Assembly: GCF_014646055.1 (NCBI RefSeq)
Contig: NZ_BMMS01000003.1
Coordinates: forward strand, 186,001-250,000
Source of the DNA: Wenjunlia tyrosinilytica
Lineage (GTDB): Bacteria > Actinomycetota > Actinomycetes > Streptomycetales > Streptomycetaceae
DNA: 64,000 bases
Direction: 5' to 3'
Positions 1 through 64,000 of this stretch are shown here, in pieces. Position 1 is the first letter of the stretch; each line of letters begins with the position of its first letter. The translations under genes were made by a program, and so were the position numbers. The notes beneath the pieces were generated by a model. The model worked only from the letters and a program-made list of their open reading frames with translations. It made no database searches and was not told the DNA's origin.

Positions 1-12
1 CCGAGCACAAAC

Positions 13-66
13 GACAAGACCGACGCCCGTCCGCGCTCTCCGCGGACATGCGTCGGTCTCGGTCTT
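13..66 (-). terminator. Stem-loop terminator after tRNA-Val(CAC)
   Basis: Reading on the minus strand from the tRNA, the sequence folds into a long interrupted hairpin: outer arms around ACAAGACCGA pair with TCGGTCTTGT, and an inner stem pairs GTCCGCG with CGCGGAC. A short T-containing tract follows. Its position just after the tRNA 3' end supports an intrinsic terminator or processing hairpin. The same two-part design occurs after the tRNA operon at 7300-7348. Confidence 0.6.
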
Positions 67-67
67 G

Positions 68-139
68 TGGGCGATACTGGGATCGAACCAGTGACCTCTT
101 CGGTGTGAACGAAGCGCTCTCCCGCTGAGCTAATCGCCC
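68..139 (-). tRNA. tRNA-Val (anticodon CAC)
   Basis: The reverse complement forms a full cloverleaf. The acceptor arm GGGCGAT pairs with ATCGCCC, the anticodon stem is CTTCG/CGAAG with loop TTCACAC (anticodon CAC, reading GUG), and the T arm contains GGTTCGATCC. The discriminator base is A and no CCA is encoded. It has its own promoter-like signal just upstream and is separate from the tRNA operon near 7 kb. Confidence 0.93.
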
Positions 140-152
140 GGGCGCAGGGAAA

Positions 153-180
153 ACACTACCGCACCGCGGGGGGTGGTCAG
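153..180 (-). promoter_or_regulatory. Candidate vegetative promoter of tRNA-Val(CAC)
   Basis: On the minus strand CTGACC (180-175) and TAGTGT (158-153) are separated by 16 bases and end about 14 bases before the tRNA. They fit the Streptomyces HrdB-type pattern TTGACN/TAGRNT with one or two mismatches each. Inferred from sequence only. Confidence 0.45.
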
Positions 181-196
181 TGCGCCGCGGCCTCGT

Positions 197-706
197 TCAC
201 CAGGGCACACCCCGCTCGTGGATGTAGATCGCGATCCCGCCGGCGGCCAGCAGGAGTCCGGCCACGAGGAAGGCCAGATTGCGTCTGCGGGTCCTGGGAT
301 CGAGCGCCTTGTGGGCTGCCTTGGTGGCCTGTTCTTTGCTCCAGCGCAGGGCGCGCTGCGCCCAGACGAACTCGGTGCCGAGCACCGCCAGGCCCAGGAA
401 GATGGCGACCCAGCCGGGCCCGGGGAGTACCAGCATCGCCATCCCGGCGACGATGATCGCGACTCCCACCAGGAAGACGCCGACCTGCCAGGTCACATGC
501 AGTGGCCTGGAGCGCTTGATGAACATCGGTGCCTTGGATCCGAAGACCCGCTCACCGGCGTCCGCGGCCGCCTCGTCCTCGGCGTGCCCCGGTGCGCCGG
601 CCTCGGCGCCGCCGCCCGCGCCACCCTCGGCGGACTCGCCCTCGGGACCGGCCGCCGGCACCTCATCCGTCGGCACGGACCGCCGATCGTCACTCCCCGC
701 TGTCAT
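197..706 (-). CDS. TIGR02611-type small integral membrane protein
   Basis: Predicted membrane protein of 169 residues. The first 60 residues are acidic and rich in Gly and Ala and look disordered. Hydrophobic spans lie at about 73-95, 97-118 and 143-162, and the second contains the motif LPGPGW seen in the TIGR02611 family. I chose ATG at 706 because the open frame farther upstream would run into the ssgB promoter region and looks non-coding. The gene is divergent from ssgB, an arrangement I recall from other Streptomyces, but no function is established. Mechanism unknown; the family call is from remembered motif and topology. Confidence 0.75.
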   Translation of the reverse strand: MTAGSDDRRSVPTDEVPAAGPEGESAEGGAGGGAEAGAPGHAEDEAAADAGERVFGSKAPMFIKRSRPLHVTWQVGVFLVGVAIIVAGMAMLVLPGPGWVAIFLGLAVLGTEFVWAQRALRWSKEQATKAAHKALDPRTRRRNLAFLVAGLLLAAGGIAIYIHERGVPW

Positions 707-896
707 GGCACCAAAGTTACCCGACCTTTGCCTTTCACCGGAACGGCGGTTGTGCCTGGGAAAACGCTGAGCCGGACGGGGTACCCGAAGCTTCACAATC
801 CGGGCAGAGGGGTTTACAACGTCCTTCCAGGTGGCATGTCGATTTCGCCGACGTGCGAATCCCCGAGCGCACACTGAGCGAAAGGCCCTGGCGCTT

Positions 897-1310
897 ATGA
901 ACACCACGGTCAGCTGCGAGCTGCACCTGCGCCTCGTTGTGTCGAGCGAATCCTCACTGCCCGTCCCGGCGGGCCTGCGGTACGACACGGCCGATCCCTA
1001 CGCCGTGCATGCCACCTTCCACACCGGCGCGGACGAGACCGTCGACTGGGTCTTCGCCCGTGACCTCCTGGCCGAGGGCCTGCACCGGCCCACCGGCACC
1101 GGCGACGTCCGAGTCTGGCCGTCCCGCAGCCACGGTCAGGGCGTCGTGTGCATCGCACTCAGCTCCCCGGAGGGCGAGGCCCTCCTGGAGGCTCCCGCAC
1201 GCGCGCTGGAATCCTTCCTCAAGCGCACCGACGCCGCGGTCCCGCCCGGCACCGAGCACCGCCACTTCGACCTGGACACCGAGCTCTCGCACATCCTCGC
1301 GGAGAGCTGA
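897..1310 (+). CDS. ssgB: SsgB sporulation/cell-division activator
   Basis: SsgB-type SsgA-like protein of 137 residues. In Streptomyces, SsgB is needed for sporulation septation: it localises with SsgA and recruits FtsZ to future septum sites. The protein starts MNTTVSCELHLRLV and carries the conserved SALP segments ADPYAVHATFHTG and DVRVWPSRS. Length matches the family (about 135-140 residues). ATG at 897 is used because it gives the canonical N terminus; the upstream extension is not family-like. It stands alone, divergent from the TIGR02611 gene. The family makes this window a sporulating actinomycete. Confidence in ssgB over other SsgA-like paralogues is high because of the near-canonical sequence. 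Confidence 0.95.
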   Translation: MNTTVSCELHLRLVVSSESSLPVPAGLRYDTADPYAVHATFHTGADETVDWVFARDLLAEGLHRPTGTGDVRVWPSRSHGQGVVCIALSSPEGEALLEAPARALESFLKRTDAAVPPGTEHRHFDLDTELSHILAES

Positions 1311-1565
1311 GGCCCGACGCTCTCGCCGTCCTACTCGGGGGCACGGCACGAGCCAGACCCAGATGGCCAGCAACGGCCCGCAAGGCTCAACAGCACGGCA
1401 CCAAGGCTTCGCCGGAGCGCCGCCACACTTGGATGATCGTCCAAGTGCGGTGGCGCTTCGCTCGTTCGCGACCGCGTCTTCCCGCGCTACAGTCACCCGT
1501 CAGAGCGCGCGGCGCACCAGCCGTGCCCAACCGCAGCGACACCTGACGGGCCAGGGGGCCATCCC

Positions 1566-2147
1566 GTGCTGATCACCCACGACACCCGGTGTGCGCTCGA
1601 CTGCGTGGTCGACCTGCTCAACACCGATCCGCGGAGCAACGGCGAGGAGGGCCTGCCGGACGTCCCCGCGCTGCGGGCCTTCGTCAAGGCGCACCGGATA
1701 AGCGACGTGGGCGGACTCGACGAGCGCGATCTGGCCGCGGTGCGCACCACCCGGGACCGGTTCCGCGCCGTCCACCACGCCGGGTCCGACCGTGTGGCGG
1801 CCGAACTGCTGAACGCGATGGTGGCCGAGGCCGGAACCACCCCGCAGCTCACCGACCACGACGCCTACAACTGGCACATGCACTACTTCGCGCCGGGCGC
1901 GGCACTCGCCGAGCACATCGCGGCGGACGGCGGCATGGCGCTCGCATTCCTTCTGGTGGCCGGTGAACGGGAACGGCTGCGGTACTGCGACGCGCCCGAC
2001 TGCCGCCGTGCCTTCGTGGACCTCTCCCGCAACCGCTCGCGCCGCTACTGCGACAGCCGCACCTGCGGGAACCGACTGCACGTCGCCGCCTACCGGGCAC
2101 GCCGGCGCGAGGCCGCGGTGCCCTCCCCGAGCGGCCCGGCGGACTGA
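1566..2147 (+). CDS. CGNR zinc-finger (ABATE domain) putative regulator
   Basis: A 193-residue protein with an N-terminal ABATE (DUF1470-like) region and a C-terminal CGNR zinc finger. The four likely zinc ligands are Cys141, Cys146, Cys162 and Cys167, in the pattern C-x4-C-x15-C-x4-C, with the eponymous CGNR at 167-170 followed by a basic helix. The family is presumed to bind DNA or a stress ligand, but no target is known. Start is GTG at 1566; a clear Shine-Dalgarno is not obvious. It lies downstream of ssgB with a gap of about 255 bases, so it is probably transcribed separately. Confidence 0.85.
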   Translation: MLITHDTRCALDCVVDLLNTDPRSNGEEGLPDVPALRAFVKAHRISDVGGLDERDLAAVRTTRDRFRAVHHAGSDRVAAELLNAMVAEAGTTPQLTDHDAYNWHMHYFAPGAALAEHIAADGGMALAFLLVAGERERLRYCDAPDCRRAFVDLSRNRSRRYCDSRTCGNRLHVAAYRARRREAAVPSPSGPAD

Positions 2148-2364
2148 GCCCGGCCCCGGCGCCCCGGCCGCGAAAGCCCGAAAGCGAAATCTCGCACCGC
2201 ACATCTCTGCGGATTACGCAATTCCATCACAAGGAGTACGGGAACGTCACACAGAGGAAATTCCCGGGTGCTCGATCGAGAGTTCAGCGATAAAGGGAAT
2301 GACGTTTCATCAGACCGGGCGAATTATCCGTCGGATGACAATGGCCCACTAATGTGAGGACTTG
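2148..2364. other. AT-rich gap between convergent genes
   Basis: No gene seen. The stretch at about 2190-2352 is clearly less GC-rich than its surroundings. It lies between the 3' ends of the convergent CGNR and membrane-protein genes, and has short inverted repeats such as ATTCCC (near 2259) with GGGAAT (near 2295). It may hold bidirectional termination or a small RNA; I cannot tell which. Confidence 0.4.
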
Positions 2365-2862
2365 TCAGATTCCGCGTTTGCGCAGGATCTCCTCGATCTC
2401 CTTGAAGTCCGACAGGCCGTCATCGCCGCCCCGGGCCGAGCCCTTACGGGTGGCAGCCGGGCGCTTCGCGGCAGGCTCCACCGCCGCCGGAGCGCCCTTC
2501 GACGCCTGCGAGGACGCCTTCGGGGACGCCTTGGGGGACGCCTTCGGGGCCTCGATCCGCGGGCTGTCTCCCGACGCCCTGCGCCCGGCGAAGCGCGTGA
2601 CCAGGAAGAGCAGCGCGGACAGCGCCAGCACCACCACACCGGCCCACACGGTCGGCTTGAAGACCAGGTCGGCGCCCCACTTCCCGATCGCCCTGCCGAT
2701 CTTCTCCCCCAGCGGGAGCACCCCGGTCATGTACAGACCGATGGGCAGCAGAGACCACGCCGCCAGGCGCGCCGCCGCCAGATACCGGCGCCGCCAAGCG
2801 GTCACGAACGTGATCGCAAGCCCCGCCCCGGACAGGGCGATGCACACCGTTGCCGTCAGCAT
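2365..2862 (-). CDS. Small membrane protein with basic repeat tail
   Basis: Unrecognised 165-residue protein. Hydrophobic segments lie at about 2-20, 31-48 and 71-91. The cytoplasmic tail has a KASPKASPKAS-type repeat near 107-120, is otherwise Lys/Ala/Pro-rich, and ends in a charged helix (SDFKEIEEILRKRG). Similar Streptomyces proteins are sometimes labelled cellulose synthase, but no glycosyltransferase motif is visible here. The gene converges with the CGNR gene and is divergent from the DsbA-like gene. Function unknown. Confidence 0.7.
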   Translation of the reverse strand: MLTATVCIALSGAGLAITFVTAWRRRYLAAARLAAWSLLPIGLYMTGVLPLGEKIGRAIGKWGADLVFKPTVWAGVVVLALSALLFLVTRFAGRRASGDSPRIEAPKASPKASPKASSQASKGAPAAVEPAAKRPAATRKGSARGGDDGLSDFKEIEEILRKRGI

Positions 2863-3066
2863 CCCGTCGCCGCCTCAGCCGTCGCGGACATACCGCCTCC
2901 ACCCCCGTAGACGTCACTCTCCCTCCCATCCTGCCTCCGCGCACGGGTGGAAGGCCATGACGCCGGCCCGTTACCGGGGAAAACTCAGGGACCCGATCCG
3001 GGCGTTCCCGGGGGCCGCCCCTCCCTGGGCGCGATCCGCCGCGCGGAAGGTGCCACACTTCACCGC

Positions 3067-3585
3067 ATGAGTGACGCCCCACGCCGCCGCGCCGTCCTCG
3101 AGGTCTGGTGCGAGCTGCAATGCCCCGACTGCCGCACCGCGCTCGACGACATCCGCGCCCTGCGCGAACGCTACGGCGACGCCCTCACCATCGATCTGCG
3201 GCACTTCCCGCTGGAGAAGCACAGGATGGCCACCCCCGCCGCGCAGGCGGCCGAGGAGGCACTCGCCCAGGGCCAGGGCTGGCCCTACGTCGAAGCGGTG
3301 CTCTCCCGCGCGGAGGAACTGGGCGAGCGAGGCGAGAAGGTGCTCCTGGAGGTGGCCGAGGAGCTCGGCCTCGACGCCGCCGAGGTCGACACCGCGCTCA
3401 TCGACGGACGGCACTTCCTGATCGTCGACGCGGACCTCGCCGAGGGCAAGGCCATCGGCGTCACGGGCACCCCGACGTATGTCATCGACGGCGTGCGGCT
3501 CGACGGAGGCAGGAGCCAGGAGGGGCTGCGCGAGCGCGTCGAGCGGATCGTGGACCGGCTCCTGGCGGGCGGCGACGGGGGGTAG
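3067..3585 (+). CDS. DsbA family thioredoxin-fold oxidoreductase
   Basis: A 172-residue DsbA/FrnE-like protein. It has the redox motif CPDC at residues 19-22, a DsbA-type helical insertion, and the cis-proline region GTPTYVIDG near the C terminus. No signal peptide is present, so it probably acts in the cytoplasm. The family exchanges disulfides or isomerises thiol substrates; the partner is unknown. ATG at 3067 gives the family-like start. The open frame extends further upstream, but that part is low-complexity and lacks fold sequence. Single gene, divergent from the preceding membrane protein. Confidence 0.85.
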   Translation: MSDAPRRRAVLEVWCELQCPDCRTALDDIRALRERYGDALTIDLRHFPLEKHRMATPAAQAAEEALAQGQGWPYVEAVLSRAEELGERGEKVLLEVAEELGLDAAEVDTALIDGRHFLIVDADLAEGKAIGVTGTPTYVIDGVRLDGGRSQEGLRERVERIVDRLLAGGDGG

Positions 3586-3642
3586 CCCGCCCGGGCGAAG
3601 ACCGCTCCTGGGACAGGCCTGTGCGCGAGGAGTCGCCCACGG

Positions 3643-4485
3643 CTACAGCAGCGGCTTGGCCAGGTAGTGGTCCGTGATCGTGAAACCCAGCGATTCGTAC
3701 AGCCGCTTCGCGGGAGCGTTGGCCGCGAAGACGTTCAGTCCCAGCTCGGCCACCGCGGCGGCGGCGCACTCCGCCTCGGCGATCCGCATCAGCGTGCGCC
3801 CGTGGCCGCGCCCCCGGAAGCCGGGCCCGACCTCCACGTCGTACACCCATGCCTGCTCGGGGCGCAGGGGCCCGCGAAGGCCGACCCACACCACGCCGAC
3901 CCTGGCGCCGTCGCCGGACAGGACCCGCAGGACCGTCCCCGGCGTGCGCGGTCCGTCGGCGAGCAGGTCGCGGTAGCCCTGCTCGGCCTTGGCGCGCGCC
4001 CGCTCCGGGGACAGCCCGGCCTCGACCCAGTCGCGGATGTACCCGGCCTTCTGCTCCTCCAGCCAGGCCGGGTACTCGTCGTCGCCCATGGGCCGCACGG
4101 TCATACCGTCGGGCAGGGGAAGGTGCTGGGGCGCCCGCCCCAGGCGCTTGGCCATGTGCCGCGCCATCTCGGTGTACCCCAGCGCGGACGCCAGCCGCAG
4201 CGCCGGTTCCGCCCCGCCGGGCACCTTGATCTCGACCCTCTCGCAGCCCCACTGCCGCAGCACTTCCTCAGCGGCCAGGGCGGCCACCGTGCCACGACCG
4301 CGGCGGCGGTCCGCCTCGTCGATGCGCAGCTCGCCGACCTCGCCGACGAGTGCGCCGAGGGAGCGCTTGGCCCCGACGACGACCTCGCCCGCCTCCCGGC
4401 TGTTGACGCAGACCGCGTATCGGCGCCTGCGCGCCGCGTCCGGTCCGCGCTCCTCGGGCTCCTTCGGCCTCAGCGTCGTCGTCAT
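3643..4485 (-). CDS. GNAT acetyltransferase with two GNAT-like halves
   Basis: A 280-residue protein with a degenerate N-terminal GNAT-like half (about 20-125) and a clear C-terminal GNAT domain (about 128-280). The latter has the acetyl-CoA binding pattern around VGPGFRGRGHGRTLM (RGRGHG at about 223-228) and the closing motif AKRLYESLGF. The substrate cannot be read from sequence. ATG at 4485 is preceded by the short tandem array at 4501-4544. It converges with the DsbA-like gene. Confidence 0.8.
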   Translation of the reverse strand: MTTTLRPKEPEERGPDAARRRRYAVCVNSREAGEVVVGAKRSLGALVGEVGELRIDEADRRRGRGTVAALAAEEVLRQWGCERVEIKVPGGAEPALRLASALGYTEMARHMAKRLGRAPQHLPLPDGMTVRPMGDDEYPAWLEEQKAGYIRDWVEAGLSPERARAKAEQGYRDLLADGPRTPGTVLRVLSGDGARVGVVWVGLRGPLRPEQAWVYDVEVGPGFRGRGHGRTLMRIAEAECAAAAVAELGLNVFAANAPAKRLYESLGFTITDHYLAKPLL

Positions 4486-4500
4486 CGCGTTCCCCCGTCC

Positions 4501-4544
4501 CCTGGCCCGTCCCTGGCCCGTCCCTGACCCGTCCCTGGCCTGTC
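4501..4544. repeat. 11-bp tandem array, 4 copies
   Basis: Units CCTGGCCCGTC at 4501-4511 and 4512-4522, CCTGACCCGTC at 4523-4533 and CCTGGCCTGTC at 4534-4544. It lies just upstream of the GNAT start on the minus strand. Period 11 cannot maintain a reading frame, which supports a non-coding array. Confidence 0.8.
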
Positions 4545-4708
4545 CCGCCGGTCACCGCCGTGCGGCGGCCCCGCACGGCCTCGTCCAGTGCATACCCCTC
4601 GCCCCCGACCCCACCGCCCCCAATCCCACCGCGCCCGTGCTCATCCTGCTCACCGCGCCCGTGCTCGCCCCGCCGTGCTCATGGACCCATACCCGCCGCT
4701 GCGGACGG

Positions 4709-5530
4709 TCACGGGGCGATGTCGGCCGCGCTCCGCTCGGCGAACACCTCCATGGCCTTGGCCGTCACCGGTCCGGGCGCGCCGGGCAGTTCCCGGCCGT
4801 CCACGCGGTTCACGGCCTGCACATCGCGCAGCGAGGAGGTCAGGAAGACCTCCTCCGCCTCGAACAGCGCGGCCAGCGGCAGATCGGCCTCCTCCGCCCC
4901 GCACCAGTCGGCCACCAGCCGCCGGGTGATCCCGGCCAGGCAGCCGGACTCCAGCGGCGGAGTCAGCAGGCGTCCGCCGAGCACGACGAAGACATTGGAG
5001 CCGGTGCCCTCGCACAGCGCGCCGGTGGTGTTGCCGAGCACCGCCTCGGAGGCACCCTGCTCGCGGGCGCGGGCGAGCGCGACCACATTCTCCGCGTAGG
5101 AGGTGGTCTTCAGACCGGCGACGGCGCTGCGTTCGTTGCGGGTCCACGGGACGGTGACGACGGCCGTGCTGTCGGGGCGGCGGCTCGTCGGCGCGAGGGC
5201 GACCACGAGCGTCGGGCCCGCCTCGCCCCGGTCCGAGCCCAGCGGGGACAGTCCGCCGGTGTAGGTGACGCGCAGCCGCCCGAGGGGTGCCGGGTTGGCC
5301 TCCAGGACGGCCTCGCAGGCGCGCCGGACCTCGTCGGCGTCGGGATCGGGCAGGCCGAGCCCGCGGGCGGAGCGGGTGAGGCGCTCGAGATGGCGGGTCA
5401 GCGCGAACGCCCGGCCCTCCTGCGCCTTGAGTGTTTCGAAGACGCCGTCGCCGACGGTGAGCCCGTGGTCGAACACGGACACTGTCGCGCTGTCGACGTC
5501 CCGCAGGCCGCCGTCCACCCAGATCGTCAC
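4709..5530 (-). CDS. pabC: Aminodeoxychorismate lyase-type class IV aminotransferase
   Basis: PLP fold-type IV protein of 273 residues, most likely 4-amino-4-deoxychorismate lyase, which forms p-aminobenzoate and pyruvate for folate synthesis. Visible features are the N-terminal VFDHGLTVGDGVFET segment, the likely PLP lysine Lys141 in GLKTTSY, and the phosphate-binding GCLAGITR region. Start is GTG at 5530, which overlaps the pabB stop in GTGA, so the pair is translationally coupled. The open frame upstream is a shadow of pabB. A branched-chain aminotransferase is the alternative, but the pairing with a chorismate enzyme favours PabC. Confidence 0.85.
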   Translation of the reverse strand: MTIWVDGGLRDVDSATVSVFDHGLTVGDGVFETLKAQEGRAFALTRHLERLTRSARGLGLPDPDADEVRRACEAVLEANPAPLGRLRVTYTGGLSPLGSDRGEAGPTLVVALAPTSRRPDSTAVVTVPWTRNERSAVAGLKTTSYAENVVALARAREQGASEAVLGNTTGALCEGTGSNVFVVLGGRLLTPPLESGCLAGITRRLVADWCGAEEADLPLAALFEAEEVFLTSSLRDVQAVNRVDGRELPGAPGPVTAKAMEVFAERSAADIAP

Positions 5531-6618
5531 CGCTGAATCCTCTCCATCGCCTGGTCGCCGGTCCCCGTGCCCAGGTCGCCGTACTCGCTCGCTCCCGACG
5601 CTACCGCCAGCAGCCTGGCGGCCTTCAGTTCTGTCTCGTCCCACTCGCGTTTGGGCTCCGATCCCCAGGTGATGCCGGCGCCGGTACCGAAGCACAGCAC
5701 GGGGCCCTCGGTGGCGGCTCGGTCGATCCAGAAGGTGCGGATACCGACGGCGAGCTCGCCCTCGCCGCGGTCGGCGTCCACCCAGCCGACGCCTCCGCAG
5801 TAGGGGCCGCGGGGGGCGGTCTCCAGCTCCTCGATGATGCGCAGGGCACTGGACTTGGGTGCTCCGGTGACCGAGCCCGGGGGGAAGGTCGCGGCGAACA
5901 GCTGCGCCCAGCCGGCGCCGGGGCGCAGCTCGCCGCGGACGGTGGAGACCAGGTGGACCAGCCCGGGATGGGGTTCGACGGCGCACAGCCGCGGGACGGT
6001 GACCGTTCCGGTGGCGCACACGCGCCCGAGGTCGTTGCGGACGAGGTCCACGATCATCACGTTCTCGGCGCGGTCCTTGTCCAGCAGGTCGGCGGGGGTG
6101 CGCCCGGTGCCCTTGATGGGGCCGGACAGCACGGTGGAGCCGGTGCGGCGCAGGAAGAGCTCGGGGGACGCGGTGGCGACCTCGACCCCGTGGGCGGGCA
6201 GGCGGACCGTTCCGGCATGGGGGGCGGGGTTGCCGCGGGCGAGGACGGCGGTCAGCTCGTCGATGTCGGCGGCAGCGGGGTCGGGCAGCGGCGCGGACAG
6301 TACCCGGCACAGGTTGGCCTGGTAGACCGCGCCTTCCGCGATGCGCTCACGTATGCGGTGGACCCCGTCGACGTAGGCGGCCTCGTCCATGGAGGAGGTC
6401 CAGGCGGTGCGGTCGGGCCCGTGCCAGCGGCCGGGCACCGGGCGGTGCGGGCGCGCGGGGCGGACGGTGCCGAAGCGCGCGCACAGGATCCGGCCCTCGA
6501 AGTCCGCGACGACCGCCCAGAAGCCGGAGGAGTCGAGCGCGGCCGGGTCGGTCGTGACGTCCCGCAGGTCGGTGGCGATGCGGCCGCCGAAGCGGGCCAT
6601 GGGGGCGAGCTCGGTCAC
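5527..6618 (-). CDS. pabB: Chorismate-binding enzyme, aminodeoxychorismate synthase component I
   Basis: A 363-residue member of the anthranilate synthase component I/PabB/isochorismate synthase fold. Chorismate-binding motifs are present: GSVTGAPK, the EPHPGLVHLVSTV segment and the closing FGTGAGITWGSEP. It would aminate chorismate to aminodeoxychorismate using ammonia from a glutaminase encoded elsewhere. It is shorter than the classical enzyme and lacks most of the N-terminal half, as is common for actinobacterial PabB-like proteins. GTG at 6618 is chosen because AGGAAG lies 4 bases upstream. Overlaps pabC by 4 bases. Confidence 0.85.
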   Translation of the reverse strand: MTELAPMARFGGRIATDLRDVTTDPAALDSSGFWAVVADFEGRILCARFGTVRPARPHRPVPGRWHGPDRTAWTSSMDEAAYVDGVHRIRERIAEGAVYQANLCRVLSAPLPDPAAADIDELTAVLARGNPAPHAGTVRLPAHGVEVATASPELFLRRTGSTVLSGPIKGTGRTPADLLDKDRAENVMIVDLVRNDLGRVCATGTVTVPRLCAVEPHPGLVHLVSTVRGELRPGAGWAQLFAATFPPGSVTGAPKSSALRIIEELETAPRGPYCGGVGWVDADRGEGELAVGIRTFWIDRAATEGPVLCFGTGAGITWGSEPKREWDETELKAARLLAVASGASEYGDLGTGTGDQAMERIQR

Positions 6619-6817
6619 GGTGCTTCCTGGTGCCGGTGTGGTGCTGGGGGCGCAAGAGACACATGATTCGCACATGCGTCCTGGTAATCACCCCTGGGGG
6701 TGGTGCGAGTGTAGGTCGGGTGCCGGGCGGGGTGTCGGGCGCACCGGTCGGCGGATGCGAGCGGAGGGGGAAGGGCCGCTGACCGGCACCTGGCCAGCAC
6801 ACTGCGGATAACGGAAT

Positions 6818-6845
6818 TTGAGCTGGCTCCGGAATCCGCTAGAGT
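6818..6845 (+). promoter_or_regulatory. Vegetative promoter of the tRNA operon
   Basis: TTGAGC (6818-6823), 16 bases, TAGAGT (6840-6845). This is a close match to the Streptomyces HrdB consensus TTGACN-16/18-TAGRNT and lies about 70 bases before tRNA-Gly. The rest of 6619-6816, between pabB and this promoter, holds nothing I can support. Confidence 0.75.
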
Positions 6846-6916
6846 TCATGACGTCGCCGGGGCACGGAAGTGGCCCGGCGGGAGTCCCTCCCGGACGTAG
6901 CCCGGGGGAGGCGCAC

Positions 6917-6989
6917 GCGGACGTGGCTCAGTTGGTAGAGCATCACCTTGCCAAGGTGAGGGTCGCGGGTTCGAATCCCGTCGTCCGCT
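6917..6989 (+). tRNA. tRNA-Gly (anticodon GCC)
   Basis: Cloverleaf with acceptor GCGGACG/CGTCCGC, anticodon stem TCACC/GGTGA and loop TTGCCAA (anticodon GCC at 6950-6952). The T arm has GGTTCGAATCC and the discriminator is U. First of four tRNAs in one transcript; CCA is not encoded. Confidence 0.95.
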
Positions 6990-7015
6990 CGATGGGGGCT
7001 CCTCGAGCCCCCCTC

Positions 7016-7086
7016 GGTGGAGTGGCCGAGAGGCGAGGCAACGGCCTGCAAAGCCGTCTACACGGGTTCAAATCCCGTCTCCACCT
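7016..7086 (+). tRNA. tRNA-Cys (anticodon GCA)
   Basis: Acceptor GGTGGAG/CTCCACC, anticodon stem ACGGC/GCCGT with loop CTGCAAA (GCA at 7048-7050). The T arm is GGTTCAAATCC and the discriminator is U, as expected for Cys. CCA is not encoded. Confidence 0.95.
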
Positions 7087-7124
7087 CCGAGGAGCCGACG
7101 GTGCCGCAGCGCGGGAAGCTTCAC

Positions 7125-7199
<75 letters not shown>

Positions 7200-7222
7200 G
7201 GTCCGCGAGGACCTGCTGGTAA

Positions 7223-7294
<72 letters not shown>

Positions 7295-7299
7295 CGAGG

Positions 7300-7348
7300 A
7301 CGAGGCCGACACGGGTCCGCAGAAAGCGCGGACTCGCGTCGGCCTCGT
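7300..7348 (+). terminator. Terminator of the tRNA operon
   Basis: Outer stem ACGAGGCCGAC (7300-7310) pairs with GTCGGCCTCGT (7338-7348), inner stem GGTCCGC pairs with GCGGACT, loop AGAAAGC. A short T stretch follows. Immediately downstream a 15-base unit TTTCGGCGTTGGCCG is duplicated in tandem (about 7351-7380). Confidence 0.8.
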
Positions 7349-7505
7349 CATTTCGGCGTTGGCCGTTTCGGCGTTGGCCGTCGAGGACGTCGGATGGAGC
7401 CGCTCGGCCGGCGTCGGCGTCTCGAGCACCACCAGCAGCGCCGGCCCCACCGAGTCGGCGACGTGATCGTAGCCGGGGACCCTCGGCGGCCCGTATCCTC
7501 CTCTC

Positions 7506-7952
7506 ATGACCCCGGAAGACCTCGCCAACCTGGAGCACCTGCGGCGGGCGCGGGACCTGATCGACCGGGAGTACGCGCGTCCGCTCGATGTGCCGACAAT
7601 GGCCCGCCACGCGCTGATGTCCTCCGGGCACTTCTCGCGGCAGTTCCGGGCGGCCTATGGCGAGACCCCGTACAGCTATCTGATGACCCGCCGGATCGAG
7701 CGCGCGATGGCGCTGCTGCGGGCCGGGATGAGCGTGACCGACGCCTGCATGACGGTCGGCTGTACGTCGCTCGGCTCGTTCAGCTCGCGCTTCACCGAGC
7801 TGGTGGGCGAGACGCCGAGCGCGTACCGGGGCCGCGAGCACTCCGCCATTGCGGCGATGCCCGCGTGCATGGCGAAGCTGAGCACCCGGCCGAGCAGGGC
7901 CGGGTCACCGTCGAGCAGGATTGGAGAAGCGGGCGACCCGGCCGCCGCTTAG
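7506..7952 (+). CDS. AraC-family regulator, HTH-only form
   Basis: A 148-residue protein consisting of an AraC/XylS double helix-turn-helix domain (about 10-108) and a short tail. Family landmarks are GHFSRQFRAAYGETPYSYL and a second helix ending GSFSSRFTELVGETPSAYR. The tail contains MPACMAKLSTRPS, which matches VPTCFTMAWTRPS in the second AraC at 61.4-61.8 kb. There is no separate sensor domain. It lies 10 bases before a VOC gene, so the two are likely co-transcribed and the VOC gene is the probable target or partner. Confidence 0.85.
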   Translation: MTPEDLANLEHLRRARDLIDREYARPLDVPTMARHALMSSGHFSRQFRAAYGETPYSYLMTRRIERAMALLRAGMSVTDACMTVGCTSLGSFSSRFTELVGETPSAYRGREHSAIAAMPACMAKLSTRPSRAGSPSSRIGEAGDPAAA

Positions 7953-7962
7953 CGTTGCTCTC

Positions 7963-8370
7963 ATGGACATCGCACTTCAGTACTGCAACATCACCGTCAA
8001 CAACGTGGACGACTCGCTCGCCTTCTACCGCGACGCACTCGGCCTGGAGGTGCGCAATGACGTGGCCTCGGGCGGTTTCCGCTGGGTCACCCTCGGCAGC
8101 GCGGCCCAGCCGGGCCTGGAGATCGTGCTCTCCGAGCCGCACGCCGGACGCTCCCAGGCCGACGGCGACGCCCTCCAGGCGCTGCTGACCAAGGGCGTCC
8201 TGCCGATGATGGTCTTCCGCACCGACGATCTCGACGCCACCTTCGAGAAGGTCCAGGCCTCCGGCGCCGAGGTGCTCCAGGAGCCGATCGACCAGTCCTG
8301 GGGGCCGCGGGACTGCGCCTTCCGTGACCCCTCGGGCAACATGGTGCGGATCTCGCAGGCGAAGAAGTAG
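7963..8370 (+). CDS. VOC (glyoxalase/bleomycin-resistance) family protein
   Basis: A 135-residue vicinal-oxygen-chelate protein with two beta-alpha-beta-beta-beta modules. Landmarks are DDSLAFYRDALGLEV at the N terminus and GPRDCAFRDPSGNMVRI at the C terminus. Such proteins are metal-dependent enzymes or small-molecule binders; the substrate is not predictable. ATG at 7963 starts after the AraC stop at 7952; an upstream in-frame ATG at 7921 would overlap AraC and lacks family sequence. It forms an AraC-VOC pair like the one at 60.9-61.8 kb. Confidence 0.85.
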   Translation: MDIALQYCNITVNNVDDSLAFYRDALGLEVRNDVASGGFRWVTLGSAAQPGLEIVLSEPHAGRSQADGDALQALLTKGVLPMMVFRTDDLDATFEKVQASGAEVLQEPIDQSWGPRDCAFRDPSGNMVRISQAKK

Positions 8371-8478
8371 CCCTGGTCAGGACCGGGGCCCGCGTGGAAC
8401 AAGCCCCGGACGCGCGAACGGGGTCCGGACGCACCCGAGGAGTGTCCGGACCCCGCCGCCTCAAAGCGGATCAGGGAA

Positions 8479-8781
8479 TCACGAGGAGAACAGCATCCGC
8501 CCGAAGCCGCGGTGGTGGCTGCCGTGACCGTGTCCGTAGTGACCCTGGTGGCCTCCGTGAACCGCGCCCCAGGCGGGACCGGCGGGAGCGGCGTTCCCCG
8601 GGTACGCGGGCGGCGGGGCGGCGGCCGGCGGCGCCTGCTGGACCCACTGGGACTCCAGACGGGTCAGCGCCTCCAACTCCCCGTAGTCCAGGAAGATCCC
8701 CCGGCAGCCGGAGCACTGCTCGATCTGCACGCCGTTGCGGTTGTACGTCTGCATCAGCGCGTGACACTTGGGGCACTGCAT
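8479..8781 (-). CDS. Zinc-ribbon (zf-TFIIB) protein with His-rich tail
   Basis: A 100-residue protein. A zinc ribbon is formed by Cys3, Cys6, Cys23 and Cys26 (CPKC...CSGC) followed by the family motif GIFLDYGELEAL. The middle is Pro/Ala-rich, and residues about 76-92 are Gly/His-rich (GGHQGHYGHGHGSHHRG), a likely extra metal-binding stretch. Function unknown; the zf-TFIIB family is common in Streptomyces. It is followed closely downstream by no partner on its strand. Confidence 0.8.
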   Translation of the reverse strand: MQCPKCHALMQTYNRNGVQIEQCSGCRGIFLDYGELEALTRLESQWVQQAPPAAAPPPAYPGNAAPAGPAWGAVHGGHQGHYGHGHGSHHRGFGRMLFSS

Positions 8782-8837
8782 GGCGACTCACTCCTTCGGT
8801 CCCGTTCCACACCGGCGGGTCACCCGCTCGGCGGTCC

Positions 8838-9767
8838 TCACGATACGACGTCGACCCGGGCTCGACCGGCCATCCTGGCGCACGTCTCGAGCAGGAGTTC
8901 GTCCACTTCGTCCAGCGCGCGCCCCTCACGCCGCGCCCGCACCACGGCCAGCGCGGCCGACTGGACCGTCAGCGCCCGCGCGGGCACGTCCAGGGCACCC
9001 CAGGGATCACCCTCGCCCGGCACCGCCGGGCCGCCCGCCGCCCGGTACGACCCGAGGAAGCGCGACCACACCTCGGGCGCCAGCAGGCCCGTCGCGAACC
9101 ACGCCGCCGGGCGCGCCAGATCCCAGGCGGGTTCCCCCAGGCCCAGATCGTCCACGTCGATCAGCAGCCACGGGCCACCGCCGTAGCGCACCAGCTGCCC
9201 GAGGTGCAGATCGCCGTGGACCAGCACCCGAGAAGGCGGCTGCGGCCCCTCCCCTCGGGCCCAGCCGGGCAGTCCCGCCGCCGCCCGGAAGACCACGTCG
9301 TGGGCTGCCGCGTCGTCCAGCCCGCTGAGCCTGTCGAGGGCACGCGCCACCTTCGCGGGGCCGCGCATCGGGGGAACGGGGCCGGGCAGCGAGTCGACGC
9401 GGACGGTGTGGAGGCGGGCCAGCAGTACCGCCGCATCCTCCCAAGGGGCGGCATCCGGGTCATCGCGGTCGACGGGCTCGGCATAGGGCCACAGGGTGAC
9501 CCGGCGGCCGAGCAGGAAGGCCTCCGGCGGGCCGCCCGGCACGGGCGCGAGCAGGATGCCGCCGAGTGGGGGCGCCGACGCGATCCGCAGCCGCGCCCCG
9601 AGCTCCGTGTGATCCGAGTCGGCGGCATGCGCCTTCGCGACGACCGTGCCAGCGCGCACGACCGTCCCGTCGGGCCGGTCGGCGAGCACCTCCGGCTCAC
9701 CTCCGCCACCGGCCACCGCCAGCCGCCCCAGCCCTTCGACGAGCTCCGCTTCCACATCCACCGCCAC
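8838..9767 (-). CDS. Aminoglycoside phosphotransferase-family kinase
   Basis: Protein-kinase-like small-molecule phosphotransferase of 309 residues. The catalytic loop is LVHGDLHLGQL and the metal-binding segment is LIDVDDLGLGEPAWDLARP, both classic for the APH family. Substrate is unknown; a housekeeping role is more likely than antibiotic resistance. The open frame extends far upstream through a tandem repeat, but the fold starts at about VAVDVEAELVEGL, so GTG at 9767 or 9761 is preferred. The start is uncertain because the repeat at 9768-9840 runs into it and no good ribosome binding site is visible. Confidence 0.8.
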   Translation of the reverse strand: MAVDVEAELVEGLGRLAVAGGGGEPEVLADRPDGTVVRAGTVVAKAHAADSDHTELGARLRIASAPPLGGILLAPVPGGPPEAFLLGRRVTLWPYAEPVDRDDPDAAPWEDAAVLLARLHTVRVDSLPGPVPPMRGPAKVARALDRLSGLDDAAAHDVVFRAAAGLPGWARGEGPQPPSRVLVHGDLHLGQLVRYGGGPWLLIDVDDLGLGEPAWDLARPAAWFATGLLAPEVWSRFLGSYRAAGGPAVPGEGDPWGALDVPARALTVQSAALAVVRARREGRALDEVDELLLETCARMAGRARVDVVS

Positions 9768-9840
9768 GGAAGGAAACCCAAGCAAAGAAACCCGGGCAAA
9801 GAAACCCGAGCGATGGAACCCGAGCGGTGGAACCCGAGCA
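9768..9840. repeat. 14-bp tandem array, about 5 copies
   Basis: Four 14-bp units lie at 9781-9794, 9795-9808, 9809-9822 and 9823-9836, each ending GAAACCCG or GGAACCCG, with a degenerate fifth at 9768-9780. The array lies directly before the phosphotransferase start and in its upstream open frame. Confidence 0.85.
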
Positions 9841-9847
9841 ATAAGAG

Positions 9848-9885
9848 GGGCTTGCCCGGCACCTCCCCAGATGCCGGGCAAGCCC
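9848..9885 (-). terminator. Strong hairpin terminator
   Basis: GGGCTTGCCCGGCA (9848-9861) pairs perfectly with TGCCGGGCAAGCCC (9872-9885), 14 bp with a 10-base loop. It is placed to end the small membrane-protein transcript before the phosphotransferase gene. Confidence 0.85.
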
Positions 9886-9964
9886 GCCGTCCGCGCTACC
9901 CCCGTCCCCACGGGGCCGCCGGTTCGCCTGCCCGATCCGCTCCACCGGGCCCGGAGGGCGTCTG

Positions 9965-10159
9965 TCAGCGCCCCATCACTCCGGCGACGGACGACGCCTG
10001 TGTGACCACCTGCTCCCAGCCGCCGAAGGCGACGGCAAGCACTATCGCCAAAGGCAGCACCATCGCCGCCGCGACCAGGGGGTGCCTGGTGCCGGAGGTC
10101 CGGCCGCCGAACAGTGCCACGGCTCGTGTCCGAGTCCAGTTGACCGTCCGCCCTGTCAT
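9965..10159 (-). CDS. Small single-span membrane protein
   Basis: A 64-residue protein not recognised. A basic N terminus (MTGRTVNWTRTRAVALFGGR) is followed by one hydrophobic span at about 28-45 (LVAAAMVLPLAIVLAVAF). ATG at 10159 is preceded by GGGAG at a good distance, which supports the short form over an open frame starting at 10273. The gene is followed by the strong terminator at 9848-9885. Conserved small membrane proteins like this are common in Streptomyces. Confidence 0.6.
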   Translation of the reverse strand: MTGRTVNWTRTRAVALFGGRTSGTRHPLVAAAMVLPLAIVLAVAFGGWEQVVTQASSVAGVMGR

Positions 10160-10421
10160 GGCCCGCTCCCGTGGTCGGCTTCGCTTCCGGCGATGGTGTG
10201 AAACGCCTGTGCAGATGGGAGCGGCGGGCGGGCTGACCTCGGGGGACGAGTGGCCGCCCACCGCTTGCGCCAAGACTAGGTTTCCGCGGTGCCACCGGAC
10301 GTCATGCCGTCGTACCGCTTTCCAGGCATCCCGGAGGAGGAGCGCACGAGCGTCGACGTACTCCCCTGGGTGGAGACCGCCGCCGCGGTCCCGGGGATGT
10401 CCCCGACGGGTTCCCTGTGAG

Positions 10422-10469
10422 GAGCTGTGTCCGGATCTGTGTCCGGAGCTGTGTCCGGGTGCCTGTCAG
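10422..10469. repeat. 12-bp tandem array, 4 copies
   Basis: GAGCTGTGTCCG (10422-10433), GATCTGTGTCCG (10434-10445), GAGCTGTGTCCG (10446-10457) and a degenerate copy at 10458-10469. Located downstream of the penicillin-binding protein gene on the minus strand. No gene in 10160-10488. Confidence 0.8.
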
Positions 10470-10488
10470 GACCCCACGCCGGAGGGGA

Positions 10489-12378
10489 TCATCCGAGCCC
10501 CTTGAGGAAGCGCGCGGCCACCGGACCGGCGTCCCGGCCGCCCGATCCTCCGTCCTCGAGCAGGACCGCGAAGGCCAGGTCACCGCGGAAGCCGATCATC
10601 CAGGCGTGCGTGTGCGGCGGGGTGTCCTGCCCGAACTCCGCCGTCCCGGTCTTGGCCCCCGGCTCTCCCCCTATGCCGCGCAGCGCCTTGCCCGAGCCCT
10701 CGGTGACCACGGCCCGCATCAGGGTGCGCAGTTGACGCGCCGCATCCGGATCCAGCGGCTCGGCGGCCTTGTGCCGCTCCTTCACGGCGTCGGGCACGAG
10801 CACCGGCTGGTGGAACGAGCCGCTCCGCACGGTCGCGGCGATCGACGCCATGACCAGCGGGGAGGCCTCGACCTTTCCCTGGCCGATCATGTCGGCGGCC
10901 TTCTCGTTCTCACTCGTGGGCGCGGGCGCGCTGCCGTCGAAGGAGGCGGCGCCGACCTGCCACTCGCCGCCGATGCCGAACCGCCCCGCCGCCTCGGTCA
11001 GTGCCGCGTTGTCGAGCTTGCCGCGCAGGCCGATGAAACCGGTGTTGCAGGACTGGGCGAAGTCCTCACGGAAGGTGGTGCCCTTGGGCAGGACGAACTC
11101 CGCCTGGTTCTCGAACTTCTGACCGTTGACGGTGGCCGTGCGCGGGCAGGAGGCGGCCGTCCCGGGCTCGACCCCGGCCTCGAGCAGGGCCGCCGCGGTC
11201 ACCACCTTGAATGTGGAGCCGGGTGCGTAGCGGCCGGTGAAGGCGCGGTTCCCTTCCGATCCGGGGTTGTTGGCCACGGCCAGCACCTCTCCGGTGCTGG
11301 GCCGGACGGCCACCAGGGAGGCGTTCTTCTTCAGCCCGGACAGGGCGGCGTCGGCGGCCTTCTGGGTGTCGCGGTCGATCGTCGTGCGCACCGCCCGCCC
11401 CGGCTTCGGCTTGGTGCCGAAGACCTCCCCCGACGCTTCCTTTGTCTCCTTGTCGATGATCCGGATCGTGACGCCGGGGGTTCCGGCGAGCGTGCGCTGG
11501 TAGCGGTACTGCAGGCCGGTGGCGCCCACGTCGTCCGAGTCGGCGGCCTGGGGTCCGGCGTTGGCCAGCGTCTCCTTGCTCGCCGGCCCCACCGTGCCGA
11601 CGAGCGCCTTGGCGGCCGTGGGCAGGGCGCGGCGGGAGTCCCGGAACTGCAGCCCGGCGATGGGCAGCAGCTTCTCGCGCACCCGCCGGTAGACCTCGTC
11701 CCGCAGGGTGACGACGGGCACGGACTGGTCCGGCGCGGCCTTGTCCACGCGGGACTTGAGCGCCTTGATGTCGATGTCCGCGCCGAGCGCCGGATCCCCG
11801 AGCGCCTTGTAGGCGCGGTCGGGGTCGCTGAGCTTGGCGGGCCAGATGGCTATGGCCCACACCTTGCCCGTCGCGGCCAGGTCCGTGCCGTCCGCCGCGA
11901 GGATGCCGGCTCGGGTCGGCAGGGTGCGATAGCGCATCAGATGGGTGCGGCCGGTGAGCGCGGGGTGCAGCACCGAAGGAGTGAAGTGCACCTTCCAGCC
12001 GTGCTCGCCCTTGCGTACCTTCGCGGCCGAGGCGTACGTCCACCTCGTGCCGACTCCGCGCAGGGTGATGCGGGCGCGGAACGGCACGCGCGCCGCGCTG
12101 TCGCCCCCGCCCTTCTTCCTCCCCGGCGTGAGCTCGGCCTTCGTGACGTTCAGGTCCTCGTCGAACCGGGTCAGTTCGGCCCTGGCCGCCTTCGGGTCGT
12201 CGGTGAACGACGCCGCCTTCCGCTCGTCCCCCGCCGCCCACGCGGACAGGAACGACCTCGCCGCGGCGGTCGCCCCGTCCCCGTCGGACCCGCACCCCGT
12301 GGTGAGCCCGGCGAGGGTCAGGGCGGCGACCGCCGCGGCGAGCGTCGTGTGGTGGTGCACTGATCGGGCGAGTCGCAC
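10489..12378 (-). CDS. Penicillin-binding lipoprotein (MecA_N domain and transpeptidase)
   Basis: A 629-residue class B-type penicillin-binding protein. A lipoprotein signal ends LTTGC (Cys29), then an NTF2-like MecA_N domain (about 36-150), a dimerisation domain (about 155-310) and a transpeptidase domain (about 325-629). Active-site motifs are STFK (Ser388, Lys391), SCN (443-445) and KTGTAE (576-581). It would cross-link peptidoglycan outside the membrane; MecA_N-type PBPs are often low-affinity for beta-lactams. GTG at 12378 is chosen because GGGAG is 8 bases upstream; an ATG at 12420 has no binding site. It neighbours a transmembrane Ser/Thr kinase, a plausible cell-wall regulator. Confidence 0.9.
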   Translation of the reverse strand: MRLARSVHHHTTLAAAVAALTLAGLTTGCGSDGDGATAAARSFLSAWAAGDERKAASFTDDPKAARAELTRFDEDLNVTKAELTPGRKKGGGDSAARVPFRARITLRGVGTRWTYASAAKVRKGEHGWKVHFTPSVLHPALTGRTHLMRYRTLPTRAGILAADGTDLAATGKVWAIAIWPAKLSDPDRAYKALGDPALGADIDIKALKSRVDKAAPDQSVPVVTLRDEVYRRVREKLLPIAGLQFRDSRRALPTAAKALVGTVGPASKETLANAGPQAADSDDVGATGLQYRYQRTLAGTPGVTIRIIDKETKEASGEVFGTKPKPGRAVRTTIDRDTQKAADAALSGLKKNASLVAVRPSTGEVLAVANNPGSEGNRAFTGRYAPGSTFKVVTAAALLEAGVEPGTAASCPRTATVNGQKFENQAEFVLPKGTTFREDFAQSCNTGFIGLRGKLDNAALTEAAGRFGIGGEWQVGAASFDGSAPAPTSENEKAADMIGQGKVEASPLVMASIAATVRSGSFHQPVLVPDAVKERHKAAEPLDPDAARQLRTLMRAVVTEGSGKALRGIGGEPGAKTGTAEFGQDTPPHTHAWMIGFRGDLAFAVLLEDGGSGGRDAGPVAARFLKGLG

Positions 12379-12482
12379 GGGTCCGTCTCCCTGGCCAAAG
12401 CTGCGTTTCCGGGCGTACACCGTACCCGAGCACGCTTGGGCCTGTTATCCACGCTGACGGCCCGTCGTCCCTCCGGAGGCGA

Positions 12483-12716
12483 CTACGACTCGTCCTCGTG
12501 CTCCTGGGGTATCGGCTGCTCGACCAGCGCCAGTACACGGTTGGCCATGAAACGCGCCGTGCGCACAACTGATCCACTGCGGGTGACTTCGCTCACTTCG
12601 ACCACCCCTCGCCGCACCGCCGTCTCCACTCTGCGCCCCGCCCTCGTGGCCACCACCTCATACGTTCTGGTGGTGTCCCCTGCGTCCACGACTATCTCCA
12701 CGCGGTCACCCTTCAA
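12483..12716 (-). CDS. Conserved hypothetical protein
   Basis: A 77-residue protein not recognised. It is predicted to be mostly beta strand (VEIVVDAGDTTRTYEVVATR...), then a helix ARFMANRVLALVEQ and an acidic tail (PQEHEDES). Soluble, no signal. It lies between the penicillin-binding protein and the divergent kinase and could share the PBP transcript. Codon-position GC pattern looks coding. Confidence 0.6.
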   Translation of the reverse strand: MKGDRVEIVVDAGDTTRTYEVVATRAGRRVETAVRRGVVEVSEVTRSGSVVRTARFMANRVLALVEQPIPQEHEDES

Positions 12717-12925
12717 GCCGTCAAACCCCCTTCGCCCATTGGTGGATGGGCAGGTATCGGCCTGCCAGGACCGGTCCCCGTCCTGTGTCTCCAGCCCTTA
12801 CAGGATCCCATCCGGCACTGACAATCCCGGGCCCCGCCAAGGCGTTGCGTATCAGCACACCGGGCGGACCAGTCCGTAAGCTGTGCCACGTCAGACGGAC
12901 GGGCAGCACGAGGGGCGTCCCCCAC

Positions 12926-12967
12926 CGGAGGTAGGGGAAGAGGCCTGCCCAGCGGAGGTAGGGGAAG
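12926..12967 (+). repeat. 15-bp direct repeat duplicating the kinase ribosome binding site
   Basis: CGGAGGTAGGGGAAG occurs at 12926-12940 and again at 12953-12967, the second copy ending 3 bases before the kinase ATG. Both copies carry GGAGGT/GGGGAAG Shine-Dalgarno-like sequence. Confidence 0.85.
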
Positions 12968-12970
12968 GGC

Positions 12971-14827
12971 ATGGCGATGATGCGGCTCCGGCGCGAGGAT
13001 CCGCGTGTTGTCGGCTCCTTCCGGCTTCACCGGCGCCTCGGTGCGGGCGGTATGGGCGTGGTCTATCTGGGCTCGGACAAGCGCGGCCAGCGGGTGGCGC
13101 TGAAGCTGATCCGGCCGGAGCTGGCGGAGGATCAGGAGTTCAGGTCCCGGTTCGCCCGCGAGGTCTCCGCCGCGTCCCGGATCCGGGGCGGCTGCACCGC
13201 CCGCCTCGTGGCCGCGGACATCGAGGCGGACCGCCCGTGGCTGGCCACCCAGTACGTACCGGGCCCCTCCCTCTACGACAAGGTCGGCGACCAGGGCCCG
13301 CTGCCCGCCGCCGAGGTGGCCTCCATCGGGGCGGCGCTCGCCGAGGGCCTGGTCGCCGTGCACGAGGCCGGGGTGGTCCACCGCGATCTGAAGCCGTCGA
13401 ACATCCTGCTCTCCCCCAAGGGCCCGCGGATCATCGACTTCGGCATCGCCTGGGCCACGGGCGCCAGCACGCTCACCCATGTCGGCACGGCCGTCGGCTC
13501 GCCCGGCTTCCTCGCACCCGAACAGGTGCGCGGAGCCGCCGTGACGCCCTCGACCGACGTGTTCGCGCTCGGCGCCACCCTCGCCTACGCGGCGACCGCC
13601 GACTCACCGTTCGGGCACGGCAGTTCCGAGGTCATGCTCTACCGCGTCGTGCACGAGGAGCCGGATCTGCGGGCCGTGCCGAGCTCGCTGACGCTCCTGA
13701 TCGCGTCCTGCCTGGCGAAGGACCCCGATGACCGGCCGAGCACCGCGCAACTGCACGAACGGCTGGGCGAGATCCACGCCCGCGAGGCGCGGGGCCTGGA
13801 CCCGGTACGGGGCTTCCCGACGACGACGCAGGACCGGCCCAAGGGACGCGACGCGGCACACTACGCCCAGCAGCGCACCGAGCAGCGGCGGCCCGGCCAG
13901 GCCTCCGGCCGCGGCACCTCGAGCACCGGTCGGCCGACGGCGAGCACGTCCTCCTCCCGGCCGGGCGGCGCCCCCTCGCGTCCGGGCAATTCCGCCCCCA
14001 GACCCGGCAATCCGTCCTCACGGCCGGGCAACTCCGCCTCACGCCCGGGCCGCCCGCCCGCCCCGACGCAGCGCATCCCCGGCTCCCCCCGTCCCCCGGG
14101 CAGGGACCGCGACCGCAGGCTGCTGCGCCAGCGCCTCGTCGTCTTCGTCACCGTGACCCTGCTGGTGGCCGCGGGCATCGCGACGGCGCAGGGCTGCCAG
14201 GGGCCGGACGGCAACGACGGCCTCGGCCGACCGGACGACGGCACCGCCCGGCCCTCCTCCTCGGCGCCGGCCACGACCGGAACCGCCGCCGAGCGGGAGC
14301 CCCCCGCGCGCGTGCCGAAGGGCAATGTCGCTCCCCCGGCCCCCGGCCGGGGTACCGCCGGGACGGCCGCCGCGGCACTGTCGTTGACCGGCCCGCCCAC
14401 GCAGACCCCGCACGTCGACTGGGCGAACCGCCGCTACACCGACCCCGCCGGCGGCGGCGCGCTGCCCCTGCGCAACGGTGAGCTGCGCTCCGCCTCGGGC
14501 GATCAGGTGAAGCTGACGCGGCTGCTGCCCGCGGGGTACGACGGGCGGCCGGCGCAGGTCGTGGTGCTCACCCGGGTGGCCGGACCGGTCCGTGAGCACC
14601 TGGTGGAGATGTTCGCGTTCCACCGGCAGCGTCCGGTCCTGGTGGCCTCGCATGTCGTTCCCGCCGCCCCGGGCGCCGCCTACAAGTGGCGGATCGCCCG
14701 GGGGAGGGTCGTGCGCGAGGAGCGTTCGGGGAAAGCCTCCCCGCGGGTGGGCGGCGCCCCGGCCACGAGCTTCGCACCGCTTGCCGACGGCACCTTCGCC
14801 GAGCGGGGCGCCACTCCCCGTTCGTAG
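12971..14827 (+). CDS. Transmembrane Ser/Thr protein kinase
   Basis: A 618-residue eukaryotic-type (Hanks) kinase. The kinase domain is at about 15-275 with glycine loop GAGGMGVVYLG (24-34), Lys45, catalytic HRDLKPSN (Asp139) and metal-binding DFG (Asp156). A disordered Pro/Ser/Arg-rich linker follows, with repeated SRPG elements (about 310-385). One membrane span lies at about 388-410 and then an extracellular domain of about 200 residues that is not PASTA-like. This suggests sensing outside and phosphorylation inside. Start ATG 12971 follows the duplicated binding site. The PBP gene lies divergently, suggesting a cell-envelope role (inference). Confidence 0.9.
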   Translation: MAMMRLRREDPRVVGSFRLHRRLGAGGMGVVYLGSDKRGQRVALKLIRPELAEDQEFRSRFAREVSAASRIRGGCTARLVAADIEADRPWLATQYVPGPSLYDKVGDQGPLPAAEVASIGAALAEGLVAVHEAGVVHRDLKPSNILLSPKGPRIIDFGIAWATGASTLTHVGTAVGSPGFLAPEQVRGAAVTPSTDVFALGATLAYAATADSPFGHGSSEVMLYRVVHEEPDLRAVPSSLTLLIASCLAKDPDDRPSTAQLHERLGEIHAREARGLDPVRGFPTTTQDRPKGRDAAHYAQQRTEQRRPGQASGRGTSSTGRPTASTSSSRPGGAPSRPGNSAPRPGNPSSRPGNSASRPGRPPAPTQRIPGSPRPPGRDRDRRLLRQRLVVFVTVTLLVAAGIATAQGCQGPDGNDGLGRPDDGTARPSSSAPATTGTAAEREPPARVPKGNVAPPAPGRGTAGTAAAALSLTGPPTQTPHVDWANRRYTDPAGGGALPLRNGELRSASGDQVKLTRLLPAGYDGRPAQVVVLTRVAGPVREHLVEMFAFHRQRPVLVASHVVPAAPGAAYKWRIARGRVVREERSGKASPRVGGAPATSFAPLADGTFAERGATPRS

Positions 14828-14989
14828 CCGTTCGCTGATCTCTTCGCAGATCTGTTCGTCGTGCTCTTCGCAGTGCTCTTCGCAGTGCTCTTCGTAGTGC
14901 CGTTCTTACTGCTGTTCTCAATGCGTTCAGTGCTGTTCTCAATGCTGTTCGTAGTGCTCTTCGTAGTGCTGTTCGTAGTGCTGTTCGTG
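14825..14989. repeat. 12-bp minisatellite, about 13 copies
   Basis: Tandem units of the form GTGCTCTTCGCA/GTGCTGTTCGTA fill the region from the kinase stop to about 14989. One unit at 14921-14929 is only 9 bases. Read on the plus strand it would encode a hydrophobic (LF[AV]V)n string and on the minus strand an RTAL string; both look artefactual. The rest of the gap to 15042 shows no gene. Confidence 0.9.
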
Positions 14990-15042
14990 GAGAGCCGGTT
15001 TCGTGCGGAGCCGTTCGCGAGATCCTTCGTCGAGCGGACGTG

Positions 15043-16590
15043 TCAGGGCTGGAGCGTGTAAGCGGGGAAGTTTCCGGGGAGCCGCTCGTCGGCCGGTCCC
15101 TCCGTGACGGCGCGCACCAGCAGCTCGCCGCCGACGAACGCCCCTCGCCAGGAGGAGCCGAGGCCGCCGAAGAACTCCTCGCGGTCGCCGCGCGAGCGGG
15201 GCCCGTTGATACCCACCTTGAACGCGCGGACCTCACCGGCCAGGCGCTTGGCGGTGACCGCGTCGTCGCAGGAGAGGGTGGCGACCAGGGCGCCGTTGGA
15301 CGCGTTCATCGTGGCCAGCAGTTCGGCCTCGGTGTCGACGAGGACGATAGTGTCGACCGGGCCGAACGGCTCCGCGTGGAACAGCGGGGAGGAGCGCGGC
15401 GGCGCGAGGATCGAGGCGGGGGCGACGTAGGCGGAGGTGTCCTGCCCCGGCAGGAACCGGCCGTCGTCCAGTGAGCCCCGGTGGATGGGCACCGCGCCCT
15501 TCGCCACGGCCTCGTCGAGCTGGTTCGCCAGTTCCTTGGCCTTGGCGTTGTTGATCAGCGGGCCGAAGTCGAGCTCTGGCAGTTCGTCCTCGGGGTGCTC
15601 CACGGCGAGCGGGTGGCCGAAGCGGACCTGGCGCACGGCGTCGAGGTAGGACCCCAGGAAGCGGTCGAAGAGCGAGCGCTGGACGACGAACCGCGGGTAG
15701 GCGGTGCAGCGCTGCTTGGCGTAGTCGAAGGTCTTGCGGATCTGCCCGGTGAGCTTGTCCCAGTCGCCGTACTCCCACACGCCCCAGCAGTTGAGGCCCT
15801 CCTGCTCGAGGATGTGGCGGCGTTCGAGGTCGGTCAGGGCGGTGGCGATCTGCCCTCCGGCGTCCCGCCCGCCGACGAACGACACACAGGCGATCTCGGG
15901 CGCCTGCACCAGGGCCGGGGACAGCTCGGCGCCGCCTCCGCTGACCAGGGTGAAGGGCAGGCCCTCCCGGGCGGCGAGGGCGCAGCTGAGGGTCAGGCAG
16001 GCCAGTCCGCCGTCCGTCGGGGTCTTGGCCACGGCCGCGTTGCCCGCCAGGACCTGGACGAGCATCGCGTGGACCAGCACGCTCATCGGGTAGTTCCAGC
16101 TGGCGATATTGCTGACCGGCCCCTCCAGCGGGGTGCGGCCCTCGACCATGCGGTCGATCTCCTCGACGTACCAGCGCACACCCTCGATACAGCGGTCGAC
16201 GTCCGCGCAGGCCAGGCGCCAGGGCTTGCCGATCTCCCACACGAGCAGGAGGGCGAGCAGGTCCCGGTGCTCGGCGAGCGCGTCGAGGGTGGCGACGACC
16301 CTCGCCTTGCGCTCGGCCGGCGGTACCTCGCGCCAGGCGCGGTGGGCGTCGTGGGCGGCGCGGACCGCGTCCAGCGCCGCCGCGGTGTCGAGTCGGGGCG
16401 GGCCGGTGATGGCGGTGCCGTCGACGGGGGAGGTGGCCGGGGAGGGCCGGCCGTCGCGGTGCCAGGTGCCGTTCCACAGGTTGCGCACCTGGTGGTCGGC
16501 GTCGAAGGCCTCGGGGGCCACTTCCCGGCATCGGGCATAGGCGTCGGACCATGCCGTGCCGGGCTTGAGGATGAGATGCGAACCAGTCAC
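15043..16590 (-). CDS. Aldehyde dehydrogenase superfamily protein, PaaN-like
   Basis: A 515-residue ALDH-fold protein. NAD-binding and catalytic regions are seen as VAKTPTDGG, the glutamate segment LEQEGLNCWG and the cysteine segment YAKQRCTAYPRFV. The last two resemble PaaN-type proteins named from phenylacetate catabolism. It would oxidise an aldehyde or semialdehyde, perhaps CoA-linked. GTG at 16590 is preceded by GGAAGGAG at a good distance. It is divergent from the MaoC/acyl-CoA dehydrogenase operon across a shared regulatory region, so the two are probably one catabolic unit. The exact substrate is not predictable. Confidence 0.75.
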   Translation of the reverse strand: MTGSHLILKPGTAWSDAYARCREVAPEAFDADHQVRNLWNGTWHRDGRPSPATSPVDGTAITGPPRLDTAAALDAVRAAHDAHRAWREVPPAERKARVVATLDALAEHRDLLALLLVWEIGKPWRLACADVDRCIEGVRWYVEEIDRMVEGRTPLEGPVSNIASWNYPMSVLVHAMLVQVLAGNAAVAKTPTDGGLACLTLSCALAAREGLPFTLVSGGGAELSPALVQAPEIACVSFVGGRDAGGQIATALTDLERRHILEQEGLNCWGVWEYGDWDKLTGQIRKTFDYAKQRCTAYPRFVVQRSLFDRFLGSYLDAVRQVRFGHPLAVEHPEDELPELDFGPLINNAKAKELANQLDEAVAKGAVPIHRGSLDDGRFLPGQDTSAYVAPASILAPPRSSPLFHAEPFGPVDTIVLVDTEAELLATMNASNGALVATLSCDDAVTAKRLAGEVRAFKVGINGPRSRGDREEFFGGLGSSWRGAFVGGELLVRAVTEGPADERLPGNFPAYTLQP

Positions 16591-16763
16591 TCGTCGCGCT
16601 CCTTCCACGGGGCGGCCCTGGGGCCTGCCCGGGTGGCGTGAAGGTGTGTTCGGAAGGATCACACCAAATCACAGACCGTGGCGTTCCGCTGGGAGAACTG
16701 TTGTCAATAGGGGCTGCCTCACATGTGGAGGCTGGCGCAGGGGTCCGGCCGGAGGGTAGCTTT

Positions 16764-16779
16764 CTAAGCGCTTGCTTAG
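16764..16779. promoter_or_regulatory. TetR-type operator upstream of the MaoC operon
   Basis: CTAAGCGCTTGCTTAG has perfect 6-bp arms (CTAAGC/GCTTAG) around GCTT. It lies 39 bases before the MaoC ATG and in the shared gap with the divergent ALDH. AAGC/GCTT inverted repeats are typical sites of TetR repressors of acyl-CoA metabolism, and a TetR gene ends this operon. A second imperfect repeat, GGTGTG...CACACC, lies at 16643-16665. Confidence 0.6.
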
Positions 16780-16818
16780 TCATGTACTCAGTCCAGTCGA
16801 GGAGGACGAGGTTCCGCC

Positions 16819-17271
16819 ATGCGCATTTTCAACGGACTCGACGAGCTGACCCGGGCCAAGGGCGAGAAGCTCGGGACCAGCGAGTGGCACACCGTCACGC
16901 AGGAGCAGGTGGACCTCTTCGCCGAGGCCACCGGCGACCACCAGTGGATCCATGTCGACCCCGAGCGCGCCGCGGCGGGGCCCTTCGGCGGGACCATCGC
17001 CCACGGGTTCCTGACATTGTCGCTCATCCCCCTGCTCAGCCGGCAGATCTACCGGGTCGACGGGGTGAGCATGGGCGTCAACTACGGCACCAACAAGGTG
17101 CGCTTCCCCTCCCCCGTGCCGGTCGGGTCGCGGGTGCGAGGATCGGCGGAACTGGTCGAGGTCGCCGATGTGGCCCAGGGCAAGCAGGCGATCGTCCGCT
17201 TCACGGTCGAGATCGAGGGCCAGGACAAGCCGGGGTGCGTCGCGGAGTCCGTCGTCCTGCTGGTCCCCTGA
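16819..17271 (+). CDS. MaoC-like (R)-enoyl-CoA hydratase
   Basis: A 150-residue single hot-dog-fold hydratase. The signature ATGDHQWIHVDPERA (about 35-50) with the following GGTIAHGFLTLSL carries the catalytic Asp and His of the MaoC/PhaJ type. It would hydrate 2-enoyl-CoA in a degradation pathway, working with the two dehydrogenases encoded next. ATG at 16819 has GAGGACGAGG upstream. First gene of a four-gene operon with two acyl-CoA dehydrogenases and a TetR regulator. Confidence 0.88.
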   Translation: MRIFNGLDELTRAKGEKLGTSEWHTVTQEQVDLFAEATGDHQWIHVDPERAAAGPFGGTIAHGFLTLSLIPLLSRQIYRVDGVSMGVNYGTNKVRFPSPVPVGSRVRGSAELVEVADVAQGKQAIVRFTVEIEGQDKPGCVAESVVLLVP

Positions 17272-17280
17272 GCCCCGTCC

Positions 17281-17330
17281 CGCCGAGAACCCTGAGCCGC
17301 CGAGAACCCTGAGCCGCCGAGAAGGAGAAC
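17281..17330 (+). repeat. 17-bp tandem array carrying a ribosome binding site
   Basis: CGCCGAGAACCCTGAGC at 17281-17297 and 17298-17314, then a third copy from 17315 in which GAACCCTG is replaced by GAAGGAGAAC. The third copy supplies the AAGGAG of the acyl-CoA dehydrogenase start at 17335. Confidence 0.85.
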
Positions 17331-17334
17331 AGGC

Positions 17335-18522
17335 ATGACGACCGTCACCGCCGACGACCTGCGCGAGCGCGTGCGGGCGCTGCTCGCCGAGCACGACCCC
17401 GGCTCGACCGACCGGGACGACTTCCTGCGCGCCCGCTTCGACGCGGGGCTGGCGTGGGTCCACTTCCCCGTCGGCCTCGGCGGCCTCGGGGCGCCCCGAG
17501 GCCTCCAGGCGGTGGTCAACGCCGAACTCGCCGACGCCGAGGCCCCGGACAACAACCCCCCGCGCATCGGCATCGGCCTGGGCATGGCCGCGCCGACCAT
17601 CCTGAAGTTCGGCACCGACGAGCAGAAGCACCGCTTCCTGCGCCCGCTGTGGACGGGTGAGGAGGTGTGGTGCCAGTTGTTCAGCGAGCCGGGCGCGGGC
17701 TCGGACCTGGCGGCGCTCGGCACCCGGGCCGTCCGCGACGGCGACGACTGGGTGGTGACCGGGCAGAAGGTGTGGACCTCGGGTGCCCACAGTGCCCGCT
17801 GGGCCATATTGATCGCCCGCACCGACCCCGACCTGCCCAAGCACCGCGGCATCACGTACTTCGTGTGCGACATGAGCGCGCCGGGGGTCGAGGTGCGGCC
17901 GCTGCGGCAGATCACCGGCGAGGCGGAGTTCAACGAGGTCTTCCTCACCGAGGTGCGCATCCCGGACGCCCACCGGCTCGGCGAGGTCGGCGACGGCTGG
18001 CGGGTCGCGCAGACCACGCTGATGAACGAGCGGGTGGCCATCGGCGGCGGCGCCATGCCCCGTGAGGGCGGCCTGATCGGCATCGTCGCCGACACCTGGC
18101 GCAAGCGGCCCGAGCTGCGCACCCCCGATCTGCACGACCGCCTGCTGCGGCTGTGGGTCGACGCCGAGGTGTCCCGACTCGCCGGTGAGCGCCTGCGGCA
18201 GCAACTGGCCGCGGGGGCACCCGGCCCCGAGGGCTCCGCGATGAAGCTGGCGTTCGCGCGGCTGAACCAGGCCATCAGCGGCCTGGAGGTTGAGCTCCTC
18301 GGCGAGGAGGGCCTGCGCTACGAGGAGTGGACGATGCACCGCCCCGACATCGTGGACTTCGGCGGGCGGGACGCGGGCTACCGCTACCTGCGCGCCAAGG
18401 GCAACTCCATCGAGGGAGGCACGTCGGAGATCCTGCGCAACATCATCTCCGAGCGCGTTCTCGGGCTGCCGTCCGAGCCGCGCAACGACAAGGACATCGC
18501 CTGGAAGGACCTGCCCCGATGA
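17335..18522 (+). CDS. Acyl-CoA dehydrogenase (subunit 1)
   Basis: A 395-residue flavin-dependent acyl-CoA dehydrogenase with full-length family architecture: N-terminal helices, central beta domain with QLFSEPGAGSDLA and VTGQKVWTSGA, and C-terminal helices ending KGNSIEGGTSEILRNIISER. It would introduce a 2,3-double bond into an acyl-CoA. The SD-bearing repeat lies just upstream. Its stop overlaps the start of the second dehydrogenase gene (ATGA), so the two are translationally coupled. Two fused-operon dehydrogenases with MaoC recall the heterotetrameric steroid side-chain enzymes of mycobacteria (inference). Confidence 0.88.
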   Translation: MTTVTADDLRERVRALLAEHDPGSTDRDDFLRARFDAGLAWVHFPVGLGGLGAPRGLQAVVNAELADAEAPDNNPPRIGIGLGMAAPTILKFGTDEQKHRFLRPLWTGEEVWCQLFSEPGAGSDLAALGTRAVRDGDDWVVTGQKVWTSGAHSARWAILIARTDPDLPKHRGITYFVCDMSAPGVEVRPLRQITGEAEFNEVFLTEVRIPDAHRLGEVGDGWRVAQTTLMNERVAIGGGAMPREGGLIGIVADTWRKRPELRTPDLHDRLLRLWVDAEVSRLAGERLRQQLAAGAPGPEGSAMKLAFARLNQAISGLEVELLGEEGLRYEEWTMHRPDIVDFGGRDAGYRYLRAKGNSIEGGTSEILRNIISERVLGLPSEPRNDKDIAWKDLPR

Positions 18523-19631
18523 CGAGCCCGGACCTGCTGTACTCCGACGTCGAGGACGACCTGCGCTCCTCCGTGCGATCGCTGCTCGCCGACCGCTGCC
18601 CGCCGACCGCGGTCCTGGCGCGCTGCGAGGGCGACCGGCCGCACGACCTCCCCCTGTGGAGCACCCTCGCCCGTGAGCTGGGACTGGCCGGGCTGCTGGT
18701 GCCCGAGGCACTGGGCGGTCATGGCGCCTCGGCCCGTGAGGCCGCCGTGGTCCTGGAAGAACTGGGCGCAGCCATCACCCCGGTCCCGTTCCTCTCCAGC
18801 GCCGTACTGGCCACCTCCGCGCTGCTGGCCTGCCGGGGCGCGGAGCCGGAGCTGACCTCACTGGCCTCGGGCGGGCTGACGGCCGCGCTGGCCGTGCCGC
18901 TGTCCGCGGCCGCCGACGGGGCGTTCCCCGGGGGTGTGCGGGCCGACGAGGACGGGGTGCTGACCGGGCGGGTCGGCAGCGTCCCCGACGGCGCGGTGGC
19001 AGACCTGCTGGTGGTGCCGGCCGTGGGCCCGGACGGCCCGGGGCTGTACACGGTGCGGACCGATGCCGGTGGGGTGGACCGCTCGGCCCCGGTGCCGCTG
19101 GACCTGACCCGGCCGATCGCCGACATCTCGTTCGAGCAGGCGCCCGGACGCCTGCTGGCCGGACCGGGACAGGCCGAGCCGGCGCTGGAGCGGGCGCTGC
19201 TGACCGGGGCCGGGCTGCTCGCCTCGGAACAGCTCGGGATCGCCCAGTGGTGCCTGGAGACGACGGTGGCGTATCTGAAGGAGCGCACGCAGTTCGCTCG
19301 CCCGGTGGGATCGTTCCAGTCGCTCAAGCACCGACTGGCCGACCTGTGGCTCGAGCTGGTGTCCGCCCGGGCGGCGGCGCGCAACGCAGCCGACGCGCTG
19401 GCCGCCGGCAGCCCGGACGCCCCCGTGGCGGTGGCCCTCGCACAGGCGTACTGTGCTCCGGCCGCGGTTCGCGCGGCGGAGGAGTGCGTCCAGCTGCACG
19501 GCGGCATCGGGATGACCTGGGAGCACCCGGCTCACCTGTTCCTGAAGCGGGCCAAGGCGGACGAGATCGCCCTGGGCACACCGGGGCGGCACCGGGCGCG
19601 GCTCGGGCATCTGGTGGGCCTGCCGGGCTGA
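18519..19631 (+). CDS. Acyl-CoA dehydrogenase (subunit 2)
   Basis: A 370-residue acyl-CoA dehydrogenase paralogue. It retains C-terminal family sequence (QFARPVGSFQSLKHRLADLWLE and QLHGGIGMTWEHPAHLFLKRAK). Its central part is more divergent than in the upstream protein, with fewer flavin-binding motifs (no clear GSD segment). That is the pattern of the non-catalytic partner in heteromeric dehydrogenases, although catalysis cannot be excluded. ATG at 18519 overlaps the preceding TGA. Followed after 47 bases by the TetR gene. Confidence 0.85.
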   Translation: MTSPDLLYSDVEDDLRSSVRSLLADRCPPTAVLARCEGDRPHDLPLWSTLARELGLAGLLVPEALGGHGASAREAAVVLEELGAAITPVPFLSSAVLATSALLACRGAEPELTSLASGGLTAALAVPLSAAADGAFPGGVRADEDGVLTGRVGSVPDGAVADLLVVPAVGPDGPGLYTVRTDAGGVDRSAPVPLDLTRPIADISFEQAPGRLLAGPGQAEPALERALLTGAGLLASEQLGIAQWCLETTVAYLKERTQFARPVGSFQSLKHRLADLWLELVSARAAARNAADALAAGSPDAPVAVALAQAYCAPAAVRAAEECVQLHGGIGMTWEHPAHLFLKRAKADEIALGTPGRHRARLGHLVGLPG

Positions 19632-19678
19632 GCGCGCCGCCGGGCGGGGAGCACCCGGCGGGAAACAAAGGAGATGAT

Positions 19679-20305
19679 GTGCCCGTGGAGAGCTCTGTGG
19701 ACCTGTCGTCGGATCTGTGGCGGCAGGTCCAGCCGGAGGCGGCCCGGCGGCTGATGCTGGCGGCCCTGGACTCCTTCGCGAGCCGCGGCTACCACGCCAC
19801 GACCACGCGGCACATCGCCACGGGCGCCGGGATGAGCCCGGCGGCGCTCTATGTGCACTTTCCGTCGAAGGCGGCGCTCCTGAGCGAGATCAGCCGCACC
19901 GGCCATGAGCTGACGCTGGCGCTGGTGGAGAGGGCCGTCTCTCAGGGCGGGGACCCGGTGGCCCGGATGCGCGCCCTGGTGGAGGAGTTCGTCGCCTGGC
20001 ACGCCGAGCGGCACACCGTGGCGCGGGTGGTCCAGTACGAGCTCGACGCGCTCCCCGAGGAGGCCCACCGGGTCGTCGCCGACCTGCGCCGCCGCACCGA
20101 GCAGGTGGTCCGTGACGCGATCGCCGACGGGGTGGAGGAGGGCTCGTTCGACGTCCCGGACGTCAGGACGGCCGCCCTCGCGGTCCTCTCCCTTGGGATA
20201 GACGTGGCCCGCTGGTACACAGTCCGCACCCCCAAGTCGCCCCGGACGCTGGGCCGCGAGTACGCCGACCTCGTCCTGCGGATGCTGGGCGCGAAGGCCG
20301 CCTGA
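19679..20305 (+). CDS. TetR-family repressor of the acyl-CoA operon
   Basis: A 208-residue TetR/AcrR regulator. The DNA-binding domain at about 20-68 includes the typical ATTTRHIATGAGMSPAALYVHF. The C-terminal ligand domain is of KstR2/FadR-like length and has the acidic DVRTAALAVLSLGIDVARW segment. GTG at 19679 has AAGGAG upstream. As last gene of the operon, and with a palindrome at 16764-16779, it likely represses MaoC and the dehydrogenases and is released by an acyl-CoA. Confidence 0.85.
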   Translation: MPVESSVDLSSDLWRQVQPEAARRLMLAALDSFASRGYHATTTRHIATGAGMSPAALYVHFPSKAALLSEISRTGHELTLALVERAVSQGGDPVARMRALVEEFVAWHAERHTVARVVQYELDALPEEAHRVVADLRRRTEQVVRDAIADGVEEGSFDVPDVRTAALAVLSLGIDVARWYTVRTPKSPRTLGREYADLVLRMLGAKAA

Positions 20306-20337
20306 CAGGTCCCACGCCCCGACGGGTGCCGGTGCGC

Positions 20338-21159
20338 TCAGACGCCGGGCTGCGGGGCGTGGGCCACCGCGTAGAAGGCGACGGCCGCCGCGGCGCCCAC
20401 GTTGAGGGAGTCGACGTCGTGGGCCATCGGGATGCGCACCCACTCGTCGGCCGCGACGAGGGCCTGCGTGGTGAGGCCGTCGCCCTCGGCGCCCAGCATG
20501 AGGGCGCAGCGCTCGAAGCGGTGCGGGACGGCCTCGTCGATCGGGGACGCCTTCTCGCTGGGGGTGAGGGCGAGGAGTTTGAAACCGGCCTCGCGCACCG
20601 CCTCCAGGCTCCGCGGCCAGGACTCCAGCCGGGCGTAGGGCACGGCGAAGACCGCGCCCATGGACACCTTCACCGAGCGCCGGTACAGCGGGTCGGCGCA
20701 GTCCGGGGAGAGCAGGACCGCGTCCATGCCCAGCGCCGCGGCGGAGCGGAAGATCGCGCCCGTGTTGGTGTGGTCGTTGACGCCCTCCATGACGACGACC
20801 CGGCGGGCGTCGAGGAGCAGTTCCTCGGCGGTCGGCAGCGGCTTGCGCTGCATGGACGCCAGGGCGCCTCGGTGGACGTGGTAGCCGGTGACCCGCTCGG
20901 CCAGCTCCGGACTCACCGCGTACACGGGCGCCGGGACCTCGTCGATGACGTCGCGCATCACATCGACCCACTTCGCCGACAGCAGCATCGAGCGCATCTC
21001 GTACCCGGCGACCCGGGCTCGGCGGATCACCTTCTCGCCCTCGGCGATGAACAGCCCCTCGGCCGGTTCACGGCGCCGCCGCAGCTCCACATCGGTCAGG
21101 CCCGTGTAGTCACGCAGGCGCGGGTCGTCCGGGTCTTCGATCGAAATCAGCTCGGCCAC
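20338..21159 (-). CDS. TrmH/SpoU-family RNA 2'-O-methyltransferase
   Basis: A 273-residue SPOUT methyltransferase. An N-terminal substrate-binding domain (about 20-100) is followed by the SPOUT knot. Motifs are VMEGVNDHTNTGAIFRSA, then LMLGAEGDGLT and IPMAHDVDSLNVGAAAAVA, which bind S-adenosylmethionine. Target is rRNA or tRNA ribose; which nucleotide is unknown. GTG at 21159 is preferred since GGCAGG is well spaced; ATG at 21168 is possible. Single gene on its strand before cobA. Confidence 0.85.
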   Translation of the reverse strand: MAELISIEDPDDPRLRDYTGLTDVELRRRREPAEGLFIAEGEKVIRRARVAGYEMRSMLLSAKWVDVMRDVIDEVPAPVYAVSPELAERVTGYHVHRGALASMQRKPLPTAEELLLDARRVVVMEGVNDHTNTGAIFRSAAALGMDAVLLSPDCADPLYRRSVKVSMGAVFAVPYARLESWPRSLEAVREAGFKLLALTPSEKASPIDEAVPHRFERCALMLGAEGDGLTTQALVAADEWVRIPMAHDVDSLNVGAAAAVAFYAVAHAPQPGV

Positions 21160-21241
21160 GGCGTACATCCTGCCGTGACCCGCTGCGCCTGCCAATGCCC
21201 GGATACTGGCGAGTAGGTGACCACCGTCCGGAGCGGGCGGC

Positions 21242-22462
21242 TCACGGGCCGACGGCCACGACCTCGCCGACGACGATCACGGCCGGCGGCCGCACTCCCT
21301 CGGCGCGCACGGCCTCGGCGACGGTCTCCAGGGTCGCGTCAACCCGCCGCTGGGCGGCCGTGGTGCCCTCCTGGACCACGGCGACGGGGGTGTCCCCGGG
21401 GCGGCCGTACTCCACCAGGGCCGCCGCGATCTCGCGCACGCGCTCCACGCCCATGAGGACGACCAGCGTGCCGCGCAGCCGTGCCAGCGACCGCCAGTCC
21501 ACGAGGGAGCGTGAGTCGCCGGGTGCCACATGCCCCGACACGACCGTGAACTCGTGTGCCACGCCTCGGTGGGTGACCGGGATCCCGACGGCCCCCGGCA
21601 CGCTGATGGAGCTGGAGATGCCGGGCACCACGGTGCAGGGGACGCCGGCCTCGGCGCAGGCGATCGCCTCCTCCATGCCGCGGCCGAAGACGAACGGGTC
21701 GCCGCCCTTGTAGCGGACCACGAACCTGCCCGCCTTGGCGTGCTCGATCAGCGCGGCGTTGATCGCCTCCTGCGCCATCGCCCGCCCGTAGGGGATCTTG
21801 GCGGCGTCGATGACCTGAACGCTCGGCGGCAGCTCGTCCAGCAGTTCACGCGGCGCCAGGCGGTCGGCGATGACGACGTCGGCCTCGGCCAGGAGGCGCC
21901 GGCCGCGCACGGTGATCAGATCGGGGTCACCGGGGCCACCGCCGACCAGGGCCACTCCCGGAGTGCGGGCGCGCCGGTGCGGGGCGGCGAGGGTGCCGTC
22001 GCGCAGCCCCTCCACCACGGCGTCGCGCACGGCGGCCGAGCGGCGCGGGTCCCGCCCGGTCAGCACCGCGACGGTCACGCCCTCGCTGCGGCCGGTGGCC
22101 GGGGTCCAGGCCGTGGCGGCATCGGCGTCGTCGCTGCGCACGCACCAGATCCGCCGCTCCTCGGCCTCGGCGGAGGCGGCCTCGTTGGCCCGCGGGTCGT
22201 CGGTGGCGACGAGCACGTACCAGGCGCCCTCGAGGTCGCCGGCGCGGTAGCGGCGGCGCTCCCAGGCCAACTCGCCCGCGTCGGCCATCGCCTGGACCGC
22301 CGGGGTCGCCGAACTGGAGACGAGGAGCACATCGGCACCCGCCGCCAGCAGGCCGGGGAGTCTGCGTTGGGCCACCTGTCCCCCGCCGAGCACGACGACG
22401 CGTCGGCCGGACAGGCGCAGGCCCACGGGGTAGGCGGGCGCGTCGGGCTGGGATGCGGGCAT
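21242..22462 (-). CDS. cobA: Uroporphyrinogen-III C-methyltransferase/precorrin-2 dehydrogenase fusion
   Basis: A 406-residue bifunctional protein resembling CysG. Residues about 13-155 form a Rossmann precorrin-2 dehydrogenase (VVVLGGGQVAQRRLPG). Residues about 168-406 form SUMT (VALVGGGPGDPDLITVRG at the start, then YKGGDPFVFGRG and VVPGISSSISVPG). It methylates uroporphyrinogen III at C2 and C7 to precorrin-2 and oxidises it to sirohydrochlorin, feeding siroheme and cobalamin. Tight cobalamin neighbours (bluB-cobT and cobL) support the role. ATG at 22462. Confidence 0.9.
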   Translation of the reverse strand: MPASQPDAPAYPVGLRLSGRRVVVLGGGQVAQRRLPGLLAAGADVLLVSSSATPAVQAMADAGELAWERRRYRAGDLEGAWYVLVATDDPRANEAASAEAEERRIWCVRSDDADAATAWTPATGRSEGVTVAVLTGRDPRRSAAVRDAVVEGLRDGTLAAPHRRARTPGVALVGGGPGDPDLITVRGRRLLAEADVVIADRLAPRELLDELPPSVQVIDAAKIPYGRAMAQEAINAALIEHAKAGRFVVRYKGGDPFVFGRGMEEAIACAEAGVPCTVVPGISSSISVPGAVGIPVTHRGVAHEFTVVSGHVAPGDSRSLVDWRSLARLRGTLVVLMGVERVREIAAALVEYGRPGDTPVAVVQEGTTAAQRRVDATLETVAEAVRAEGVRPPAVIVVGEVVAVGP

Positions 22463-22587
22463 GGCGGTGCTCCTCGTGCATGCGGCTGGTGGTTCCTCGC
22501 CGCTGCGCCTTCGGAGCGGCCGGCCGTGGTCAAGCGTCCACTGCTAACGGTAGGGCCCCGCAGCCGCGGAGCCCCCGGGGGCCGTGG

Positions 22588-25500
22588 TCAGGATTTCTCG
22601 GTGACCCCGGCCGAGTCGAAGGTGGCGACCTCGTGCATGGCCCGCGCCGCGCTCTGGACCACGGGAAGCGCCAGCAGAGCGCCCGTGCCCTCGCCGAGGC
22701 GCAGGTCGAGGTCTATGAGCGGGCGCAGGCCCAGCTTGGTCAGGGCGGCGACGTGACCGGGCTCGGCGCTGCGGTGGCCCGCGATGCACGCGGCCAGCAC
22801 CTCGGGCGCCACGGCCCGGGCCACCAGGGCCGCCGCGCCCGCGCTGACCCCGTCCAGGATGACCGGGGTGCGCAGCGACGCCCCGCCGAGCAGGAGGCCG
22901 ACGATGGCCGCGTGCTCCAGACCGCCCACCGCGGCGAGGACACCGATCGGGTCGGCCGGGTCGGGCCGGTGCAGCTCCAGGGCGCGGCGGACGATGTCCA
23001 CCTTGTGGCTGTGCATCTCGTCGTTGATGCCCGTGCCGCGGCCGGTCACCTCGCCCGGGTCGGCGCCGGTGTAGACGGAGATCAGGGCGGCGGACGTCGT
23101 GGTGTTGGCGATGCCCATCTCGCCGGTCAGCAGTGCCTTGTTGCCCGCGGCGACCAGGTCGCGGGCGGTCTCGATGCCCACCTCCATGGCCCGCAGGGCC
23201 TCGTCGCGGGTCATGGCGGGTCCGGTGGTGAAGTCGGCGGTGCCCGAGCGGACCCTGCGCGGCAGCAGGCCGGTCGCGGCGGGCAGATCGGACGCCACAC
23301 CGACGTCGACGACGCAGACCTCGGCGCCGACCTGGTTGGCGAACGCGTTGACGACCGCGCCCCCGCCCAGGAAGTTGAGCACCATCTGGCCGGTGACCTC
23401 CTGCGGCCAGGCGGTCACCCCCTGGGCGTGCACACCGTGGTCACCCGCGAAGACGGCGACGGCGGCGGGCTCGGGGATGGGCGGCGGGCACTGCCTCGAC
23501 AGGCCGCACAGCTGGGCCGAGATGATCTCCAGCATGCCCAGCGCCCCGGCGGGCTTGGTCATGCGCTTCTGGCGCTCCCACGCCTCGCCGAGCGCCTTGG
23601 CGTCCAGCGGGCGGATACCGCGCAGCGTCTCGTCGAGGAGGCTGTGCGGGACCTCGCCGGGCAGCGCCCGGTTGCCGTACTCCTCCTCGTGGACCACCCA
23701 GGACAGGGGACGGCGCTTGGACCACCCGGCCTGCATCAGCTCGGGCTCGTCCGGGAACTCGTCCACGTAGCCGACGCACAGGTAGGCGACGACCTCCAGG
23801 TGCTCGGGCAGGCCGAGTTCGCGCACCATCTCGCGCTCGTCGAAGAAGCTGACCCAGCCGACGCCGAGGCCCTCGGCGCGGGCGGCGAGCCAGAGGTTCT
23901 CGACGGCGAGGGCCGAGGAGTACGGCGCCATCTGCGGCTGGGTGTGGCGGCCCAGGGTGTGGCGGCCGCCGCGGGTCGGGTCGGCGGTGACGACGATGTT
24001 GACGGGCGTCTCGAGGATCGCCTCGACCTTGAGTTCCTTGAACTGCTTGGCCCTGCCCTTGGGCAGCGACGCCTCGTACGCCTTGCGCTGGCTCATGGCC
24101 AGCTCGTGCATCTTCTGCCGGGTCTCGGCGGAGCGGATGACCACGAAGTCCCAGGGCTGGGAGTGGCCGACGCTGGGGGCGGTGTGGGCCGCCTCCAGGA
24201 CACGGATCAGGACCTCGGGCGGGATGGGGTCGCTGCGGAAGCCGTTGCGGATGTCCCGGCGCTCGCGGATCACACGGTGGACCGCCTCGCGCGCGGTCGG
24301 CTCATAGCCCTGCGCGGCCGCGTCGGCGGCTGCCAGGGGCTGGGGGGCGGACTCGGGTCCGGGTTCGCTGCCGGACGGCTCGGCGTCGGCCGCCGGGGTG
24401 TCCTCGGAGCGTGTTTCGCCGGTCCCGGGCGCCGGCTCGTCCTGAGCTGCGGGCCGGGGTGCCTCGGCGGCGGGCTCGGGCCTCGACTTGGGCTCCGACT
24501 CCGACTCCGATCCTGATCTGGGCCCTGATTCGGGCCCTGGCCCGGGCTCCGGCTCCGGCTCCGACTCGGGCATTCGCTCCGACTCCGGCTCGGCCTCGGC
24601 GGCCACCGGCTTCTCGGACGCGGCCGTCTCGGCCACCGGCGCCTCGGCCACCGGCGCCTCCGTGACGGCCCGCGGGTGCGGGGCCGGGTCGACGTCCGAG
24701 GCGAGGAAGGAGTCGACACGGGAGTGGGGCAGGGACTGGGCGTGCTTGGGCGCGGAGGGCCCGGCCACCGGCTGGGCTTGGGCCGATTGCCCCGCTGCCT
24801 CGGCGGCAGGCTCGGCGGGGGCCTCGGTCCGGGTCTCTGCCTCGGTCTGGGTCTCTGCCTCGGTCTGGGTCTCTGCCTCGGTCTCTGCCTCCGGCGGGAG
24901 GTGCTCCTGGGCGACGGGCGTCGCCGCGGCCGCGGCTTCTCGGCCGACACCCCGGGCCGGAACGGAAGCGTCGCCCGCCGGGGTCTGCGAGCCGGGCCGC
25001 GCGCGGCGATTGCGCACGGGGGCCACCGGGGGCGTGGCCTCCTCCTCGGCCGGGAGGGAAGCGTCGGCGGCAGGGGCGCCGTTCCCCGGGCGAACCCGGC
25101 CATCGCGCTCGGGGGCCTCGGTCGCCGCCTCCCGGGCGACGGCCTGAGCCGGGACGGAAGCGCTGGCGGCCGGAGCCTCGGCCCCCGGGTGAACGGGCGC
25201 CGCATGCTGGTCGGCGCCCTGCGCCGGAACGGAAGCGTCGGCAGCCGGGGCCGGGCAACCCTGCGGACCGCCGCCCTTGCCCTCGGACGTGGCCGCCTGG
25301 CCGACATCCTGGCCCGGCAGGGACGCGTTGGCCGCAGGGCCCTGGGAACCGGGAGGGTTGGGCGCGGCATGCTGCGCGCCCCAGCCCGGAACGGACGCGT
25401 CGGCAGCCGGAGTCTCGGGACCGGGGCGAACGGGCGCGGCATGCTGGCCGCCACGCTGGTCCGGAACGGAGCCACTGGCCGACGGAGCCTCGGCCCCGGA

Positions 25501-26934
25501 ACGGAGGGGGGCCGCTGCCGGACCGGCACCCTGGAACCCACCGGACGCGTCGGCAGCCGGGGCCTCGGCCCCGGAACGGCCTCGGCCGGAGCGCGCGGGA
25601 GCCGCCGACGTGCCCTCCCGGGCGACGCCACGCGCCGGAACGGACGCGTCGGCAGCCGGGGCCGCGGGACCGGGCCGCACCCGGCCGCCGGGCTCGGGCG
25701 CCGCCGGGGACGTGGCCTCCTGGGGCGCACCGGACGCGCTGACGACCGGGGCCTCGGCCCTGGAACGGCTCCGGCCGTTCACTTCGGGAGCCGCCGACGT
25801 GCCTTCCTGGGCGACGCCCCGCACGGGGACGGACATGGTGTTCGCCGGCGCCTCGGAACCGGGCCGCACGCGGCCATCGCGCTCGGGCGCGGTCTGCTGG
25901 GCACCGCCGCGAGCCGCGCCGGAAGCGTTCACGGCCGCCGTGTCGGACTCCGGCCGCGTCCCGCCCTCGTGCTCCGGCGCCACGGGCGCGACGCCCTGGG
26001 CCGGGGCCTCGGCTCCGGAACCGCCCCGGCCGTCGGGCTCGGGCGCGACCGCGGGCGTGGCCTCTCGGCCTACACCCCGGACCGGAACGGCCGCGTCGGC
26101 GGCCGAGGTCCGCGGCGCGTCGGGCGCCGTCTCCGGCTGCACCGGAGCCGGGGCCGGGGTGGCGCCGGGTTCGAGCCGGGTCCCCGTCGCCCCCGCGAGG
26201 GTGTGCTGCGGCGGCAGTTGCACGGCGCCGGTCTCGTCGCGGGGGAAGTCCAGGTATTCGGGGCCGGTCGGCGGCCCCGCCGCGGGGGTGGCCGCCGGGG
26301 CCGGCCCGCGGTCGGCGAGCGAGCGCACGGAGACCCCGCCGCTCGACTCCGGCCCCATCGGCGGACCGGCGTGCAGCGGCCGCCGCGGGGGCTGCGCCAC
26401 CGGCTGCGGCTGCGGCTGAGGTGCCTGCGCCGGAATGGACTGGGACGACCTCGGGGACGACGGCACCCGCGGAAGGCCGTTGTGCTCCGGCGCGGCGGGC
26501 TCGGCGGCTTCGGGTCCCCCACCGGTGGGAGGAGCGGGAGGCTGCGGAACTGCGGGCTGCGGAACTGCGGGCTGCGGAACTGCGGGCTGCGGCGCCTGCT
26601 GGGGCCGCGACTGCTGGGGCTGCGGCTGCGACTGCGGCTGCGTGGCTGCGGGTTGCGTGGCAGCGGGGTGCGTGGCAGCCGGGTGCGCCATCCCGCGCAC
26701 CGGAACCGACTCGGTCCAGGCGCCCTGCGGAGAGGGCATCAACAGCAGGTCGTCGTCCTCGTCCACCGGGTCGGGCTGGTCGAGGAAGGTGTAGGCGGGG
26801 GCGTCGGGTTCGGGCCGCCAACCGAGGCCCGGGCCCACGGGGTCGCCGACGGGCCGGCCGTCCGGACGCGGTCCCGCTTCGCCGCCCGCGTTCTCCGGCG
26901 TTCCTTCGCCCGGGACGTGGCCGGTGTCAGTCAT
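22588..26934 (-). CDS. cobT: BluB-CobT fusion with giant disordered N terminus
   Basis: A 1448-residue protein with three parts. Residues 1 to about 878 are low-complexity (Pro, Ala, Glu, Gly) with nested repeats. Residues about 880-1090 are a BluB-like flavin domain that makes 5,6-dimethylbenzimidazole from FMNH2; motifs RRDIRNGF and GVGWVSFFDE are kept. Residues about 1098-1448 are CobT (nicotinate-nucleotide:dimethylbenzimidazole phosphoribosyltransferase), with AVFAGDHGVHAQGVTAWP and the catalytic-loop LRLGEGTGALLALP. The two activities are consecutive in making the cobalamin lower ligand. ATG at 26934 has GAGGGG upstream. Streptomyces CobT proteins are often large, but the extent of the tail is notable. 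Several antisense frames here look open only because of GC bias. Confidence 0.85.
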   Translation of the reverse strand: MTDTGHVPGEGTPENAGGEAGPRPDGRPVGDPVGPGLGWRPEPDAPAYTFLDQPDPVDEDDDLLLMPSPQGAWTESVPVRGMAHPAATHPAATQPAATQPQSQPQPQQSRPQQAPQPAVPQPAVPQPAVPQPPAPPTGGGPEAAEPAAPEHNGLPRVPSSPRSSQSIPAQAPQPQPQPVAQPPRRPLHAGPPMGPESSGGVSVRSLADRGPAPAATPAAGPPTGPEYLDFPRDETGAVQLPPQHTLAGATGTRLEPGATPAPAPVQPETAPDAPRTSAADAAVPVRGVGREATPAVAPEPDGRGGSGAEAPAQGVAPVAPEHEGGTRPESDTAAVNASGAARGGAQQTAPERDGRVRPGSEAPANTMSVPVRGVAQEGTSAAPEVNGRSRSRAEAPVVSASGAPQEATSPAAPEPGGRVRPGPAAPAADASVPARGVAREGTSAAPARSGRGRSGAEAPAADASGGFQGAGPAAAPLRSGAEAPSASGSVPDQRGGQHAAPVRPGPETPAADASVPGWGAQHAAPNPPGSQGPAANASLPGQDVGQAATSEGKGGGPQGCPAPAADASVPAQGADQHAAPVHPGAEAPAASASVPAQAVAREAATEAPERDGRVRPGNGAPAADASLPAEEEATPPVAPVRNRRARPGSQTPAGDASVPARGVGREAAAAATPVAQEHLPPEAETEAETQTEAETQTEAETRTEAPAEPAAEAAGQSAQAQPVAGPSAPKHAQSLPHSRVDSFLASDVDPAPHPRAVTEAPVAEAPVAETAASEKPVAAEAEPESERMPESEPEPEPGPGPESGPRSGSESESEPKSRPEPAAEAPRPAAQDEPAPGTGETRSEDTPAADAEPSGSEPGPESAPQPLAAADAAAQGYEPTAREAVHRVIRERRDIRNGFRSDPIPPEVLIRVLEAAHTAPSVGHSQPWDFVVIRSAETRQKMHELAMSQRKAYEASLPKGRAKQFKELKVEAILETPVNIVVTADPTRGGRHTLGRHTQPQMAPYSSALAVENLWLAARAEGLGVGWVSFFDEREMVRELGLPEHLEVVAYLCVGYVDEFPDEPELMQAGWSKRRPLSWVVHEEEYGNRALPGEVPHSLLDETLRGIRPLDAKALGEAWERQKRMTKPAGALGMLEIISAQLCGLSRQCPPPIPEPAAVAVFAGDHGVHAQGVTAWPQEVTGQMVLNFLGGGAVVNAFANQVGAEVCVVDVGVASDLPAATGLLPRRVRSGTADFTTGPAMTRDEALRAMEVGIETARDLVAAGNKALLTGEMGIANTTTSAALISVYTGADPGEVTGRGTGINDEMHSHKVDIVRRALELHRPDPADPIGVLAAVGGLEHAAIVGLLLGGASLRTPVILDGVSAGAAALVARAVAPEVLAACIAGHRSAEPGHVAALTKLGLRPLIDLDLRLGEGTGALLALPVVQSAARAMHEVATFDSAGVTEKS
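24955..26100 (-). repeat. About 13 copies of a 29-residue coding repeat in the CobT N terminus
   Basis: Imperfect tandem repeats of about 85-90 bases with core ADASVPARG...APERDGRVRPG. I count about 13 by their ADASVP-like cores, including the variants NASGA, ASASVP, ADASLP and GDASVP. Shorter internal repeats lie nearby in the same protein: QPAVP x3, HPAAT/QPAAT x3-4, ETQTEA x3, VAEAP x2 and a Pro-Glu-Ser stretch near 24.5 kb. Confidence 0.8.
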
Positions 26935-27269
26935 GCGTGCCCCTCGCCCATCCGTAGTGCTCCTTCCATGCCCCCGTCCATGTGGTGCATGTCCGTGGCG
27001 CGGCCGCAGCACGCCGCCCTTAAGGAAAGAACGAGCGCGCAACGCAACCGGCACGACTGCTCCGGGAACGTGCTGCATTCTCGCTGGCAGCCGCCCTCAG
27101 TGGCCAATCAAAAGCCCTCACGGCACTGTGGATTGCGCCACGTCCCCCGCCGCACCCGCCGGGCACGCCGACGCGAGGAGACGCGCCACGACAGTCGGCC
27201 AGCCTACCCGTCGCGACGCCCCCTTGTTCGGGCAGTCCGTTCGAAATCCGGCGGCTTCGCCGGTCGGTG
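26935..27269. other. Intergenic region upstream of bluB-cobT
   Basis: 335 bases between cobL and bluB-cobT with no gene seen. The minus strand contains an in-frame upstream ATG at 27078 without a good binding site. A plus-strand AGGAGAC near 27177 recalls a B12 box, but no other cobalamin-riboswitch core element is found in either orientation. Promoter position not determined. Confidence 0.4.
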
Positions 27270-28463
27270 TCAGCCGCGGTCGCCGCACACGGCGAAGGCG
27301 TCGGCCCACACTCCCTGATCGCCGGTCGGCAACAGCCGCGCTGACCGCAGAAGTTCGGTCTCGACGGCGTATCCGGCCGATTCCAGTGCCTCGCGGACCT
27401 CCTGGGCCTGCGCCCGGGTTGCCACGAGCGTCACGATCCGCTCGGGTTTGCGGGAGGCGCACGCGGCGACGACCCGCGCTCCCCCGGCGCCGACCCTGAC
27501 GACGTCGGGCTCCGGCAGATCCTCGAGGGCCGCGGGAGCCTGTCCGTGCACGACCTGCACCTGTACCGAGTGCCGCCGGGCGTTGGCCTCAATGCGCTCG
27601 CACGCGAGGGCGCTGCCGTCCACCGCGATCACCGCGGCACCGAAACCGGCCGCCTCCACGGCCACCGCCCCGCTGCCCGCTCCCACGTCCCACACCAGGT
27701 CCCCGGTGCGGGGACCGAGCTTGGCCAGGACGAAGGCGCGTTCCAGGGAACCGAGTCCGTCCGGCTCGCCGTAGTGCTCGTCGTGCCGCGCCCAGCCCCG
27801 CACGGCGCCGGGGAAGTCCGCGGACTGGCCGGCTATCCAGCCGGTGGCGTCGAAGGCTCCGCTGCCGCCGACCACCAGCACCACGTTCGGGTCGCGCCAG
27901 GTGTGGTCGGCGACCTTGTCGGAGGTCAGGACGGAGACCTCCTCGCGTTCGGTGCCGAGGAATTCGCAGATGACGAAGGTGCGGTGGACATCGCCGAGGA
28001 GCAGGGCGAGTTCCGCGGGCCCGGCGCCGGGGGCGGTGAGCACGGCGACCTTGTGGTGGGCGCGGCAGACGTTGACCGCGCGGCGCAGCGAGCGCTCGTG
28101 GGCCACGACGACCTTCGCGTCGTCCCAGGGCATCCCGGCGCGCGCGAACGCCTGGGCCACGGAGGAGGCGGCGGGCACGACCTCGACCTCGAGCCCGTAC
28201 TCGGAGCGGCGCAGCACCCGGACGATGCCGAAGAAGCCCGGGTCGCCGTCGCCGAGGACCACGGCGGTGCCCCGGTGATCGGCGATGCGGCGGGCGGCGA
28301 GCGGAACGCTGCCGATGAGCACCTGCTGAGCGGCCCTGGGTATCTCGGGCAGCGTGAGGTGGTGGCGGGCGCCCGCCACCATCGTTGCCGCGCCCAGGGC
28401 GGAGCGTGCCGCCGCCGAGAGCGGCGAGCCGTCCCACCCGATCACCGTGACCCGGTCCGCCAT
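27270..28463 (-). CDS. cobL: Precorrin-6Y C5,15-methyltransferase (CobL, CbiE-CbiT fusion)
   Basis: A 397-residue fusion. Residues about 3-205 are the CbiE tetrapyrrole methylase domain (VTVIGWDGSPL at the start, with VLGDGDPGFFG). Residues about 215-397 are the CbiT class I methyltransferase/decarboxylase domain with motif I VWDVGAGSGAVAVEAA. It catalyses two C-methylations and a decarboxylation in the aerobic cobalamin pathway. ATG at 28463. The terminal C-G-D-R-G is typical. Precedes bluB-cobT on the same strand and probably shares regulation. Confidence 0.88.
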   Translation of the reverse strand: MADRVTVIGWDGSPLSAAARSALGAATMVAGARHHLTLPEIPRAAQQVLIGSVPLAARRIADHRGTAVVLGDGDPGFFGIVRVLRRSEYGLEVEVVPAASSVAQAFARAGMPWDDAKVVVAHERSLRRAVNVCRAHHKVAVLTAPGAGPAELALLLGDVHRTFVICEFLGTEREEVSVLTSDKVADHTWRDPNVVLVVGGSGAFDATGWIAGQSADFPGAVRGWARHDEHYGEPDGLGSLERAFVLAKLGPRTGDLVWDVGAGSGAVAVEAAGFGAAVIAVDGSALACERIEANARRHSVQVQVVHGQAPAALEDLPEPDVVRVGAGGARVVAACASRKPERIVTLVATRAQAQEVREALESAGYAVETELLRSARLLPTGDQGVWADAFAVCGDRG

Positions 28464-28627
28464 GTGGACAAGTCCCCCTTGTCGCCGTCTGTGCGTGAGC
28501 GGTGAGACTACCGGGCCCCGATCATCGCACTCGCGCCCGTTCCCCTCCGCGGCGGGGGACGGGCCGACCGCAGCGGGAGCAGGACCAGGATCCGGCAGGA
28601 CGGGGCTCGGGACCAGACGGCACTGTC

Positions 28628-28746
28628 GACCGGACGGCGCTCAGGACCGGACGGCGCTCAGGACCGGACAGCGCCCAGGGCCGGACTGGGCCAGGGACCG
28701 ACCGGCGCCCAGGACCGACCGGCGCCCAGGGCCGATCGGCGCTCAG
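28628..28746. repeat. 17-bp tandem array, 7 copies
   Basis: Units GACCGGACGGCGCTCAG at 28628-28644 and 28645-28661, then five degenerate copies (28662-28678, 28679-28694, 28695-28712, 28713-28729, 28730-28746). The array runs into the stop codon of the GNAT gene at 28743. No gene in 28464-28742. Confidence 0.85.
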
Positions 28747-29396
28747 GACCAGTGGTAGCCGCGCTCGCCGTCGCGCTGCGCGCCGATGGTCGCGACGGTG
28801 AGCTCCTGGGTGCCGCCGTCGAGGTCCTCGGGCAGCAGGCTCCAGACGATCAGGTCGGTGCGGGTCTGCGGGCCGAGGCCCTCGCCCTCGGGGCCGCGCA
28901 CGATCCAGGCGCTGCGCAGCACGCCCTCGCTGATGCAGCCGATCTTCTGGGCGACCTGCTGGGAGGCGGTGTTGCCCGCGGCGGTACGCAGCTCCAGGCG
29001 TTCGAACCCCTGGTCCTGGAAGAGCCACTGGGCCACCGCGAGCACGGACTCGGGGGCGTAGCCCTCGCCGCGCGCCCAGGGCGCGGTGGCGTAGAAGACC
29101 TCGGTGGTGCGGCGTCTCCAGTCGGTGTTCTTCAGATGGAGGGCCCCGACGAGGCGGCCGGTGAGGAACTCCGAGACGGCGAAGACGATTCCCCGCCCAC
29201 GGGAGCGCTCCTCGGGGGCGGTGCGGTTCACCCACACCCTGGCGTCGCGTTCCGTGTAGGGGGCGGGCGCACTGGTCCAGGCGCGCAGGAACTCGTCGTT
29301 CATCATGTCCACGAGCGCCGGGATGTCCTCTTCGTCGAAGGGGCGCAGCACCAGGCGATCGGTGCTGATGGAGATCTCCGGGAACGTGGAAACCAT
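28743..29396 (-). CDS. GNAT acetyltransferase, RimJ/RimL type
   Basis: A 217-residue RimJ/RimL-like acetyltransferase. Landmarks are STDRLVLRPFDEEDIPAL at the N terminus, the acetyl-CoA loop APWARGEGYAPESV and LRTAAGNTASQQVAQKIG. Such enzymes acetylate protein N termini or small amines. ATG at 29396 has AGGAGAG 4-5 bases upstream; a longer frame to 29585 lacks family sequence. The 3' end lies inside a 17-bp tandem array, so the C terminus may vary between strains. Confidence 0.82.
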   Translation of the reverse strand: MVSTFPEISISTDRLVLRPFDEEDIPALVDMMNDEFLRAWTSAPAPYTERDARVWVNRTAPEERSRGRGIVFAVSEFLTGRLVGALHLKNTDWRRRTTEVFYATAPWARGEGYAPESVLAVAQWLFQDQGFERLELRTAAGNTASQQVAQKIGCISEGVLRSAWIVRGPEGEGLGPQTRTDLIVWSLLPEDLDGGTQELTVATIGAQRDGERGYHWS

Positions 29397-29609
29397 TGCG
29401 TCTCTCCTAGCGGGTTCGTGCGCGGGGCCGAATGTCCCGAAAGCAGCATGCAGCATCGACCAGCGCATGTGCAGCGCCGGGTGAGGGGCCGGGCGCGCCG
29501 GGCGCCCCCTTTTGGGGCCTTGTGGACAACGTCCTTCGGCCGATGCCGTGTTGGCCTGGTCGCCTGACGTTTCCGCTGTGTCCATCCGATCCTGCTACCG
29601 TCAGCCCGC

Positions 29610-30377
29610 GTGACGGTCCACGAAGCAGCAGGTGTCGGATACCAGCGAGCCGCGGGCGCCTACGAGCGGGCTCGCCCCTCCTATCCCATGTCCGCGCTCG
29701 CGGAGCTCACCGACGCGCTGAGTCTGGAGCCGGGGCGGACGGTGGTGGACCTCGGGGCCGGCACGGGCAAGTTCACCAGGCTCCTGGCCCTCACCGGGGC
29801 ACGGGTTCTGGCGGTGGAGCCGGTCGCCGCGATGCGCGAGAGCCTGGCCGAGCTGCTGCCGTCCGTCACCACGATGGACGGCACCGCGGAGCGGACCGGG
29901 CTGCCGGACGCCTCCGTGGACGCGGTGGTGGCTGCCCACTCGTGGCACTGGTTCCGGCAGGAGCCCGCGCTCGAGGAAGTGGAGCGGGTACTGCGCCCGG
30001 GAGGGGCGCTGGCTCTGGTGTGGAACACCTACGACGAGACGGTTCCGTGGGTGCGCGACTTCCAGTCGATCTACTTCCGGCGGGCCCCCAAGGGACTGCC
30101 GAGCCACCAGGACGGTGCCTGGCGCACGGCGCTCGACGCCCGGCCGGGGTGGTCGCCGCTGCGTGAGCGCCGTCTGCCCAACCCGCACACGACGACACGG
30201 CAGGGGGTGGTGGAGCGCATGCTCTCCTCCAGCCACATCGCCGCCCTGGAGGCGGACGAGCGCGAGCGGGTCCGGCGCGAGGTCGAGGCGGTGCTCCGCC
30301 GCCACAAGGCCACCCGTGGCCGGGAGACTCTGGAACTCCCCTACACCACCGAGATCTACTGGACGACCCGCGACTAG
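29610..30377 (+). CDS. Class I SAM-dependent methyltransferase
   Basis: A 255-residue methyltransferase (Methyltransf_11 type). Motif I is VVDLGAGTGKFTR (about 45-57), then LAVEPVAAMRESL, and the HSWHWFRQEPALEEVERVLRPGGALALVWN block. It lacks features that would reveal the acceptor. GTG at 29610, near-canonical N terminus. It is flanked by convergent serine hydrolase and divergent GNAT genes, so likely a single transcript. Confidence 0.85.
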   Translation: MTVHEAAGVGYQRAAGAYERARPSYPMSALAELTDALSLEPGRTVVDLGAGTGKFTRLLALTGARVLAVEPVAAMRESLAELLPSVTTMDGTAERTGLPDASVDAVVAAHSWHWFRQEPALEEVERVLRPGGALALVWNTYDETVPWVRDFQSIYFRRAPKGLPSHQDGAWRTALDARPGWSPLRERRLPNPHTTTRQGVVERMLSSSHIAALEADERERVRREVEAVLRRHKATRGRETLELPYTTEIYWTTRD

Positions 30378-30437
30378 CCGCGACCAGCCGCGAGAAGGCA
30401 GCGGCCCGGACCCGCGGCCCACCCGGGACCCGGCCCG

Positions 30438-31613
30438 CTACCGGACCGGCCGGGTCGGGCGGCCCACGGCTCGTGCCAGATGGTTCGCGGCGGCGACGCG
30501 GGGCTCGTTGGTGCTCCAGCCCCGGTAGGGGTGGACCGCGTTGGTCAGCAGGACAAGGAACGCCCCGGTGTCGCGGTCCAGGATCAGGCAGGTCCCGGTG
30601 AAGCCGGTGTGTCCGGCCGTGCGCGGGCCGGCCAGGGCTCCCTGGTACCCGGGGCGGTCCAGTTCGAATCCCAGGCCGTGGGCTGGGGCGCCGGTCGCCG
30701 TTCCGGCGTCGGAGAGCAGCAGTTCGACGGATTCGGGCGCGAGGATCCGGGTGCCCTCGAAGGTGCCGCCGGCCAGCAGGGCACGGCAGAGCACACCCAG
30801 GTCGCGGGCGTCGGAGAAGAGACCGGCGTGGCCGCTGACGCCGCCGAACGCGTGGGCGTTCTCGTCGTGCACCTCGCCGTGCACCAGGCCGCGGTCCAGC
30901 CGTCCCCAGGGCTTGCGCTGGTCCTCGGTCGCGGCGATGCGCGACTTCCACGAGGACGGCGGCGCGAAACGCGTGGAGGTCATGCCGAGCGGCCCGGTGA
31001 TGCCCACCTCGACGAGCGTGTCGAGTCCGTGCCCGGTGATGCGCTCCAGGAGCCACTGCAGGGCGATGAGGTTGAGGTCGGAGTACACAGGGGCCGTTCC
31101 GGGCGGGTGGAGCGGGGCTTCCCGCCACAGCAGTTCATCTCTGCGCTCCCGGGTGGGGCAGGCATGGAACGGCAGCTCGGCCCGCAGCCCCGAGGTGTGC
31201 GTCAGCAGGTGGCGCACGGTGATCCGCTCCTTGCCCGCCTCCGCGAACTGCGGCAGGTGGGCGGCCACCCGGTCGTCGAGGCCGAAGGTGCCGCGCTCCA
31301 CCTCGCGCACGGCGACCAAGGCGGTGAAGAGCTTGGTGAGCGAGGCCAGGTCGAACACGGTGTCCCGGCGCATGGGCAGCCACTGGTCCCGGGGCAGTTC
31401 CACCCCGCTGTCCGTGTCCGGGTCGTACGCGCGGTAGCGCAGCGCCCAGCCCGCCGCCTCGTGCACCGCCACGGTCCGCTCGCGCCCCGCCAGGACGACC
31501 GCTCCCGCGTAGGGGCGCGGGCGCTCGGCGGTCCGGCCGAACGGCGGCGGGCACCATCCGGCCACGTCGGCGACCAGTCGCCTCAGGTGGTCCGGGTCCA
31601 GGCAGTGGCTCAC
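30438..31613 (-). CDS. Beta-lactamase/serine hydrolase family protein (class C-like)
   Basis: A 391-residue serine beta-lactamase-fold hydrolase. The nucleophile motif SLTK follows VFDLA at about residue 91, a Tyr motif YSDLN appears at about 173, and GHTGFTG near 345 stands in for the KTG motif. No signal peptide is visible, so it may be a cytoplasmic esterase or peptidase rather than a beta-lactamase. ATG at 31613. Separated from metQ by a terminator hairpin (31632-31666). Confidence 0.85.
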   Translation of the reverse strand: MSHCLDPDHLRRLVADVAGWCPPPFGRTAERPRPYAGAVVLAGRERTVAVHEAAGWALRYRAYDPDTDSGVELPRDQWLPMRRDTVFDLASLTKLFTALVAVREVERGTFGLDDRVAAHLPQFAEAGKERITVRHLLTHTSGLRAELPFHACPTRERRDELLWREAPLHPPGTAPVYSDLNLIALQWLLERITGHGLDTLVEVGITGPLGMTSTRFAPPSSWKSRIAATEDQRKPWGRLDRGLVHGEVHDENAHAFGGVSGHAGLFSDARDLGVLCRALLAGGTFEGTRILAPESVELLLSDAGTATGAPAHGLGFELDRPGYQGALAGPRTAGHTGFTGTCLILDRDTGAFLVLLTNAVHPYRGWSTNEPRVAAANHLARAVGRPTRPVR

Positions 31614-31631
31614 CCGGGCCAGTGTGCCAAA

Positions 31632-31666
31632 GCACCCGTACCCGCCGGGTCGGCGGGCACGGGTGC
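31632..31666 (-). terminator. Terminator of the metNIQ operon
   Basis: GCACCCGTACCCGCC (31632-31646) pairs with GGCGGGCACGGGTGC (31652-31666) with one mismatch. It is on the downstream side of metQ, just before the serine hydrolase start. Confidence 0.8.
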
Positions 31667-31731
31667 GCTCAAGGCCTGCGCGGCTGGGGCCGCCGGAGCG
31701 GCGAGCTGTCGGCAGGAGCCTTGCGAGCGGC

Positions 31732-32562
31732 TCAGAACGCCGGGATGACGGCGCCCTTGAACTTGTCCACGATGTACTTCTTCACCTCTGGCGACTGGAG
31801 CAGCCTGGCCAGCTTCTTCACCCGCGGGTCGTTCTCGTTGCCCTTCTTCACGGCGAGGAAGTTGGCGTACGGGTTGCCCTTGGCCTTCTCGACCACGAGC
31901 GCGTCCTCGGCGGGGTTGAGGTCCGCCTCGAGGGCGTAGTTGCCGTTGATGACGGAGGCGTCGGTGTCGTCGAGGGAGCGCGGCAGCTGCGCGGCCTCGA
32001 GCTCCTTGAACTTCAGCTTGCCGGGGTTGGCGGTGATGTCCTTCGGCGTGCCGTTCTGGCCCACACCGGCCTTGAGCTCGATCACACCGTTGTCCGCCAG
32101 CAGCTTCAGCGCGCGGCCCTCGTTGGTGGCGTCGTTCGGCAGGCCCACCGTGGCACCGGACTTGAGGTCCTTGGCCGACTTGACCTTCTTCGAGTACAGG
32201 CCGAGCGGCTCCAGGTGCACATCGGCGACCGGCACGATCGTGGTCTTGTGCTCCTTGTTGAAGTCGTCGAGGTACGGCCGGTGCTGGAAGAAGTTGGCGC
32301 CGACATCGCCGTTCTGCGTCACCACATTGGGCTGGATGTAATCGGTGAACTCCTTGACCTCGAGCGTGAGGCCCGCCTTCTTCGCCAGGTTGTCCTTGAC
32401 GAAGTTCAGGATGTCCGCGTGCGGGGTGGGGCTGGCGGCGACGACGAGGGGGTCGTTGGCGCCGTTCTTGCCCGAGCCCGAGCCCGAGCCGCAGGCCGAC
32501 AGGGTGAGGGCGAGGGCTCCGGCGGCGAGCGCGGCGGCGGTGGTCTTGACGGTGTTACGCAC
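31732..32562 (-). CDS. metQ: Methionine ABC transporter substrate-binding lipoprotein
   Basis: A 276-residue NlpA/MetQ-type solute-binding protein. The lipobox is LSAC (Cys about 25) after a hydrophobic signal, then VAASPTPHADILNF and the C-terminal GNEND..KLARLL..EVKKYI. It delivers D- or L-methionine to MetNI. GTG at 32562. It is separated from metI by 230 bases of degenerate repeats, unlike the tight metN-metI junction, so it may have its own start signal. Confidence 0.92.
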   Translation of the reverse strand: MRNTVKTTAAALAAGALALTLSACGSGSGSGKNGANDPLVVAASPTPHADILNFVKDNLAKKAGLTLEVKEFTDYIQPNVVTQNGDVGANFFQHRPYLDDFNKEHKTTIVPVADVHLEPLGLYSKKVKSAKDLKSGATVGLPNDATNEGRALKLLADNGVIELKAGVGQNGTPKDITANPGKLKFKELEAAQLPRSLDDTDASVINGNYALEADLNPAEDALVVEKAKGNPYANFLAVKKGNENDPRVKKLARLLQSPEVKKYIVDKFKGAVIPAF

Positions 32563-32792
32563 GAAAAAGTGCCTCTCTCATGAAGGGTGGTACTGCCCGG
32601 CCAGGGGTGCGGCCGAGGTGAGGGAAAGCCGGTGGTGCCGGGTCGCCGGAGGGGTTCGACCTCGCGGTCGGCCGGTCTTGGGGGTCGGGAGGTCTCGACG
32701 GTCTCGACGGTCAGGAGGTCTGGGGTCAGGAGCTCTTGGGGGGCAGGAGGTCCTGGGGGGCACAGCCCTTGGGGGGGCAGAGCTCTTGGAAG
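32563..32792. repeat. Repeat-rich spacer between metI and metQ
   Basis: No gene seen. The stretch contains imperfect G-rich repeats of about 22-26 bases built from GTCAGGAGGTCT, GGGGGGCAGGAGGTCC and AGCTCTTGG (32690-32800), plus a duplicated GTCTCGACG near 32690-32710. On the minus strand they form pyrimidine-rich tracts that run into the end of metI. Confidence 0.6.
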
Positions 32793-33557
32793 TCAGGAGG
32801 TCTCGGTGGCAGAGGATGCGGTGGCAGAGGACGAGGTGGCCGCCGTGGCGCGCGCCGGTGTCCTCAGCAGGCGCAGTCGCGGACCGGAGGTGGAGCCCCG
32901 GCCGCGCTTGTCGACCGCGCGGGCGGCCAGGTCGCCGAGGAGCTGGACGGCGGTGACCACCACGACGAGCACGAGGACGGTCACATTCATCAGCCCGGTC
33001 TCGAAGCGCTGGTAGCCGTAGCGGATGGCCAGGTCGCCCAAGCCCCCGGCGCCGACGGATCCGGCCATCGCCGAGTAGCCCAGGAGCGCGATGACGGTGG
33101 TCGTCACACCCGAGATCACCGAGGGCAGCGCCTCCGGGACGAGCACCTTGCGCACGATGGTCCAGGTGCTGCCGCCCATCGACTGCACGGCCTCGACGAG
33201 GCCGTGGTCGACCCCGCGCACGGAGGTCTCCACCAGCCGGGCGAAGAACGGGAGGGCGCCGATGGACAGCGGGACGACGGCGGCCTCGACGCCGATCGTG
33301 GTTCCGACGACCCAGCGGGTGAACGTCATGAGCGCGACCATCAGGATCAGGAACGGCAGCGAGCGGCCGATGTTGACGACGGCGCCGAGCACCTTGTTCA
33401 CGGGCGGGTTCTGCAGCAGGCCGCCGCGGTCGGTGAGGACCAGCAGGACCCCGATCGGCAGACCGGCGGCCACGGCGATCAGCGCGGACCAGCCCACCAT
33501 CTGGAAGGTCTCGGAACACGCCTGCGTGAGCAGAGGCCGCATCTCGTCCCAGGTCAC
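32793..33557 (-). CDS. metI: Methionine ABC transporter permease
   Basis: A 254-residue MetI permease. It has the MetI-type core (about 5-220) with five or so membrane spans and the cytoplasmic coupling segment EAVQSMGGSTWTIVRKVLVPEALPSVISG that binds MetN. The Ser/Thr/Ala-rich C-terminal tail beyond about 225 is longer than usual and lies at the edge of a repeat region. Start GTG at 33557 overlaps the metN stop in GTGA, so translation is coupled. Confidence 0.92.
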   Translation of the reverse strand: MTWDEMRPLLTQACSETFQMVGWSALIAVAAGLPIGVLLVLTDRGGLLQNPPVNKVLGAVVNIGRSLPFLILMVALMTFTRWVVGTTIGVEAAVVPLSIGALPFFARLVETSVRGVDHGLVEAVQSMGGSTWTIVRKVLVPEALPSVISGVTTTVIALLGYSAMAGSVGAGGLGDLAIRYGYQRFETGLMNVTVLVLVVVVTAVQLLGDLAARAVDKRGRGSTSGPRLRLLRTPARATAATSSSATASSATETS

Positions 33558-34633
33558 TTGGCGGTCTCCTTCACGGCGTGGGCGAGGTGCGGCGGTTCGA
33601 CGGCGGGCTGCCGGGGCGCCGGGGCGGCCTCCGGTCCGGCGACGTCGACCTGGAGGCCCTGCTCCCGCAGGAAGCCGATGGGCACGACGTTGTCCTCGAA
33701 CCGTCCGGGCAGCTCGATGCGCATCCTGCCCACCTGGAGGCCGGCGACGGTCTCGATGGCGGCCCCGAGGATGGAGACGTCCACGTTGTAGGTGCGGGCG
33801 AGCCGGGAGATGACCGGCTGGGCGGCCGCCTCTCCGTGGAAGGTGAGGTCGACGATCGTGCGGCCGTCGCTGGAGGGCACCTCGCCGATCGGGAAGAGCT
33901 CATGGGCGAGCTCCGAGCCGGGGGTGGCCAGCAGTTCGGGTACGGTTCCGGACTCCACGATCCGGCCCTCCTTCATCAGCGCGGCGGAGTCGCAGACGGT
34001 CTTGATCACGTCCATCTCGTGGGTGATCAGCAGGACGGTCAGCCCGAGCCGGCGGTTGAGGTCGCGCAGGAGCTGGAGGATCGAGCGCGTGGTCTCGGGG
34101 TCCAGTGCAGAGGTGGCCTCGTCGGACAGCAGCACCTGGGGGTCCCCGGCGAGCGCGCGGGCGATGCCGACGCGCTGTTTCTGACCGCCCGAGAGCTGGG
34201 CGGGGTAGGCCTTGGCCTTGTCGGCGAGTCCGACGAGGTCGAGCAGCTCCCCTGCCCTGCGGGAACGTTCCTTCCCGTCGGCGCCGAGGATTTCGAGCGG
34301 CAGCTCGACATTGCCCTGGACGGTGCGCGAGGAGAGCAGGTTGAAGTGCTGGAAGACCATGCCGATCCGGCTTCGGGCGGAGCGCAGTTCGCGGCTGGTG
34401 CGCTTGCCGCGCCCGGCGAGCGCGGTGAGCTCCTGCCCGGCGACGGTGACGGTGCCGGAGGTGGGGCGCTCCAGGAGATTGACGCAGCGGATGAGCGTGC
34501 TCTTGCCGGCGCCGCTCTGTCCGACGACACCGAATACCTCGCCCTCGCGCACATGCAGGTCGACGCCGTCGAGGGCGGTGAGATCCCGCCCTCGAGAGCG
34601 GTAGACCTTGGTCAGGCCGGCGGTGGTGATCAC
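33554..34633 (-). CDS. metN: Methionine ABC transporter ATP-binding protein with NIL domain
   Basis: A 359-residue ABC ATPase. Walker A GQSGAGKST at 38-46, signature LSGGQ at 147-151, Walker B LLSDE at 168-172, and the H-loop THEMD. A C-terminal NIL/ACT-like regulatory domain occupies about 265-345. In MetN this binds methionine and shuts off transport. It energises the MetI channel. ATG/GTG at 34633. It is preceded by an unusually long leader (promoter near 35049-35077). Confidence 0.94.
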   Translation of the reverse strand: MITTAGLTKVYRSRGRDLTALDGVDLHVREGEVFGVVGQSGAGKSTLIRCVNLLERPTSGTVTVAGQELTALAGRGKRTSRELRSARSRIGMVFQHFNLLSSRTVQGNVELPLEILGADGKERSRRAGELLDLVGLADKAKAYPAQLSGGQKQRVGIARALAGDPQVLLSDEATSALDPETTRSILQLLRDLNRRLGLTVLLITHEMDVIKTVCDSAALMKEGRIVESGTVPELLATPGSELAHELFPIGEVPSSDGRTIVDLTFHGEAAAQPVISRLARTYNVDVSILGAAIETVAGLQVGRMRIELPGRFEDNVVPIGFLREQGLQVDVAGPEAAPAPRQPAVEPPHLAHAVKETAK

Positions 34634-35077
34634 AGGGAATGTCCTCTGTCGGGCATGCGGGAGCGAAACACCGCATACGGGGGCGAATTACCGGGTGGGC
34701 GGCATGGCTCGGCCCGGGTGAACGGACCGGAGCGGCGTCAGCAGCGGGTGCCGGGCGGCTGGGGGTCGTGAGCCAGGCGGCAGCGGCGGATGGACACGAC
34801 GGGCCGCCGGCGGTTCACCGGGGAGTGTGCGAGCTGCATGGGTTCAACACCGTGATGTGGGACGGGGGCCGATCCGGGTCGGTCGGCCGCGGGGCCCCTC
34901 CAGCGGGCGTGCGGGAGGGAGGTCTCGCTTCGGGGCGCGAGGCTCGGTTGGGGGCCCTCAGCAGTCACACATTCGACACAAGCGACGAATACCGGGCGTC
35001 ATCGCCTCGGTGGCATACACGCTCTTCGTCGTCGCGGTCATGCGGACCAGTAAAGCAGACCGTCACAGCGGTCTCAA
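34634..35077 (-). promoter_or_regulatory. Promoter and about 400-nt leader of metNIQ
   Basis: On the minus strand TTGAGA (35077-35072), 17 bases, TTTACT (35054-35049) form a good promoter. The spacer holds the inverted repeat GACCG...CGGTC (35058-35073), a possible operator. The transcript would have a leader of about 400 bases before metN. Within it, an open frame 34839-34738 encodes a 33-residue peptide containing RRCRLAH and ending in Cys, without a clear binding site. A hairpin (GTATGCGG/CCGCATGC) lies just before metN. I do not recognise a known SAM riboswitch. Confidence 0.45.
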
Positions 35078-35218
35078 AAATAGAGGCCGCAAGTCCGGAA
35101 TACGGACAACGGCCCCGGTGGGAGCGGGCCCGACCGGGGGCCTGCCCCCGGAAAGCCCGCCGCGGTCGCGGCAATCCGGGCAGATGCCGGGACGTTTCCG
35201 GGGAAACCGGGAAAAGCA

Positions 35219-35250
35219 CTGTCGGCGGCCGGACGTCCGGCCGCCGACAG
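35219..35250 (-). terminator. Perfect palindromic terminator after the AIM24-like gene
   Basis: A perfect 32-bp palindrome, half site CTGTCGGCGGCCGGAC. On the minus strand it is followed by TGCTTTTCCC, so it acts as an intrinsic terminator for the AIM24-like transcript about 105 bases earlier. Confidence 0.85.
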
Positions 35251-35260
35251 ACGGAGCGAG

Positions 35261-35302
35261 GTGGACGGAGGGAAGTGGACGGAGGGAAGTGGACGGAGAC
35301 CA
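35261..35302. repeat. 14-bp tandem array, 3 copies
   Basis: GTGGACGGAGGGAA at 35261-35274 and 35275-35288 and a degenerate third at 35289-35302, between the terminator hairpin and the AIM24-like gene. Confidence 0.8.
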
Positions 35303-35355
35303 GAGGGAGCGGAGCAGAGGAAGCGAGGTAGAGGGAGCAGCGTGGGATCAGCGTC

Positions 35356-36048
35356 CTACTGGCCGGCAACCGGCTTGGACTCGCTGGGCTGGACTATGAC
35401 GAAGCCCTCGCCCTGGAGCATCAGCTGGTACACCTCGCCGGAGCCGCCGCGCAGCATCGACTTCAGGCTCTGCGAGCGGTGCAGCGAGGTCTGGAGGTGG
35501 CTGGACCAGCCGACGATCGCGTCGGTGTCGACATAGACCGGAGCCTGGGGCGAGACCGGTATGACGATCGGGTCGCCATCGCAGGTCAGCCCAATACGGC
35601 CCTGTCCGGTGAAGAGGCAGTTGAACAGGCCGCCACCGACCATGCCCGCACCGCTGATCATCTTGATGTCGTACTGAAGAGTGGGGTCGAAGCACAGCAC
35701 ATTGCGGCCGTTGATGGTCAGCGCGTCCTGCGGTTCGAGGTCGATGACGAAGCAGCTCTGCGCGTTGTGCGCGAACCACACCTCGCCCTGGCCCCGCACC
35801 GCCATGAGGGACAAGCCCTCACCGGTCACCGCGCGCTTCAGGAAGTTGCCCACGCCCTGGGACTTGACCTCGAACTGGAGGTTGCCCCGGTAGGCGACCA
35901 TCGCACCCTGGCGGGCGTGGCACTCGCCATTGACGACGTACTTGATCGCCTTGGAGTGCTGCAGGGTCATCCCGGCCGCGGTGGGGGCCTGGGCCTGGTA
36001 CTCGGATTTGAAGAGATCGCTACGCACGAGCAGATCGTAGAGCCTCAC
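35356..36048 (-). CDS. AIM24 family protein
   Basis: A 230-residue beta-rich AIM24/TerD-neighbourhood type protein. Landmarks are KYVVNGECHARQGAMVAYRGNL, then GQGEVWFAHNAQSCF and a repeat-like GQGRIGLTCDGDPIVI in the second half. It has a jelly-roll-like fold and no signal peptide. Cellular role is unknown; AIM24 relates to a yeast mitochondrial protein and the bacterial versions are uncharacterised. Start GTG at 36048 is likely; GTG at 36027 (VRSDLFKSEYQ) is an alternative. Confidence 0.82.
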   Translation of the reverse strand: MRLYDLLVRSDLFKSEYQAQAPTAAGMTLQHSKAIKYVVNGECHARQGAMVAYRGNLQFEVKSQGVGNFLKRAVTGEGLSLMAVRGQGEVWFAHNAQSCFVIDLEPQDALTINGRNVLCFDPTLQYDIKMISGAGMVGGGLFNCLFTGQGRIGLTCDGDPIVIPVSPQAPVYVDTDAIVGWSSHLQTSLHRSQSLKSMLRGGSGEVYQLMLQGEGFVIVQPSESKPVAGQ

Positions 36049-36153
36049 CCGTTCGGGTGAAACCAGGCATGCCGGACGGATGGAGGGGCGTCATATGTGA
36101 GCGATTGAGGGGTGTCGTGTGCTACCCGCCTGCCAGGGCCCGGTCGCCGCGGG

Positions 36154-36263
36154 CTGGGGCATCGGATCGCCACGGGTGAGGGCCTCGGACCTCGAAGGCT
36201 GGGGCATCGGACGTCGAACGCTGGGGCATCGGCCCTCGAAAACTGGGGCCTCGGCCCTCGAAG
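36154..36263. repeat. 22-bp tandem array, 5 copies
   Basis: Units of GCTGGGGCATCGGACGTCGAAC type: 36154-36175, 36176-36197, 36198-36219, 36220-36241 and 36242-36263. Located downstream of the GNAT gene at 36360 on the minus strand and upstream of AIM24; no gene in 36049-36359. Confidence 0.85.
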
Positions 36264-36359
36264 GCGACGAGCCCAGGGGGCGGCTCGCTCGCACGGACGG
36301 CAGGCCCGCACATGCCGCGGCCCCACCGCGGTCGGCGGCGGGGCCGTGCGCACAAGGGT

Positions 36360-36875
36360 TCAGGCGCTGGTGACCAGGTTCGTGGGCTCGGTCGGAGCGG
36401 GGGCGATCTTCTCCAGCGTGATCAGGCTCAGGCGGTTGCTGACCTGCTCGCGCGAGACCGCCTCGTAGCCCAGCTTGCGGTACAGGCGCAGATTCGTCTC
36501 GCTGCGGTGACCGGTGAACAGCCGGTAGCGCTTGGCCCGGCCCTGCTCCGCCAGCAGGTCCTCCAAGGTGCGCAGCAGCCTGCCGCCGAGGCCGTGCCCC
36601 TGCATCCGCGGGTGGACGATCAGCTTCCCGATGACGGCGGAGCCGTCGTCCTCCACGCTGCCGCGTACCGACCCGACGACTTCGTCGCCGAGCCGGGCCA
36701 CCAGTACCGACCCCGACGCCAGCTCCGCGCGCAGCGCCTCGAGGGTCTGGGTGAGCGGCTCGATGCTGTAGTCGCCGTACAGCTCGGCCTCGCTCTGGTA
36801 GCAGAGGAACTGCAGTTTGAGGATCCGTTCGGCGTCGTCCTCACGCGCCGGAGAGATGGTCACGCTCATGCCCAT
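36360..36875 (-). CDS. GNAT acetyltransferase
   Basis: A 171-residue GNAT protein. Core features are AREDDAERILKLQFLCYQSEAELY, the acetyl-CoA loop HPRMQGHGLGGRLLRTLE and YRKLGYEAVSREQ near the C terminus. Substrate is unknown. ATG at 36875 has GGGAGG at about 9 bases; the open frame farther upstream lacks family sequence. ATG at 36869 is another candidate. Divergent from nothing close by; likely single transcript. Confidence 0.83.
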   Translation of the reverse strand: MGMSVTISPAREDDAERILKLQFLCYQSEAELYGDYSIEPLTQTLEALRAELASGSVLVARLGDEVVGSVRGSVEDDGSAVIGKLIVHPRMQGHGLGGRLLRTLEDLLAEQGRAKRYRLFTGHRSETNLRLYRKLGYEAVSREQVSNRLSLITLEKIAPAPTEPTNLVTSA

Positions 36876-37086
36876 GTGCGCAGGCCTCCCTGAGTCCGTC
36901 CGGGCAGGAGGGATGAGGGTCGCCTGTCCGGAACGTGTGCCCTGACCGGAAGCGGTGCGAGGGCGCCTCGCTTCCGTGGCGCTGATGATCGCACAGCAGT
37001 CCGAGGGAAGAGGACCTGGCCAAGGCCCGGTACCCGCCTCCCCCGTCGTCCCGATCAACGCCCTGTCGCCGAGTGTTTACCGGGGA

Positions 37087-37749
37087 TTACCCCGATCTCG
37101 CCCCGGTGCAACCCTGGTTGGCCAGCAATCTGCGCAGACATTCCACGCATCTGGAGCGCAGCGGCCCGATGCTGCCCTGTGAGATTCCCAACTCCGCGGC
37201 GAGCTCCCGGTAGGTGGGAGCGGGCCGGGCGAGCAGTCCTGCCAGCAGGAGCGGGCAGCGGCCGGGCAGGCGGGGCACCGCATCGCGCACGGCACGCCGC
37301 AGTTCGGCGTCGTGGGCACGCGCCTCGGCACGGTCGGCCAGGTGGCGTGCGGTGAGCCGCCGGGTGCGGCGCCGGTCGGCGGCCGTCCGCCCGGCCTCCT
37401 CCCGCACCGCCTCGCGCAGCCAGCGCGCCGGTGATTCGGTGCTGCCGCCGTCCGCGAGGTGTTCGAGCATCCGCAGCCACACCGCCTGTTCGAGATCGCC
37501 GGGGTCGGCCGCGAACGCGGGCTCCTCGGGCGGCAGATGGGCGATCTCGTGGGCGAGCATGCGGTGCAGCCGGTCCAGGGCGGCAGCGCTGCCGAGGGCG
37601 GCGCCCCGCATCAGAGCGGGATCCCCGCGGTCCCGGCCGCCGCAGGCACGCTCGCCGCCGCAGGCACTGCCGCCGCAGCCGCAGTCCCGGCCGCCACCGG
37701 CACGACTGTCGACGTTGCCGCGCATCCCGCTGTTGTCCGTGTCGTTCAC
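37087..37749 (-). CDS. Sigma-70 family RNA polymerase sigma factor with N-terminal Cys cluster
   Basis: A 220-residue protein with a recognisable C-terminal sigma region 4 helix-turn-helix (YRELAAELGISQGSIGPLRSRC, split over about 180-200) and a sigma region 2-like helical part (residues about 60-110, LEQAVWLRMLEHLADGG). It lacks a typical regulator domain. The N terminus has Cys23, Cys25, Cys30 and Cys36 in a Gly-rich stretch, and further Cys near the C terminus (RCVEC, GC). This could bind metal or sense redox state. GTG at 37749 is inferred; no strong binding site is seen, and ATG at 37725 is an alternative. Confidence 0.7.
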   Translation of the reverse strand: MNDTDNSGMRGNVDSRAGGGRDCGCGGSACGGERACGGRDRGDPALMRGAALGSAAALDRLHRMLAHEIAHLPPEEPAFAADPGDLEQAVWLRMLEHLADGGSTESPARWLREAVREEAGRTAADRRRTRRLTARHLADRAEARAHDAELRRAVRDAVPRLPGRCPLLLAGLLARPAPTYRELAAELGISQGSIGPLRSRCVECLRRLLANQGCTGARSG

Positions 37750-37774
37750 GCAAGGGTGCGACACACGTCGGGTC

Positions 37775-37807
37775 GGGGTGGTTCCCCGGTGCGCGGGAAA
37801 CCACCCC
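37775..37807 (-). terminator. Terminator of the phosphodiesterase gene
   Basis: GGGGTGGTTCCCC (37775-37787) pairs with GGGAAACCACCCC (37795-37807), one mismatch, 7-base loop. On the minus strand it follows the GDPD gene at 37851 and precedes the sigma factor start. Confidence 0.8.
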
Positions 37808-37850
37808 CATGGGTGGGACGAACCGGCGCGGGGCGCCGCGGCGGACCGGG

Positions 37851-39059
37851 CTAGCGCAGGTCGGCGCGGGCGAGCACGGCGGTGTCGGGGTTGTCCGAGA
37901 AGACGCCGTCGATGCCCAGCTCGAAGTAGAGCTTGAAAGCGCCGAAGGAGTTGCCGTAGTCGGTCGGCACGGTGCCCTTGCGGAAGTCCGCGGGCAGGAA
38001 CTGGTTCTCGTTGCGCAGGGTGTAGGGGTGCAGCACCAGCCCCTCGTTGTGGGCGTCGCGCACCAGGGTGGTGGGCTTGCCGAGCTTGCCCGTGGCCGGG
38101 TCGGTGGGCACGATCAACTCGGTGGTGGGGCCGATTCCCTGGGCGAACCCGGCGATCCAGGCCAGGCCCTCGGGCGTGACGAGGTCGGCCACGGTGCGCG
38201 GGTCGCCCGCCTCGGTGAAGTCCCAGGGCCGGCTGGTGGGCCCGGACAGCAGTTGGATCCTGGGGTTGCCGACGAGCCTGCCGAGCCGCTGGAGGCTGCT
38301 GGGCTCGAACGACTGGAGGAAGACCGGGGAGTTGCGCCTGCCCTTGCCGTGCGCGCGCAGGAGGCGGGCGAGCGGCTCCTCGAGGCCGAGGCCCAGCTTG
38401 CGGAAGTAGGAGGGGTGCTTGGTCTCGACGTGCAGCCACAGGGGGCGCCCCGACTTCGCCCGGCGTCCGGCCGCCCAGCGCAGCACCTCCTCGAAGGTGG
38501 GCACCGCCCAGCGGCCGTCGTAGAGGGTGTTGCGCTGGCGGACGGCGGGGATGCGCTCCTTGGCCCGCAGGGTCTTCAGCTCTGCGAGCGTGAAGTCCTC
38601 GGTGAACCAGCCGGTGATGGAGACCCCGTCGACGGTCTTGGTCGTCCTGCGGTCGGCGAACTCGCGGTGCTCCGAGACATCGGTGGTGCCGGTGATGTCG
38701 TTCTCGTGGCGGCAGACCAAGTGGCCGTCCTTGGTGGGGACGAGGTCCTGCTCGACGACGTCGGCGCCGAGTTCGGCGGCGAGTTCGTAGGAGCCGAAGG
38801 TGTGCTCGGGGCGGTAGCCGCTGGCGCCCCGGTGGCCGATGACGGCGGGAACGGGCAGCCGGTTCCTGCCGTGGTCGCGCTGCGACGCGTCGCCCTCGGA
38901 GGCGTCCTCCCCGGAGGCGCCGCCCGAGGCCGCCCGCGCCGTGCCGGACAGCCCGAGCACCGCGCTCCCGGCGCCGACCGCGCCCGCACCGAGCACCGTC
39001 CTGCGTCCCGGCCCCCGCTTGCCGTCCCTCTCACCCTGCGGCGCACCAGCCTGCGTCAT
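37851..39059 (-). CDS. Tat-exported glycerophosphodiester phosphodiesterase
   Basis: A 402-residue GDPD. The N terminus has a twin-arginine signal (GRRTVLGAGAV) and a secretion cleavage region rich in Ala. The catalytic domain carries HRGASGYRPEHT with the two metal-binding Glu, the EQDLVPTKDGHLVCRHE block and the FSDNPDTA end motif. It would hydrolyse glycerophosphodiesters outside the membrane to release glycerol phosphate. ATG at 39059 has CAGGAG 6 bases upstream. Terminator at 37775-37807. Confidence 0.9.
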   Translation of the reverse strand: MTQAGAPQGERDGKRGPGRRTVLGAGAVGAGSAVLGLSGTARAASGGASGEDASEGDASQRDHGRNRLPVPAVIGHRGASGYRPEHTFGSYELAAELGADVVEQDLVPTKDGHLVCRHENDITGTTDVSEHREFADRRTTKTVDGVSITGWFTEDFTLAELKTLRAKERIPAVRQRNTLYDGRWAVPTFEEVLRWAAGRRAKSGRPLWLHVETKHPSYFRKLGLGLEEPLARLLRAHGKGRRNSPVFLQSFEPSSLQRLGRLVGNPRIQLLSGPTSRPWDFTEAGDPRTVADLVTPEGLAWIAGFAQGIGPTTELIVPTDPATGKLGKPTTLVRDAHNEGLVLHPYTLRNENQFLPADFRKGTVPTDYGNSFGAFKLYFELGIDGVFSDNPDTAVLARADLR

Positions 39060-39338
39060 GAGCACTCCTGACCCGTTGTGTCCTGGAACCCGCCAGTTCC
39101 GTCCGGAAACAGCCGTGTCCAGAACCTGCCAATTACTGGCGCATCGTAGGGCGCACCGCGCGAACCTCGGGCCTCCTTGGCGGTAACGAGGCCGGAACAG
39201 ACACCGACGGCTCGTTGGCGCAACCGGGTCAACTCTGTGTATCACCGACGTGAACCGGCGGTGGGCCGGGGCGCGCTCGCGCGAGTATCGTCGGCAACCG
39301 CACGGCCGCCGCCGTGCCCGCCGCTACCGGAGGACCCG

Positions 39339-40010
39339 TTGTTCCGAATCCTGATGAAGGCACTGCTCGGATCACTGCTTCGTGTGCTGTTCCGCCCGCA
39401 GGTCGAGGGGGCGGAGCACATCCCGGCCGAGGGACCCGTGATCCTGGCGGGCAACCATCTCGCCTTCTCCGACTCGCTCTTCCTGACGCTGGTGGTCAAG
39501 CGCCCGGTGTACTTCATCGGCAAGTCGGAGTACGTCAGCGGACGCGGTCTCAAGGGCAGGCTCAAGGCAGGGTTCTTCCGCGGTGTCGGCATGATCCCGG
39601 TGGACCGGGACGGCGCCCACGGCGGGGTCGCGGCGCTCAACACCGGCCTGCGCCTGCTCCAGGAGGGCAAGGTCTTCGGCATCCACCCCGAGGGCACCCG
39701 CTCCCCCGACGGCCGGCTGTACCGGGGGCGCACCGGGCTCGCCCGGCTGGCGCTGAGCACCGGAGCGCCCGTCGTCCCGGCCGCCCTGATCGACACCGAC
39801 CGCATCCAGCCGGCGGGCAAGAAGCTGCCGCGCATCCTCAAGGTCGGTGTCCGCTTCGGCAAACCGCTGGACTTCTCACGCTACGAGGGCATGGAGCGCG
39901 ACCGCTACGTGCTGCGGGCGGTCACCGACGAGGTGATGCACGAGGTCATGCTGCTGTCCGGCCAGGAGTACGTCGACATCTACGCCACCAAGGCGAAGGC
40001 CGCGGCCTGA
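39339..40010 (+). CDS. 1-acyl-sn-glycerol-3-phosphate acyltransferase family protein
   Basis: A 223-residue LPLAT/PlsC-type acyltransferase. Catalytic motif NHLAFSD (His40, Asp45), phosphate-binding FPEGT-like HPEGTRS at about 117-122, and VPAALIDT. It would acylate lysophosphatidate in phospholipid synthesis. The start is TTG at 39339: GGAGG lies 7 bases upstream, whereas the long upstream open frame has no binding site. Followed by a short 9-bp repeat at 40032. Membrane-associated by family. Confidence 0.85.
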   Translation: MFRILMKALLGSLLRVLFRPQVEGAEHIPAEGPVILAGNHLAFSDSLFLTLVVKRPVYFIGKSEYVSGRGLKGRLKAGFFRGVGMIPVDRDGAHGGVAALNTGLRLLQEGKVFGIHPEGTRSPDGRLYRGRTGLARLALSTGAPVVPAALIDTDRIQPAGKKLPRILKVGVRFGKPLDFSRYEGMERDRYVLRAVTDEVMHEVMLLSGQEYVDIYATKAKAAA

Positions 40011-40031
40011 CGGCACGCCCCGGCGGCGCGA

Positions 40032-40063
40032 ACGGCCCGCACGGCCCGCACGGCCCGCGCGGC
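40032..40063. repeat. 9-bp tandem array, 3-4 copies
   Basis: ACGGCCCGC units at 40032-40040, 40041-40049 and 40050-40058 with a degenerate fourth, immediately downstream of the acyltransferase gene. Confidence 0.7.
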
Positions 40064-40132
40064 CTCGAGCGTCCCCCGCTTGCCCGACGGCACCCCGCAC
40101 CAGGGCGCCGTCCGACCGCGCCCGGCGGCCCG

Positions 40133-41677
40133 TCAGTGCTCCAGCCCCTCCTCCAGACGCTGGCCGCGCAGCAGCAGCCATGCGGCGGCGGCCGCCGCGA
40201 GCAGCACCGCCGCGCCCGCCCCGCAGGCGATCCGCAGCCCGTCGACGAACGCGTCCTGGGCGGAGGCCAGCAGGGTCGCACCGGTGTGCGGGGCGAGGGT
40301 CCCGGCCGTCTCGACGGCGCCGCCCAGTGACTCCTGGGCGGCCGAGGCCGCCTCCTGCGGCGTGCCCCGGGGTATCGGGAATCCCCGGTAGGTGCCGGTG
40401 ACGACCGATCCGAGCAGGGCGATGCCGAGCGCGGTGCCGAGTTCGTAGGCGGTCTCGGAGACCGCCGACGCCGAGCCCGCGTCGTCCTTGGGCACCACGG
40501 AAAGGATCACGTCGGCGGTCACGGTGAACGACAGGCCCGCGCCGACACCCACCACCAGCAGGGCTGTTCCGAGGACCGGGTAGCCGGTGTCCGGGCTGAG
40601 CATGACCAGCGCGGCCAGCGCCACCCCTACGGCGGCGAGCCCTCCCGCGACAATGGAGCGCACGGAGAACCGCCGGGCCAATGAGCCCGCCACCAGTCCC
40701 GAGCCCACCGCCCCGATCGCGGCGGGGAGTTCGAAGAGACCGGCCTCCAGCGAGGACCTGCCCTGGACCAGTTGCAGGAACTGCGAGAGGAAGAAGATCA
40801 TCCCGGACAGCCCCAGGATGGTCAGCAGGTCGGCCAGGACCGAGCCGGAGAAGCCCCGGTGGCGGAACAGCCGCATGTCCAGCAGCGGGTGGGGCAGCAC
40901 GAGCTGCCGCCGCACGAAACCCACCAGCGCGCCGGCTCCGGCCAGGCCCGCCACCAGGGCATGGGTCCGCAGGCCGTGGGCGGCGACCTCCTTGACCGCG
41001 TAGACCACACCGATCATGCCGACGAGCGACAGGGCGACGCTGGGCATGTCCCAGGGCCCCGGGCAGGGGTTGCGCGACTCGGGCAGGACCTTGGCGCCCA
41101 CGAGGATCAGCAGGGCCATCACCGGAAGGTTGATCAGGAAGACCGAGCCCCACCAGAAGTGCTCCAGCAGGAACCCTCCGACGATGGGCCCGACCGCCAT
41201 GCCCGCCGACGCCATCGCCCCCCAGATGCCGATGGCGAGGCTGCGCTCGCGCGCGTCGTGGAAGAGGTTGCGGATCAGGGCCAGTGTGGACGGCATGAGT
41301 GTCGCCCCCGCCACCCCCATCAGGGCACGGGCGGCGATGAGCATCGCCGGGGTGTGCGCGTACGCGGCCAGCAGGGACAGCCCGCCGAAGGCCGCGGCGC
41401 CCACGAGCAACAGCCGCTTGCGGCCGATCCGGTCGCCCAGGCCTCCCATGGAGACCAGCAGACCGGCGATGACGAACGAGTAGACGTCACCGATCCACAG
41501 CAGTTCCGTCCCCGACGGACGCAGGTCCTCGCTCAGGTAGGGAACGGCGAGGCCCAGGACGGTGGCGTCCACGGCCACCAGCAGCACGGCGAGGTTGAGC
41601 ACGGCCAGCGCCAGCCACCGCCCCGAGCGGGGCGCCTCGGGCGCCGCCGCCTTCGGTGTGGTGTCGATGCTGGTCAT
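40133..41677 (-). CDS. DHA2-family MFS multidrug transporter
   Basis: A 514-residue MFS protein of the EmrB/QacA (DHA2) type, predicted with 14 membrane spans. Seen features are DATVLGLAVPYL in the first span, GDRIGRKRLLL after the second, and GPIVGGFLLEHFWWGSVFLINLP in the fifth. It likely exports drugs in exchange for protons. ATG at 41677 overlaps the TetR stop by four bases (ATGA), with GGAGG upstream. Regulated by the adjacent TetR protein. Confidence 0.92.
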   Translation of the reverse strand: MTSIDTTPKAAAPEAPRSGRWLALAVLNLAVLLVAVDATVLGLAVPYLSEDLRPSGTELLWIGDVYSFVIAGLLVSMGGLGDRIGRKRLLLVGAAAFGGLSLLAAYAHTPAMLIAARALMGVAGATLMPSTLALIRNLFHDARERSLAIGIWGAMASAGMAVGPIVGGFLLEHFWWGSVFLINLPVMALLILVGAKVLPESRNPCPGPWDMPSVALSLVGMIGVVYAVKEVAAHGLRTHALVAGLAGAGALVGFVRRQLVLPHPLLDMRLFRHRGFSGSVLADLLTILGLSGMIFFLSQFLQLVQGRSSLEAGLFELPAAIGAVGSGLVAGSLARRFSVRSIVAGGLAAVGVALAALVMLSPDTGYPVLGTALLVVGVGAGLSFTVTADVILSVVPKDDAGSASAVSETAYELGTALGIALLGSVVTGTYRGFPIPRGTPQEAASAAQESLGGAVETAGTLAPHTGATLLASAQDAFVDGLRIACGAGAAVLLAAAAAAWLLLRGQRLEEGLEH

Positions 41678-42222
41678 GACTGCCTCCTCAGTGCTCCGCC
41701 GAGCAGCGTCTCGGTGACGAGGTGCGCCGAGTCGCGGCGCGCGATACGCCCGTCCTCGACGGCCCAGCCGCAACCGGCGATGAGTGCCGTGTACGCCTCG
41801 GTGAGCCAGACGGCGGGCAGGTCGATGCGGAAGACGCCCTGCTCCTGGCCGCGGCGGAAGAGCGCGGCGACCCGCTCGTCGGACGCGTCCCACCCGGCCT
41901 TGAGCTCGGCGTCGTCGTAGAGCTGGTTCTCGCTGTACAGGAAGGCCAGGAAGCCCGCCTCGGGCATGGCGGCGTCGACGAGGCGGCGCAGCGCCCGCAC
42001 GGCGTCGCCCTCCTCGAGGCGGGCCGCGTCCATGGCCTCGTTCATCCGCCGTATCCCGAGCTCGCCGAGCGCCCGGACCAGCGCGTCGCGGCCGGGGAAG
42101 TGGCGGTGCAGGGTGGCCCGGCTGATGCCGGCGGCCTTGGCGATCTCGTCCATGGACGCCGTGGCACGCCGGGTCAGCAGCGCGGCCGCTTCCCTGAGCA
42201 TGTGCTCCCGATCAACACTCAT
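41674..42222 (-). CDS. TetR-family repressor of the MFS pump
   Basis: A 182-residue TetR regulator. DNA-binding domain at about 8-54 contains MDEIAKAAGISRATLHRHFPGRDAL. The C-terminal part is of variable type and would bind a drug. The gene lies upstream of the pump and overlaps it, so both are one operon. Start ATG at 42222 sits about at the predicted transcription start, so the message may be leaderless. The operator at 42242-42259 overlaps the promoter. Confidence 0.9.
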   Translation of the reverse strand: MSVDREHMLREAAALLTRRATASMDEIAKAAGISRATLHRHFPGRDALVRALGELGIRRMNEAMDAARLEEGDAVRALRRLVDAAMPEAGFLAFLYSENQLYDDAELKAGWDASDERVAALFRRGQEQGVFRIDLPAVWLTEAYTALIAGCGWAVEDGRIARRDSAHLVTETLLGGALRRQS

Positions 42223-42230
42223 GAGGCAAG

Positions 42231-42259
42231 CTTATCGCATGTGAGACATCACTGTCTCA
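42231..42259 (-). promoter_or_regulatory. Promoter with TetR operator for the efflux operon
   Basis: TGAGAC (42259-42254), 17 bases, GATAAG (42236-42231) form a promoter whose -35 lies in the inverted repeat TGAGACA-TCAC-TGTCTCA (42242-42259). An extra half-site TGTCTCA lies at 42273-42279. The predicted start would be within a few bases of the ATG at 42222, giving an essentially leaderless transcript. Confidence 0.7.
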
Positions 42260-42360
42260 TCAGATATAGGAATGTCTCATTCAGGAAGTGGCGGGAAGGA
42301 ACCCTGAAGTGATCGGACGAGAAACCGAAATGAACGCCCGCCCCGGGCCGTTGTCCAGTC

Positions 42361-43095
42361 ATGACTGAAACCAAGCGCGACCGTCTGCGCGTCGAGCAGG
42401 GGACCAAGCGAGTGCGCGCCTACCTCGGCGGGCATGTCGTGGCCGACACCGTACGACCGGTGCTCGTCTGGGAGAGCCCGCACTACCCGGCGTACTACTT
42501 CCCGGTCGACGATGTACGGACCGGGTTCCTCACCGCCACCGACGGCACCAAGCACTCACCGAGCAGGGGCGACGCGAAGGTGTTCACGGTCACCGTGCCC
42601 GGCAGGACCGCGGAGAACGCGGCATGGCGGTACGAGGACTCCCCCGTCGAGCGGCTGCGCGACCTGGTCCGGCTGGACTGGGACGCGATGGACGGCTGGT
42701 TCGAGGAGGACGAGGAAGTGTTCATCCACCCGCGCAGCCCGTTCACCCGGATCGACATCCTGGCCAGCTCGCGCGAGGTGCGGGTGGAGCTCGACGGGGA
42801 GGTCATCGCCGAGTCGCGCGCGCCGAAGGTGCTGTACGAGACGGGCCTGCCGCCGCGGTTCTACCTGCCCAAGACCGATGTCCGGCTCGACCTGCTGGAG
42901 CCGAGCACGACCGTCACCGGCTGCCCGTACAAGGGAACGGCCAGCCATCTGTCGGCGCGGGTCAACGGCACGGTCCACGCCGACATCGCCTGGACGTACC
43001 CGGCACCGCTCCCGGAGAGCGCGAAGATCGCCGGACTGGTCTCGTTCTACGACCGCAAGGTGAAGGTCTTCGTGGACGGCGAGCCGGTCGGATAG
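42361..43095 (+). CDS. DUF427 tandem-domain protein
   Basis: A 244-residue protein with two DUF427 (NTP_transf_9-type) beta domains: about 8-105 with HVVADTVRPVLVWESPHYPAYYFP, and about 125-240 with GEVIAESRAPKVLYETGLPPRFYLP. The family is widespread in actinobacteria but uncharacterised. ATG at 42361 is followed directly by family sequence. It stands between the TetR operator region and a small hypothetical gene. Confidence 0.85.
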   Translation: MTETKRDRLRVEQGTKRVRAYLGGHVVADTVRPVLVWESPHYPAYYFPVDDVRTGFLTATDGTKHSPSRGDAKVFTVTVPGRTAENAAWRYEDSPVERLRDLVRLDWDAMDGWFEEDEEVFIHPRSPFTRIDILASSREVRVELDGEVIAESRAPKVLYETGLPPRFYLPKTDVRLDLLEPSTTVTGCPYKGTASHLSARVNGTVHADIAWTYPAPLPESAKIAGLVSFYDRKVKVFVDGEPVG

Positions 43096-43150
43096 GCCCG
43101 CCGGGCACGCCCGGTCAACGACGAACAGGCCCGGCCGGGGACGGGACGGC

Positions 43151-43339
43151 TCAGGGGCGGGCGGCGTCCTGCGCGGCGGTGAGCGCGGTGCTGAGCAGGA
43201 CGCGTCCGACCAGGCCGACCCCGGCGGCGTCTGCCACGGCCATGACGGCGGGGGCGGAGAGCCTGGCGGCCGTGTGGAGGAACTCCTTGGAGGGGACCGC
43301 CGTCAGTCGCGGCAGGGTGATGGTGACGGTGAGGGTCAT
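43151..43339 (-). CDS. Small hypothetical protein near the P-type ATPase
   Basis: A 62-residue protein, unrecognised. It starts MTLTVTITLPRLT, then a helix SKEFLHTAARLSAPAVMAVADAAGVG and a second hydrophobic stretch. Weak amphipathic or membrane-associated character. It reads in the same direction as the P-type ATPase gene, about 160 bases downstream of it, so a shared transcript is possible. Coding status is moderate. Confidence 0.5.
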   Translation of the reverse strand: MTLTVTITLPRLTAVPSKEFLHTAARLSAPAVMAVADAAGVGLVGRVLLSTALTAAQDAARP

Positions 43340-43498
43340 GGGGGGCTTTCTCCGGGTCGGTGGGGCTCCGGCCTCACGCCGCGGGGATGCTCCCGCGACG
43401 GCCGCGCAGTCCAGTAGAGGCGCAGATGTCCTTTCCGTCGAGGGCCCTTGGTCACCATTTCCGGTGAACAACGGGCAAACCCGGCCGCGGGCGGAACC

Positions 43499-46400
43499 TC
43501 AGCCGCCGTCGGCCTCCGCCTCCGGCGGGGGCGGCGAAGCGGTCCGGGGAAAGAGCACCGGCGGCGCCAGAGCGGCGGCCAGCGTGGCCCCGGTCGCGCT
43601 CGTCAGGACGACCGCCCACGCGACCGGGCCCAGCGGCACACAGCCGAAGAAGTGACTGACCCCCGGCGTCTGCACCAGAGCGAACAGAACGGCGGCGGAG
43701 GCCGCGCTGGTCGCCACCACGGCCCCGCTGTGCCGGCCCGCCACCAGGGTCTGCCCGAGTTGGGTGCCGACCAGCGCCGCCAGGCCCATGGTGCCGGCCC
43801 GGGCACCGCGGCCGGTCATCCGTCCGACCTGCCAGGCGGCCAGCGCCCCGACGGTCGTGGAGGCGCCGCGGACGGCCAGGACACGGGCGGTGTCCCGGCG
43901 CAGCGGCGACTCACCGGGCCCGGGAGCGGGGGGCTCCTGACCGGATCCCGGCGGCCTGGCCGGGGCGACCGCCACCGCCAGGGCGGGCAGCATGTCGGTG
44001 AGCAGGTTGACCAGGAGGAGCTGGCGCGTGCTCAGAGGAGCATGTCCGGCCAGCGCGGTGCCGAGCACGGTGAAGGCGACCTCCCCGGCGTTGCCGCCGA
44101 CCAGGATGGCGACCGCGTCCCGCACACTGCCCCACAGCGCCCGCCCCTCGCGCAGGGCGTCGAGGATGTGGCGGGGGTCGGGTTCGGTCAGGACGAGGTC
44201 GGAGGCGCTGCGGGCGGAGGTCGATCCCCTCGCGGCCATGCCGATTCCCACGTCGGAGGCGCGGATGGCGGCGGCGTCGTTGATGCCGTCACCCACCATG
44301 GCGACCACCCGGCCGGACCGCTGGAGGTCGCGGACGATGCGCACCTTCTGCTCCGGTGAGACACGCGCGAACACCGTCGTCCCGGTGACGCGCTCGATAC
44401 GCGCCTTCTCGGTGAGCGTTTCCAGCTCCGTGCCGGTGACGACCGCGTCGGCGCCCTGGATGCCGAGGTCCCTCGCGATGGCGGCGGCGGTGGCCGGGTG
44501 GTCCCCCGTGATCATCACCACGGCGACGCCTGATCCGGCCAGTGCGGCCACGGTCTGCTCGGCGCCTGCCCGTACGGTGTCGGCGATCGCCACGAATCCG
44601 AGGAGCGTCAGATCCGCCAACGGGGTGTCGCCGGCCGTCTCGACGCTCTTCCGCCGTGCCTCGGCGACGGCGAGCACACGGAGCCCTTCGTCGGCCAGCC
44701 GCCTCACCTGTGTCTCGGCCTTGCGGCGCCGTGCCGGGTCCAGGGGCAGCGTTCGGTCGCCGCCGGGGTCCAGTGCGGTCGCGCAGTGTTCGAGAACGAT
44801 CTCGGGGGCGCCCTTGACCGCCAGGTACGGCCCGTCGGAATCCGTGCCGAACGACGCCGCGTAGCCCCGGCTCTCGACGAACGGCAACTCGTCGGTGGCC
44901 CGCCAGCTCCCGTCGTCCCCGGCAAGGCGGGAGGCGGCGTCGACGACGGCGCGGTCGGTGGCATGGACCATCCGCTTGGCCCCGGGGCCGTTGGTGTCCG
45001 GGCTGCTGCGGGCCGCCGCGCGCAGCAGCCGGCGGCCGAACGGGCTGTCGAGGGCGGTCGGCCCGTGCACCGACGCGACCCGGACGACGGAGAGCCGGCC
45101 CTCGGTGAGGGTTCCGGTCTTGTCGAAGCAGACCGTGTCGACCCGGCCGAGCGCTTCGAGCACCCGGGGCGTGCGGACCAGGACGGATCTGCGGGACAGC
45201 CTCCGCGCGGCCGCCGACTGGGCGACCGTCGCGACCAGGGGAAGGCCTTCGGGGACGGCCGCCACGGCGATGGCCACTCCGGAGGCGAGCGCGGTGCGCA
45301 GGACCTGGCCCCGCAGGAGCGCCAGCAGGGTGACGGCGCCGCCGCCGAGCCCGGTGGCGGGCAGCACGACCTTGCTGAGCCGGGCGAGATGCCCCTCGAT
45401 GCCCACCGGTGCGCGGGCGGGCCCGGCGATCTCCGCGGCACGACCGGCCTCGGTGTCGGCGCCGGTGGCCACGACGACCGCGGACCCGGAACCGGCCAGC
45501 ACGGTGCACCCCTGGTAGACCATGCAGGCGCGCTCGGCCAGGTCGGCACCCGGAGTGGGGCGCGGGTCCTTGGCGACGGGCGCGGACTCACCGGTCAGGC
45601 TTGCCTCGTCCATCTCCAGGTCGTCGGCCACCAGCAGGCGGGCGTCGGCCGGGACGACGTCCGAGGTCCGCAGGGCGACGATGTCCCCGGGGCGCAGCTC
45701 CTGTGCCGGGGTGGACCTCGGCCTGGCGGCACGCAGCCCCGTCAGGTCACCGTCCGCCTCGGGGCCGGGTGCCCAGGTGACGCGCCGGGCGGTCAGCTGC
45801 TCCTGTAGGAGAAGGCCGCTGAGCGCCCGTCCGGCGCTCAGCCGCTGCCCGCCGCTGATCAGCGCGTTGCCCACCATCACTCCGCCGACCAGCAGGGAGT
45901 CCGCGGTGGACCCGACCACCGCCGAGGCCGCCGCGCCCACGGCGAGGACGGGGGTGAGCGGGTCGCGAAGCTCCTCCCGCACGGCCCGGACGAAGGCGGC
46001 GGCCAGGCGGACGGGACCGGCGAGAGCGGCGGCCGGAGGCCAGCCCGACTCGGCAGCCGTCGCTGCCACCGCCGCCACGGCCCGAAGGGCTCGGGTCCGG
46101 CCCGCTCCCTCGGTGCTCCGCGGAGCGCGGGCCTCGTCCGGCGGCGGCCGGACCATGGTCAGGACCTCCCGGGCGCCCAGCGCGTGCCAGGCGTCCCGCA
46201 CACGCCCCGGGGGAAGTGGCGCTCGGGCCACGCCGTGGGCGGTGAGGACGCCGGAGACCAGCGCCAGCGCGGCCGCGGCGTTGACCGGTGAGGAGGCCCG
46301 CTCCCCCGCCGACCGGCCGTCACCGCGGCTGGTGAGGAGGGCGCCGAGCACCGAGGCACCGGTGGACATCCTGGCCGAGTGGGCACTGACCCGGTGGGCG

Positions 46401-48217
46401 GGGCCGATGGCGCTCAGCAGGCGCCAGGGCTGCTCGAGGCCGGGTCCGCAGACGAGGTCGGCGAACCAGTGGTGCGGGGCGCTCGCTCTTCGGGGCAGCA
46501 CCGCGACCCCGACGTCGGCGGTCCGCAGGGCGTCGCCGTCGCGGTCGGTGACCAGCAGGACGCCGTGCCCGTCGGCCTGCAACCGCCGGATCCGGCGGGA
46601 CAGGGCGTCCCCGCCGGGCAGGACCTCGTCCACCAGGGGGCGCAGCACGCTCGTGCTCGCGTTCTCGGTGATCAGGACCCTTTCGGCTCCGGAGCGTGCC
46701 GCGCCGATCAGCGCGTCCGCGAGCGGGTCAAGGACGGAGCCGACGCGGACCCGGCCCTGTCTGCGGCCGCGCTCGTCGAAGAGATCGAGCACCAGGGCGT
46801 CGTCGGCCTGCCCCGGGCGCTCGGTGTCCCTGGCGTGCTTCAGGCGCCATCCGCCGGCCGTCCAGGGACCGGCGCCGGTGAACTCGGACAGGTCCCGGTC
46901 GGCCAGCAGGGTGTGCGCGACGCCCCAGACCTCGGCGTCGTCCAGGTCCGCGGTGGCCAGGGCGGACAGCACCCTCGGCCTCGGGGTGCACAGGGCCGTC
47001 GAGACGATGACGACCGCGGAGATCCGGTCCAGCAGGCGCAGCGCGTCCGGCCGCATGGGGACGGCTCCCCGGCGGGCGAGGTCACGCAGGAGCACGCAGG
47101 TGAAGGCCTCCCGTCCCAGCTCGGCGGCCTTCGGCACCGTCGCCAGCAGCGCCTCGGCGGCCCGTGCCGGGCTGAGCGTCCACGCCAGCACGCCCGCGGC
47201 CCCGAGCAGCGTCGCCGCGGCCGTGCGGTCCGCGCAGGTCTCCACCGGCCCCGCCGGGAACGGCGCCGGGCGCGGGACCGGCTTCGCGGCCTCCCTCGGA
47301 AGCTGGGAGGCGTCCGCCGCGAGGTCGCCCTCGCGCTGGCGCCAGGCCTCCTGCGCGCTGCGGATCTCGGACAGCTGCATCGCGCGCTGCACCGCGTCGA
47401 CCCCCATGGCCGCGGCTCCGGCCGTGGCGGCGTGGACCACGGCGCTGGCGAGCGCGAGCAGCATGTCGGCGTGGGGTGCCCCGAGCCGTTCCCGCAGGAT
47501 CCGGCGCGCCCGGGGCTGGGTCTGCGCCAGCACCAGCGGTGCTCGCAGCGCTCGTGGCAGCGGAGGGACGGGGAGGTAGCGCCACGCGGCCGCGACGGCG
47601 ATCCCCACGCAGTCCGTGGCGAGGGAGACCGCGGCCAAGGTGGCGGGGACCGTGTCGAACGGGGTCCAGGGGGCCTGGGCGGAGAAGGGTTCCGTGTCGA
47701 CGCCGTGGGCCTCCTCGACGGCCTGCACCACTTCGAGGAGCCCGTCCACATCGACCTGGCCCTCGTCGAAGGAGATCACCATCTGCCCGAGTACCGCGTT
47801 GACCTCGGCCCAGTGGATGCCCTCGATGTCCCTCACCGACTCGACCAGCGACTGCGCGACCGCACGGTGCCGCCTGCCGCGCCCGGTCAGCCCCCGCACC
47901 TCGACGTGGGCGCGCCCGGCACGGGCCCACAGACGGCGGCGCCTGCGGCGTCCGGCCGTCTCGGTGACGGCGTCGGTGATGTCACCCCAGGCCCGCGGGA
48001 CCGCCTCGGCCGCCTTCTCGCCCGCCCGCCGTGCCGTGTCCACGACCGACACCACGGCGTCCAGCAGACCGGAGAGCGCGCTCGCGGCGCTGTCCACCGG
48101 GGAGTCGGCCACACCGCGTGCCTGCTCCGCGACGGTGTCCAACAGGCGGCCGAGACGCGGCCAACCAAGGGAGGCAGCGGTGCCGTTGACGCCCGGCATC
48201 GACAGGCCCACCGGCAC
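43499..48217 (-). CDS. Giant P-type cation ATPase with internal pseudo-ATPase half
   Basis: A 1572-residue P-type ATPase of the size of mycobacterial CtpI/CtpH. Residues about 103-172 are an HMA-like domain without the CxxC metal pair. Residues about 330-690 repeat the ATPase core but with VIVSTALC at 403-410 in place of FDKTGTLT and TDRDGDA in place of the GDGIND hinge. Residues about 740-1560 are the active copy: TGES 875-878, PEGLP 989-993, DKTGTLT 1032-1038, GDGIND 1309-1314, and about ten membrane spans. Ion specificity is unknown. Start ATG at 48217; an AT-rich divergent promoter lies just upstream. Confidence 0.88.
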   Translation of the reverse strand: MPVGLSMPGVNGTAASLGWPRLGRLLDTVAEQARGVADSPVDSAASALSGLLDAVVSVVDTARRAGEKAAEAVPRAWGDITDAVTETAGRRRRRRLWARAGRAHVEVRGLTGRGRRHRAVAQSLVESVRDIEGIHWAEVNAVLGQMVISFDEGQVDVDGLLEVVQAVEEAHGVDTEPFSAQAPWTPFDTVPATLAAVSLATDCVGIAVAAAWRYLPVPPLPRALRAPLVLAQTQPRARRILRERLGAPHADMLLALASAVVHAATAGAAAMGVDAVQRAMQLSEIRSAQEAWRQREGDLAADASQLPREAAKPVPRPAPFPAGPVETCADRTAAATLLGAAGVLAWTLSPARAAEALLATVPKAAELGREAFTCVLLRDLARRGAVPMRPDALRLLDRISAVVIVSTALCTPRPRVLSALATADLDDAEVWGVAHTLLADRDLSEFTGAGPWTAGGWRLKHARDTERPGQADDALVLDLFDERGRRQGRVRVGSVLDPLADALIGAARSGAERVLITENASTSVLRPLVDEVLPGGDALSRRIRRLQADGHGVLLVTDRDGDALRTADVGVAVLPRRASAPHHWFADLVCGPGLEQPWRLLSAIGPAHRVSAHSARMSTGASVLGALLTSRGDGRSAGERASSPVNAAAALALVSGVLTAHGVARAPLPPGRVRDAWHALGAREVLTMVRPPPDEARAPRSTEGAGRTRALRAVAAVAATAAESGWPPAAALAGPVRLAAAFVRAVREELRDPLTPVLAVGAAASAVVGSTADSLLVGGVMVGNALISGGQRLSAGRALSGLLLQEQLTARRVTWAPGPEADGDLTGLRAARPRSTPAQELRPGDIVALRTSDVVPADARLLVADDLEMDEASLTGESAPVAKDPRPTPGADLAERACMVYQGCTVLAGSGSAVVVATGADTEAGRAAEIAGPARAPVGIEGHLARLSKVVLPATGLGGGAVTLLALLRGQVLRTALASGVAIAVAAVPEGLPLVATVAQSAAARRLSRRSVLVRTPRVLEALGRVDTVCFDKTGTLTEGRLSVVRVASVHGPTALDSPFGRRLLRAAARSSPDTNGPGAKRMVHATDRAVVDAASRLAGDDGSWRATDELPFVESRGYAASFGTDSDGPYLAVKGAPEIVLEHCATALDPGGDRTLPLDPARRRKAETQVRRLADEGLRVLAVAEARRKSVETAGDTPLADLTLLGFVAIADTVRAGAEQTVAALAGSGVAVVMITGDHPATAAAIARDLGIQGADAVVTGTELETLTEKARIERVTGTTVFARVSPEQKVRIVRDLQRSGRVVAMVGDGINDAAAIRASDVGIGMAARGSTSARSASDLVLTEPDPRHILDALREGRALWGSVRDAVAILVGGNAGEVAFTVLGTALAGHAPLSTRQLLLVNLLTDMLPALAVAVAPARPPGSGQEPPAPGPGESPLRRDTARVLAVRGASTTVGALAAWQVGRMTGRGARAGTMGLAALVGTQLGQTLVAGRHSGAVVATSAASAAVLFALVQTPGVSHFFGCVPLGPVAWAVVLTSATGATLAAALAPPVLFPRTASPPPPEAEADGG

Positions 48218-48254
48218 CTCCCTCGCTCGCGCCGCTGTGCGCAGCCGGACACCA

Positions 48255-48300
48255 AAGGACTTAAAACCCTATAATTACCATTAGATGGCGATAAGTCCTT
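48255..48300. promoter_or_regulatory. AT-rich divergent promoter with 9-bp inverted repeat
   Basis: AAGGACTTA (48255-48263) and TAAGTCCTT (48292-48300) form perfect 9-bp arms around a 28-base AT-rich centre. The plus strand has an exact TATAAT at 48270-48275 with a weak -35 (CGGACA, 48246-48251). It lies between the divergent P-type ATPase and small membrane-protein genes and is a likely operator-promoter. Confidence 0.55.
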
Positions 48301-48331
48301 CCGAGACTCGCAGTGGATCCGAGGGATCTCC

Positions 48332-48790
48332 ATGAGCACTCCCACACCAGCCCGCAAGCCCGCACAGTCCGGCGGCCAAAGGCAGCCCACCCCCGCCGGG
48401 AAGCAGGACGCCGGGGGAGGCAGGAAGCGGGCGCCGTCGAAGCAGGCCGCGTCGAAGCGGACCACCCCGGCACCCGCCGCGCGGTCGGCCCAGCGCAGGA
48501 CCGCCGGGCACGACGGGCACGACATCACCGTCCACATCCCGGTCGACCGGATGGCGCACAAGGCGGCCGACGCCGCGATGCTGCCCGTGGCCGTCGCCGG
48601 CCGGGTACTCCCCGCCAAGGGCGGGCTCCCGGTGTACATCGGCCTCGGCGCCCTGGGCGCCGCCGGTGTGATCGAGTGGCCCGTGGCTCTGGGCATCGGC
48701 GCCGGGTACGCGATCCTCCGGCGCACCGGGCTCATGCCTTCCTCAGGCGCGCAGACGCAACGAGGGGACTCCGCCGCCAAGGCCGCGTGA
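48332..48790 (+). CDS. Small membrane protein divergent from the P-type ATPase
   Basis: A 152-residue protein, unrecognised. Residues 1-60 are basic and disordered (Pro, Ala, Lys, Arg), then HDITVHIPVDRMAH, and two hydrophobic segments at about 78-95 and 97-128 (VYIGLGALGAAGVIEWPVALGIGAGYAIL). Divergent from the P-type ATPase across a shared promoter, so an accessory or regulatory subunit is possible. ATG at 48332. Confidence 0.7.
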   Translation: MSTPTPARKPAQSGGQRQPTPAGKQDAGGGRKRAPSKQAASKRTTPAPAARSAQRRTAGHDGHDITVHIPVDRMAHKAADAAMLPVAVAGRVLPAKGGLPVYIGLGALGAAGVIEWPVALGIGAGYAILRRTGLMPSSGAQTQRGDSAAKAA

Positions 48791-48885
48791 CCTTCGGTCC
48801 CGGTCCGGGCGGACCGGGACCGCACGCCGGGGGGGCTGCCCCACCGGCGCCCACGGCCCGCAGCGGTCCGCCGGGGGCCGTGCGC

Positions 48886-50442
<1,557 letters not shown>

Positions 50443-51657
50443 TCAGGCGGGCAGGCCGGTCCCGGCCCGCTGGTCCCGCCGCGCGGCGATCTTGCTCGAC
50501 ATGCCGAACAGCTCGATGAAGCCCTTGGACAGCGACTGGTCGAAGGTGTCGCCGCTGTCGTAGGTGGCCAGGTTGAAATCGTAGAGCGAGGTGTCGCTCT
50601 TCCGGCCGGTGACGACGGCCCGGCCGCCGTGCAGCGTCATCCGGATGTCACCGCAGACATGCTGGTTGGCGTCCTGGATGAAGCCGTCCAGGGCCCGCTT
50701 GAGCGGGGAGAACCACATGCCGTCGTAGACGAGCTCGCCCCACCGCTGGTCCACGGTCTTCTTGAACCGGGCCAGCTCCCGCTCGACCGTGACGTTCTCC
50801 AGCTCCTGGTGGGCGGTGATCAGCGCGATGGCGCCCGGTGCCTCGTAGATCTCCCGGGACTTGATGCCGACCAGCCGGTCCTCGACCATGTCGAGCCGTC
50901 CGACACCCTGGGCGCCGGCCCTGCGGTTGAGCTCCTCGATCGCCTGGAGCACGGTGACCGTCCGGCCGTCGATCGCGACCGGCACACCGGCGGCGAAGGT
51001 GATGACGACCTCGTCGGCCTCCCGCGGCTCGGCGGGGTTCTGCGTGTACTCGTACACGTCCTCGATCGGCGCGTTCCAGATGTCCTCGAGGAAACCGGTC
51101 TCGACGGCCCGGCCGAAGACGTTCTGGTCGATGGAGTACGGGGACTTCTTGGTGGTCGCGATCGGGAGGTTCTTCTCCTCGCAGAACGCGATCGCCTTGT
51201 CCCGGGTCATCGCGTAGTCCCGGACGGGGGCGATGCACTTCAGATCAGGGGCCAGGGAGGAGATGCCCGCCTCGAACCGCACCTGGTCGTTGCCCTTGCC
51301 CGTGCAGCCGTGGGCCACGGTCGTGGCGCCGTGCTTGCGGGCGGCGGCGACCAGGTGCTTGACGATGGTCGGCCGGGAGAGGGCGGACACCAGCGGATAC
51401 CGGTCCATGTAGAGCGCGTTGGACTGGATCGCGGGAAGGCAGTACTCGTTGGCGAACTCGTCCCTGGCGTCGGCGACCTCGGCCTCGACCGCGCCGCAGG
51501 CAAGCGCCCGCTTCCGGATGATCTCCAGGTCCTCGCCGCCCTGGCCGACGTCCACCGCTACGGCGATGACCTCGGCGCCGGTCTCCTCGGCGATCCAGCC
51601 GATGCAGACGGAGGTGTCCAGGCCGCCCGAGTAGGCGAGTACGACGCGCTCGGTCAT
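50443..51657 (-). CDS. argG: Argininosuccinate synthase
   Basis: A 404-residue ArgG. The P-loop-like [10 protein letters not shown] is at residues 8-17, followed by [14 protein letters not shown] and SPYSIDQN. It ligates citrulline and aspartate using ATP. ATG at 51657. The upstream region holds candidate ARG boxes. In Streptomyces coelicolor, as I recall, argG is elsewhere, while contiguous argRGH resembles the S. clavuligerus order. Confidence 0.95.
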
Positions 51658-51719
51658 TGCTCTCTCCTTAGGTGCGCGGTCTTCGCGTGTCGGCTGCCGA
51701 GTCGTCCCGTCCTGGTAGC

Positions 51720-51775
51720 TCTCCATGCAGCTCGTGGAATAAGTATGCAGCATTCCGCATGGATCTGCAAACGCT
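51720..51775. promoter_or_regulatory. Candidate ARG boxes upstream of argG
   Basis: The region between argG and argR is locally AT-rich with TGCA-containing repeats: CCATGCAG, TATGCAGC and CCATGCGGAATGC-like on the minus strand. These match the loose Streptomyces ArgR half-site (AT-rich with TGCA). Two half sites about one helical turn apart fit a hexameric ArgR target; exact borders are uncertain. Confidence 0.5.
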
Positions 51776-51837
51776 TCGCCCCGGAACGCCGGATCCGGGG
51801 CGAAGGCGCAGGTCAACGGGGCTGCGGGCGGTGCGGG

Positions 51838-51938
51838 CGGGCTGAGAGGCTGAGCTGTGCGGCGGGGCTGAGAGGCTGGGCTGAGACGGGGGCTACGGGG
51901 TTGTGGGACCGGGCCGCGGGGTTGCCGGGCTCGGCCGC
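51838..51938. repeat. Imperfect G/C-rich direct repeats downstream of argR
   Basis: Two 27-28 base units built from CGGGGCTGAGAGGCTG(A/G)GCTG (about 51839-51886), then two 21-base units GGGGTTGTGGGACCGGGCCGC (51897-51917) and GGGGTTGCCGGGCTCGGCCGC (51918-51938). No gene in 51776-51945. Confidence 0.6.
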
Positions 51939-51945
51939 GGGCGGG

Positions 51946-52473
51946 CTACTGGCCCCTGGGCTGGGCCAGCTGGAGCAGGTGGTCGGCGAGGGCCTGGCCG
52001 CCCGCGGGGTCGCGGCTGATCACCATCAGGGTGTCGTCGCCCGCGATCGTGCCGAGGATGTCGTGCACCTCGGCGGCGTCGATGGCCGAGGCGAAGAACT
52101 GCGCGGCGCCCGGAGGGGTGCGCAGCACCACGATGTTCCCCGAGGCCTCCGCCGAGATGAGCAGCTCACCGGCGAGGCGCGCCATCCGCTCCTCCTTGAC
52201 CGACTCGCCCAGGGGCGCCATGGGGGTGCGGAAACCCCCCTCGGAGGGCACGGCGTAGATGAGGTCGCCGCCGGCGTTGCGGATCTTGACCGCGCCGAGC
52301 TCGTCCAGGTCCCGGGAGAGCGTCGCCTGCGTTACCTGCAGCCCGTCGTCGGCGAGCAGCTTGGCGAGCTGGCTCTGCGAGCGCACCGGCTGCCGGTTGA
52401 GGATGTCGACGATCCTCCGGTGGCGCGCGGTACGGGTCTGCGGGACGGCCGGTCCCTGGTGAGCGTCGGTCAT
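51946..52473 (-). CDS. argR: Arginine repressor ArgR
   Basis: A 175-residue ArgR/AhrC-type repressor. N-terminal winged HTH with [25 protein letters not shown], then the C-terminal hexamerisation and arginine-binding domain containing [15 protein letters not shown]. With bound arginine it binds ARG boxes upstream of arg genes; candidates are at 56778-56793 and 51720-51775. ATG at 52473, only 5 bases after argD, so the operon includes it. Confidence 0.95.
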
Positions 52474-52478
52474 CGTGG

Positions 52479-53666
52479 TCAGTCTCCGGTTCGTCGCACC
52501 CCGTCGAGGACGCCGGGCAGGGCCTGGACGAAGCCGTCCACCTCCTCGTCGGTGACGATGAGCGGAGGAGCCAGCCGCACCGTGTCGGGCACGGCCGCGT
52601 TCACCAGGAATCCGGCGTCCTGAGCCGCTTGCTGCACCTGAGGTGCGATCGGCTCGGTGAGCACGATACCCAGCAGCAGGCCCGCGCCCCGCACATGTCT
52701 CACAAGCGGGTGCCCCAGCCCTTCGACGCCCTCGCGCAGCCGCTCCCCAGCGCGCTTGGCGCGGTCGAGCAGCCCCTCGGCCTCGACGGTGTCCAGGACG
52801 GCGAGCGCGGCGGCGCACGCGACGGGGTTTCCGCCGAAGGTCGAACCGTGCTGACCCGGTGTCAGCAGCTCGGCGGCGGGGCCGAAGGCGACGGTCGCGC
52901 CGATGGGCAGGCCGCCTCCCAGCCCCTTGGCGAGGGTGACGACGTCCGGCTCCACCCCGAGCGCCTGGTGGGCGAACCAGTGCCCGGTCCGTCCGATGCC
53001 GGTCTGGATCTCGTCCAGGACCAGCAGTGTGCCGGTGGCCGCGGTGATCTCGCGCGCGGCCTCGAGGTAGCCCTCGGGCGCGGGGATGACCCCGTTCTCG
53101 CCCTGGACCGGCTCGACGAAGACGGCGGCGGTGCCGGGGGTGACGGCGGAACGCAGTGCCTCGGGGTCACCGAAGGGGACATGGGCGACATCGCCGGGCA
53201 GCGGGAGGAACGGCTCCTGCTTGGCGGGCTGGCCGGTGAGCGCGAGCGCGCCCATGGTGCGGCCGTGGAAGCCGCCCTCGGTCGCCACCATGTGGGTGCG
53301 GCCGGTGCGCCGTCCGATCTTGAACGCCGCCTCGACGGCCTCCGCGCCGGAGTTGGAGAAGTAGACCTTCCCCTCACGGCCGAACAGCTGCAGCAGCCGC
53401 TCGGCGAGCCGGACCGGGGGTTCGGCGATGAAGAGGTTGGAGACATGGCCGAGCCGCCCGACCTGCCGGGTGACCGCCTCGACGATCGCCGGATGGCCGT
53501 GCCCGAGCAGGTTCACGGCGATGCCGCCGATGAAGTCGGTGTAGCGGTTGCCGTCCGCGTCCCACAGGGTCGAGCCCTCGCCGAGCACCAGAGGCAGGCG
53601 CGGGGTGCCGTAGTTGTCCATGAGCGAGTCCTGCCACCGGCCGGTCAGTTCCTCGTTGCCCATCAT
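52479..53666 (-). CDS. argD: Acetylornithine aminotransferase
   Basis: A 395-residue class III PLP aminotransferase. Pyridoxal features include [19 protein letters not shown] and the Lys motif [14 protein letters not shown]. It interconverts N-acetylglutamate semialdehyde and N-acetylornithine. ATG at 53666 overlaps argB (ATGA). Five bases separate it from argR. Full-length for the family. Confidence 0.95.
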
Positions 53667-54564
53667 GATCCCCCGTCCGGATCGGGGACGACCTGCGTTC
53701 CGATCCCCTCGTCGGTGAAGACTTCCAGCAACAGCGCGTGCGGCACCCGGCCGTCGAGGACGTGAGCCTTGCCGACGCCTGCCAGGACCGCGCGCAGGCA
53801 CCCCTCCATCTTGGGCACCATCCCCGAGGCGAGGTCCGGCAGCAGCTTGTCCAGCTCGCTCGTGGTGAGCTGGCTGATCACCTCGTCGCTGTCGGGCCAG
53901 TCCGCGTACAGGCCCTCGACGTCGGTGAGGACGACGAGCTTCTCGGCCTTCAGCGCCGCGGCCAGCGTGGAGGCGGCGGTGTCCGCGTTGATGTTGTAGA
54001 CGTGGCCGTCGGCGCTGCGCGCGATGCTGGAGATCACGGGTACGCGGCCGTCGTCGAGCAGTGCCTGGATGGCCCCGGTGTCGACGTCGGTGATGTCGCC
54101 GACGAGCCCGATGTCGACCGCCTCGCCGTCGACCTCGGCCATGCGCTTGACGGCGGTCATGGTGTGGGCGTCCTCGCCGGTCATTCCGACGGCGAACGGG
54201 CCGTGGGCGTTGAGCAGGCCCACGATCTCGCGCTGTACCTGCCCGGCCAGCACCATGCGGACCACGTCCATCGTCTCGGGGGTGGTCACGCGCAGTCCCG
54301 CCGTGAACGTGGACTCCATGCCGAGGCGGTCCAAATGGGCGCTGATCTGCGGGCCGCCGCCGTGGACGACGACGGGCTTGAGGCCGGCGTAGCGCAGGAA
54401 GACGACGTCCTGGGCGAAGGCCTGTTTCAGCTCCTCGTTCACCATGGCGTTGCCGCCGAACTTGATGACGACGGTCTTGCCGTGGAAGCGCTCCAGCCAG
54501 GGCAGCGCCTCGATGAGGGTGTGCGCCTTGGGCAGGGCGGTGTGGTTGCGTGCGGTCGGCCGGC

Positions 54565-54568
<4 letters not shown>
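53663..54568 (-). CDS. argB: Acetylglutamate kinase
   Basis: A 301-residue amino-acid-kinase family protein. Visible are [10 protein letters not shown] near the N terminus, VHGGGPQIS, and NINADTAAS for ATP/substrate binding. It phosphorylates N-acetylglutamate, the usual arginine-inhibited step; the N-terminal arginine-sensing helix is present. ATG at 54568 overlaps argJ (ATGA). Confidence 0.95.
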
Positions 54569-56765
<2,197 letters not shown>

Positions 56766-56777
56766 CTATACAAGCTA

Positions 56778-56793
56778 TTGCAGCATTATGCAA
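56778..56793. promoter_or_regulatory. ARG box upstream of argC
   Basis: TTGCAGCATTATGCAA is an inverted repeat with 5-bp arms (TTGCA/TGCAA), embedded in AT-rich sequence. A second TGCAAAGAATCATGCG-like half site follows (56789-56804). Its position and TGCA/AT makeup fit ArgR binding, which would repress the argCJBDR operon when arginine is high. Confidence 0.65.
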
Positions 56794-56886
56794 AGAATCA
56801 TGCGTTCACCGAAGTGGAGGGTTCGCCCCGCATCGATAGAATGTGGACATCTCAGCCCTGCTCCACAGCGGACGGAGGCACGGTTC

Positions 56887-57078
56887 ATGCACGCTGACAA
56901 GGGCGACAAACTGCTCGTGCACGGCAGGATCGTCGGCCAGCACGACCGGGTCGTCGAGATCGTCGAGGTGATCGGAGAGAACGGCACGCCGCCGTACCGG
57001 GTGCGGGCCGACGACGGTCACGAGTCCGTCATGTCACCGGGACCGGACTGCGTCGTCCGGCACCACAAGGAGATGTGA
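56887..57078 (+). CDS. DUF1918 domain protein
   Basis: A 63-residue protein of DUF1918 type with the motifs GDKLLVHGRIVGQ and DDGHESVMSPGPDC. Compact beta-rich fold; role unknown. ATG at 56887 (MHADKGDKL) is the family start. Divergent from argC across the ARG-box region. Ends 3 bases before the convergent glycosidase-like gene. Confidence 0.85.
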   Translation: MHADKGDKLLVHGRIVGQHDRVVEIVEVIGENGTPPYRVRADDGHESVMSPGPDCVVRHHKEM

Positions 57079-57081
57079 GGG

Positions 57082-58479
57082 CTACCGCACCGCCCCGGGA
57101 GGCCGCGCGGGCCCCGGGTAGTGGTCCGCGACCACACGGGCCATGGCACCGATCGGGTCCGCGACGACCTCCTTCGCCGAGAAGAACACATTGCCCCGCA
57201 CCTGGGGATACCGCAGGTCGAAGGTGAGGTGCCGGGACAGCTCGGCCGGGTCCTGCCAGGGGGCCGGCTGCCCCGGTGCGCCCGCCTTGTACAGCGCCTC
57301 GCCGATGTAGAGGTCCACATCCGTCCCCGCGACCGTCCGCGCCCACCACGGCACCAGCTTGGCGTAGTCGGCGGCGGCGAAACCGATGTTCCAGTAGACC
57401 TGCGGGCAGATGTAGTCCAGCCACCCCTCGCGCACCCAGGTGCGGGTGTCCGCGTACAGGTCGTCGTAGGTCTGCACTCCCGCCGTCGTCTCCGAGCCCT
57501 CGGGGTCGGTGGCCGCGTTGCGCCAGACGCCGAACGGACTGACGCCGAAGACCATGCGGGGCCTGGTCCGGCGCAGCCGCCTGGACATGGAGTGCACCAG
57601 TTGGTCGATGTTGTGCCGCCGCCACGACGCCCGGTCGGGGAAGCCCCCGCCGTACCTGGCGAACGCCGCGTCGTCGTCGAAGACCTGGCCGGCCACCGGG
57701 TACGGGTAGAAGTAGTCGTCCCAGTGCACACCGTCGATGCGGTAGCGCAGGACGGCGTCGAGCATCGCGTCCAGCACGAACCGGCGCACCCGCGGCAGAC
57801 CGGGGTTGTAGTAGAGCCTGCCGCCGTAGGGGACGACCCAGTCGGGGTGGAGGCGGGCGGGGTGGTACGGGACGAGTTTGGTGGGGTCGGTGTGGTTGGC
57901 GATGCGGAAGGGGTTGAACCAGGCGTGCAGCTCAAGCCCCCTGCGGTGCGCCTGACGCACGGCGAAGCCCAGAGGATCCCAGCCGGGGTCGGCGCCCTGA
58001 GTTCCCGTCAGGTACTCCGACCAGGGCTCGTGCCGAGAGGGCCAGAAGGCGTCTGCGGTCGGCCGGACCTGGAGGATCACCGCGTTGAGCCTTCGGGCGA
58101 CGGCGGTGTCCAGCAGGGCGGTTAACTGGGAGCGCTGCGTCCGCGGGGGCAGGGCCTTCGCGCTCGGCCAGTCGCGGTTGGCGACGGTGGCGATCCACAT
58201 GCCGCGGAACTGCCCGCGTCCGGCTCCGCGGCCGGAGGGGTTCTTTGCCGAGGGGCGCGGCTCGGCCGCCGCCATGGCGGAGTCGGAGGCCAGCAGCGCC
58301 GACGACATCGCGCCCACCGCGGCGGTCCCGAAGACCCGGCGGCTCATGAACGAGCCGGTGCCGCTCCCGCCGATGCCCGTGCCGCCAGTGCCCGTGCCCC
58401 CAGTGCCCGTGCCGCCGGTGCTCGTGCCGCCATTGCTCGCGTCGCCGTCGCGGCGGTCGCCGTTACCGCTGTCTCGCAT
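57082..58479 (-). CDS. Tat-exported glycosyl hydrolase-like (GHL10) protein
   Basis: A 465-residue protein with a Tat signal (SRRVFGTAAVGAMSSALLA) and a GHL10/YngK-type hydrolase domain (about 95-440): FRGMWIATVANRDWPS, then VILQVRPTADAFWPS, DGVHWDDYFYPYP and ICPQVYWNIGF. It is likely secreted and acts on a cell-wall or exopolysaccharide glycan. The N-terminal 40 residues carry a GT-repeat GGTGTGGTGTGG encoded by a tandem repeat. ATG at 58479 has GGGGAG 5 bases upstream. Confidence 0.85.
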   Translation of the reverse strand: MRDSGNGDRRDGDASNGGTSTGGTGTGGTGTGGTGIGGSGTGSFMSRRVFGTAAVGAMSSALLASDSAMAAAEPRPSAKNPSGRGAGRGQFRGMWIATVANRDWPSAKALPPRTQRSQLTALLDTAVARRLNAVILQVRPTADAFWPSRHEPWSEYLTGTQGADPGWDPLGFAVRQAHRRGLELHAWFNPFRIANHTDPTKLVPYHPARLHPDWVVPYGGRLYYNPGLPRVRRFVLDAMLDAVLRYRIDGVHWDDYFYPYPVAGQVFDDDAAFARYGGGFPDRASWRRHNIDQLVHSMSRRLRRTRPRMVFGVSPFGVWRNAATDPEGSETTAGVQTYDDLYADTRTWVREGWLDYICPQVYWNIGFAAADYAKLVPWWARTVAGTDVDLYIGEALYKAGAPGQPAPWQDPAELSRHLTFDLRYPQVRGNVFFSAKEVVADPIGAMARVVADHYPGPARPPGAVR

Positions 58480-58704
58480 GCGCTCTCCCCGTCCCGTTGG
58501 GTGGCGTCTCATGGCAGAACAGGTCGCCCGGTCATAGTGGCCGCACACCGCCGCGCCGACAAGGCGCCGCGCTCACCCCCGATGACCCGGCACTCGAGTG
58601 CGCGGGGGTAACGTCGTCAGCGAGGCGGACAGTGGCCCACGAGGCCGAGCAGGCAGGATCGAACAGCCGCCCGCCGAAGACGGACACCAGCGAAAGGCAC
58701 GTGC

Positions 58705-59562
58705 GTGACCGACATCGAACGCGTCGGAGTGGTGGGGTGCGGCCTGATGGGCGCCGGCATCGCGGAGGTCTGTGCCCGGGCGGGCCTGGACGTCCGGGTC
58801 GCCGAGACGACCGGTGAGGCCCTGGAGTTCGGCCGTACCCGGCTGACGAACTCCCTCGACCGGGCCGCCGAACGCGGCAAGATCACCGAGGAGGAGCGCG
58901 ACGCGGCGCTGGACCGCCTGACCTTCACCACCGACCTCGGCGAGTTCGCGGACCGCGATCTGACGATCGAGGCCGTGGTGGAGAACGAGCAGGTCAAGGC
59001 CGAGATCTTCCAGGTACTCGACCAGGTGGTGACCCGCCGGGACGCGATCCTGGCCTCCAACACCTCCTCGATCCCGCTGGTGAAGCTGGCCGTCGCCACT
59101 TCCCGGCCCGAACAGGTCCTGGGCATCCACTTCTTCAACCCGGCCCCGGTCCAGCGCCTCGTCGAGCTGATCCCCTCCCTGACCACCTCCGACGAGACCC
59201 TCAAGCGCACCGAGTCGCTGGTCGGCGACATCCTGGGCAAGCACGCCATCCGTGCCCAGGACCGCTCCGGCTTCGTGGTCAACGCACTGCTGATCCCCTA
59301 CCTCCTCTCGGCCATACGGATGTTCGAGTCGGGCATCGCCAGCCGCGAGGACATCGACAACGGCATGGAGATGGGCTGCGCCCACCCGATGGGCCCGCTG
59401 AAACTGTCCGACCTGATCGGCCTGGACACCGTCGCGTCCGTTGCCGACTCGATGTACCACGAGTACAAGGAGCCCCTGTACGCCGCTCCCCCGCTGCTCC
59501 AGCGGATGGTGGACGCCGGGCGCCTCGGCCGCAAGAGCGGAAGCGGCTTCTACCAGTACTGA
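58705..59562 (+). CDS. 3-hydroxybutyryl-CoA dehydrogenase
   Basis: A 285-residue HBD/HAD-family dehydrogenase. NAD-binding GVVGCGLMGAGIAEVCARAG at the N terminus, ASNTSSIP catalytic loop, GIHFFNPAPV and a C-terminal domain with MGPLKLSDLIGLD. It oxidises 3-hydroxyacyl-CoA, in butyrate/PHB or butyryl-CoA metabolism. GTG at 58705. Single gene between divergent and convergent neighbours. Confidence 0.93.
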   Translation: MTDIERVGVVGCGLMGAGIAEVCARAGLDVRVAETTGEALEFGRTRLTNSLDRAAERGKITEEERDAALDRLTFTTDLGEFADRDLTIEAVVENEQVKAEIFQVLDQVVTRRDAILASNTSSIPLVKLAVATSRPEQVLGIHFFNPAPVQRLVELIPSLTTSDETLKRTESLVGDILGKHAIRAQDRSGFVVNALLIPYLLSAIRMFESGIASREDIDNGMEMGCAHPMGPLKLSDLIGLDTVASVADSMYHEYKEPLYAAPPLLQRMVDAGRLGRKSGSGFYQY

Positions 59563-59757
59563 CGGCCTCAGGGAAGTCCCTCGCGGCGGCGGTGAGGACC
59601 GCCGCCGCCAAGGCCCGGGGGACGGCGGCGGCACCCGGTCGGCGGACCGCCTCGACGCGGCCTCGACACGGCCGGGGCGCAGGGCGGCCGGATCCGGCAG
59701 CGCCCCCGCCGCACCGACCGGACGGTGCGTCTCGGGCGGCGCGGCGCCGCCGGTGAC

Positions 59758-59994
59758 TCAGGCGGACTTCTCGGGCACGGGCTGCGCCTCGACGACGATG
59801 ACCGGCGGGGACAGCTCACGCACGATCGCCTCGGCCAGCGCCTGCCGCGTCATGTCCCGCAGCGCCTCGCGGGCGGCCTCGTCGGCCTCGCCCCACAGAT
59901 GTCGTGGCACGCGATAAGTGCCGGTCACCGTACGGCCGTTCACTTCGAGTTGGCAGCCCAGAATCACATGCGGGCGGGCCATGAGGTCGCTCAT
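59758..59994 (-). CDS. Small hypothetical protein
   Basis: A 78-residue protein, not recognised. A short beta N terminus (HVILGCQLEVNGRTVTGTY) is followed by a helix EADEAAREALRDMTRQALAEAIV and a final strand PPVIVVEAQ. Soluble, possibly oligomeric. It lies convergent to the hydroxybutyryl-CoA dehydrogenase and divergent from a 66-residue gene at 60189. Coding looks real from codon pattern. Confidence 0.65.
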   Translation of the reverse strand: MSDLMARPHVILGCQLEVNGRTVTGTYRVPRHLWGEADEAAREALRDMTRQALAEAIVRELSPPVIVVEAQPVPEKSA

Positions 59995-60188
59995 GCGGTC
60001 CTCCGAGAGGCAGGTACCCGCTCAGTGTGCCCCTCCGCAACGAATCATCGGCCCCGACACGGCGGGGCATTTCCTGCCCGATCCCCTCAACGAGCGTGAT
60101 TCGACGCGCCGATGACGGCTTCCCCGGCTGAGAAGGCGAGCCGCACGGACCGCTGCGAAGCGGTACTCGGCTGCGAGAGGATGGCGCC

Positions 60189-60389
60189 ATGGCGAAGGAG
60201 ATCAAGCACACCGCCGGCGGCAAGTACATGACGTTCGCCGAACTCGAGGCATTCGTCCGCGACGCCAACGCGACGGGCGCCACGGGCAAGGAGATCCTGA
60301 AGGCCGAGGTCACCATCGGCGGCAAACTGAAGAAACTGGCCGTGGACATCGACATGACCATCAACGACCTCGGCGGCCTGGCGGGGTAG
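60189..60389 (+). CDS. Small hypothetical protein
   Basis: A 66-residue protein, not recognised. Sequence MAKEIKHTAGGKYMTFAEL then EAFVRDANATGATGKEILKA and a hydrophilic strand end DIDMTINDLGGLAG. No signal or membrane span; Lys-rich compared with neighbours. ATG at 60189. Divergent partner at 59758. Function unknown. Confidence 0.6.
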   Translation: MAKEIKHTAGGKYMTFAELEAFVRDANATGATGKEILKAEVTIGGKLKKLAVDIDMTINDLGGLAG

Positions 60390-60862
60390 GGGCTTCGCCG
60401 GGCGGCGGCCCTGAACGCGCCATCCGCCCGGGGGGGGTGGTCGGTGAGTCCTGAGAGGCGCAGCCGGTTGTTCATCGAGCCGGGCGACGCGCGGCGGTCC
60501 TTCGCCCACGTGCACCGGCGGACGCCGAGGGCCTGCTGAAGGAAGCCCTTCCGACGCGGGAGGCGGAGCGGCTCGCCCGCAGGGCACCGCTGACCGCCGG
60601 GGGAGATCCGGCGGCATATCGCCGCGCCGGCGGCTTGGGCTCTCCCACAACCCGACTTCTGGCCGACCACGCCATGGCGTCGTCATTCGCCGGCGCCCGG
60701 GAGACGGCCGGTGGCGAAGGCGGCCCGCGGTACGGGAGAGCCACTCGATGCCGGCGTCGGGCGAACGGCGGCGGCACAGCGTGGATCTCCCGTCGCGGGC
60801 GGTGCGGCGGTCCGGCCGCCGGCGTGGACCGGACAACCGGAGGGGGCGGCAGCCCCTCTCAT
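60390..60862. other. Gene-free region
   Basis: 473 bases between the 66-residue gene and the second VOC gene. Open frames here are antisense to each other with poor codon use and no family motif. A plus-strand run from about 60445 (LFIEPGD, frameshifted) may be a decayed gene, but I cannot assign it. Confidence 0.4.
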
Positions 60863-61279
60863 TCAGGTCTTCGGCTGGGTGAAGCGGATGTTGTTGCCGA
60901 AGGGGTCGCGCAGGCCGCAGTCGATTCCGTACGGACGATCGGTGGGTTCCTCGGTGAACTCGACGCCCAGGCCGAGCAGCGTGTCGTACGTCTTGCGGCA
61001 GTCGTCCGTGCTGAAGATGAGCGAGCCACCCGTGGCGCCCTTGGTCACCAGTTCCCGGACCTGCTGCGCCGTCTCCTCGGACATCGCCGGGGGACCCGGC
61101 CTCTCCAGCAGGATCTGGCGCTCCGGGTGACCGGGGACGCTGACGGTCAGCCAGCGCATGAAGCCGAGGTCGACATCGGCGTTCACCTCCAGGCCGAGCT
61201 TGCCGACGTAGAAGTCGAGGGCCTCGTCCTGGTCGAGGACGTAGATCTGTGAGTGTGTGATGGCGTTGAACATGTCCAT
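60863..61279 (-). CDS. VOC family protein (second AraC-VOC pair)
   Basis: A 138-residue VOC protein: FNAITHSQIYVLDQDEALDFY in the N-terminal half and GIDCGLRDPFGNNIRFTQPK at the C terminus. Clearly related in layout to the VOC at 7963-8370 but not a recent copy. ATG at 61279; VOC-specific residues start at MDMFNAITH. The gap to the AraC gene includes an 18-bp triplicate array. Probable metal-binding enzyme or sequestering protein, ligand unknown. Confidence 0.82.
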   Translation of the reverse strand: MDMFNAITHSQIYVLDQDEALDFYVGKLGLEVNADVDLGFMRWLTVSVPGHPERQILLERPGPPAMSEETAQQVRELVTKGATGGSLIFSTDDCRKTYDTLLGLGVEFTEEPTDRPYGIDCGLRDPFGNNIRFTQPKT

Positions 61280-61334
61280 CACGCTACTCGGCGGGCCGGA
61301 CGAAAACTTATCCAAAACTGCTCGGTCGGCGGGA

Positions 61335-61388
61335 GGTACGGGCAGTGCGGAGAGTACGGGCAGTGCGGAGAGTACGGGCAGTGCGGAC
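61335..61388. repeat. 18-bp tandem array, 3 copies
   Basis: GGTACGGGCAGTGCGGAG (61335-61352), AGTACGGGCAGTGCGGAG (61353-61370) and AGTACGGGCAGTGCGGAC (61371-61388), between the AraC stop and the VOC start on the minus strand. Confidence 0.85.
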
Positions 61389-61410
61389 GGGCTACCGGCG
61401 GTGGCGCCGG

Positions 61411-61803
61411 TCAGGCGCTCGGCCGCGTCCACGCCATCGTGAAGCACGTCGGCACGGCCGTGGCCGCCGCCTCCTTGCGGTACTTCCTCGGCGACCGGCC
61501 GACGATGTCGCGGAACGTGCGGCTGAAGGTGCCCGGGCTCGCGAAGCCGACTTCGTAGCAGATGTCCGTCACACTGCGGCCGGTCTCCCGGAGCAGGAAC
61601 ATCGCCCGCTCGACACGGCGTCGCTGCAGGTAGCGGTGCGGTGTCTCGCCGAACGTGGCCCGGAAGGTGCGCGTGAAGTGCGCCGGCGACACATGGGCGA
61701 TCCGGGCCAGGGCGGGGACGTCCAGCGGCTGCGCATACGCGCGGTCCATCGCGTCCCGTGCCCGAAGCATGCGGCGGTTGGTCTCTTCTGCGGCGCGGCT
61801 CAC
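61411..61803 (-). CDS. AraC-family regulator, HTH-only (second AraC-VOC pair)
   Basis: About 130-residue AraC with paired HTH motifs: PLDVPALARIAHVSPAHF, TFGETPHRYLQRRRVERAMFLL, then VGFASPGTFSRTFRDIVG. The tail VPTCFTMAWTRPS matches that of the first AraC at 7.5 kb. No ligand domain. GTG at 61803 gives a start similar to its relatives; a GTG at 61839 is alternative. Directly upstream of the VOC gene on the same strand, order AraC then VOC as in the first pair. Confidence 0.82.
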   Translation of the reverse strand: MSRAAEETNRRMLRARDAMDRAYAQPLDVPALARIAHVSPAHFTRTFRATFGETPHRYLQRRRVERAMFLLRETGRSVTDICYEVGFASPGTFSRTFRDIVGRSPRKYRKEAAATAVPTCFTMAWTRPSA

Positions 61804-61883
61804 GGCGTCATCACACCACAGCGCTCCGCCGCCCGTCACAGACCCGGCGCCCGGCCCCGCTCCGGCCCCTCCCGGGCAGGGCC

Positions 61884-63008
61884 CTAGACGCGTTCCATGC
61901 CCATCACCAGGTCGAGCACCTCCCGGGCGCAGCCCCAGGAGAAGCTGAAGCCGGAGCCGGCGTGGCCGAAGTTGTGGACGATGTTGAAGCCGTACTCCCG
62001 TTCAAGGCAGACGTTCTCGACGCGGTACGGGCGCAGGCCCACGACGAGTTCGACGTCCTCGTCGTCGAGGCCGACGCCCTCCAGTTCCTCGTGCAGGAAG
62101 TCCTGGCAGCGCCGGTACATCTCCCGGACCGGCGGGTAGCCCTTGTCGAGCCCGCTGTCGTACTCGCCGGGTTCGACGAGGCCGCCGAGCATCACCGTGT
62201 CGCCGCGCGGGACGACGAGGAGCATGTCCTGCTCGTCGCGGCTCTTGGCGAGGGCGTGGGCCTGGATGACGGGGCGGTTGAGCTTGTCCGCGGGCATCCT
62301 GATCAGTGCTCCGCGCAAGGGGACCATGGCCGCGCCCGCGAGTTCCGCCGCGCCCATCCCCGAGCAGTTCACGATGGCGTCGACCTCGAACTCCTTGCGC
62401 AGCGCCGCCTCCTGGGGCAGCAGCCGACCGGTGACGCGGCGGCCGCCCTCCTGGACGGTGACGCCCGAGTGGACGGCCTGGCGGCGCAGCCAGCCCATGT
62501 ACACGGGGGCGTCGACGGCGGGCACGGTGAGCCGGTAGCCGTCGACGATCCCGAACTCCTTGACGACCCGCTCGTCCACGTCCTCCCCCGTCAGCCGCCG
62601 GTACCCCTGGATCTGGCCGACCTCGTACAGGGCCTCGAGCTCCCGCCGTTTGACCACCTCGACGCGGTCGCTCTCGACCGGCTCGGTGAAGTAGAAGTTC
62701 GCGCGGACCATGCGCACACCGCTGTACGCCGGTCCCGTCGACGCCTTGAGCGTGCGCAGCCCGGCGAACTTCTGGTACGAGGCCATGCACCAGGACTTCG
62801 ACCGGCTGATCGAGACGGGGTTGCCGTGCTGGCCGCACACCGCCGGCGGAAATTCCCACAGGGCCCCGGCGACCGCCGACACCGTTCTCTCCGCGGGCCG
62901 CTCTCCTAGCACATGGACGTCCAAACCGTTCCCGGCGAGGGTGAGCGCGGTGGTCAGGCCGCTCACCCCAGCCCCGATCACGAGAACTCTGCGCACCGTC
63001 CGTGCCAT
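61884..63008 (-). CDS. FAD-dependent amino acid oxidase-like protein
   Basis: A 374-residue FAD oxidoreductase of the D-amino-acid oxidase type. The dinucleotide site LVIGAGVSGLTTALTLAGNG is at the N terminus. C-terminal DAO segments are VVGLRPYRVENVCLE and the closing NFGHAGSGFSFSWGCA. It likely oxidises a D-amino acid or an imino acid to an oxo acid plus H2O2. ATG at 63008 has GGAAGGAG about 8 bases upstream. Single gene before a SpoIIE-type phosphatase. Confidence 0.88.
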   Translation of the reverse strand: MARTVRRVLVIGAGVSGLTTALTLAGNGLDVHVLGERPAERTVSAVAGALWEFPPAVCGQHGNPVSISRSKSWCMASYQKFAGLRTLKASTGPAYSGVRMVRANFYFTEPVESDRVEVVKRRELEALYEVGQIQGYRRLTGEDVDERVVKEFGIVDGYRLTVPAVDAPVYMGWLRRQAVHSGVTVQEGGRRVTGRLLPQEAALRKEFEVDAIVNCSGMGAAELAGAAMVPLRGALIRMPADKLNRPVIQAHALAKSRDEQDMLLVVPRGDTVMLGGLVEPGEYDSGLDKGYPPVREMYRRCQDFLHEELEGVGLDDEDVELVVGLRPYRVENVCLEREYGFNIVHNFGHAGSGFSFSWGCAREVLDLVMGMERV

Positions 63009-63122
63009 TCCCGGCTCCTTCCTTCCACGGGCGGGTATACGGACGGGGCACCGGCGAGGTTCATTCCCGGCAACCAGGAACCTCATCGGGGGTTGCGCCG
63101 TTATCTCCAGTGAGACCCCGCG

Positions 63123-64000
63123 TCATCCCCCGTACGCGGGGTCTCGCCATGTCTTGGTGTCCTTCCCTTCGGCGGCCTCGTCCGCGCGCACCGCCGGGGT
63201 GCGCTGGAGCGCCAGCAGCGCCACGTCGTCGGAGAGTCCGCATCCCGCGTGCCGGTGCAGCGCGTCGCGCAGGGTGGCGACCACCGCGGCCGGGTCGAGG
63301 ACCCCGTCGTGGGTCGCGCCGTGGACGGCCGAGGCCACATTCTCCGCGAGAGGGAAGAACGCGCCGTCGGCGTCCCGTGCGTCCCCCGCCCCGTCGGTGT
63401 GCAGCAGCAGGGCCTCCCCGGGCCGGAGCGCGGCACGGGCGGTGGTCACCGGTTCGGCGTCGAGGTCGAGCAGTCCCAGCGGCGGCGCGGCGTGCGGTGC
63501 CTCCACGGTGTGGGCGCGCTGTCCGGGGGCGAGGCGCAGCGGCGGCGGGTGGCCGCAGTTGACCACGACGGCCTCGCCGCCGTCGTGGAGTTCCACGAGC
63601 ACCAGGGTCACGAACTCCTCGGCCGGGGGTGCGCCGGATCCGTCGCCCGGGTCGGCGCGCTGGAGCAGGTGCCGGTGCAGGGAGCGGTCGAGGCGCCGCA
63701 GGAGGCCGTCGAGGGTGGGTTCGTCGTGCGCCGCCTCGCGGAAGCTGCCGAGGACGGCGGCGACGGTGCCTATCGCGGCCAGCCCGTGGCCGCGTACGTC
63801 GCCGAGGATCGCGCGCACTCCGTACGGCGTGGCCAGGACCTCGTAGAGGTCGCCGCCTATCTGGGCGCCCTCGCTGGCTGACAGGTAGGTGCCGACGATC
63901 CCGAACGGGCCGAGGCTGTTCGGCAGGGGCCGCAGCAGGACCTGCTGGGCCGCCATGGCCACCTTCCTGAGCGCGTCGAGTTCGCGGATCAGGCGCGTCC
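63123..64000 (-). CDS. SpoIIE-type PP2C phosphatase (5' end beyond window)
   Basis: Partial gene: 291 residues are present and the frame remains open to the right edge, with no stop between the GTG at 63962 and 64000. The PP2C/SpoIIE catalytic region shows LRPLPNSLGP, SEGAQIGGDLYEV, ILGDVRGHG and LLLHTDGAGDARD with the metal-binding Asp residues. It dephosphorylates anti-anti-sigma factors and may carry a sensor domain outside the window. The true start is not in view. Confidence 0.85.
   Translation of the reverse strand, partial: TRLIRELDALRKVAMAAQQVLLRPLPNSLGPFGIVGTYLSASEGAQIGGDLYEVLATPYGVRAILGDVRGHGLAAIGTVAAVLGSFREAAHDEPTLDGLLRRLDRSLHRHLLQRADPGDGSGAPPAEEFVTLVLVELHDGGEAVVVNCGHPPPLRLAPGQRAHTVEAPHAAPPLGLLDLDAEPVTTARAALRPGEALLLHTDGAGDARDADGAFFPLAENVASAVHGATHDGVLDPAAVVATLRDALHRHAGCGLSDDVALLALQRTPAVRADEAAEGKDTKTWRDPAYGG

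Follow-up and report, generated by a model that had tools for sequence, protein, structure and literature searches.

A gene of Wenjunlia tyrosinilytica encodes a P-type ATPase in which a pump-like N half stands ahead of an active C half, and the question it raises is what this front half is, where it came from and whether it is still kept for a purpose. We analysed the window, a stretch of 64,000 nucleotides from contig NZ_BMMS01000003.1 (assembly GCF_014646055.1). The original prediction had read the gene as one frame of 1572 residues in which a dead ATPase half was fused to an active one within the same molecule. The frame itself was confirmed, and the features of its C half, taken from domain matches and from an alignment of 72 sequences, are listed below.

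43499–48217, minus strand: whole open reading frame, FUPA24 / CtpH-CtpI-type P-type ATPase, 1572 aa, GTG start
43538–46015, minus strand: active type II pump, residues 735-1560, by Pfam, PDB and NCBIfam matches
45584–45595, minus strand: TGES, residues 875-878 (first residue T in 66 and N in 5 of the 71 rows covering the site)
45242–45253, minus strand: PEGL of helix M4, residues 989-992 (72-sequence alignment)
45104–45124, minus strand: DKTGTLT phosphorylation motif, residues 1032-1038 (72-sequence alignment)
44276–44293, minus strand: GDGIND hinge, residues 1309-1314 (72-sequence alignment)
44081–44092, minus strand: N1376 to E1379 in M5, cation-ligand positions, unsubstituted in 70 covering rows
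43994–44008, minus strand: N1404, T1407 and D1408 in M6, cation-ligand positions, unsubstituted in 70 covering rows

The family and its active half

The pump was present as a single copy in its own genome (8.49 Mb, 172 contigs), where five weaker matches were pieces of other P-type ATPases. The 72 aligned sequences comprised the window protein, 13 Nocardia sequences and two further sets of 40 and 18. Two partial loci (L009 and L015), one with broken frames (L166) and one that was P1B-like (L172) were excluded; truncated rows such as L090 were retained, and L171 is present with its N half only and is absent from the tree. The N half was carried by 54 of the 119 genomes in the sampled order, and 39 of these 54 are included in the alignments. 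A search of the phylum with the N-half profile, with up to four candidates scored per genome, matched 59 of 296 genomes at E 0.001. A cut at E 3.5e-20 or better gave 21 carriers of the family, to which one genome (G359, E 1e-9) was added by inspection, giving 22. The remaining 37 matches were taken for ordinary pumps weakly matched by the profile; the one inspected among them (G351, locus L172) was P1B-like. The plasmid collection held at least 5000 matching records; among the matches listed none spanned 80% of the query, and the best of them, on a Streptomyces fungicidicus replicon, showed 50.7% identity across 59% of the query.

The window protein belongs to FUPA24 (TC 3.A.3.24; CtpH/CtpI), a known but uncharacterised actinobacterial family. 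The assignment was made through described features, with the Mycobacterium CtpH and CtpI compared by description only. The length of 1572 aa is about twice the usual one, and in the motif scan of 72 sequences the functional motifs were confined to the C-terminal region. The same double length, large N-terminal segment and C-terminal motifs are given for CtpH and CtpI as FUPA24 members in excerpts of PMC3573892, which also model ten helices in the C-terminal half of both. In a 2023 review (PMC10654040), CtpI and CtpH are listed among the uncharacterised pumps and may form a separate family, and the introduction of a further paper, citing another work, has calcium homeostasis mediated by CtpH (PMC13204550). 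CtpH is Rv0425c (PMC4119724). Loci L161-L165, from genomes of the same class as Mycobacterium, fell within the pump tree. FUPA24 is reportedly described in a 2010 abstract by Chan et al. as the fusion of a type I with a type II gene, the latter alone functional; our literature search did not find this statement. The N half of the window protein agrees with this definition in appearing type I-derived and inactive, with inactivity judged from its lost motifs. Such a fusion was thus reportedly described before, and the new parts are a refined anatomy and a candidate partner.

Pfam found the A, P and C-terminal pump domains in the C half only. Residues 747-1538 matched solved Ca2+ pumps, with Listeria lmo0841 at the top (E 3.9e-87), and Ca-type families headed the ranking. 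The active C half was correctly foreseen: TGES at 875, PEGL at 989-992, DKTGTLT at 1032 and GDGIND at 1309 were all present, and the whole motif set of type II Ca2+ ATPases (TGES, DKTGT, GDGxND, PEGL and the M5/M6 ligands) was found. No substitution was seen at D1032, E990 (PEGL), N1376, E1379, N1404, T1407 or D1408 in the 70-71 rows covering them; those in M4, M5 and M6 we take to correspond to the Ca2+ ligands of SERCA. In motifs and cation-ligand positions the C half resembles Type IIA/PMR1-like Ca2+ ATPases (lmo0841, SPCA1). Unlike the PMR1-like pumps, it scored below the cut-off of all the NCBIfam equivalog models listed (TIGR01522, TIGR01116 and TIGR01517; 357 against 798 bits for the PMR1-type), so no substrate family is assigned to it. 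It would pump Ca2+ or Mn2+ most likely.

Fold and lost motifs of the front half

The features of the front half are as follows.

47708–47914, minus strand: HMA-like (ferredoxin-fold) domain, residues ~102-170, no Cys (HMA_2 E 0.00053, below cut-off; CopA HMA profile E 2.5e-7; pLDDT ~80)
47066–47662, minus strand: helix region of the putative decayed pump, residues 186-384, weakly hydrophobic, no A domain (pLDDT mostly <50)
47129–47134, minus strand: P362-K363, putative relic of the CPx site in helix M4 (P in 71 of 72 rows; K in 62, R in 9, M in 1), equated with CPx by eye from the alignment to P1B M4
46418–47065, minus strand: pseudo P domain with shrunken N domain, residues 385-600, by profiles, AlphaFold2, Foldseek and VIA
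47003–47005, minus strand: V405, where an active pump has its phosphorylated Asp (residues in 72 rows: 43 Asp, 25 His, 3 Glu, 1 Val)
46493–46564, minus strand: hinge relic, residues 552-575, GDGIND lost and AL..ADVG kept, by alignment and hhalign
46223–46405, minus strand: helices past the pseudo P domain, residues 605-665, at the presumed type I M5/M6 positions, from hydropathy peaks

Scanned singly, N halves gave mainly weak HMA or CopZ matches in Pfam and NCBIfam and a few weak P1B ones. As a profile, the N half ranked copper ATPases first in the PDB, matching their HMA and P domains (E 2.5e-7 at best; ATP7B 3.2e-5), and hhalign aligned it with 18 P1B pumps, kept by length and motif from 22 loci tried, at E 3.1e-9 over 216 columns spanning acceptor and hinge. 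A template-free AlphaFold2 model, built from the window protein and 13 Nocardia sequences, was of low confidence overall (mean pLDDT 58.3, pTM 0.43). Its pLDDT was highest in the HMA-like part (about 80), followed by the P domain (about 75), and was mostly <50 among the helices, so that the model does not fix how the two halves are arranged. The best Foldseek matches of this model were ZntA (E 3.9e-10) and CopA (6.5e-10), and VIA gave Z 14.7 to the CopA P domain over 117 residues (rmsd 2.0). A phosphoserine phosphatase of HAD fold tied with CopA in VIA (Z 14.6), and what VIA shows is therefore the HAD fold; the P1B assignment comes from the sequence profiles and the Foldseek ranking. On this evidence residues ~330-690 do include the P-type core proposed for them, and the N half is predicted to share with P1B heavy-metal ATPases (CopA, ZntA) the HMA-like fold, the order of parts and the P-domain fold. 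Its helices, with hydropathy peaks of 0.81-1.5, are weakly hydrophobic and so may not span the membrane.

The functional sites of CopA and ZntA are absent. DKTG, TGES and GDGxxD were each found in 0 of 72 N halves (window included), in line with the predicted loss of catalytic motifs; CxxC was found in 0 of 72 within the 130 residues ahead of position 185, and a CPC string anywhere in the N half in 1 of 72. The HMA domain lacks a CxxC pair as had been said, residues 95-180 of the window protein holding no Cys at all. Of the P1B sites, neither the CPx metal site in M4 nor TGE in an A domain with DKTGT and GDGxND was recovered. TGES is indeed missing, as predicted, and this is because the entire A domain is gone rather than the motif being changed: its place is taken by 20-31 residues in 65 of 72 rows, by 61 in two and by 84-85 in five.

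At the acceptor position the prediction needed more revision. The register that paired FDKTGTLT with 403-410 was off by one; alignment of homologues (VVIDSSALCT against VVIVSTALCT) sets IVSTALCT at 404-411 against FDKTGTLT and makes V405 the acceptor position. The change from Asp to Val had been expected to be conserved in homologues, and it is private to the window protein: most homologues (43 of 72) keep the Asp, an outcome that the original prediction had itself named as counting against it. Against the FUPA24 literature, too, this Val is a feature of the window's member. The losses common to all N halves are K-T-G-T and the hinge, and it is because K-T-G-T and GDGxxD are missing from 72 of 72 that the N half is called dead, despite the Asp in 43.

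Five rows from one family of the same phylum (L167-L171), those with 84-85 residues at the A-domain place, still have what looks like half an A domain, with TGES missing, together with a longer N domain. Their profile is collinear with P1B pumps over 549 columns (E 5.8e-12). In Pfam all five gave HMA_2 above cut-off and three gave a sub-threshold match to the HAD family, and no E1-E2_ATPase match was obtained up to E 1, so the A-domain relic is drawn from the profile alignment. Four members of the clade formed the first branch after the outgroup in a tree of C halves (quick method, SH-aLRT only), the root of which is unsure because the outgroup rows are long. We read the clade as an intermediate, still visible today, on the way from a full type I pump to the decayed form. 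It has Asp at the acceptor and SDG or SDN at the hinge. In L167, L169 and L171, all 3 of its loci whose upstream flank exceeds 2 kb (the last two from one genus), genes for DtxR-type (iron-dependent-repressor) regulators lay no more than 5 kb from the pump; the L167 locus also carries ZnuA, ABC and ABC-3 genes (a ZnuA/ABC-3 operon). This gene context speaks for divalent metal handling in the early-branching clade only, and no metal-related genes were seen beside the window's pump gene. Neither the A-domain relic of this clade nor the majority Asp nor the small partner gene described below was met in the parts of the FUPA24 literature examined.

Broken FUPA24 frames were observed at two loci and may reflect sequencing error or decay: L166:4218-7589 is split into stretches of 324, 430 and 740 aa, and the 1097-aa ORF at L171:4628-7918 goes out of frame within the C half. 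A small gene just upstream of the latter pump (L171:4145-4525) encodes an E3-binding domain (PF02817, E 3.4e-11), which is odd company.

The Asp kept in 43 of 72 rows, the earliest branch among them, and the SDG/SDN hinge of a clade lying near DtxR-type regulators would suit an N half with chemistry or binding of its own, for instance as a metal or nucleotide sensor or as a HAD-like phosphatase acting through that Asp. Yet the acceptor residue changed at least 4 times on the tree, GDGxxD and the CxxC before position 185 are absent from every row, and the window protein has Val at the acceptor; we regard such an activity as rather unlikely.

Constraint on the front half and its origin

Selection was measured on 159 close pairs (37 of 54 rows, C-half dS 0.05-0.5), which replaced the saturated medians over 1431 pairs (N half 0.92, C half 0.58). 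Median dN/dS was 0.337 for the N half, 0.304 for the pseudo P domain and 0.248 for the C half, and the N-half value exceeded 0.8 in 0 of 159 pairs. No stops were found in the matched N-half stretches across the 54 pump-bearing genomes of the order. These data bear on the alternative that the N half is tolerated as neutral, useless debris left by an earlier fusion. Lost motifs, an acceptor position drifting among D, H, E and V, an N-domain region shortened by a gap that starts by residue 416 in 22 of 25 His rows, and a mean column identity of 34% against 53% in the C half all fit debris, as do the N half of G106, split over two frames (574 and 1313 aa), and the broken L166. An N-half median of 0.34 with no pair above 0.8 argues against it, and so do the still lower ratio of the pseudo P domain, the absence of stops and the P-K kept at M4. 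The constraint may partly reflect folding or membrane insertion only, and the N-half data show constraint, not proof of function; even so, we consider debris improbable.

Genome G075 has, in addition to a FUPA24 gene in a 1451-aa frame, a second fragmentary N-half match (G075:C1:1678231-1679003; frames of 342 and 129 aa) that is maybe a remnant copy.

The correspondence between the two halves, claimed originally from alignment by eye, was upheld by profiles and not by pairwise comparison. BLASTP of the N half against the C half of the window protein gave a best E of 1.1, within chance; its best segment (358-411 against 985-1038) was the very stretch that had been named. Profiles of 54 sequences aligned by hhalign at E 1.9e-8 (residues 485-615 against 1204-1366), or at 8.7e-6 over 139 columns with another choice of columns. 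An internal duplication, making the N half a degenerate copy of its own C half, would explain this shared P-type core and is nevertheless highly improbable, since like-for-like the N half is closer to P1B pumps (3.1e-9, 216 columns) than to its own C half (8.7e-6, 139), an HMA domain sits in front of it, its PDB profile matches lead with copper ATPases and the early-branching clade is collinear with P1B pumps over 549 columns. By profile and model, the N half (~100-690) is a decayed type I (P1B-like) ATPase and not a copy of the C half. The proposal of an intramolecular dead ATPase stands as regards the catalytic motifs, lost in 72 of 72, and is refined in that the dead half is no twin of the active one.

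The fold, the homology, the motif loss, the conservation and the co-occurrence of a small gene are established computationally, and the explanation that we find probable for them is a FUPA24 pump with a live type II unit behind a decayed type I unit, the front half serving as a regulatory or scaffolding part and a small protein as an accessory in many species. The C half (~735-1560) would run the usual Asp-phosphorylation cycle at D1032. The front half (~100-690) would have lost its A domain, metal ligands, phosphorylation loop and hinge, while selection would have maintained its HMA-like and P-domain folds. Its most likely role would be that of a regulator or scaffold within the pump itself; placed at the membrane or on the cytoplasmic head, it may gate the active half. 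A regulatory role, as first suggested, is plausible for the N half, and we infer that it is the C half that would be regulated. Should the live half prove to be gated by the dead one, the protein would be a case of a pseudoenzyme among P-type pumps.

A small membrane protein beside the pump

The accessory subunit proposed for many species is encoded next to the pump gene.

48332–48790, plus strand: divergent neighbour, 152-aa small membrane protein with a hydrophobic (E/D)WP core, candidate partner subunit by profile co-occurrence

Homologues of this protein were found at 34 of 75 pump loci, a count that includes partial loci and the P1B-like L172 and leaves the window aside; L161-L163 carry one on each flank of the pump. 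Across the sampled order the small gene occurred in 48 of 119 genomes, namely in 48 of the 54 with the pump and 0 of the 65 without, in a search whose first look scored 38 candidates per genome, with misses possible. The profile had been trained on pump neighbours from 29 of the 119 genomes; in the 90 outside training the gene was present in 19 of 25 with the pump (adjacent in 16 of the 19) and in 0 of 65 without. The Fisher values of 4.9e-27 (119 genomes) and 1.2e-14 (90 genomes) overstate independence because the genomes are related. Of 52 copies, 45 lay within 6 kb of an N-half match. In 35 of these the small gene was upstream and read in the pump's direction, in 9 (the window's included) it was upstream in divergent orientation, and in 1 it was downstream, 0.1 kb beyond the end of the pump ORF. 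The other 7 lay elsewhere or on other contigs, one of them (G032) at contig ends that may adjoin each other. In the phylum sample the gene was found in 10 of 296 genomes, 9 of them with the pump; G175, without it, matched at a weak E of 6.6e-5.

Among the 22 phylum-sample genomes that carry the pump, 13 gave no match to the small gene, and none was found near the pump in many lineages, including all 15 Nocardia loci (two partial). Where pumps lacked the partner, neither a motif search (37 loci) nor an ORF scan (14 of them) turned up a convincing diverged (E/D)WP protein, and an all-against-all comparison of ORFs around 18 partner-less pumps returned mostly overlapping frames or few-locus matches. 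Ten of the small proteins were scanned with Pfam and none matched above cut-off.

Small regulatory or accessory subunits accompany several P-type pumps, among them KdpF, phospholamban-type proteins and beta subunits. The (E/D)WP protein is like these in being a small membrane protein tied to one pump family; unlike them, it has no Pfam match above cut-off in the ten proteins scanned and is a candidate partner by co-occurrence. It looks like an overlooked partner of the pump, and from its distribution we infer that it may bind it. By a limited literature search, the small partner gene is apparently new.

A fuller history is possible, and we put it forward tentatively: a heavy-metal pump would have been fused to a Ca2+/Mn2+ pump and stripped stepwise of its A domain and catalysis, with the steps visible in living lineages, and would now act as an in-cis gate or metal sensor that forms, with the small (E/D)WP protein, a two-part complex in many actinobacteria. 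The results give a testable anatomy, with a selection-kept pseudo-pump ahead of a live pump, an apparent living intermediate of decay and a candidate partner outside Pfam.

In Mycobacterium, ctpH is flanked by Rv0424c and Rv0426c. The two are tabulated in an excerpt of PMC2396618, in entries read as 10 and 13.9 kDa with 1 and 2 helices, and the available parts of the literature on those locus tags do not treat a link to a pump partner. An excerpt of PMC12357739 gives Rv0424c-Rv0426c as thiamine genes, in conflict with PMC4119724, where Rv0425c is CtpH.

Two loci, L164 and L165, are second FUPA24 copies (genomes G266 and G214) with 61 residues at their A-domain place; no partner was found beside them, and the other copies in these genomes (L163 and L162) are flanked by the partner on both sides. 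The flanks of the window's pump (42361-43095, 41674-42222 and 48886-51816), judged by eye, look ordinary and presumably encode a possible DUF427 protein, a TetR-type regulator and argininosuccinate lyase with synthase.
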